The notes under the pieces were generated by a model. It did not search any database. It worked only from the letters and a program-made list of their open reading frames with translations, and was not told the origin of the DNA. A stretch of 28,023 nucleotides of DNA from a virus. The translations under genes and the position numbers were made by a program. Shown piece by piece: positions 1-28,023 of this stretch (its first letter is position 1; every line of letters starts with the position of its first letter). The stretch is taken from the IMG/VR virus record IMGVR_UViG_3300019487_000082, positions 1 to 28,023 of that record. The stretch is one strand, 5' to 3'.

Positions 1-214
1 CGATGCAGGCGTGGTCGAGGTTGTCATCGATCCACTTCTTCATCACGGAGAATTCATTGAAGTCGAAAAGCATCCCGACCTCATTGAGTGCATCGCCGTG
101 AACGTGGAAACGCGCGCGCCAAGTGTGCCCGTGAATGTTCGCGCATTTGCCCTGGTAGCCGAGCACGAGGCGATGAGCGGCGTCGAAACTGATTTCTTTT
201 GTGACCGAGTACAT
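1..214 (-). CDS. queD: QueD-like 6-carboxytetrahydropterin synthase, 3' end cut by the window edge
   Basis: Reading the minus strand from ATG at 214-212 gives 71 residues that run off the left edge without a stop. The family converts 7,8-dihydroneopterin triphosphate to 6-carboxytetrahydropterin, an early step to preQ0 and queuosine. Seen in the sequence: FDAAHRL with H14, the family cysteine in GKC (C24), the metal-ligand motif IHGHTW (H28, H30), GMLFDF at 47-52 and LDHA near residue 67. These match the zinc-binding histidine triad and active-site cysteine of QueD, a family of about 120 residues, so a little over half is present. A strong GGAGG lies six bases before the ATG. It is divergent from the AT-hook-like gene at 422. 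In phages, queD usually serves 7-deazaguanine DNA modification or host queuosine supply; which one applies here cannot be told from this fragment. The broader 6-pyruvoyl-tetrahydropterin synthase family is the main alternative. Confidence 0.9.
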   Translation of the reverse strand, partial: MYSVTKEISFDAAHRLVLGYQGKCANIHGHTWRARFHVHGDALNEVGMLFDFNEFSVMKKWIDDNLDHACI

Positions 215-292
215 TGTGTACCTCCGTTGCTCAAACACTTTCGCGTCGTCGATTGAGGAAGTCAACGCGCGTTTGGGCCACTAATAACTGGG

Positions 293-321
293 TCACTCAA
301 TCGGGTGCGTGTACTTTAATG
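293..321 (+). promoter_or_regulatory. Promoter-like element, copy 1 of a repeated 14-mer
   Basis: A TCACTCA box is followed 8 bases later by CGTGTACTTTAATG (308-321). The 14-mer recurs exactly at 357-370, and each copy has a TCAC(T/G)CA box at nearly the same distance upstream. TTTAAT could act as a -10 element. The upstream box does not resemble the sigma70 -35 consensus, so this may be a phage-specific promoter or paired operator sites. It lies in the 207-bp gap between queD (minus) and the gene at 422 (plus). Orientation is assigned from the TTTAAT reading. Confidence 0.5.
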
Positions 322-339
322 ATCGTGTAACTACCGAGA

Positions 340-370
340 TTCACGCACGAAATTGACGTGTACTTTAATG
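340..370 (+). promoter_or_regulatory. Promoter-like element, copy 2 of a repeated 14-mer
   Basis: This is the second exact copy of CGTGTACTTTAATG (357-370), preceded by TCACGCA at 341-347. It sits about 50 bp upstream of the start codon at 422. A TTGACG at 353-358 is too close to TTTAAT to form a standard sigma70 pair with it. The tandem arrangement, 49 bp apart, points to two promoters or two operators controlling the 422 gene. Confidence 0.5.
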
Positions 371-421
371 GGTAGACCCGCTCAACGCATCGTGTTAATA
401 TTGAATCAATGGAGGTACACG

Positions 422-787
422 ATGAGTCCTATCAACGCACAACGCAAGCTGGCTCGGCTCGCGGCCCAAATTGGGCAAATTCAAGAGCGCATCGAGAAAC
501 TCAGCGCCGCGATGGATGGCATGTCGAAGCCGCGCGGAGCGAAAGTAATCGACATGAAAGGACGACGCCGAAACGGCGCACGCAAAGGACGAGGGCGTCC
601 GCGCGGTGAATCGAAAGCCATCGGCAAAGTCATCAAGTTCCGCGGCGTTCGCGTGAAAGTGATGGAAAAGGACCTCACCAAATTTTGGGTGAGGGCATTG
701 TCGAATGTCGAAGTGAACGGGAGGACGAAGAAAAAAGGCTCGACGTTCCCCGTGTCGACAACGGTCGTGTTCAAGCAGCTGGCCTAA
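422..787 (+). CDS. Small basic DNA-binding-like protein with AT-hook-like stretch
   Basis: 121 residues. ATG at 422 is chosen because GGAGG (411-415) lies six bases upstream; the frame is open further 5' but has no ribosome site there. The first ~40 residues look like a helical oligomerisation segment (LARLAAQIGQIQERIEKLSAA). A very basic middle follows, with RRRNGARKGRGRPRGE containing an AT-hook-like GRPRG core. The C-terminal half (from about KVIKFRGVRVKVMEK) looks beta-rich. A coiled coil plus GRGRPRG is reminiscent of H-NS or Lsr2-type nucleoid proteins, but I cannot assign a family. Its own promoter-like repeats and strong terminator make it a stand-alone unit. A role as a phage silencer or regulator is inference. 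Confidence 0.85.
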   Translation: MSPINAQRKLARLAAQIGQIQERIEKLSAAMDGMSKPRGAKVIDMKGRRRNGARKGRGRPRGESKAIGKVIKFRGVRVKVMEKDLTKFWVRALSNVEVNGRTKKKGSTFPVSTTVVFKQLA

Positions 788-804
788 TTAAACGAACGAA
801 CGCG

Positions 805-843
805 AACCCCCGAGTCATCGAAAGGTGGCTCGGGGGTTTTTCT
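805..843 (+). terminator. Rho-independent terminator
   Basis: CCCCCGAGTCA (807-817) pairs with TGGCTCGGGGG (826-836) with one G-T wobble around an 8-base loop, followed by TTTTTCTTT. AA at 805-806 can also pair with the first two T's. It lies 17 bases after the stop of the 422 gene and separates it from the head operon starting at 905. Confidence 0.92.
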
Positions 844-904
844 TTGCTTTGACTCCAGCCGAACTCCATCGCATCCTCTGCCAAACCCTTTCACAGGAGA
901 GCCG

Positions 905-1108
905 ATGGAAGAAAAGAAAGAGCAACGCCCGCCGACGGTTGAGGAGCAGGAGAAAGCGCACTACGCGGACAAGGTGAAACGCGGAGTCGCGGCTGGACCT
1001 CGCAAGCACGGTGAGAGAACGGCTGACCACGGCATGGGTTCCCCCGGCGATTGCCACGAAAGCCAAGTCCCACCGAAGCCGGTTGAGACAGAAAAGGACA
1101 AGCAGTAA
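905..1108 (+). CDS. Small charged hypothetical protein
   Basis: 67 residues starting at ATG 905, with AGGAGAG a few bases upstream (895-901). It is rich in Glu, Lys, Pro and Arg, with no hydrophobic core and a charged PPKPVETEKDKQ tail, so it is probably disordered. There is one cysteine (near DCHES). I do not recognise it. It is the first gene after the terminator at 805-843 and may start the head operon. No convincing promoter is visible in 844-904; a TTGACT at 849-854 lacks a good -10 partner. Confidence 0.65.
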   Translation: MEEKKEQRPPTVEEQEKAHYADKVKRGVAAGPRKHGERTADHGMGSPGDCHESQVPPKPVETEKDKQ

Positions 1109-1116
1109 GATTTTGA

Positions 1117-1180
1117 TGAGGCTGGGAGTTTGAAAAGTGCCGTCGGCTACCCCCGATGCATCGAAAAGCTCCCGGCCTCA
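1117..1180 (+). promoter_or_regulatory. Long structured RNA leader upstream of the 1213 gene
   Basis: TGAGGCTGGGAG (1117-1128) pairs with CTCCCGGCCTCA (1169-1180) with one G-T wobble. The helix can extend inward by about three more pairs. Inside it, CGTCGG (1141-1146) pairs with CCGATG (1153-1158) around CTACCC. The result is a nested two-tier hairpin of about 64 bases. No U-tract follows, so it is not a simple terminator. It ends about 30 bases before the start codon at 1213. It could be a processing site, a 5' stabiliser or a regulatory leader. Confidence 0.6.
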
Positions 1181-1212
1181 CTAACCGACGATTAGTCGAA
1201 AGGACAAACGGC

Positions 1213-1926
1213 ATGAATGAAGCGAAGAAGGCGGCTCCAGTAGTGGAGAACCGCGAAGCCAAGATCGTGATGAAGGGCAATCGCCAGATCCGTCACGATC
1301 TTTTCAAACTCGCCCCGGCCAAAATGACCAAGAACAACGGATGGAAACAGGGGCTTCCTATCCTCGTGCATCACGAACATACGCATATCTTCCATTCGAG
1401 GAGTGAGAAGACGGGGAAGGTGAACGTGCATTGTTCCCCCGCGGGTGGGCATTTCCACGAGGTCGTCGTCGACTGGACCAAGACGGTGAAGAAGACGGTC
1501 GAGCTCGATGGAGTGATGCAGGAGATCGAATCGCCGATGGTCAAGTGCGGGCCGGCGCTCTGCATTCACCGCGCGATGGTGGACGGAGTGGAGATCAAGG
1601 AGATCGTCCCGCCGAGCATCGCGGTGGATACGAGATCTCCGGCCTTCGCCCATCTCAAGAATGCCGTGGACAACCCAGGCAAGGATGGGCAACTCGTCGA
1701 CCGTCACACTCACGACGTGATCTATCTCCAGTCGGAGTACTTCACGATGGGAGAACGGAACGAGTTCAGAAAGCACAACAGGCAGGAAGTGCAAAACGCG
1801 ATGAGCGGTCCCGCGAGCCAACAGATCATGGCAGCCGCTCAACTGGCCGCGAACGCCGCAAAGGGCAAAGAGATCGCTGACGGCAAGGCGGCTCCTCCAC
1901 CGAAGCAAGAAGGCGATGAGAAGTGA
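1213..1926 (+). CDS. Histidine-rich hypothetical protein upstream of terminase
   Basis: 237 residues. ATG 1213 is preferred because AAAGGA lies about eight bases upstream; an in-frame ATG at 1156 lacks a ribosome site and falls inside the hairpin. Histidines and cysteines are clustered: HHEHTHIFH at 53-61, VHC at 72-74, GGHFH at 79-82, KCGPALCIH at 111-119 and DRHTH at 163-167. The spacing suggests a metal-binding beta-rich fold, but that is inference. The last ~40 residues are an Ala-rich helix and a Pro/Lys tail. Its stop overlaps the start of the 1923 gene (GTGA), so the two are probably co-translated. I do not recognise the family. Confidence 0.85.
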   Translation: MNEAKKAAPVVENREAKIVMKGNRQIRHDLFKLAPAKMTKNNGWKQGLPILVHHEHTHIFHSRSEKTGKVNVHCSPAGGHFHEVVVDWTKTVKKTVELDGVMQEIESPMVKCGPALCIHRAMVDGVEIKEIVPPSIAVDTRSPAFAHLKNAVDNPGKDGQLVDRHTHDVIYLQSEYFTMGERNEFRKHNRQEVQNAMSGPASQQIMAAAQLAANAAKGKEIADGKAAPPPKQEGDEK

Positions 1927-2330
1927 TCGACTTCAACGTCGTCAGGCACTTCGATGACGCCTGCAAGGTGCTGATTGATAAGCGAATGGTGCCGTTGCCC
2001 GAAGGGGTGAGTGCACAGGAAATACTGCGCCTGCTCAGGGAACACGAGCGGCGGCACGTTTGCCTCAACAACGTCTGCGACCAGATCGAACGATTCGAGC
2101 GCGCCAATAGGAAGAATCAGGACAAGCGGAAGATCTTCCAGCTCATCGCTGCCGCGGCTCAACTCTATGTTCTGGCCGTGCTCGAGCATCGCAGGCAGAT
2201 GCTCCTCAGCGTCGCCGAAGCAAAGCGCCTGGCATCCGAGGGCAATCTCCGCAAGGAGATGGCTCAGATAACGCGCGAGGCCACTCATGTCGAAGAATTC
2301 AAAGAGGGGACGCCCAAGCAAGCAGGTTGA
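1923..2330 (+). CDS. Helical hypothetical protein in the terminase operon
   Basis: 135 residues from GTG 1923, whose bases overlap the previous stop (GTGA). There is no strong ribosome site, which fits translational coupling. It appears almost wholly alpha-helical, with long charged helices such as AQEILRLLREHERRH (31-45) and ERFERANRKNQDKRKIF (56-72), then an Ala-rich helix to about residue 105. Its 3' end overlaps the small terminase gene by 44 bases. Function unknown; position suggests a packaging or head-assembly accessory role. Confidence 0.8.
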   Translation: MIDFNVVRHFDDACKVLIDKRMVPLPEGVSAQEILRLLREHERRHVCLNNVCDQIERFERANRKNQDKRKIFQLIAAAAQLYVLAVLEHRRQMLLSVAEAKRLASEGNLRKEMAQITREATHVEEFKEGTPKQAG

Positions 2331-2760
2331 CAAGGCGCGGCTACAACACATCGCATCGAACTTCTGGACCGTGGAAGAGATGGCGGATGATGTCGGTTGT
2401 GGCAAGCGAACGCTCGAGATCAAATTCTGCGCGCTCATAGAAAAGGGGAGGCGGCGCGGCAGGGCGAGCCTGAGGTCGACGCAGTTCCTTTTGGCGATGG
2501 GAAGGCCGCCGATTGCAGCGGAGTACTTGAGGCAGAAGCAGGACGAGAATGGCAGGCAGTCGGGCGACCTGGTGCTCGATCCGAACGGCAAACCAATCAA
2601 GATCAGGGATGCAGTACCGGCAATCGCGCCGAACACGACGATGCTGATCTGGCTCGGAAAGCAGCACCTTGGTCAGAGCGACAAAGTGGACTTCCCCGAT
2701 GTGCCTGCGGATGGATTCTCATTCATCAAACCACCCCCAAAGGAGCCGGCGAATGAGTAA
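2287..2760 (+). CDS. Terminase small subunit-like protein
   Basis: 157 residues. The ATG at 2287 has GAGG six bases upstream. A basic N-terminus (KRGRPSKQ) leads into a probable helix-turn-helix around 27-46 (WTVEEMADDVGCGKRTLEI). Residues 116-133 contain NTTMLIWLGKQHLGQ, a phrase common in small terminase-like DNA-packaging proteins. The family binds the packaging site and hands DNA to the large subunit. Between these two parts is a loop (about 84-110) that looks like an insertion. It lies two genes before the large subunit, the expected place. Recognition is from motif memory, not a search. Confidence 0.78.
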   Translation: MSKNSKRGRPSKQVDKARLQHIASNFWTVEEMADDVGCGKRTLEIKFCALIEKGRRRGRASLRSTQFLLAMGRPPIAAEYLRQKQDENGRQSGDLVLDPNGKPIKIRDAVPAIAPNTTMLIWLGKQHLGQSDKVDFPDVPADGFSFIKPPPKEPANE

Positions 2761-3043
2761 CAACCGAAAAGGGAAGGTCCTCACGCTGTCCGTGCTCAAT
2801 GGGGAGAAGAAGAAGGGCGGCGGCCCGAATCCTCCCGACGATGAAGCCACGGTGGAAGGAATCATCAATGACCTCATCTCCCGCAAGGGCAGCATCAGGA
2901 ATCTAACGGTGGTGGTTGAGGAGGAGGACTGCTTCTACTGCATGTACAACGTGATGAGCGAGAGCAAGCGGAGCTTCCTCATTCACATCCAAGAGCACGA
3001 GTTCTTCTCAAACTTCGTTCAGATGAAACCACCCAGTGCCTAA
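2753..3043 (+). CDS. Hypothetical protein between the terminase subunits
   Basis: 96 residues. ATG 2753 has AGGAG (2741-2745) seven bases upstream and overlaps the end of the small terminase gene by 8 bases, so it is preferred to the in-frame ATG at 2669. An N-terminal Lys/Gly linker (KKKGGGPNPPDD) precedes a compact alpha/beta-looking part with two cysteines close together (DCFYC). The stop overlaps the GTG start of the large terminase by 8 bases. No family recognised. Confidence 0.8.
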   Translation: MSNNRKGKVLTLSVLNGEKKKGGGPNPPDDEATVEGIINDLISRKGSIRNLTVVVEEEDCFYCMYNVMSESKRSFLIHIQEHEFFSNFVQMKPPSA

Positions 3044-4334
3044 GCTGATTCACTACGACCACTGGACTGTGCCGTTCCAGGGGGAGTTCCACTTCAGCAC
3101 CGCACCAAAGGTGTACCTCTCCACTGGGTACGGTGGTGGGAAGACGTACAGCCTAGTTCAGAAGATGTTCTGGCTCATGAATCTCAATCGTGGGCTTCCG
3201 GGGGGGATGCTCGTTCCCACGCTCGCGATGTATAAGCGAGACGTCGTTCCGACCATTGAGCAGATCTGTGATGAGAATAAAATCAGGAACCGACACATCC
3301 GCGGGGAGAGAGCCTGGTTATTCCCCGACGCTAAGGCGAAGGTGTACGTCTTCCACAGCCAGGATGAGGGTCGTAGCATTCGCGGGCCCAACCTCGCATG
3401 GGGAACAGCCAATGAGGTCACTCTATGCAGTCGCGCCGCGTTCCTCGCGTTCCTGGGCCGGATTAGAGAGAAGAAGGCGCAGCTCCTCCAGCTCGCCATG
3501 TCAGGCACACCGGAGGGCTTCAACTGGACCTATGAGTATTTCGTCGAGAACCCGAGAGCCGACACACACCTAATCATCGGAGACGCGAGGCGCAACGTCT
3601 TCGTCAACTCGTCGTACTTCGACATCCTGAGCAACTCCTACGACGAGCTCATGCAGCAGCAGTACATTCTCGGCCAGTGGGTGAACCTGGTCGGCAAGCG
3701 CGCGGCTTGGATGTTCGACCGCATGAGGCACACGGACATCCAGATGCAGCAGAAGATCGTCAGGCTCCCAGGAATGCCTGTACTCGTGAGCCTTGACTTC
3801 AACGTCACGCCAATGGCTGCGACGCTTTGGAATCACGCACCAGGTAGATGGAACTACGTCACAGGCGAAGCCGTCTCTCATGAGCTGCGCGCATTCGATG
3901 AAGTGAAGATCGATAGCTCGAACACTTACGAGATGTGCGACGCACTCAAGGAGAAGCTCGGGGATGAAGACGACATCACGATCTTCCCCGACCCCGCTGG
4001 CGCTGCCCGTTCGACAAAATCACTGCACAGCGATATCCAGATCCTCAAAGAGTACGGCGGGTTTGAGAAGATCAAGTACAAGACGAAGATTTCAGTGAGA
4101 GATTGCCTCAACTCGCTGAACAACGTACTCGCCAAGGACGATATAGTGCTAAACTCAAACACATGCCGCAACACTATCGCTGACTACGAGCAGTGCGTCT
4201 TTAAGGGCAACGTCTTCGAGATCGACAAGTCGAACCTGGCTCGTACACACTGGCTCGACGGATCCAAGAACATGGTCGAGTACCTGCATCCTGCCGTCGG
4301 ATACGGCAGCTTCCGAGAGGAGAGAATCCGGTGA
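3036..4334 (+). CDS. terL: Terminase large subunit
   Basis: 432 residues from GTG 3036, which overlaps the previous stop. It is the ATPase-nuclease motor that packages DNA into the prohead. Walker A is GYGGGKT at 31-37. The Walker B and catalytic glutamate region is NLAWGTANEV at 119-128, with E127 likely catalytic. The coupling motif SGTPEG is at 156-161. The RNase H-like nuclease domain begins with VSLDFNVTP (D254), then ITIFPDPAG (D319), and a probable third acidic position near HWLDGS (D408). Length and motif order are typical. Start choice rests on the overlap, since no strong ribosome site is visible. The 3' end overlaps the portal start (GTGA). Confidence 0.95.
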   Translation: MPKLIHYDHWTVPFQGEFHFSTAPKVYLSTGYGGGKTYSLVQKMFWLMNLNRGLPGGMLVPTLAMYKRDVVPTIEQICDENKIRNRHIRGERAWLFPDAKAKVYVFHSQDEGRSIRGPNLAWGTANEVTLCSRAAFLAFLGRIREKKAQLLQLAMSGTPEGFNWTYEYFVENPRADTHLIIGDARRNVFVNSSYFDILSNSYDELMQQQYILGQWVNLVGKRAAWMFDRMRHTDIQMQQKIVRLPGMPVLVSLDFNVTPMAATLWNHAPGRWNYVTGEAVSHELRAFDEVKIDSSNTYEMCDALKEKLGDEDDITIFPDPAGAARSTKSLHSDIQILKEYGGFEKIKYKTKISVRDCLNSLNNVLAKDDIVLNSNTCRNTIADYEQCVFKGNVFEIDKSNLARTHWLDGSKNMVEYLHPAVGYGSFREERIR

Positions 4335-5971
4335 AACTCAGAAGCGAAGACGATCTGCTCAAGAAGGAAGTCCGCATGGCAATCATCGCCGAGGTCACTG
4401 GCAATGAGAACCTCGGCCGCAAGAACGAGATGCTTCGCCGGCATGAGATCTACCGCGACAAGAATCGCAAGTGGGTGATCCACGCACTGGCCCAAGAGGG
4501 ATACAAGGAGACGACACTCGCCCAGATGCAGAATCGTGCGGCTAATATCTCCGTCTGTCGCCGCATCATCAACAAGCTCGCGCGCACCTACGTTGGTGGA
4601 GTAGAGCGCAAGTGCGAGGTGGCGAGCGACCAGAAAACATTGGATCAGCTCGTAAAGGTTCTGGACTTCAACACCGCACAGAAGAAGCTCGACCGCTTCA
4701 GGCAATTATTCAAGAACGCGCTCATCTACTTCTACCCTTGCAAGAGTGCCATGGAGGTTCGCCCTGACGATGGGATGCCGCTATGGGAGATCAAAGCCAA
4801 GGCGATGGCTCCGTGGCAGTACGACGCCATCGAGGACATGGCGGATCCGACGCGTGCAATGTGCTACATCCTCACCGACTTTCCCGAGCGCGAGCAGTTC
4901 ATCACGGTCAACGCGAACTATGCTCGAGGGGCGCAGGGCTATCGAGATCCTGGATTCTCCACGTCACAAGGGGATGGGAGAGATCAGATCATCGCCGACA
5001 ACCCTGCCGACAAGGGAAAGGAGAAGCGGGAGTTCGTCTTCTGGTCGGCCAAGTACCATTTCACCTGCGATGATAAGGGAGAGATCATCCCGTTGAAGTC
5101 GGGGGAGAACAATCTCAATCCGATTCAGATGATGCCGTTCGCCGACGTCCACGAAGACCAGGACGGGAACTACTGGGCCGAAGGTGGGGATGACGTCATC
5201 GAGGGCTCGGTACTCATCAATAAACTGCTGACCGATGGCAACTACATCGCGTTCACCCAAGGATGGGGGCAACTCGTCATCTCCGCGCCGGAGATTCCGA
5301 AGAAGCTCCAGGGAGGACCGGACAACGCTTTCATCTTCGAAACGAAACCCGATACGCCAGAGCCGAAGGTCTACTTCGCCACCTCAAACCCGAACCTGAT
5401 GCAATGGCTTGAGTCGGTCAGGATGCACCTGGCGATGCTCCTCACGACCAACGGACTCAGCCCGAGATCGGTATCAGCGAAGCTCGATGCGACCACCATC
5501 TCGTCGGGCATCGCGATGCTAATCGAGAACTCCGATGTGGATGAGGAGACGAAGGACACGCAGAGTGTTTTCCGTGCGGCTGAGCCTGTTGAATGGAGAA
5601 TCGTGACGGCCTGGCAAACACTCTATGGAGAGCGCAAGCTGCTCATCAAAGATCTGGCCGAGGTTCCTCCGATGAAGGAGCCGACGAAGATCGCGCTCAA
5701 GTTCTTGCAGATCGCACCACCCATCACAGAGGGCGAGAAACTCGATGCGATGAAGAAGCGCAAGGAGATTGGCATCGCCACGACGAAGGACCTCATCAAG
5801 CTCGACAATCCAGATCTTACGGACGAGCAGGTGGATGCGAGGATGGAAGAGCTCACAGAGGAGAAGAAAGCCAATCAAGCGGAGATGGGCCTTGGTCAGG
5901 ACGACAATCCGATTCAAAATCAAAATAAACAGGAGGAGCCGCCCAATGCCGAAGAAGAAGAAGATGCCTAA
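4331..5971 (+). CDS. Portal protein
   Basis: 546 residues from GTG 4331, overlapping the terminase stop, with GGAG about 10 bases upstream. Position directly after the large terminase, the length and the pattern (helical N-terminus, central mixed region, long helix around MQWLESVRMHLAMLL, Glu/Gln-rich tail) fit a portal of the SPP1 gp6-like type, which forms the dodecameric channel at the capsid vertex. LSPRSVSAKLDATTISSGIAM resembles the crown-proximal region of such portals. The C-terminal tail (EEPPNAEEEEDA) is very acidic, while the overlapping micro-ORF reads the same bases as Lys-rich. Confidence 0.88.
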   Translation: MKLRSEDDLLKKEVRMAIIAEVTGNENLGRKNEMLRRHEIYRDKNRKWVIHALAQEGYKETTLAQMQNRAANISVCRRIINKLARTYVGGVERKCEVASDQKTLDQLVKVLDFNTAQKKLDRFRQLFKNALIYFYPCKSAMEVRPDDGMPLWEIKAKAMAPWQYDAIEDMADPTRAMCYILTDFPEREQFITVNANYARGAQGYRDPGFSTSQGDGRDQIIADNPADKGKEKREFVFWSAKYHFTCDDKGEIIPLKSGENNLNPIQMMPFADVHEDQDGNYWAEGGDDVIEGSVLINKLLTDGNYIAFTQGWGQLVISAPEIPKKLQGGPDNAFIFETKPDTPEPKVYFATSNPNLMQWLESVRMHLAMLLTTNGLSPRSVSAKLDATTISSGIAMLIENSDVDEETKDTQSVFRAAEPVEWRIVTAWQTLYGERKLLIKDLAEVPPMKEPTKIALKFLQIAPPITEGEKLDAMKKRKEIGIATTKDLIKLDNPDLTDEQVDARMEELTEEKKANQAEMGLGQDDNPIQNQNKQEEPPNAEEEEDA

Positions 5972-5987
5972 GAAGCCGAGGTACTAG
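5946..5987 (+). CDS. 13-residue basic micro-ORF overlapping the portal 3' end
   Basis: ATG 5946 to TAG 5987 encodes MPKKKKMPKKPRY. A near-perfect ribosome site, AGGAGGAG (5931-5938), sits about nine bases upstream inside the portal gene. The stop is immediately followed by the TTG start of the next gene at 5988. It could be a translated peptide, or a relay that delivers ribosomes to the weak TTG start. The repeat-like GAAGAAGAAGAAG composition means chance is possible. Confidence 0.45.
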   Translation: MPKKKKMPKKPRY

Positions 5988-6443
5988 TTGAGCCGAAAGG
6001 TCAGATTCGACTTCGATCCATTCGAGCTGACCGGCGTCGACTTGCCTGCTGGCGCTGATAAGGACGATGTCCTTGAGGAGGTCGGGCAGTATGTCGTCGA
6101 GGAAATACTCAGCTACGTCGCAAACAAGAACAGTCCAGTACAAGGACACGGAAACTTCCCTGCTCTCTCAAAGGAGTACAGAAAACGAAAGATTGAATCA
6201 GGACGACCAGGAGTGCCTGATCTCGTATTCGACGGCGACATGCTTGACGCTCTTAACCACGGCACTCGTGGTACTCAGGTACGCATCGAGGTCACCGGAT
6301 CAGAGGCAGACAAAGCGGACGGGCATTGCAATCTCAGCGGCGACAGCGATCTCCCGCTTCGTCGGTTCATTCCTGACGAGGGCGAGACGTTCAAGAAGCC
6401 AATCGTTGACGGTATCGCACGAATCATCCGGTCTCATCTCTAA
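5988..6443 (+). CDS. Head-tail joining / virion morphogenesis-like protein
   Basis: 151 residues from TTG 5988, with GAGG (5978-5981) six bases upstream. The central stretch NKNSPVQGHGNF, then ALSKEYRKRK, VPDLVFDGDMLDAL and LPLRRFIP follows the pattern of phage virion-morphogenesis or tail-completion proteins, which join the filled head to the tail or act as minor head proteins. It resembles the protein at 6635 in layout (SPV-G motif, Tyr-Lys segment, a G-x2-LDxL helix start, then a Pro-rich motif), suggesting the two are distant paralogs. Exact role among neck proteins is uncertain. Confidence 0.7.
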   Translation: MSRKVRFDFDPFELTGVDLPAGADKDDVLEEVGQYVVEEILSYVANKNSPVQGHGNFPALSKEYRKRKIESGRPGVPDLVFDGDMLDALNHGTRGTQVRIEVTGSEADKADGHCNLSGDSDLPLRRFIPDEGETFKKPIVDGIARIIRSHL

Positions 6444-6458
6444 CTTAAGGGGGAAATT

Positions 6459-6635
6459 ATGAGTCGCTCAAGCAACAGCAGTCAGGTACGCGAGGCTCTG
6501 GTTGAGATGGCGATGGAACTTCTCCAGAAGCGGATAGAGAAGCTGAAGGCGAGGAAGTTCGTCCTCTTCCCGTGGCTGCGAATCAAGTGGCTGATGCGCA
6601 AGTGGAAAAAGGCGATGGACCTGCTCGAGGGCTGA
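6459..6635 (+). CDS. 58-residue very basic helical protein
   Basis: ATG 6459 has AAGGGGG just upstream (6447-6453). The stop TGA at 6633-6635 shares a base with the ATG of the next gene (TGATG), showing tight coupling. After a Ser-rich start, the chain looks like one long amphipathic helix: ALVEMAMELLQKRIEKLKARK, then FVLFPWLRIKWLMRKWKKAMDLL with four tryptophans or phenylalanines and many Lys/Arg. It may bind membrane or DNA, or simply be an assembly helper. I do not recognise it. Confidence 0.7.
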   Translation: MSRSSNSSQVREALVEMAMELLQKRIEKLKARKFVLFPWLRIKWLMRKWKKAMDLLEG

Positions 6636-7180
6636 TGGCGACCGAACTCAAGGCAAGCATCAAGGGCCTGGACAAGCTCGCGAAGAAGCTCGCCCGTCTC
6701 AAGCGCCCAGTGACGCGGTCGGAGGCAGATTCAATCGGGCAATCCGCTGTTGCGACGATGAAGGAGATGATCTCGAAGGGGCTCTCTCCCATCTCGGGTC
6801 CCGACATCAGACAACGCTTCGCGCCGTACAAATGGGCATCAGCGAAGAAGTCAGAGCGCAGCGGCAAGTACCCATGGTCAAAGATGAAGCAATATCCGGG
6901 GAAGAAGGTCACTCCGGTGAATCTCAAGCTCAGTGGAGGTCAACTCGACGACCTCGCTTACGAAGTGAAGGAGCTCGCCGGGGGAGGCACGGGAGTTGAG
7001 ATCGGTTACGACGACGAGCAGGCAATCAAACAGGAGAGCGGACACAGGGAAGGCGTCAATGGGCAGGCGAGTCGCCCGACGATTCCGGTACCGAAGAACG
7101 GCGAACGGTTTGCCACGAAGGTTGAGCAAGCGTACCTTCGCATCTTAAACGCGGCGATTAAGAAGATAATTGACTCTTGA
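6635..7180 (+). CDS. HK97 gp10-like head-tail connector / tail completion protein
   Basis: 181 residues. ATG 6635 overlaps the previous stop; an in-frame ATG at 6572 lies within the preceding gene and is less likely. The N-terminus KASIKGLDKLAKKLARLKR is typical of HK97 gp10-like tail-completion proteins. It is followed by SPISG, FAPYKWASAKK, PVNLKLSGGQLDDL and a GHREGVNGQASRPTIP stretch close to the C-terminus. These proteins plug or join the neck to the tail. It appears to be a distant paralog of the 5988 product. Confidence 0.75.
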   Translation: MATELKASIKGLDKLAKKLARLKRPVTRSEADSIGQSAVATMKEMISKGLSPISGPDIRQRFAPYKWASAKKSERSGKYPWSKMKQYPGKKVTPVNLKLSGGQLDDLAYEVKELAGGGTGVEIGYDDEQAIKQESGHREGVNGQASRPTIPVPKNGERFATKVEQAYLRILNAAIKKIIDS

Positions 7181-7223
7181 CAGCCGCTGGCTTCACAAAC
7201 CAAAAGCAAAGGGGCATACTAAA

Positions 7224-7898
7224 ATGGCAGACGAGAACACTCCGGGTAGCGGTGCTCCCGGTGCGCAAGGCGGTGCCGGCGCGACAGGTGGCAAGGTCGA
7301 TTCGACCAATACTCAGAACCAAGGAAAGACGGTCTCGTGGGAAGATCATCAGCGCGTTCTGACCGACATGCACAAGTTCAAAACTGAACTTGCTGACGCG
7401 AAGAAGCAGATTGATGACAAAGCCAACGAGGCGCTTCAGAAGAACGGCGACTACCAAAAGCTGTACGATCAGGAGAAGGCCAAAGTGGCTGACCTGACGA
7501 AGCAGCTCAAGGATGTCATCGCATTCAACGCCAACACTCATCGTCTCAACGAGGTGAAGGCGGCGGCTGCGACGGCCGGTCTTCGGAAGGAAGCCGTCAA
7601 GGATCTCGAGCTTCTTGATCTCAGCGCACTACCCGTCGAGTTGACGAGCCGTAACCGGTACATCGTCGAAGGCGTCGGGAGTTTCGTGGATGGTCTGAAG
7701 GTCGACAAGCCCCACTGGTTCCAGAACTTGAATGCGCCGGCTGTGAATACGGGGGGCGGTGCCCCTCCTCCTCCAACCGGCAAAATCACGGCTGCGGATG
7801 TGGCTCAGGCGGAGATCGATGCCCGAAAGGGAAAGATCACCAAGGCTGAGTATCATGCGAAACATGAGGCCTACGTCAAGCAGTCGAAGGCTTCTTAA
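7224..7898 (+). CDS. Capsid scaffolding protein
   Basis: 224 residues; ATG 7224 (MADENT) has AAGGGG about ten bases upstream. An acidic, Gly-rich disordered start is followed by a coiled coil (about 40-100, with repeated Lys/Glu/Asp heptads such as KFKTELADAKKQIDDKANEA), a middle region and a basic C-terminal helix (DARKGKITKAEYHAKHEAYVK) of the sort that binds the capsid protein. Position immediately before the major capsid gene fits a scaffold that guides prohead assembly. No protease domain or cleavage motif is apparent. Confidence 0.85.
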   Translation: MADENTPGSGAPGAQGGAGATGGKVDSTNTQNQGKTVSWEDHQRVLTDMHKFKTELADAKKQIDDKANEALQKNGDYQKLYDQEKAKVADLTKQLKDVIAFNANTHRLNEVKAAAATAGLRKEAVKDLELLDLSALPVELTSRNRYIVEGVGSFVDGLKVDKPHWFQNLNAPAVNTGGGAPPPPTGKITAADVAQAEIDARKGKITKAEYHAKHEAYVKQSKAS

Positions 7899-7917
7899 CC
7901 ACTAACCGGAGGCTTAA

Positions 7918-8760
7918 ATGGCCGACCAATTCATGACCGCGGGGGTGGAACTCGACGCGCTCAAACCTGAGGTTTGGAGTGCGCTGTTCTACCCGACCCT
8001 GTTGGAGGCCCTGCCCTTCAACGATTCCATTGCTCGCCAATACGAAGGGGAGATCCGAGCGTTGGGGAACATCGTGAACATCACGAGCTTCCCTCAGTTC
8101 GGTCAAGCCCAGACGGTATTGGAAGGCCAGAAAGTCGACGCGAACAGCATCACGGCGGCCAGCTCGCAACTGACCATCAACAAGATGATCGTCCAGGATT
8201 TCATCATCACGGACGTCGCGCAGATCCAAACGCTCGACGCCGCGAATGCGATCCGCGATCTCGCGTTCTTCAGCATCATGAAGCGGATGCAGACGGAGAT
8301 CATCGGAGCGATTGTCCCGTCGGCCGCGGCACCGGATCACAGCATCGCCTATGACTCGGGCACCACGTTGGCGCTCGCCGATATCCTCGAAGCCAAGGAG
8401 CTTCTGGATGACGCCGATGTGCCCGACGATGGCACCCGGAACATGATTCTGGGCTCGGCGCAGTGGAACGACATCTTCAACATCACCGGCTTGACGAGCC
8501 GCGACTTCATCAACGGGAATCCGTTGGAGTCCGGTTCATTGCCCGCGAGAGTCCTCGGGTTCATCCCGAAGATGACCACGGAAGCCGGGAGCGTGTCGTA
8601 CTTCTTCCACCCGATCTTCCAGCAGCTCGCTGTGCAGATGGGGTTGACCACGAAGTTGTTCGACATGGGAGTGAGTGGCTATCGGTCGGTGCGCGTGAAC
8701 AGCACCGTGCTGATGGGCCACCTCCAGGTGTCCAATCTTCGAGTCGTGACCATCGGGTGA
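7918..8760 (+). CDS. Major capsid protein (HK97 fold)
   Basis: 280 residues from ATG 7918, with GGAGG just upstream. The features fit an HK97-fold capsid subunit: an N-terminal arm, GNIVNITSFPQFGQAQTV, AASSQLTINKMIVQDFIITDVAQ for the E-loop and spine region, an Ala-rich A-domain part, and a C-terminal GVSGYRSVRVNSTVLMG strand segment. It is short for the family. Scaffolding is supplied by the separate gene upstream, and I see no maturation protease in the window. A GC-rich hairpin follows at 8777-8802. Confidence 0.9.
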   Translation: MADQFMTAGVELDALKPEVWSALFYPTLLEALPFNDSIARQYEGEIRALGNIVNITSFPQFGQAQTVLEGQKVDANSITAASSQLTINKMIVQDFIITDVAQIQTLDAANAIRDLAFFSIMKRMQTEIIGAIVPSAAAPDHSIAYDSGTTLALADILEAKELLDDADVPDDGTRNMILGSAQWNDIFNITGLTSRDFINGNPLESGSLPARVLGFIPKMTTEAGSVSYFFHPIFQQLAVQMGLTTKLFDMGVSGYRSVRVNSTVLMGHLQVSNLRVVTIG

Positions 8761-8776
8761 CGACCGGCTAGTTTGA

Positions 8777-8802
8777 AGCCCCCGGGGGAGACCTCGGGGG
8801 CT
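8777..8802 (+). terminator. GC-rich hairpin after the major capsid gene
   Basis: AGCCCCCG (8777-8784) pairs perfectly with CGGGGGCT (8795-8802) around a 10-base loop. What follows is GGGACTAG and an A-rich run rather than a U-tract, so it is at best a partial terminator, or an mRNA 3' stabiliser. It lies 17 bases after the capsid stop and ends just before the ribosome site of the 8836 gene. Confidence 0.6.
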
Positions 8803-8835
8803 GGGACTAGAAAAAGAAACTCAGAGGAGATCGAG

Positions 8836-9432
8836 ATGAAACCTTTCAAGACTCTGTTCCTGGCCCTGGTCGTCGCAATGGCGGCGATTCTGGGGATCAT
8901 GGTGCTGCCGACCGTAGGCGATGCCGCGATCTCCTCGGCTGTCCCGTCTCTCGCAACTAAGGTGAAGTTCCAGCAGGTGGTTTACGTCGGAGGCACCACG
9001 GTCGGACGCGGTGACAAGACCGGCGTCGACCGAGGGAATGCCCTTCCCTTCGCCGACCAGGATCTCTGGCGCATTCCGGCCAACGTGGTCATCGAGAAAG
9101 TCTACGTCGTCATCGATACGGCGGTGACCGGGACGACGGACATTGACATCGGTGATGACGACGATGCGGATGGCTTCGTCGACGGATCTCTGTCGCTGAC
9201 CCTTGGAACTCCGGGAATGTACGGATGGGATGTGAAGAACGCCGGTGCGTATCTGCGCATCCAAACCGCTGGTGCCACGGATGCCGCCGATATCTACGTC
9301 GTGCCCAACGCGAAGCATTACTCCGCAAGCGGCAAGGAAGTGAAGATGGACATCACCACGGCCAACACCGCTGGTGAGTTGCGAGTCTTCATCGAGGGCT
9401 ACAGCCTCGGCGCGAATAGCGTGACGTTCTGA
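8836..9432 (+). CDS. Decoration-like head protein with N-terminal signal peptide
   Basis: 198 residues. ATG 8836 is supported by AGAGGAG six to eight bases upstream; an earlier in-frame start at 8773 would overlap the hairpin. Residues 1-30 form a textbook Sec signal or anchor: MKPFKT, then a hydrophobic run LFLALVVAMAAILGIMVLP, then VGDA|A as a candidate cleavage site. The rest looks beta-rich. TDIDIGDDDDADGFVDG (101-117) resembles the acidic loop of phage capsid decoration proteins that lie next to the major capsid gene. Whether it reaches the virion or the periplasm is open. No alternative start removes the signal without losing the ribosome site. Confidence 0.78.
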   Translation: MKPFKTLFLALVVAMAAILGIMVLPTVGDAAISSAVPSLATKVKFQQVVYVGGTTVGRGDKTGVDRGNALPFADQDLWRIPANVVIEKVYVVIDTAVTGTTDIDIGDDDDADGFVDGSLSLTLGTPGMYGWDVKNAGAYLRIQTAGATDAADIYVVPNAKHYSASGKEVKMDITTANTAGELRVFIEGYSLGANSVTF

Positions 9433-9447
9433 TTCTTCGTGTGTCCA

Positions 9448-9489
9448 TGGGGCTCCTGGATTCATGGTAACTGAGTTCCAGGAGCCCCA
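9448..9489 (+). terminator. Strong perfect hairpin after the decoration-like gene
   Basis: TGGGGCTCCTGGA (9448-9460) is perfectly complementary to TCCAGGAGCCCCA (9477-9489), a 13-bp stem with a 16-base loop. No U-tract follows (CTCCTCACC). It lies in the 75-bp gap before the 9508 gene. It probably attenuates read-through or protects the transcript end. Together with 8777-8802 it brackets the 8836 gene. Confidence 0.65.
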
Positions 9490-9507
9490 CTCCTCACCGG
9501 GGGCCAG

Positions 9508-10308
9508 ATGAGTCTGTTGCTCCGAAACATCACGCGCACAGCTAAGAACTCGACTGAAACCACGCTCGAGACGAAAGAAGCCAACTCGGACACGTTGGCG
9601 TTCGCTCTCCTCACGACCGATGCGTTCTATATCGGGAGCAGAGACAAGTTCGCCGCCAGGTACTTCCACCTCAGCACACTGAACACGAACACAGGCACTC
9701 TGGCTGTGACATACTGGAACGGGACGTCATTCGCCGCAGTGACCGATCTCGTAGATCAGACGAAGCACTTCACCCGCAATGGGTTCCTTTCCTGGGTGAA
9801 CGCAACGGATTGGCAGAAGTCGGAGATCACCGGAGTCGACGAGGAGCTCTACTGGATTCGCGTCAAGGTGAGCACCAATCTCAGCGCTGGGACCATTCTC
9901 CAGGCCGTGCTCAACCTGTTCTGCGACGACACGCTAGTAAAGAAATACTACCCGGACCTAATCAATGACACGCGGTACCTGCCCGACAGCCGCACCGATT
10001 TCCTCGAGCAGTACGAGGCGGCCCGAGATCTCGTCGCCCTGCGCCTAAAACAGGACAAGATCATCGATGACATCAGTCAGATCATTGACCCCAATGAGGT
10101 CTGCGTTGCCGCGGTTCACGCGTTCGCGCACATCCTCCTGCAACCGATAACGAACCCGGAGGAGGATACTCGGGCGCGCGATTCTGAGCGGGCGATGAAC
10201 CACGAGCTGAACCGAGTGCGCCTCAGCCTCGACTTGGACAAGTCAGGAATCATCGAGGACACCGAACGGAACTACGCCGACGTATTCATTCCAAGGGGTG
10301 GGTTCTAG
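9508..10308 (+). CDS. Head-tail connector-like structural protein
   Basis: 266 residues from ATG 9508 with a G-rich site (GGGGG) upstream. The first ~135 residues look like a beta-sandwich (FYIGSRDKFAARYFHLS, TLAVTYWNGTSFAAV, FTRNGFLSWVN, YWIRVKVSTNLSAGT), as in many virion surface modules. The C-terminal part is helical (EQYEAARDLVALRLKQ, VHAFAHILLQ), like head-tail adaptor proteins. It may therefore be a fusion of a surface module to a neck adaptor. Position between head and tail genes agrees. Family assignment is tentative. Confidence 0.65.
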   Translation: MSLLLRNITRTAKNSTETTLETKEANSDTLAFALLTTDAFYIGSRDKFAARYFHLSTLNTNTGTLAVTYWNGTSFAAVTDLVDQTKHFTRNGFLSWVNATDWQKSEITGVDEELYWIRVKVSTNLSAGTILQAVLNLFCDDTLVKKYYPDLINDTRYLPDSRTDFLEQYEAARDLVALRLKQDKIIDDISQIIDPNEVCVAAVHAFAHILLQPITNPEEDTRARDSERAMNHELNRVRLSLDLDKSGIIEDTERNYADVFIPRGGF

Positions 10309-10761
10309 ATGGCGGCCATCGTCACCGACATCAGAGCGGCGATCCTCGCGCAGCAAGCAACGACACTCGGTGGGACGTATCAGCGCATCCCATACGTCTT
10401 CAACGTCGAACGCATGGACATCAGGACCGCACGACTCGGCTACGGGTGCAGGGCGCTCGGTGGTGTTCCTCCAGACGTGCAGATGAATCGCACGTTCACC
10501 ATCGATCAAGGCTTTGAGATGGTCTTCACCGACACCTTTGCGAAGGACGTGAAGGATCTGGACAAGGAAACCGCGATTGACACCATGTTCAACAAAGCAG
10601 ACGAGGTGATGAAAGCCATCGTCAACACCAAGCTCGGCCTCTCTGCGACCGTTCTTTTCGTCGGAGCGCCAACATACGCGGAGCCGGAATTAGTAAGGGC
10701 CGCCAAAGTGGTGGTACTTAGGGTACAGTTTATTGTGAAGTACAGGACCGCACTGTCCTGA
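10309..10761 (+). CDS. Tail terminator / neck-like protein
   Basis: 150 residues. ATG 10309 directly follows the preceding TAG with no gap, and GGGGTGGG upstream can act as a ribosome site. The compact alpha/beta sequence has an N-terminal helix, RIPYVFNVERMD, a central FTIDQGFEMVFTDTF and a C-terminal strand VVVLRVQFIVKYRTAL. Size and location between the connector and the tail tube match tail-terminator proteins that cap the tail. No diagnostic motif is recognised. Confidence 0.6.
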   Translation: MAAIVTDIRAAILAQQATTLGGTYQRIPYVFNVERMDIRTARLGYGCRALGGVPPDVQMNRTFTIDQGFEMVFTDTFAKDVKDLDKETAIDTMFNKADEVMKAIVNTKLGLSATVLFVGAPTYAEPELVRAAKVVVLRVQFIVKYRTALS

Positions 10762-10779
10762 CTTTGAAAGGGGAATCCA

Positions 10780-11973
10780 ATGGCCACGGGACTTGTCAGG
10801 AACAACAGCATCTTCGCGCTGAAAGAGGAGTCGACCGAGGGCACATACGCTCCACCGGCAGCGACGACGGACTACCTGCAAGCTCTCGAAGGGTTCTCTT
10901 TCAAACCTTCGCGGGAAGTTTTGGATCGCTCAATCATCACGGCCTCCCCGGGAAGGGAAGCGCCGAAGATGGGCGTCAAGGCTTCTCAGGCGTCGATCCC
11001 AGTCGAGTTCCGGGGCTCTGGTGTCGAGGGTGGCGACGTCGACTTCTCCCTGCTCCTGAAGGGCGCGCTCGGTACATCGCGCAGCGCATCCACGACGACC
11101 ACCACGAAAGCAGTGGGCAATACGTCGACGGTCCTGCAGATCGAGGATGCGGACATCTCGAAGTTCGCGGTCGGCGACATGGTGGTGGTTAAGAAATCCG
11201 GGCAATACGAGATGCGCCCGATTTCCGCGGTGGACACGACCATCGGCGCCGCGACCATCACATTCCCCTTCGCACTCGACGGAGGCGCCCCTGGTGCCAG
11301 CGTCGTGGTGTCGAAGTTCCTGACCTATCTAACGGCGGCCGTTGGACATCCGCATATGAGCCTCTCGGCTTACTGGGCGAATGAGATTCGCGACTCGCTC
11401 ATCGGTGGTATGGTCACGTCCATGGCTTTGGAGAACTGGGCGCCTGGCAAGCTCGCGAACTGGAGCTTCGGTCTCGAAGGTTTGAGCTTCGACCGCATCG
11501 ATGGGGCGGCTCCTCACACGCCGGCCTACGACACCGGAACGCCTCCGGTGATCTTAAACGCCTGTGTGTGGCGCGATGGGTTGGATACTCGTGTCAGTCA
11601 GCTCGGCGTGAATGTCAGCAACGTGCTCGGGTTCCTGACCGATAGCTGTTCGTCGAATGGACGACGGGCGGCTCGCGTGAAGGAACGCGAGATCAGCGGC
11701 TCGTTCAATCCCTACATGGACGATGCCGACGTGGATCACTTCACCGATTGGGTTGCTGGGACGCAGTTCTCTCTGTTCGCGTACGCTTACAATCCATCGG
11801 CAGTTGCGGGTCAGGGAGAGATGGGATCCTTTGTCGGCATCTGGCTTCCTCAGTGCGTGGCGATTGACTTCGCTCCGAACGAAGCCGACGGTATCATGGT
11901 CAATGACATTGGCTTCCGAGCCACCAGGGGATCCAACGGCACGCAAGAGGAGATGTACCTGGGGCTCGTCTAA
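10780..11973 (+). CDS. Major tail tube protein
   Basis: 397 residues from ATG 10780, with AAAGGGG upstream. The sequence is beta-rich with Gly/Ser/Thr-heavy strands and the phrase LVRNNSIFALKEESTEGTYA near the start, as in siphovirus tail tube proteins that stack into the rigid inner tube. It is large for the family; a segment around 105-160 (TSTVLQIEDADISKFAVGD) looks like an inserted beta domain, possibly displayed on the tail surface. The next genes are the tail assembly chaperones, the standard order. Confidence 0.8.
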   Translation: MATGLVRNNSIFALKEESTEGTYAPPAATTDYLQALEGFSFKPSREVLDRSIITASPGREAPKMGVKASQASIPVEFRGSGVEGGDVDFSLLLKGALGTSRSASTTTTTKAVGNTSTVLQIEDADISKFAVGDMVVVKKSGQYEMRPISAVDTTIGAATITFPFALDGGAPGASVVVSKFLTYLTAAVGHPHMSLSAYWANEIRDSLIGGMVTSMALENWAPGKLANWSFGLEGLSFDRIDGAAPHTPAYDTGTPPVILNACVWRDGLDTRVSQLGVNVSNVLGFLTDSCSSNGRRAARVKEREISGSFNPYMDDADVDHFTDWVAGTQFSLFAYAYNPSAVAGQGEMGSFVGIWLPQCVAIDFAPNEADGIMVNDIGFRATRGSNGTQEEMYLGLV

Positions 11974-11987
11974 GGAGGACACCCCAA

Positions 11988-12422
11988 GTGGTCATCTACC
12001 GTCTAACAGATCGCATCCCGGTGAAGATCGGGCCGGTGACGTTTCACCTATCCCCACTCTCCCACTATCAGAAGGCAGCCCTTCTTGACTTCCGCCGACA
12101 GATGAAGGGTGAGGAGATCGTCGAGATGTTCAAGCTCACGGAGCGTGTGCTCGCGTGCAGCATCAAGAAAGTCGACGGCCTGACTCTCACCGATGGAACC
12201 GACTACGAGCTCAGCTTCGACCAGAACGGAGAGCTGACGTCGGATTGCGTCGGGGAGCTGATGCAGTTGGACAGTAGTGACAAGTTGATTGAGGTGGCTC
12301 AGAAGTTCGCCTTCCAAGGCATCGCTGACCTTGGATTGGATGGGGTGGAGATCGACCTCGGTCCAGTTGCAGGTGTGGAAAAAAAATCATCGGCCCAGCG
12401 GTCGGCGCGGTCAGCTCGGTAA
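11988..12422 (+). CDS. Tail assembly chaperone, short form (gpG-like)
   Basis: 144 residues from GTG 11988, with AAGGAGG about eight bases upstream (11973-11979). By analogy with lambda gpG, it coats the tape measure protein and recruits tail tube subunits. Beta-rich start (VIYRLTDRIPVKIGPVTFHLS), then helical (LLDFRRQM, EMFKLTERVL). The frame reaches a slippery A-run at 12379-12386 and, without a shift, ends shortly after with a Ser/Arg-rich tail. No similarity beyond position and frameshift architecture is claimed. Confidence 0.82.
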   Translation: MVIYRLTDRIPVKIGPVTFHLSPLSHYQKAALLDFRRQMKGEEIVEMFKLTERVLACSIKKVDGLTLTDGTDYELSFDQNGELTSDCVGELMQLDSSDKLIEVAQKFAFQGIADLGLDGVEIDLGPVAGVEKKSSAQRSARSAR

Positions 12423-12883
12423 TCCGAGACGCGGCTCTGGGCCTGTCTCAGTTGTCGAATCGAGAATGGGTGGAATTGAGAGCCACCCTACACGCGGCAG
12501 AGAATCAGGACCTCATCTGTGAGAACTGTCTGACTAGATACGGGCCCAACGTCGATGCTGGGGTGAAGATGAGGGCATCGAGGGGCTGCGAAGTACCAAG
12601 CACAGAGGTGGTCTTCAAGTTGGATGAGGACAGGCTCAAGTTCAGGCGATGCGTCGGGAACTTCGTCTCGCACCAGATCTTCAAGTGGGTGATGGTCAGC
12701 GACAAGTTCCATCAGGGCGTGATGCCTTTCGACGGAGCGCTGATGGCTCAACCGGCCAAGGCGGTCGAGTTGTTCACGGCTATCGAGGTTTGGAGGCAAG
12801 AGGTACAGTCGAAGAAGATGAAGGAGCATCAGGCCAAGATGGCCAGGAGAGCAATGGGTGGCAGAAAACCGGGTCATAATTGA
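11988..12883 (+). CDS. Tail assembly chaperone, -1 frameshift fusion (gpGT-like)
   Basis: A -1 shift at A-AAA-AAA (12380-12386) joins 133 codons of the short form to 165 residues of the -1 frame (IIGPAVGAVSSVIRDAALG onward), ending at the TAA at 12881-12883. The -1 frame is open from the slip site, contains no ribosome site or good start near 12452, and its C-terminal part includes ICENCLTRYG and a helical KKMKEHQAKMARRAMGG tail. Siphovirus G/GT chaperones use exactly this arrangement between tail tube and tape measure. The join covers 11988-12386 and 12386-12883 with one base read twice. Confidence 0.88.
12380..12443 (+). promoter_or_regulatory. Programmed -1 ribosomal frameshift signal
   Basis: The slippery heptamer A-AAA-AAA occupies 12380-12386 in the correct phase (zero frame GAA-AAA-AAA). 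After a 5-base spacer, GGCCCAG (12392-12398) is complementary to CTGGGCC (12437-12443), a perfect 7-bp stem. A second hairpin CTCGG (12415-12419) with CCGAG (12424-12428) sits inside. This matches the classic slip site, spacer and stimulatory structure layout. Confidence 0.85.
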
Positions 12884-14975
12884 TTTCAGCGTCACCGGAA
12901 ACGGTGAGGTTCAGATCAATAAGGTCGGCAAGGCCGTCGAGGACCTTGGTGAGAACGGCCAGAAGAGCCTTGGCAAGCTCTCCGGTGCCTTCAACGTATT
13001 CGCTGGCACCCTCGCTTCGGACGTCGTCCTGGGGGCATTCAACAAGCTCGCAGGGGCAGCCAGGGCGCTATTCGATCTTTTCGTCGTCGACGGCATCAAG
13101 GCCGCGGTAGAGCAGCAGGATGCGCTGAATCGACTCGGCACGGCGATGGAGATCGCTGGGCAGGCCTCCGAGGGCGCACTCGACGCATTCGACGCGTTCG
13201 CGTCAGAGATCCAGGCCACCACGAAGTTCACGGATGACGCGGTCATCAGTGCCGGTGCTCTCATCGAATCTCTGACGCAGTTAGATGAGGAGGGCCTGGA
13301 GCGGGCAACGCGCGCCTCCATCGATCTCGCCGCGGCTCTCGGGAAGGACCTCGACACTGCAAGTCAATTGGTTGCGAAAGCACTCGAGGGCAACACCGCG
13401 GCGTTGGCCAAGTTCGGTATCAGGGTAGAGGAGGGGAAGACCAAGGCCGAAACCTTCGAGAATGTCCTGTCGAAACTCGAAGCGCGGTTCGGCGGAACGG
13501 CACAGCAGCAGATCAATACCTATAGCGGTGCGATTGCCGTCCTCGAGCATAACTTCGGTGAGATCGGCGAGTCGGTCGGCAACGCCATCATCACCAATCA
13601 GAGTCTTGTCAATGTCCTCAAAGCGGCGAACGACATCATCACCAGCGTCAACGAATCGGTGAAGGACCAGAAGGGCGGGATGCAATCTCTCGTCTCAGAC
13701 GGGATTCTGCTCCTACTCGATTCAATGTCGGTTCTCGTCACGGTTTCTCAACTCGTCGTGGATGGATTCCTGCGCATCAAAGCCACTGCCATCGGCTTGC
13801 AGGGCGACATCTCCACCGTCACCAACATTCTCACCCTCGGTCTGACCGATGCCGGGAAGCGTGCTGAGGAGAGTTCGGCGAAGTTCAAGGAGATCAAGAA
13901 GAGCATCGAGGAACTTGAGGCAGGCAATGGACTGCTCGGCAAGATCCAAGACAGCTTGCAGAAACTCAGAGATGCCGCTGCGGCCGGAGTCGGCGCAATC
14001 GCCGACAACGGGACAAGGGCCACCAATTCGCTCAAAGGGGCTGCTGAGGGCGCTGAGGAACTATCTAAAGCTCAACTGAAACTCATTGAACAGGGAGTTC
14101 AGCTAGCTCAACAAGGGGTAGATAAAGACCCGGCAGAGAAGTACCAACGTGAAGTCGAGGCGCTCAACGCAGCACTTGAAGCGAACAAGATCTCTCTCAT
14201 GGAGTACGAGCTGGCACGACTCCAGTTTGAACAAGAGGCAAACGAGAAACTTCTTGAAGGCCAAGTCCAGCTCGCTGACCAACTCATCGCAGAGAATCAG
14301 AGAGCAGCTCAGCAATTCAGTTTCACGAACGCCGAAACAATTCGAGAGAATGATGAGAAGCTCAAGACGATTCTTGAGAACGAAGGGCTCAGCGCAAAGC
14401 AGCGCGCCAAGATCGAGCGAGGCATCGCAGAGAACTCGAAGCAGATCGAAGCTGAGCGCGGACGCGCCATCATGTCCAGCCTGGACAACCTGGCGAGCTT
14501 TCAGAACGCGAAGTCCAAGGAGATCGCTGCCGTCGGAAAAGCGGCGGCCATCATTCGTGCGACGATTGACACGTATCAGGGCGCATCTGCGGCGGCATCG
14601 GCTTTGGCCGGCATCCCCATCGTAGGGCCAGTCCTCGCAGCAGCAGCGGCAGCCACTTTCATCGCGGCCGGCTTGGCCCGAGTCGCACAGATCTCCGGCG
14701 TGCAACTAGCTGAAGGTATCACGTCGGTCCCGGCAGGATTTCCCAATGACACGTTTCAGGCTCGGTTGTCCTCAGGTGAACGAGTGGTTGACGCGGGGAC
14801 AAACGAGGATCTTAAGCTCATGACCGCGACGTTCCCGATGGTCGTCTCCCTACTTGGAGGAATCCTAGGTCGATTGAGCACACTCGAGACCAAGACGACG
14901 GTGAACATCGGGACGAGGACATTGGTCGAAGAGGTTCGCAGCGGCATCCAAGCCGGGAGGACTCTCGATGTCTGA
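12858..14975 (+). CDS. Tail tape measure protein
   Basis: 705 residues from GTG 12858, with AGGAG about nine bases upstream, overlapping the GT frame by 26 bases. Long helical regions, an early Ala/Gly-rich hydrophobic stretch (LASDVVLGAFNKLAGAARALFDLFVV, split around residue 60-75) and a second near 575-600 (GIPIVGPVLAAAAAATF) are typical of tape measures. It sets tail length and is ejected with the DNA. At about 0.15 nm per residue, the tail would be roughly 100 nm (inference). Residues 80-200 carry the TMP-typical pattern ATKFTDDAVISAGALIES. Confidence 0.92.
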   Translation: MAENRVIIDFSVTGNGEVQINKVGKAVEDLGENGQKSLGKLSGAFNVFAGTLASDVVLGAFNKLAGAARALFDLFVVDGIKAAVEQQDALNRLGTAMEIAGQASEGALDAFDAFASEIQATTKFTDDAVISAGALIESLTQLDEEGLERATRASIDLAAALGKDLDTASQLVAKALEGNTAALAKFGIRVEEGKTKAETFENVLSKLEARFGGTAQQQINTYSGAIAVLEHNFGEIGESVGNAIITNQSLVNVLKAANDIITSVNESVKDQKGGMQSLVSDGILLLLDSMSVLVTVSQLVVDGFLRIKATAIGLQGDISTVTNILTLGLTDAGKRAEESSAKFKEIKKSIEELEAGNGLLGKIQDSLQKLRDAAAAGVGAIADNGTRATNSLKGAAEGAEELSKAQLKLIEQGVQLAQQGVDKDPAEKYQREVEALNAALEANKISLMEYELARLQFEQEANEKLLEGQVQLADQLIAENQRAAQQFSFTNAETIRENDEKLKTILENEGLSAKQRAKIERGIAENSKQIEAERGRAIMSSLDNLASFQNAKSKEIAAVGKAAAIIRATIDTYQGASAAASALAGIPIVGPVLAAAAAATFIAAGLARVAQISGVQLAEGITSVPAGFPNDTFQARLSSGERVVDAGTNEDLKLMTATFPMVVSLLGGILGRLSTLETKTTVNIGTRTLVEEVRSGIQAGRTLDV

Positions 14976-16089
14976 GTTCAGAATCGGCGACTACAACTAC
15001 GTCTTCGATTCAACGGTCGGGCTCACGCCGTCGAGTGTGGATCCAGAATTCCCAGTTTCCAACCTCAGGAACTACCTGACGTCGAAAGTGATGCGAACGC
15101 ACCCGCTCGGCACTTTCGTCATTGATACCACTAACAACAAACTCGACTTCAACATCGGTGGCGGTCCTGTGGTGGCCACGCTCACCGCTGGAACCTACAC
15201 GGCAACGACTCTGACAGCAGAGATCGTCACGCGCATGAATGCTGCGGCAGCCGGGACGTACACCTGCGCATTCTCGACGAGCACCGGAAAGTGGACGATC
15301 ACCAAGTCAGCCGGAACCCTGAGCCTTCTCTGGGCAACCGGCGCGAACACGGCGAGCGGAGTTCACTCAACCATCGGATTCCCGTCGAGCTCCGACTATA
15401 CCGGAGCTTTGGCCTATACCGGATCCTTCATCGCACTCCATACGGAGGAGAGCGTCATCATCGATCTGCGAACTAACGAGAGCATCGATAGTTTCGCGAT
15501 GATCTTCGATAAGATGGTCGGCTCACAGTTCACTGCCGAGGCCGTCCTCAAGCTGCAAGCCAACGCGACGAACGCGTGGACGACCCCAGCCGTCGACGTC
15601 ACGTTATCGTTCGACACGGACTACGATCTCTACACGCACTTCTTCTCGTCGGCTCAGAGCTATCGATACTGGCGCTTGAAGATGGTCGACCCGAAGAACC
15701 CGAACCTGTTCCTCGAAATTCCGAAGTTGTTCCTGACCTATGCGACGCAATTGACGCAGGTGCCTCAACTCGGCTTTGCCATGGTCACTCGAGATCGAAG
15801 TGAGCAGCAATCGACTCCATACGGACATCGATACAGTGATGTATACCCAAATCTCCGTGGCATCGATTTCAAGTACGCCATCATGGGCAAGGACGATCTC
15901 AAGACTCTGGAGGACATCTACGAGCGCGTCGGAAGCGTCGCACCAGTATTCATGGCGCTGGATCCAACAGCGACTCTGTTCGACAAGGACCGATTCTTCC
16001 TCTACGGGTACCTCAAGAACACGTTGGGAAGGGAGCACGTCTTCAACGAATACTTCAACACCGGTCTCATGTTGGAGGAGGCGCTGTGA
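14968..16089 (+). CDS. Tail tip / distal tail-like structural protein
   Basis: 373 residues from ATG 14968, overlapping the tape measure end by 8 bases, with GGGAGG upstream. Residues ~48-150 form a Thr/Ala/Gly-rich module (DTTNNKLDFNIGGG, ATLTAGTYTATTLTAEIVTRMN) seen in many phage structural proteins and probably inserted into a longer fold that resumes at EESVIIDLRTNESIDSFAMIFDK. The region from about 210 (FSSAQSYRYWRLKMVD) looks like a discoidin/jelly-roll sandwich. Its position after the tape measure fits a distal tail or baseplate component. Confidence 0.7.
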   Translation: MSEFRIGDYNYVFDSTVGLTPSSVDPEFPVSNLRNYLTSKVMRTHPLGTFVIDTTNNKLDFNIGGGPVVATLTAGTYTATTLTAEIVTRMNAAAAGTYTCAFSTSTGKWTITKSAGTLSLLWATGANTASGVHSTIGFPSSSDYTGALAYTGSFIALHTEESVIIDLRTNESIDSFAMIFDKMVGSQFTAEAVLKLQANATNAWTTPAVDVTLSFDTDYDLYTHFFSSAQSYRYWRLKMVDPKNPNLFLEIPKLFLTYATQLTQVPQLGFAMVTRDRSEQQSTPYGHRYSDVYPNLRGIDFKYAIMGKDDLKTLEDIYERVGSVAPVFMALDPTATLFDKDRFFLYGYLKNTLGREHVFNEYFNTGLMLEEAL

Positions 16090-16571
16090 GTCAGCTTGTC
16101 GTGTTTGAATTGGGTCTCACCGGATTGTTCGGCAATACCGAACTGCGGCAACTCATCACGATTGGCGACGACGACCTCGACGTGTACGCAATCCGTCCGC
16201 ATCTCTACAAGCACCTCGCTCCTGCGGGGAGCGTGCTCATGCAGATCCAGGATGCGAATCAGAAGAAGATCAAGAACACCGACACCATTGCTCTGTCCGC
16301 CATCGCATCGGGTGCTGGCTCGGAATCCTTCTACCACGGATATGTTCGATTCCTAATCGACATCCGGCTGCGTCGGAACACGCAATACTATCTGTCGCTC
16401 CAGAGTACGGGTTACACTTACGGAGCAGGCGCTTTCGTTGGTTGGTGCAATGACTTCAGCCTGAGGAAGGCTCAACCAGATTCGTATGTCGCCACATCGA
16501 ATGGGGTCAGCGCGCCTCTCGATTTTGAGATATGGGGACGTAGGCAAGTCATCAAGGGGGTCTATCCATGA
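16086..16571 (+). CDS. Minor tail beta-sandwich protein
   Basis: 161 residues from GTG 16086, overlapping the preceding stop (GTGA), with GGAGGAGG upstream. All-beta appearance with aromatic-rich strands (YYLSLQSTGYTYG, FEIWGRR) and a single Cys. It resembles a small carbohydrate-binding or attachment module, but no family is recognised. It sits between the distal tail-like gene and the fiber gene, overlapping the fiber start (ATGA). Confidence 0.65.
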   Translation: MSQLVVFELGLTGLFGNTELRQLITIGDDDLDVYAIRPHLYKHLAPAGSVLMQIQDANQKKIKNTDTIALSAIASGAGSESFYHGYVRFLIDIRLRRNTQYYLSLQSTGYTYGAGAFVGWCNDFSLRKAQPDSYVATSNGVSAPLDFEIWGRRQVIKGVYP

Positions 16572-18139
16572 GGGTCTTAGATTTTAACGATGGGTTCACC
16601 ACCTCGTCGTCTCCAACCGCTGGATCGGTAGCCCAGAATTCACTCGCTGTCTACCTGACCGACGCGGCTTACGTTGCCGGCAAAGGGAGCGCGGCCGCCA
16701 ATGGAGACGCCTACTACAACTCAACTGAGCACGCGGTGCGCGTCTATCAGAACGGCGCCTGGCATTTCGTCAAAACAGGAGTCGTGCTCTCCTACGCGAG
16801 CGATGCCGCCTATGTCACTGGCAAGGGCTCTGCCGCCGCGAACGGGGACCTGTACTACAGCTCCACCGAAAGCTCCCTGAAGATCTACCGCGGCGGTGAC
16901 TGGCACTTCATGAATGTCGGTCAACTTGTCTCCTACGCGACGCAGGCCGCGTTCCTCGCCGGCAAACGGAGCGGCGGTGTCGCGCAAGAAGGCGACACGT
17001 TTTACGACAGCACGTACAAGACTCCGATGGCTTACTTGGACGCAGCATGGCGGGCGCTGTGGACTCCGATCAGCGCGACTCAAAACCGGATCATTAACGG
17101 TTCGATGGCAATCTGGCAGAGAAATACTTCTTTCGCAGCGGCAGCGAACAACTCATATAGCGCCGATAGGTTCAGATACAAGAACGTGGCATCGACCGCC
17201 ATTCACACGATCTCTCGAAGCACTGACGTACCAACCCTGGCAGAGAGCGGATTCGAGAGCAGCTATAGCATGCTCATCGATTGCACGACGGCAGATGTCG
17301 CAGTTGGCGCTAACGACCGAGTTGCCATCTTCCATCAGATGGAGGGTTACGATTGGGCACAGTTGAAGAATCGAACTGTCACACTATCGTTCTGGGTTAA
17401 GGCGACGAAGACCGGAATCTACTGCGTCGCATTCCAAAACAATGGCAATGATAGAAGTTACGTCGCTGAGTACACGATCAACGTCGCGAACACTTGGGAG
17501 AAGAAGATCATCACCGTAACCCTGAATCCTACGGGCGGAACGGACGGAAACTTCCGAGAGAGCGTCGGGCTTGAGATCCTATTCACGCTGATGGCTGGAC
17601 CCAACTACCACACGACAGGGAATGCTTGGCAGACCGGCAATTTCTTAGCGACTGCGAATCAAGTCAACGGCGCAGACAGTGCCGCGAATGACTTCAGAAT
17701 CACGCAGATCATGCTGAACGTCGGTCCTGTCGCGCAACCATTCGCTTACGCGGGGGGTGCTGCCTCAAGAGAGTACGACATGGCTGAGCGGTACTATGAG
17801 AAGAGTTACAACTTGAACACCTTCGCCGGTTCCGCTGCCCCGACAGATCATGGCAACCCATGCTCTCTCATTGATACGACGCGAATCTTCACATCCACGT
17901 TCAAGTTCAGGCAGAGGAAACGAGCAGCTCCGACCGTAGCCTACTATGACAACGCCGGGACACTCGGAATAGCAATTCGTCAACCTGGGACGACCGAGAA
18001 CATTGCTGCAGCAAGCACCACGTCAACTTCAAGAGAAGATCGGTTTGCTATCAATACTGTCAGCGCCGCTGTCAGTGCCGCCTTCGGTGGAACGGCGTAC
18101 CACTTCTGGTGTGAATGGATTGCAGATGCGGAGTACTAA
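16568..18139 (+). CDS. Tail fiber / receptor-binding-like protein with three N-terminal repeats
   Basis: 523 residues from ATG 16568 overlapping the previous stop. Residues 29-69, 76-116 and 123-163 are three tandem repeats with period 47 (core pattern A-x2-AAY/FVAGKxS... NGD-x-YYxST ... WHF). A motif NRIINGSMAIWQRNTSF (about 173-189) and the C-terminal AERYYEKSYN region are common in phage tail fibers and receptor-binding proteins. A central beta-sandwich (FWVKATKTGIYCVAF) resembles a carbohydrate-binding module. Probable host-recognition fiber; the small gene at 18140 could assist its assembly. Confidence 0.8.
   Translation: MRVLDFNDGFTTSSSPTAGSVAQNSLAVYLTDAAYVAGKGSAAANGDAYYNSTEHAVRVYQNGAWHFVKTGVVLSYASDAAYVTGKGSAAANGDLYYSSTESSLKIYRGGDWHFMNVGQLVSYATQAAFLAGKRSGGVAQEGDTFYDSTYKTPMAYLDAAWRALWTPISATQNRIINGSMAIWQRNTSFAAAANNSYSADRFRYKNVASTAIHTISRSTDVPTLAESGFESSYSMLIDCTTADVAVGANDRVAIFHQMEGYDWAQLKNRTVTLSFWVKATKTGIYCVAFQNNGNDRSYVAEYTINVANTWEKKIITVTLNPTGGTDGNFRESVGLEILFTLMAGPNYHTTGNAWQTGNFLATANQVNGADSAANDFRITQIMLNVGPVAQPFAYAGGAASREYDMAERYYEKSYNLNTFAGSAAPTDHGNPCSLIDTTRIFTSTFKFRQRKRAAPTVAYYDNAGTLGIAIRQPGTTENIAAASTTSTSREDRFAINTVSAAVSAAFGGTAYHFWCEWIADAEY
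16652..17056 (+). repeat. Three tandem 47-residue repeats in the fiber gene
   Basis: The first two copies are close (shared GKGSAAANGD, YYxSTE and WHF cores). The third is diverged, with KRSGGVAQEGD replacing the core. They probably form repeated shaft units or small sugar-binding blades. Confidence 0.7.
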
Positions 18140-18475
18140 ATGAAGAAACTAATCAATGTCGATACCGGTGAAGTCCTCACTCTCTCCGACGAGGATAAAC
18201 AGTTTGGTGGTGAATGGGGGCGGCTTCAGAATGAGAAGAAGGCCGTCTTCGTCGACGTCCCAGATGGTGAGCACCCGGATGATTGCGATGTAGTTCTCGG
18301 ACCGATTCCGATTCTCACGGTCAATGCGCAGAAGAAGGCCGATAGGCTCGCCGTGAAGAAAGACGACGATGACAGAATCATTCTCATCAAGAGTGTGAAG
18401 TCGGCTAGTTCGGTGGACGAACTGAAAGAAGTTCTCATTGCTCTGATTGAGCATATGTTTGGCGAAATCAAATAG
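18140..18475 (+). CDS. Small acidic protein, possible fiber-assembly partner
   Basis: 111 residues. ATG 18140 follows the fiber TAA directly, and CGGAG in the fiber end gives the ribosome site. It begins KKLINVDTGEVLTLS, and its C-terminal half is helical and charged (KSVKSASSVDELKEVLIALIEHMF). Placement right after a fiber gene and small size fit a tail-fiber chaperone, but no known chaperone motif is visible. Confidence 0.65.
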   Translation: MKKLINVDTGEVLTLSDEDKQFGGEWGRLQNEKKAVFVDVPDGEHPDDCDVVLGPIPILTVNAQKKADRLAVKKDDDDRIILIKSVKSASSVDELKEVLIALIEHMFGEIK

Positions 18476-18481
18476 GGTGAG

Positions 18482-21043
18482 ATGGACACCTTCCAAGAAT
18501 TCCAAGCTGCGGCGGCCTCAGAGAAGGTCGCTCTCGTCATCCTCGAAGCGAGCAAGAGGGTCGTGGGTTGGTCGTTGCATTCCGGGTCTGTCTACAAGCT
18601 CGAGGATTTTGAACATCACGTCATCGTATCGATTGAGGATAGCGGGGTTGCTCTCACCTCGGCCGCATCCACCACATTAGCCGCCGGGCAGTTCTACCTC
18701 GACAGAGACGCCTCGATTCTCTACTTGAGGACCTCCGACTCGGTGAATCCGAACTCGAAGTTCATCGCCTGTCAGTTCAGGAACTACTTCTCGAACGTAG
18801 CGGTGAACGCGCCGAATGATCTATCGACCGGTTTCTCCGTTGAATGGCGACCGATGCTGCTCCAGACGTCTGAGTTCGGAGTGGAGGTCGACAACAAGAA
18901 CCTCGTCGGATTCGCGATTGAGGGCAGCGGTAGAGTTGTACTGGTGAATGACCAGGGGTACTGGAAGCCTAGGTTCGATAAATGGACATTCGAGAATCAG
19001 CGATGTTTCATCTATTCGTGGAACCGTGATCTGCCTATCACCGAGGCGAAGTTGATCTATCGTGGTCGAGTTCAGACGAAAGCGTATGACACGAAGAAGA
19101 TCTCCTTCTCGTTGAAAGACCTCATCAATGAGCTTCGGGCTCCAGTGCCATTGACGGATCTCGTCGAGTACCCGAGCGTTCTCATCCCGCCGAACCTAGA
19201 GACAGCCAAGCAACGGCTGATGTACGGCCTAGTGAAAGGCAATCGCCCGACTAACATCGATCAGGTGCTACCGCTCACCGGATACTTACTCACCGGGACA
19301 GCATCGGTAACGAACGGAAGCACAATCGTAACCGGCACCGGCACCTCATTCCTAGCTCAGTTCAGTCCTGGCGATGAACTCCGTCTGTCTGATGACGAAG
19401 ATAAGTGGGCTGTCGGCACGGTAGATTCAGACTCGCAGATCACACTGACAGAAGAATACGAAGGGCAGACTGGAAGTGGGAAAACGATCTACATATTCCC
19501 AGGACACGCCAAGCGGTACCTGAACAGGATCCTCCTTGTCGCAGGACATGCTCTGCGGGAGCCGACCGCTACCATAGTCAATGCGATGAGCACGACCTTG
19601 TTCACCGTTGATGATGCGACGGATATTGAAGCGGGTGGCTCAATCTTTCTTAACGGACAAATGTCCCTCATCTCTCGAGTGAGCGGGAATACAATCAAGT
19701 TGGTCACAGGCCCATCGTCGATCCCTACGGTCGGCAACTCAATCACAAGGCTGAGCATCGCGAACGTGTATCTGAATAACAGACTGCTCCAGTACAGCCG
19801 GGACTACGTGTACTCTGCTTCTCTGGCGAAGATCACCATCGATCCGCTCGCCGAATTCAATGTCGCACCAGTGAGGTCTATAACTGGGACTGTTGGCTTC
19901 GTCAGCACCAGCAGGTTGGTTTCGGGAACCGGGACATTCTTCAAGAAGGAGGTTTCTCCTGGCGACTGGATCAAACGAAACAATCAAAGCGCTTGGTATG
20001 AGGTTCTGTCCATCGAATCGGACACCGCACTCACGTTGAGGACCGCCAGCGCCTATACATCGTCAGGTGCCGCGGATCAGAAGATCCCCGAAGTTCACGA
20101 TGGAGATTCAGTCGTGCTTAGCTGCGACGTGCTTGGCGCAACAGACGATGGGACGCCTACCGGTGTCTTCCTGAAGACCGCCTCGCAGATAGTTTCGGAC
20201 CTTCTCGACAGAGCTGGGCTCGGCGACATGATCGATACAGATGCTTTCGATGAAGCAGAAGACATGAGCGCGCATCAGATCGGAGTTCCTATCCCAGAAC
20301 GATTCGATGACACGAAGCCGCCGTCTCTTCGCGACGTCATCAATAAGATCAACCAGAGCGTGCTTGGCTCACTCTATCAGAACGAGGATTTCGAATTCGG
20401 CTACAGCATTCTTTCACCGAAGAGAGAAACTACCGACGTGCTCAGGTTGCGGGAAAGTGATGTTCTCAATTTCAAAGTTGAATCAGACAGCACGCGTATC
20501 ACGAAGACGACGAGAATCAGGCACACGCTGAAGGAATTCGATCCGGCCTCCTTGGATCGACAATTGTCCGAGGTGGTCAAAACGTCGGATCAAGCGCAGT
20601 ACCTCGCGAAGTCGACCAAGGAACAGATCATCGAAACGTATCTGACCGACACGGACGATGCGCAGTATCTGTGCAACAGATGGGAATTCCTACTCGCGCA
20701 AGCTTCAGCGGTCGTCACAATCGATACGAAACTACAAGCAGCCAGAGTTGCGGTGCATGACCGAGTCGAGTTGCAGCATGAGAAAATCTACGAGCGGATT
20801 GGTTCTGCAATCAATCGAAAGGTCAGCGGTGTTCAGGCTTCCAGGAAGAGTTCATCGAATGCGAATCTTGAGCTTGACGATCTATCGAACGCCTTTTCTC
20901 GATGTGCCGTTATCACTGAAGATGATGCGGAAGACTTCGATGCGGCTGACGACGAGGAGAAGATGTATAACGGATATATTACTGATGACTATGGAATGCA
21001 GGACAACAATCCCGATAGCTTCGGGAGCAACCTGATTTGGTGA
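18482..21043 (+). CDS. Tail tip hub / central tail protein
   Basis: 853 residues from ATG 18482 with a GGGTGAG site. The largest tail-tip protein, with an N-terminal domain (about 1-260) that looks like a hub fold and a later part (about 560-790) rich in mixed alpha/beta segments (TASQIVSDLLDRAGLGDMID; LRDVINKINQSVLGSLYQN) seen in tail-tip proteins. Two copies of a beta module sit at 271-330 and 468-527 (shared TGT, SGTGTxF, SPGD, ESD/DSD, TLT cores). It ends in an acidic tail (DDAEDFDAADDEEK). It probably closes the tail and presents fibers. No lytic-enzyme motif is evident. Confidence 0.72.
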   Translation: MDTFQEFQAAAASEKVALVILEASKRVVGWSLHSGSVYKLEDFEHHVIVSIEDSGVALTSAASTTLAAGQFYLDRDASILYLRTSDSVNPNSKFIACQFRNYFSNVAVNAPNDLSTGFSVEWRPMLLQTSEFGVEVDNKNLVGFAIEGSGRVVLVNDQGYWKPRFDKWTFENQRCFIYSWNRDLPITEAKLIYRGRVQTKAYDTKKISFSLKDLINELRAPVPLTDLVEYPSVLIPPNLETAKQRLMYGLVKGNRPTNIDQVLPLTGYLLTGTASVTNGSTIVTGTGTSFLAQFSPGDELRLSDDEDKWAVGTVDSDSQITLTEEYEGQTGSGKTIYIFPGHAKRYLNRILLVAGHALREPTATIVNAMSTTLFTVDDATDIEAGGSIFLNGQMSLISRVSGNTIKLVTGPSSIPTVGNSITRLSIANVYLNNRLLQYSRDYVYSASLAKITIDPLAEFNVAPVRSITGTVGFVSTSRLVSGTGTFFKKEVSPGDWIKRNNQSAWYEVLSIESDTALTLRTASAYTSSGAADQKIPEVHDGDSVVLSCDVLGATDDGTPTGVFLKTASQIVSDLLDRAGLGDMIDTDAFDEAEDMSAHQIGVPIPERFDDTKPPSLRDVINKINQSVLGSLYQNEDFEFGYSILSPKRETTDVLRLRESDVLNFKVESDSTRITKTTRIRHTLKEFDPASLDRQLSEVVKTSDQAQYLAKSTKEQIIETYLTDTDDAQYLCNRWEFLLAQASAVVTIDTKLQAARVAVHDRVELQHEKIYERIGSAINRKVSGVQASRKSSSNANLELDDLSNAFSRCAVITEDDAEDFDAADDEEKMYNGYITDDYGMQDNNPDSFGSNLIW

Positions 21044-21047
21044 TGCG

Positions 21048-21545
21048 ATGAGCTACGTTCCAATCACATCAGCAGAAACCGAGAGCGGGAAACCTGTAAC
21101 TCAGGAGCTATTCGGCAAGGTTCGGGATGACATCGCAGATCATGAGTCCCGCATTTTGACGCTGGAAGGATCGCTCCAACAGTTTCAGCCGATGAAATGG
21201 CTCCTTCGTGGTGCGTTCTCTCTCGGAGTCCCATTGTTCGGAGTTGAATATCTTCGACTGTTCAGCAACGTCAATCTCACCGGAGCCGTGCTTCTCGTTC
21301 CTCTCGCTGGATCAGCGAGGCTATGGGACGTAGATGTTCAATTGAAACGTGGAGTAGGGGCCTTCTCATCGATCTTCTCGACGAGACCATCCGTTGACTT
21401 CAGCGCCGGGGACTACTCCATCAGCACCAATGCCGTGCTGACGACTATTGCGCTTCTCTCCGGTGACATCCTGAGAATTGACGTGCAGGACGGACAAACG
21501 GACAGTGAGGAGTGCACACTGTACTTACCATTCGAGGCAGCATGA
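21048..21545 (+). CDS. Minor tail / baseplate-associated protein
   Basis: 165 residues from ATG 21048, four bases after the hub stop. An N-terminal adaptor helix with FGKVRDDIADHESRILTLEGS (22-42) is a phrase common to phage fiber-attachment proteins. It is followed by a hydrophobic segment (WLLRGAFSLGVPLFGVEYLRLF) and a beta-rich C-terminus ending in CTLYLPF. It probably attaches to the tip as a short trimeric fiber. The stop overlaps the next start (ATGA). Confidence 0.7.
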   Translation: MSYVPITSAETESGKPVTQELFGKVRDDIADHESRILTLEGSLQQFQPMKWLLRGAFSLGVPLFGVEYLRLFSNVNLTGAVLLVPLAGSARLWDVDVQLKRGVGAFSSIFSTRPSVDFSAGDYSISTNAVLTTIALLSGDILRIDVQDGQTDSEECTLYLPFEAA

Positions 21546-22084
21546 TTAAATTTATCAGCTATGCCATTGGCATCCTCACCTCATTAATCATCGTTTCAGT
21601 GTTGTCGGCCGGCATCAGGATGCCGATGCCTTTTGATTTTGAACCGATACCGCTTGCGTTTGGAGCTGCACGATTCACTAAATATAAGATTAGTACGCTG
21701 GACAGTGGTTCATTCACTACAAGTAGTACCAGTTATGTTGACGCTACCAATGTCACTGTCACGATGATCAGTACTGGTCGACCAGTGATGATCGGTCACA
21801 TACCCGGTGATGGGCTCTGCCACTTCACGATTGCATCGAGTTCGGCGGGTCCCCCCGTTTTACAGGTGAAGTTGATTCGAGACGTCACAGATCTTGGCAG
21901 CTTTAACAGCGGCGGCGATACCACAACCGATGTTGAACCTTTTACTCCGTGCTCTGCGATCTCGTTCCTAGATACCGCAGCGAGCGCTGGTTCACATACA
22001 TGGAAGACACAGGTTCGAGGAAGCGCAGGAACATTCGTTGTCGGAGTTCAAGAGGCAAGGATTTATGTCTACGAACTTCCGTAG
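21542..22084 (+). CDS. Structural-looking beta protein with N-terminal signal/anchor
   Basis: 180 residues. ATG 21542 overlaps the preceding stop; an earlier in-frame start at 21512 lies inside that gene. Residues 3-24 are hydrophobic (FISYAIGILTSLIIVSVLSAG), after only one Lys, consistent with a signal peptide or membrane anchor. The remainder is a Ser/Thr-rich beta-sandwich (SFTTSSTSYVDATNVTVTMIS, TWKTQVRGSAGTFVVGVQEARIYVYEL), as in phage tail or capsid fibers. The gene looks more AT-rich than its neighbours, which may mean separate acquisition. Confidence 0.7.
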   Translation: MIKFISYAIGILTSLIIVSVLSAGIRMPMPFDFEPIPLAFGAARFTKYKISTLDSGSFTTSSTSYVDATNVTVTMISTGRPVMIGHIPGDGLCHFTIASSSAGPPVLQVKLIRDVTDLGSFNSGGDTTTDVEPFTPCSAISFLDTAASAGSHTWKTQVRGSAGTFVVGVQEARIYVYELP

Positions 22085-22114
22085 GATTTCTAAAACAGTA
22101 AAAGGAGAGAAACA

Positions 22115-22486
22115 ATGGGCGGTCAATTCGGAGTCGAGCAAACCAAGAAGGGTCTGGACCTCGTGTTCGCAGCAGTTGCCGCGGTACAGGCGGCAAAGGC
22201 CGATGGACAGATCAATCTGTCTGATGCGCAGTACCTCGTTCCTGTGCTTCTCGCGGCAGGCCCTGCGCTTGCCGACGTGAAGATGTATCCGAAGGAATTG
22301 GGAGAGATGGATGAGAAGGATGGCGCCGAGCTACTCGCGTATGCCGCCGTTCGATTGCCGGGCCTTGTCGGAGTAGACCTCGCCGTGAAAGTGAATGCGG
22401 CGCTGAAGGTCCTCGTCGCGGCAGCCGAACTTGTTGGTGCGTTGAAAGGACACCCGGTCCTGATGCAGGTCCCCGCCGTCGGGTGA
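22115..22486 (+). CDS. Ala/Val-rich helical hypothetical protein
   Basis: 123 residues; ATG 22115 has AAAGGAGAG about eight bases upstream. Strongly helical and rich in Ala, Val and Leu, with segments such as LDLVFAAVAAVQAAKA and AALKVLVAAAELVGALK that are amphipathic rather than clearly transmembrane. It sits between the tail genes and the amidase. A virion assembly or lysis-linked role is possible; I cannot name a family. Confidence 0.75.
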   Translation: MGGQFGVEQTKKGLDLVFAAVAAVQAAKADGQINLSDAQYLVPVLLAAGPALADVKMYPKELGEMDEKDGAELLAYAAVRLPGLVGVDLAVKVNAALKVLVAAAELVGALKGHPVLMQVPAVG

Positions 22487-22490
22487 TTTC

Positions 22491-22943
22491 ATGGGCATGA
22501 AGGTTCGCGAGGCCGCTGTGACGAAGGTCTTCCTTCATTGCAGTGCCTCGCCGAACCCATCCCAGGACATCGAGGACATCAGACGGATCCACGTCAAGGA
22601 ACGCGGGTGGAATGACGTCGGGTACAATTGGTTCATCAAGCAGGACGGGACCATTCAACAGGGAAGAGATGAGAGGTTCGTTCCCGCGGCCGTCGAGCAC
22701 TTCAATCAGGAGAGCATCCACATCTGCCTCGCTGGTTTCGACAATTTCAAACCGCCGCAATTCGAGAGCCTCCATTCGCTGCTGAAGATCAAACGAGCGC
22801 AGTACCCATATGCTACGCTTCATGGGCATAGGGAATTCGACAAGCGAGGGAAGACATGCCCAAACTTCGATTACTCCGAACTCGTCAGATGGTGGAACGA
22901 ATTGGCCCCTGCCTACTTACAGCGGGAGTTGGGGCGCTCCTGA
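22491..22943 (+). CDS. N-acetylmuramoyl-L-alanine amidase (T7 lysozyme-like endolysin)
   Basis: 150 residues from ATG 22491 (a second in-frame ATG at 22497 is possible). It cleaves the amide bond between muramic acid and the peptide stem. VFLHCSAS (H16), GWNDVGYNWFIKQDGT (Y45), a LHGHREF histidine (H111 or H113) and GKTCPNFDY (K121, C123) match the zinc ligands and catalytic Tyr/Lys of T7 lysozyme, and the length matches too (about 151). No cell-wall-binding domain or signal peptide is visible, so a holin or similar would be needed. The 3' end overlaps the following lipoprotein by 88 bases. Confidence 0.92.
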   Translation: MGMKVREAAVTKVFLHCSASPNPSQDIEDIRRIHVKERGWNDVGYNWFIKQDGTIQQGRDERFVPAAVEHFNQESIHICLAGFDNFKPPQFESLHSLLKIKRAQYPYATLHGHREFDKRGKTCPNFDYSELVRWWNELAPAYLQRELGRS

Positions 22944-23968
22944 CCTCATGCGGGGTCTTCGGTGGGGCGAAAGTCAGATATGATGCCGCGCCATCCCCAG
23001 TAAATAACAACTTCCACACCGTGCTGATGGAGACGACCTGCGGCGGTCGTTCACAACTCGGGTACGGGCAATCAGCCTGTTCCTTGGCTGCCGGCGAGCC
23101 TTACAACGGTGAGCTGATTCTCCACACTCCTCTCCCTGGGGCGATTCGGTTGATTGGGAGACTCTGCGGGGTCGACTCAGCGAAATACCACAACGACGTG
23201 GAGGGGAGTTTCCGCATCCCGATTGCCGAGCTCCTCGACAAGGTCCCAGAGTCGGTGACGTCGTGTGTCGTCGAGGTTTTCGTGAATTGGGACCTCGTGA
23301 AAGGGATGACTTCCGACTATCCGCTGGATGGGATGATAGGCAGGTTCTACTACCGCAGGAGACTCGAGGGCAGAACGACTGCCTCCATGACCTGGGGACC
23401 TTCGCCTGCCCTTGTAGGAACGATGCAAGGCGTCGGGTTCGGCCAGTTCAGATCGGTTGCTCGGGGTGGGTTCCCTGTATCTGAGCCTCTTGAGTTGGTC
23501 ATCAAAACTTCCAAGCCGGTTCTGGAAGGGACGTACCGTCTCTTCGGGTGTGGCGCCGGGGTCGAGCTTGGGACGTTCTCGGGCGACACCATAAGGCTCT
23601 CCAGGGAAGCGCTGATAGGCCCTCTGCCTGGCGTCGGCGGCTGCATGATGTTCGGCTATGCGATGGGGAAGACGGCGCAAGGAGAGGCCATCCACGACGA
23701 TCTGGTGCTGGGCGTGGAGGTATTCGGAAAGAACGTGATGAGGCTCGCCGGAAGCGTCGCGTTGAAAGATGGGAAAGTCTGCTACACCGCGGAGTCGTCG
23801 GTGAGCGTGACGATCTTGAATCACGGCACGACGAATCAACTGAGCACGAAACTCGAGGATTGTTTCAAGATGCCCGCCGATGGGAAGGCCCGCCTCGGGT
23901 TCTTCACCCACAAGGGGAGGTCGGTGTACGCGGTCATTGAGGGCGGGGTAGTGGAGTACGTGCAGTGA
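22856..23968 (+). CDS. Cysteine-rich lipoprotein in the lysis cassette
   Basis: 370 residues. ATG 22856 has a GAGGGA site just upstream and lies inside the amidase gene in another frame; ATG 22889 is an alternative. A basic start (KLRLLRTRQMVER) and hydrophobic GPCLLTAGVGALL precede a lipobox LTSC with the acceptor cysteine at residue 32. At least eight further cysteines are scattered through the mature part (TTCGG, SACS, RLCG, TSCV, FGCG, GGCM, KVCYT, EDCF), suggesting disulfides in the periplasm. It looks beta-rich with two similar halves. I do not recognise it: options are a large outer-membrane lysis factor, a superinfection-exclusion protein or a moron. Confidence 0.8.
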   Translation: MPKLRLLRTRQMVERIGPCLLTAGVGALLTSCGVFGGAKVRYDAAPSPVNNNFHTVLMETTCGGRSQLGYGQSACSLAAGEPYNGELILHTPLPGAIRLIGRLCGVDSAKYHNDVEGSFRIPIAELLDKVPESVTSCVVEVFVNWDLVKGMTSDYPLDGMIGRFYYRRRLEGRTTASMTWGPSPALVGTMQGVGFGQFRSVARGGFPVSEPLELVIKTSKPVLEGTYRLFGCGAGVELGTFSGDTIRLSREALIGPLPGVGGCMMFGYAMGKTAQGEAIHDDLVLGVEVFGKNVMRLAGSVALKDGKVCYTAESSVSVTILNHGTTNQLSTKLEDCFKMPADGKARLGFFTHKGRSVYAVIEGGVVEYVQ

Positions 23969-24072
23969 TGCCGTGGTGGATGTACATCACGTTGCCGTTT
24001 GTGGTCGTCTATGACGTCTTGAAGCAGGCAGTCCTCAAACTGAAAGAATTGGTGAAAGCATGGCTTGGCTGA
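23968..24072 (+). CDS. 34-residue membrane peptide
   Basis: ATG 23968 shares one base with the lipoprotein stop (TGATG). The product begins MPWWMYITLPFVVVYDVL, a short hydrophobic helix, followed by basic KQAVLKLKELVKAWLG. The stop at 24072 lies inside the next gene, whose ATG is at 24060. Size and position in a lysis cassette fit a holin-like or toxin-like membrane peptide, or a translational relay. Assignment is by context. Confidence 0.5.
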   Translation: MPWWMYITLPFVVVYDVLKQAVLKLKELVKAWLG

Positions 24073-24314
24073 CTTCGATTCTCGGTCTCGTCGGGGGAGG
24101 ATGGGGATCTGCGGTAGCGATCCTGGCGCTCATCGGTGCGGCCGTCTATTTCATGCGGCTGTGGAACAAGGCGAAGCAGGACAAGGCGGGAAAGGACACG
24201 AAGGACAAAGCGGTCGAGGACCACGCGAAGATCATCGATAAGAACGATGCGGCGAGCGCACAGATCAAGAAGGACGACGCAGCTAACGAAGAAGCAATCA
24301 AGAAGAAGCCTTAA
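24060..24314 (+). CDS. Single-pass membrane protein, spanin- or holin-like
   Basis: 84 residues from ATG 24060. One hydrophobic helix spans about 6-33 (LGLVGGGWGSAVAILALIGAAV), then a very charged Lys/Asp helical tail (KDKAVEDHAKIIDKNDAASAQ) to the end. An N-terminal anchor with a charged coiled periplasmic region is the i-spanin (Rz) layout, though the tail is short; a class II-like holin is the other choice. Its 3' end overlaps the 3' end of the minus-strand gene at 24298 by 17 bases. Confidence 0.65.
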   Translation: MAWLTSILGLVGGGWGSAVAILALIGAAVYFMRLWNKAKQDKAGKDTKDKAVEDHAKIIDKNDAASAQIKKDDAANEEAIKKKP

Positions 24315-24612
24315 GCTCCTTCACCTCGTCACTCAGCTCCTCAACTCGAATCGTCAGCTTCTGCAATTCAAACAGGAACCCTTGGGTCAATTTCGTCTGC
24401 TCGGTGATGTGGTCGGCCACGGCCTCGAGTGCCTTGGAGATGAGCTTGAGGTCGACCTCCAGTTGCGGGCTGAGAACGGCCTGCTGAGATCCCTTGAGAT
24501 CCTGAATCAATCGACGGATGAAAGCGAACAGCTCACGAAGTCCCCAGATTGAGACGACCAGCACAGTCGCCTGCGGGCTTAGGTTGTGCAGCCAAGTAGG
24601 AAGAGAGTCCAT
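24298..24612 (-). CDS. Membrane/coiled-coil protein convergent with the lysis cassette
   Basis: 104 residues, minus strand, ATG at 24612-24610 with AAGGAG ten bases before it. One hydrophobic segment (about 14-34: QATVLVVSIWGLRELFAFIRR) precedes a long coiled coil (50-100) ending in KLTIRVEELSDEVKELKASS. The shape recalls a holin, antiholin or spanin-type lysis regulator, but it is on the opposite strand to the amidase. The gene overlaps the VRR-NUC gene upstream by 80 bases and the plus-strand 24060 gene tail-to-tail. Confidence 0.75.
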   Translation of the reverse strand: MDSLPTWLHNLSPQATVLVVSIWGLRELFAFIRRLIQDLKGSQQAVLSPQLEVDLKLISKALEAVADHITEQTKLTQGFLFELQKLTIRVEELSDEVKELKASS

Positions 24613-24949
24613 GGATTCTCATCTCCTTTTCGAGGAATTCAACGGCGTGGCCCAATGATTTTACCTCAGCCCATGGAATGCCGTGAATCTTACAGTGGTC
24701 CCGGAACTCGATCTGCTCCTCGCTGAGACGACCACCTTTCGGTCGCTTCAATTCCATCCACCCACTGGTGCCGCGCGCCATGAGGTAGATGTCAGGGATC
24801 CCTGTGTTGAGCGCCTTCGCACGGCGCCCCCCGTAGAATCTCGCCCCGCTGTGGATGCGTCGGAAGACGAGATGCCCGACCGATTGGAGCAGGTCGAGGA
24901 GAGCAACAACCTCGGCCTGTATCTGCTTCTCCGTTACTGGCAACTGCAT
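24533..24949 (-). CDS. VRR-NUC domain nuclease
   Basis: 138 residues, minus strand. ATG at 24949-24947 (MQLPVT) has AAGGAAC about nine bases upstream, so the longer frame from 25000 is not chosen. The core fits the VRR-NUC branch of PD-(D/E)xK nucleases: an N-terminal E in IQAEVVALLD (E13), TGIPDIYLMARG (D53), WMELKRP (E66, K68) and SEEQ (77-80). This is the minimal VRR-NUC domain common in phages, where it acts on branched or recombination DNA. The last ~25 residues overlap the 24612 gene and are not part of the domain. Confidence 0.9.
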   Translation of the reverse strand: MQLPVTEKQIQAEVVALLDLLQSVGHLVFRRIHSGARFYGGRRAKALNTGIPDIYLMARGTSGWMELKRPKGGRLSEEQIEFRDHCKIHGIPWAEVKSLGHAVEFLEKEMRIHGLSSYLAAQPKPAGDCAGRLNLGTS

Positions 24950-25002
24950 CTTGTATGTTCCTTTTTCTGAGGCTAGAACGAGAACGAATGGAGGATACAA
25001 CG

Positions 25003-25320
25003 ATGTCTGAAGAACGGCGAATGGTCGTACACATCACAGTTTCTAGGGTCCTTACCTTAATCTCAGCATGCCTAATCTCATGGTTCGCATGGTTTGGGCA
25101 CCAACGAATGAGGGCTCTCGAAGTAGCGGCATCACGTTGGTCTAATGCGGAGTCGTTCCTGGTTGAGTACCTATCAACTGGTACCGTGAAGATAGCCGTG
25201 AATCACTTGGGCAAGTGCATCTCAGTCGAGATCGAAGCAGATCGAATCAACCGCAAGCCGTGTCCCTCAAACCAAGAACTCAGAACGCCCAAGCCGGGAT
25301 CGCGTAGTTCGTCCCATTGA
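25003..25320 (+). CDS. Small single-pass membrane protein
   Basis: 105 residues. ATG 25003 has GGAGG (24989-24993) about nine bases upstream and is preferred to upstream in-frame starts. One hydrophobic helix (about 10-33: ITVSRVLTLISACLISWFAWFGH) is followed by a soluble part with two cysteines (LGKCISVEIE and KPCPSN). It is a lone plus-strand gene, divergent from the VRR-NUC gene and overlapping the tail of the minus-strand fiber gene by 41 bases. No minus-strand gene fills 25003-25279, which supports it. Function unknown. Confidence 0.6.
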   Translation: MSEERRMVVHITVSRVLTLISACLISWFAWFGHQRMRALEVAASRWSNAESFLVEYLSTGTVKIAVNHLGKCISVEIEADRINRKPCPSNQELRTPKPGSRSSSH

Positions 25321-26509
25321 TGTTCAAGGTCAGATAGACCGCCGGGTTTCCAGTTGAGGCCCCCGGACCATTCGTGAGAGTGAGAACGCCGACACTCGGA
25401 GTCTGGACCGTCGTATTGATCCGATGGATGTCCGTCTCTCCGGTCATCCCGATATTCACGGATCCGTTGGTGTTGAGTAGGAGTTGCCCGTGGTTGGTGG
25501 ATGTCTGTAAAGAGAGGCTCTGGATCGTTCCAGAACCAGTTTTAGACGTATTGATGACAAACCGATCAGATCCGAAAGTTGAAGGGTCCCATGTGATCTG
25601 TAGAAACTCCGCGTTGGCCACGTTAGTAGGGGTTCCCTTGCTGAGCAGCCGGATCGCGGTAGTCTTAGAGCCGTCTCCGTCTTTAGAATACAACTCCAAA
25701 CCAAAATCAGAAGCGGAAGTCTGAGATTGGACAGCTAGTCGGGTTCCTTGCCTGGTGAAAAGGTACGCCTGCTGGCCCGAAGCCCCAAGATGTGTGAAAC
25801 TTTGATCAGGATTAAATTTAAAAGACTGTACTCCTCCAGTCGAAACGCTTAATTCATCTGCCGCACTTCTATAAATCCCGGTATTAGTATCCCCTGAGAA
25901 CGAATATCCTGGTAGAGCGGCTGTTCCGTTCGTCCCAAGAAGTGCTCCGGTGCCCAACGTGATCGTTCCGTTGGTATTCAATAAGATTTGACCGAAATTA
26001 GATCCAGCGATTAATTCAAGCGGACGAGCAATACCAGTCCCCGAATTGGTCGTTTGGATTCTGAACCTAAGATTAAATGGATCCCAAAATTCTTCTAGAG
26101 CTTCAGAATTAGTAACATCAGATGGGAGTCCCTTGCCAAAGATGATGTTGCGGACGTAATCAGTTCCGTCACCATCCTTAGAAAACGTGGCGATGTCTGA
26201 AGTCGTCCCGGAGGTTTGACTTTGGATAGCAAGGGACACTCCCAATCTGGTGAAAAGATACGGCTGTTGTCCACTCGCTCCGTTATGAGTGAAACTTCGA
26301 TCAGGATTCACTTGCAGAGCATTCGTTCCGCCAGTCGTGAACCCAATAGTATCCGCCGCAGGAAAGAACATCCCGGTGTTAGGATCGCCTGCTGGTGCGA
26401 TTGCTGCCGATGTAGCCGATCCAGATTGGGTCACACCGGGAGACGTGAAGTAGTCCGCCATTCCGAAGAGGCAGAACAGAAGAAGCGAAAGTGCGATGAA
26501 TCGTTTCAT
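25280..26509 (-). CDS. Fiber-like protein with signal peptide and duplicated domain
   Basis: 409 residues, minus strand, ATG at 26509-26507 with AAGGGGG upstream. Residues 1-18 are a Sec signal peptide (MKRFIALSLLLFCLFGMA). The body contains two diverged copies of one domain, 41-186 and 206-354 (shared DPNTGMF/DTNTGIY, GASGQQxYLFTR, QSQTS, KDGDG, NFGQILLNTNG/NHGQLLLNTNG). DTNTGIY repeats are common in phage tail fibers. The C-terminus ends in AIPAWAF. A fiber with an export signal, on the opposite strand to the tail genes, is odd: it may be an outer-surface protein rather than a virion fiber. The preceding secreted gene (26519) is 9 bases away. Confidence 0.82.
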   Translation of the reverse strand: MKRFIALSLLLFCLFGMADYFTSPGVTQSGSATSAAIAPAGDPNTGMFFPAADTIGFTTGGTNALQVNPDRSFTHNGASGQQPYLFTRLGVSLAIQSQTSGTTSDIATFSKDGDGTDYVRNIIFGKGLPSDVTNSEALEEFWDPFNLRFRIQTTNSGTGIARPLELIAGSNFGQILLNTNGTITLGTGALLGTNGTAALPGYSFSGDTNTGIYRSAADELSVSTGGVQSFKFNPDQSFTHLGASGQQAYLFTRQGTRLAVQSQTSASDFGLELYSKDGDGSKTTAIRLLSKGTPTNVANAEFLQITWDPSTFGSDRFVINTSKTGSGTIQSLSLQTSTNHGQLLLNTNGSVNIGMTGETDIHRINTTVQTPSVGVLTLTNGPGASTGNPAVYLTLNINGTNYAIPAWAF

Positions 26510-26518
26510 AGTGCCCCC

Positions 26519-26890
26519 TTATCGAACGTCACCGTAGACGACGCCTGAAGTTATCGTGCTGCCGCTGTCGCTTCTGATGTAGACGGTGTTCAATCCGTCC
26601 ACTTCGAGGCAGCGGCCAACTCCTGCTGGCATATAAATGTCCCCCACATCCGCAGTTGGCGCCAGAGTGGTCGTTCCGTTCGTGTTCACTGCTATGACTG
26701 ATCCGGTGCTGTTATACACGCACAACCATCTCTGATAGCGGAGTCCGCTCTTTGCCAGAGATTGGGTGTTGGCAGCGGAGTAAGCGGTTGGGATCGGCGA
26801 TCCGCCACTCGCCGTGATCTTGAAACTGCTCGGAGGTCCGGCCAGGGAAAAGATCGGGATGAGTAGGAGTAAAGCGAGAACGCGGTGCAT
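26519..26890 (-). CDS. Small secreted beta-rich protein
   Basis: 123 residues, minus strand, ATG at 26890-26888 with GAGGTG upstream. MHRVLALLLLIPIFSLAG is a clear signal peptide with a likely cleavage near LAG. The mature part is beta-rich with two cysteines (LCVYN and GRCLEV), suitable for a disulfide. It lies nine bases before the fiber-like gene and probably shares its transcript. No family recognised; pairing of two exported proteins suggests joint function. Confidence 0.78.
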   Translation of the reverse strand: MHRVLALLLLIPIFSLAGPPSSFKITASGGSPIPTAYSAANTQSLAKSGLRYQRWLCVYNSTGSVIAVNTNGTTTLAPTADVGDIYMPAGVGRCLEVDGLNTVYIRSDSGSTITSGVVYGDVR

Positions 26891-26940
26891 GTTTCACCTC
26901 AAAGTGGTTTGGATGAAACCATCCTATCAGAGTCATTTGG

Positions 26941-27231
26941 TCAAGTCGTCGACTCGACGAACTTCTTGAGCAGGAAATGTTGGATCTCGAAGAGGTTGAT
27001 CTTGAAGTGCGTTTGGAACGTCATCACGCCCATCCTGTGGATGCCGTCGTGATGGATCCTGCAGAGCGGCACTGCGGTGAGATCGCTCCCACCCGCTCCT
27101 CGAGTTTGAACGTGATGCGCATCGACTGGCCTCGTCTTGCAGACGACGCATCGATTCTGGCGCACGTAGTTCAAATAGGCCTCGTTGACGTACCGTTGCG
27201 GTTTCGATAGGCGGGGCTTTTCTATCCTCAT
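26941..27231 (-). CDS. HNH-type zinc nuclease-like protein
   Basis: 96 residues, minus strand. ATG at 27231-27229 overlaps the stop of the 30-residue gene (ATGA), so the start is taken from coupling rather than a ribosome site. Motifs in order: CVVC (C28, C31), VDAHHV (H39, H40), GAGGSD (D50), PLCRIHHDGIH (C57, H60, H61, H65). This is the CxxC...HH...CxxHHxxxH pattern of HNH/DUF968- and Ref-like phage nucleases. Role could be recombination or DNA processing near the replication genes. Confidence 0.85.
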   Translation of the reverse strand: MRIEKPRLSKPQRYVNEAYLNYVRQNRCVVCKTRPVDAHHVQTRGAGGSDLTAVPLCRIHHDGIHRMGVMTFQTHFKINLFEIQHFLLKKFVESTT

Positions 27232-27320
27232 TGAACCAACCGAGAGAACTGAGCCAAGGCAAGAATCGTGAGCAGGATGTCCACGACACAGATCAGGATA
27301 AGGAAAGTCCAAGCATTCAT
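27228..27320 (-). CDS. 30-residue single-pass membrane peptide
   Basis: ATG at 27320-27318 overlaps the stop of the upstream gene (ATGA), and its own stop overlaps the HNH start (ATGA). The product MNAWTFLILICVVDILLTIL continues AQFSRLVQ, one hydrophobic helix. Two ATGA junctions in a row make chance unlikely. Function unknown. Confidence 0.72.
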   Translation of the reverse strand: MNAWTFLILICVVDILLTILALAQFSRLVQ

Positions 27321-27529
27321 TTGCGCCACGCCTCTCTGAAGTTGTGATGAGCCTCGTACACTTCAATGACTGAACCCTTCGGAGCATCCTCCCTGAGGAG
27401 CTTCACCTCGTCGAGATTCATGCAGTAGTGGACCTTCCACTTCCAATGCTTTCCTGGGCACCCTCCGACTTGAACGATATAACGATGCGTGTGGAGAACC
27501 GGCTCTCTTCCGTACTTGATTCTCTTCAT
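27317..27529 (-). CDS. Small hypothetical protein
   Basis: 70 residues, minus strand. ATG at 27529 (MKRIKYG) has GGAG about five bases upstream; ATG 27532 or TTG 27544 are alternatives. Basic N-terminus, an aromatic and His-rich middle (HTHRYIVQVGGCPGKHWKWKVHYC) with two cysteines, and an acidic helix (NLDEVKLLRED). The stop overlaps the next start (ATGA). No family recognised. Confidence 0.75.
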   Translation of the reverse strand: MKRIKYGREPVLHTHRYIVQVGGCPGKHWKWKVHYCMNLDEVKLLREDAPKGSVIEVYEAHHNFREAWRK

Positions 27530-27625
27530 CATCTCTCCTCTCAAAATTAAGGCGGGCCGTGGGATTTCGCTTGCGTCCGGTGGATGGAGTAGTGCCTGTC
27601 CGAACCGGAACTCGCCAGATGAAGT

Positions 27626-27844
27626 TTATCCCGAGCTCCTCTCGGTTTCCTTATCAATGATTCGTTTCATCGTCGGACCATTGCGTCGAGTTCGCTTCGG
27701 TATTGGGTGAGCGCGTAACTTGCGCTTGCAGGATCCGCAGTCGCAGTCTCTTTCGTTCTGCGTCAGATGAAGATACTTCAACGTGCCGCAGAGTGGACCG
27801 CCGAATCTCTTGCTCTCAAGATGGATGACCTTTTGTTCGCTCAC
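27626..27844 (-). CDS. Small cysteine-rich, zinc-finger-like protein
   Basis: 72 residues, minus strand, GTG at 27844-27842, with GAGGAG about six bases upstream in the preceding gene. Cysteines at PLCGT and in CDCGSCKRK give C-x14-C-x-C-x2-C spacing with a nearby His, a possible small zinc site. The C-terminal half is basic (KRTRRNGPTMKR). GTG overlaps the upstream stop (GTGA). The 96 bases between this gene and the next one down (27530-27625) show no gene. Confidence 0.75.
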   Translation of the reverse strand: MSEQKVIHLESKRFGGPLCGTLKYLHLTQNERDCDCGSCKRKLRAHPIPKRTRRNGPTMKRIIDKETERSSG

Positions 27845-28023
27845 TTCATCTCCTCAATCTCCACGAGCCGGGCGCGAAATGTGTCAAGGCTATACCGCTC
27901 CCTGGTCCATCCCATTTGTTCGTTCCCAAACACCTCCGGCGCCTCTTCCAGCGCGGCTTTCAGGCGGGCGGCGAGAAGGGCGTTGGCTTTCAGAGATGCG
28001 GTTTCCTTTATGTCGTCGATAAG
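27841..28023 (-). CDS. Hypothetical protein, 5' end cut by the window edge
   Basis: The last 60 residues plus the stop of a minus-strand gene that continues beyond 28023. The piece is helical and charged (KANALLAARLKAALEEAPEVF, then MGWTRERYSLDTFRARLVEIEEMK). Its TGA at 27843-27841 overlaps the GTG start of the 27844 gene. No function recognised. Confidence 0.7.
   Translation of the reverse strand, partial: LIDDIKETASLKANALLAARLKAALEEAPEVFGNEQMGWTRERYSLDTFRARLVEIEEMK

Follow-up and report, generated by a model that had tools for sequence, protein, structure and literature searches.

Cement proteins of the type carried by KHP30 and KHP40 (7dn2 and 7dou; Helicobacter phages), Pam1 (7eel; cyanophage) and GP4 (8h89; Ralstonia phage) are small and sit as trimers on the exterior of the capsid shell (PMC9698820). 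In the virion, these trimers occupy quasi-threefold sites. Dec of phage L, Soc/Hoc of T4 and gpD of lambda are likewise accessory shell proteins, as the protein described here appears to be, but have folds other than its cement type (PMC9698820). None of the terms 'signal peptide', 'secret-', 'periplasm' and 'disulfide' appears in a 2020 review of decoration proteins, and no tailed-phage decoration or cement protein with a signal peptide was found in the open-licence literature, which, being confined to open-licence papers, is weak evidence. An export signal is unexpected on a head protein, and its presence in the system analysed below raises the possibility that, in some phages, shell completion takes place outside the cytoplasm.

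The window, a virus record of 28 kb (28,023 nt) that is possibly a fragment, carries late genes of a long-tailed phage. Its terminase was assigned by position and distant similarity (matches of ~26% identity, spread over many hosts), the portal, for which no database matches were found, a scaffold-like protein and a tape-measure-like gene by position, and the tail tube by a Phage_tube_2 match; an amidase gene is also present, and an Rfam search gave no match. One tail gene (14968-16089) encodes, at residues ~51-151, a short domain that is found elsewhere in most relatives, sometimes lodged within the tail-tube match, with one half on either side of it (L006, L007, L038, L043), in the manner of a mobile virion domain. 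Also, 3' of the amidase gene lies a large lipoprotein-like gene (22892-23968) with an LTSC lipobox, an uncertain start and no family match. The original prediction had singled out, at 8777-9489, a decoration-like head protein with a Sec signal on residues 1-30 and a hairpin on either side, and this part of the window, with the capsid gene before it, contains the following features:

7918..8760, plus strand: major capsid protein gene, HK97-type (Pfam Phage_capsid_2 and PHROG 267 matches)
8768..8810, plus strand: hairpin upstream of the cement gene, in the spacer behind the capsid gene, with core arms 8777-8787 and 8792-8802 (inverted repeat and RNA fold, z -4 to -5)
8823..8830, plus strand: Shine-Dalgarno sequence AGAGGAGA, read from the sequence, 5 nt before the ATG at 8836
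8836..9432, plus strand: gene for a cement/decoration protein with signal peptide, 198 aa (open reading frame; orthologues directly after the capsid gene; cement fold)
8836..8925, plus strand: predicted Sec signal peptide, residues 1-30, cut GDA/A (n-, h- and c-region rules; 13 relatives alike in position and grammar)
8926..9429, plus strand: mature cement domain (AlphaFold2 model, pLDDT 86 and pTM 0.82; structure matches)
9448..9489, plus strand: downstream hairpin, 13-bp perfect stem, arms 9448-9460 and 9477-9489 (inverted repeat and RNA fold, z ~-4)

Scans of IMG/VR yielded 25 orthologues of the cement protein, which together with the window form an ingroup of 26, two more distant types and duplicates being set aside. 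All orthologues belong to uncultured phages and lie directly 3' of the capsid gene, whose product is 47-75% identical to that of the window throughout the ingroup; one capsid gene (L007 3-725) has a single in-frame stop at the site of a glycine in the window, a candidate for either sequencing error or recoding. No relatives of the cement protein were found among 50,697 phage records, and none was confirmed in 84,980 prokaryote genomes.

A first model of the mature domain, from 17 aligned sequences, already had capsid cement proteins as its best structure matches. With the later model, built from 28 mature sequences and scoring as listed above, the top PDB matches in VIA-align were the cement proteins of KHP30 (Z 9.7), Pam1 (9.3), KHP40 (8.7) and GP4 (8.6), unrelated folds in the same comparison having Z of at most 6.7, and Foldseek gave E-values of 3e-4 to 7e-3. 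The baseplate-tail protein of phage R4C (8gtc) also reached Z 8.6, so that the fold alone is not exclusive to cement. Although the predicted fold is like theirs, the four cement proteins are only 9-14% identical to the mature domain of the window; the sole matches in a PDB sequence search, S-layer proteins at E 0.06-0.1, were judged to be chance. Thus, the modelled protein has the Ig-like beta-sandwich of cement proteins and its gene stands beside the major capsid gene in 26/26 family members, and the name cement or decoration protein, as originally predicted, appears justified by predicted fold and position. Where it departs from known cement proteins is the export signal of the window and 13 relatives, the absence of such a signal being usual in these proteins though not strictly defining: GP4 cement was traced from Ala2 (PMC9698820), and in KHP30 and KHP40 the alignment begins at residue 1 of the chain, so that none of the three shows a cleaved signal.

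The signal of the window (MKPFKTLFLALVVAMAAILGIMVLPTVGDA, followed after the predicted cut by AISS) has two lysines in its n-region, a long unbroken hydrophobic core (Kyte-Doolittle 11-mer 3.04) and a c-region of small residues, with a G-x-A cleavage motif weaker than that of most relatives. Signal peptides were called by rules together with comparison among relatives, and a positive n-region, an h-region and small residues at -3 and -1, as expected for Sec and signal peptidase I, were found in 14 proteins, mostly with AxA. A lipobox with cysteine at +1 is absent from the window protein, which has no cysteine at all. The mechanical list of open reading frames had given a longer TTG start, which we rejected; ATG 8836 was taken as the start because a strong ribosome site precedes it. 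Could the true start instead lie downstream of the signal, making the signal an annotation artefact? A GTG at residue 43 in the window would give a product like that of signal-less relatives, but it lacks a ribosome site whereas ATG 8836 has AGAGGAGA, and since no well-placed internal start was found in the window or recurs in relatives, we consider this explanation extremely improbable.

Signal peptides occur in 14/26 members (the window and 13 relatives) and are lacking from the other 12 (L001, L004, L005, L007, L008, L009, L028, L040, L042 and L013-L015), which start at the body of the protein, mostly with a good ribosome site. These signal-less orthologues are 44-64% identical to the window in the mature domain, have the same gene order and mostly share its downstream hairpin, but differ in that 10/12 have a short, hairpin-free spacer and none has two cysteines. 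The signal sequences themselves are divergent, with a constant grammar of K/R, hydrophobic core and mostly AxA. Thus, a Sec signal on residues 1-30 is upheld by the n-, h- and c-region rules and by its recurrence; conservation in relatives, raised in the original prediction as a check, holds for the grammar in the 14 signal-bearing members and fails for the 12 that lack it. Because signal grammar recurs in 14/26 members and hairpins in most, we regard these features as beyond chance.

Signal-bearing and signal-less members are intermixed on the capsid-protein tree, which implies four state changes (4-5 in bootstraps), at least two of them forced by strongly supported branches, while the cement tree implies six; our best overall estimate is 4-6, counted without direction (gain or loss). 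Compared with L003 and L018 respectively, the window is 75% and 51% identical in its capsid protein but 54% and 69% in its cement protein. Judging by these sequences, the cement gene has moved, its history differing from that of the adjacent capsid gene as if a single shell gene had been exchanged between phages, and the events are hard to count because of this recombination of cement relative to capsid genes.

In 13/14 signal-bearing proteins, 7-10 residues separate the predicted cut from a conserved aromatic residue of strand 1 (15 in the window), and in signal-less orthologues 7-12 residues separate this aromatic from the initial Met. Predicted cleavage would thus restore approximately the N-terminus of the signal-less orthologues. 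The cysteines also follow the signal, the mature signal-bearing proteins having none in four cases (window included) and exactly two in ten, and the 12 signal-less ingroup members having none, one (at 84, 89 or 173) or three (in L004). Among members that contain cysteine, 10/10 signal-bearing and 0/8 signal-less proteins have two (Fisher test 2e-5, uncorrected for kinship); two distant signal-less proteins with two cysteines each (L010, L016) lie outside the ingroup count. In window numbering the pairs occupy six site combinations, 44/189, 38/190, 71/177, 115/130, 52/69 and 57/71, and the first two are plausible bridges because the N- and C-terminal segments of KHP30 cement pair as strands (PMC9698820). 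In sign tests of the signal against hairpin or cysteines on independent pairs, the direction was mostly consistent, with only 2-4 pairs, too few for significance.

These data bear on whether the N-terminal segment, instead of being an export signal, might stay on the protein as a hydrophobic arm with a use in the head. We rate this as very unlikely, since it is the signal grammar and not the sequence that is conserved, the segment is missing from half of the orthologues, the predicted cut restores the signal-less N-terminus and, within the ingroup, paired cysteines occur only in signal-bearing members. The export signal looks real, being patchy but grammatical, and we judge it to be working because its grammar is kept, cleavage would restore the N-terminus, the cysteines of many relatives come in twos and no signal-less copy or well-placed internal start was found, the search for a second, signal-less cement copy having covered the long records. 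We are quite confident that this is a cement protein and that its signal peptide functions. Export has good support, and the steps proposed after it are inferences.

The hairpins on both sides of the gene were also borne out, none of 200 shuffles folding as well as either. Neither is followed by a U-tract of the kind expected of a terminator. A strong hairpin occupies the capsid-cement spacer in 12/14 signal-bearing members, where spacers measure 64-104 nt, and in 2/12 signal-less members, the other ten having a spacer of 9-27 nt without one (Fisher test 0.001, uncorrected for kinship); L061 and L046 are signal-bearing without a spacer hairpin and L005 and L040 signal-less with one, hairpin presence having been judged by reading the listed folds and not by a blind threshold. 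The downstream hairpin, in contrast, is present with and without signals, so a tie between it and the signal was rejected; because it is nearly universal 3' of the cement gene and has a U-tract in several relatives, the capsid transcription unit appears to end there. The earlier suggestion that the hairpins set a separate expression level gains support from the long upstream spacer, which mostly accompanies the signal. We infer that translation of signal-less cement is closely coupled to that of the capsid gene and that exported cement would be uncoupled from it, perhaps to spare Sec.

How might an exported cement protein reach the head? Tailed-phage heads are taken to be completed in the cytoplasm, and because they are built there, exported cement would have no access to them until the inner membrane gives way. 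In the route that we propose, the gene encodes a capsid cement protein of the trimer type, which in the window phage and roughly half the relatives bears a cleavable Sec signal; a hairpin spacer would partly uncouple the cement segment of the mRNA from capsid-gene translation. The protein would be exported via Sec, cut to roughly the N-terminus of its signal-less orthologues and fold in the periplasm. There, many orthologues could form a disulphide, though not that of the window, which has no cysteine. Having retained its capsid-binding design, it would most likely meet virions when the envelope ruptures at lysis and decorate them then. Such late decoration is physically possible, since in vitro Dec of phage L attaches to P22 capsids that are already mature (PMC7602432). 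Decoration after export is a tentative proposal, nearly balanced between belief and doubt, the exported protein being one that could serve elsewhere. On the whole reading, by which a true cement protein has been re-routed via Sec, oxidized in the periplasm in many relatives and joined to virions at lysis, we are evenly divided; the window protein, with no cysteine and the weakest cleavage motif of the set, speaks against it, as do the two cysteines of the signal-less L010 and L016 proteins.

In the main rival, the protein has left the virion: an exported cement homologue would act in the periplasm or at the surface (superinfection block, receptor masking or decoy) and the head would go without cement. 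The surface masking and exclusion raised in the original prediction would be putative purposes of this kind. This is consistent with a signal that exports the whole product, no signal-less copy or internal start having been found, and with the other exported fibre-like proteins that signal-bearing phages often have. However, site-by-site constraint is alike in signal-bearing and signal-less groups (rho 0.70; every column has a shared residue), with no fixed differences between them, which is unexpected after a change of role and from which we argue that the protein still serves the head, and the gene remains behind the capsid gene. We hold this rival to be unlikely, at perhaps half the strength of an even case. 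A search for superinfection-exclusion or defence families gave nothing in PADLOC and nothing significant in Pfam, exclusion proteins being poorly covered. Less probable still is a dual use, in which a weak signal or late saturation of Sec would leave part of the protein to decorate heads in the cytoplasm while the rest is exported. The weak cleavage motif of the window would suit it, as would the high expression that should follow from a position after the capsid gene. Against this, many relatives have textbook AxA signals, the long hairpin spacers would rather reduce expression and an uncleaved hydrophobic extension would sit at what is the capsid-contacting end in KHP30 (PMC9698820).

Other late proteins of the window also begin with signals:

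21542..22084, plus strand: second signal-bearing late protein, 180 aa, two cysteines after the signal; no relatives found
25280..26509, minus strand: tail-fibre-like protein with a signal, 409 aa (tail-fibre match in PHROGs at E 3e-8), with an MKRFIALSLLLFCLFG start behind AAGGGGG
26519..26890, minus strand: signal-bearing small protein, 123 aa, two cysteines after the signal, beside the fibre gene

The last two form a two-gene unit of signal-bearing proteins (25280-26890) within an otherwise plus-strand late region. The fibre-like protein has no credible PDB sequence match; an also signal-bearing relative of it in L072 is 1224 aa long, fibre-like and has a Laminin_G_3 domain. Four of the longer signal-bearing relatives encode large signal-bearing proteins, of 683 aa (L076), 637 aa (L080) and 612 aa (L085), that of L079 being truncated by the end of the contig. 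Other phages encode three relatives of the 637-aa type, each of which begins like a signal peptide, and the four contain 14, 16, 12 and 12 cysteines. More broadly, a group of signal-bearing proteins of 617-683 aa, with 12-16 cysteines and an N-terminal GFENG/GFESG motif, occurs in several uncultured phages, L076 being placed in it by motif and size only; the two that were tested had no Pfam or PHROG assignment above cut-off:

L080, 11147-13057: 617-683 aa group
L076, 6367-8415: 617-683 aa group
L092, 403-2253: 617-683 aa group
L093, 2507-4369: 617-683 aa group
L094, 2492-4366: 617-683 aa group

The 612-aa protein of L085 (1232-3067, minus strand) contains repeated SVPVAIASNQSAIP-type motifs and directly follows the signal-bearing cement gene. 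Three long signal-less records have mainly lipoprotein-like proteins instead, and a signal-less relative encodes a lipoprotein-like papain-family protease (Peptidase_C1; L090 1288-2532). That exported fibre-like proteins accompany signal-bearing cement is a trend only, the records being fragments. Bdellovibrio mosaic adhesive trimer (MAT) proteins (PMC10769870) are phage-fibre-like and have signal peptides, as does the fibre-like protein of the window, but are encoded by the bacterium; the two-gene unit resembles them in general plan. The fibre-like protein suggested Bdellovibrio as a candidate host.

More generally, some tailed phages might complete their particles outside the cytoplasm, with Sec-exported cement and fibres, often carrying periplasmic disulphides, attached at lysis to heads and tails that are otherwise finished, a trait that gain and loss of the signal on one gene would have toggled repeatedly; we offer this as a conjecture that we doubt somewhat more than we believe. 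Decoration after export, if it were shown, would amount to a new route of assembly. The gain and loss of a cleavable export signal by a shell protein within one family, many signal-bearing members having disulphide-compatible cysteines, is a natural experiment, in which close relatives can be compared to learn if export still allows a capsid to be cemented and which benefit, such as stability, this may bring to the free particle. The coat proteins of filamentous phages are virion proteins that, like the cement protein of the window, have Sec signal peptides; filamentous phages, however, assemble in the membrane, whereas the window, which has genes for a capsid, a scaffold-like protein and a tail tube, belongs to a tailed phage.
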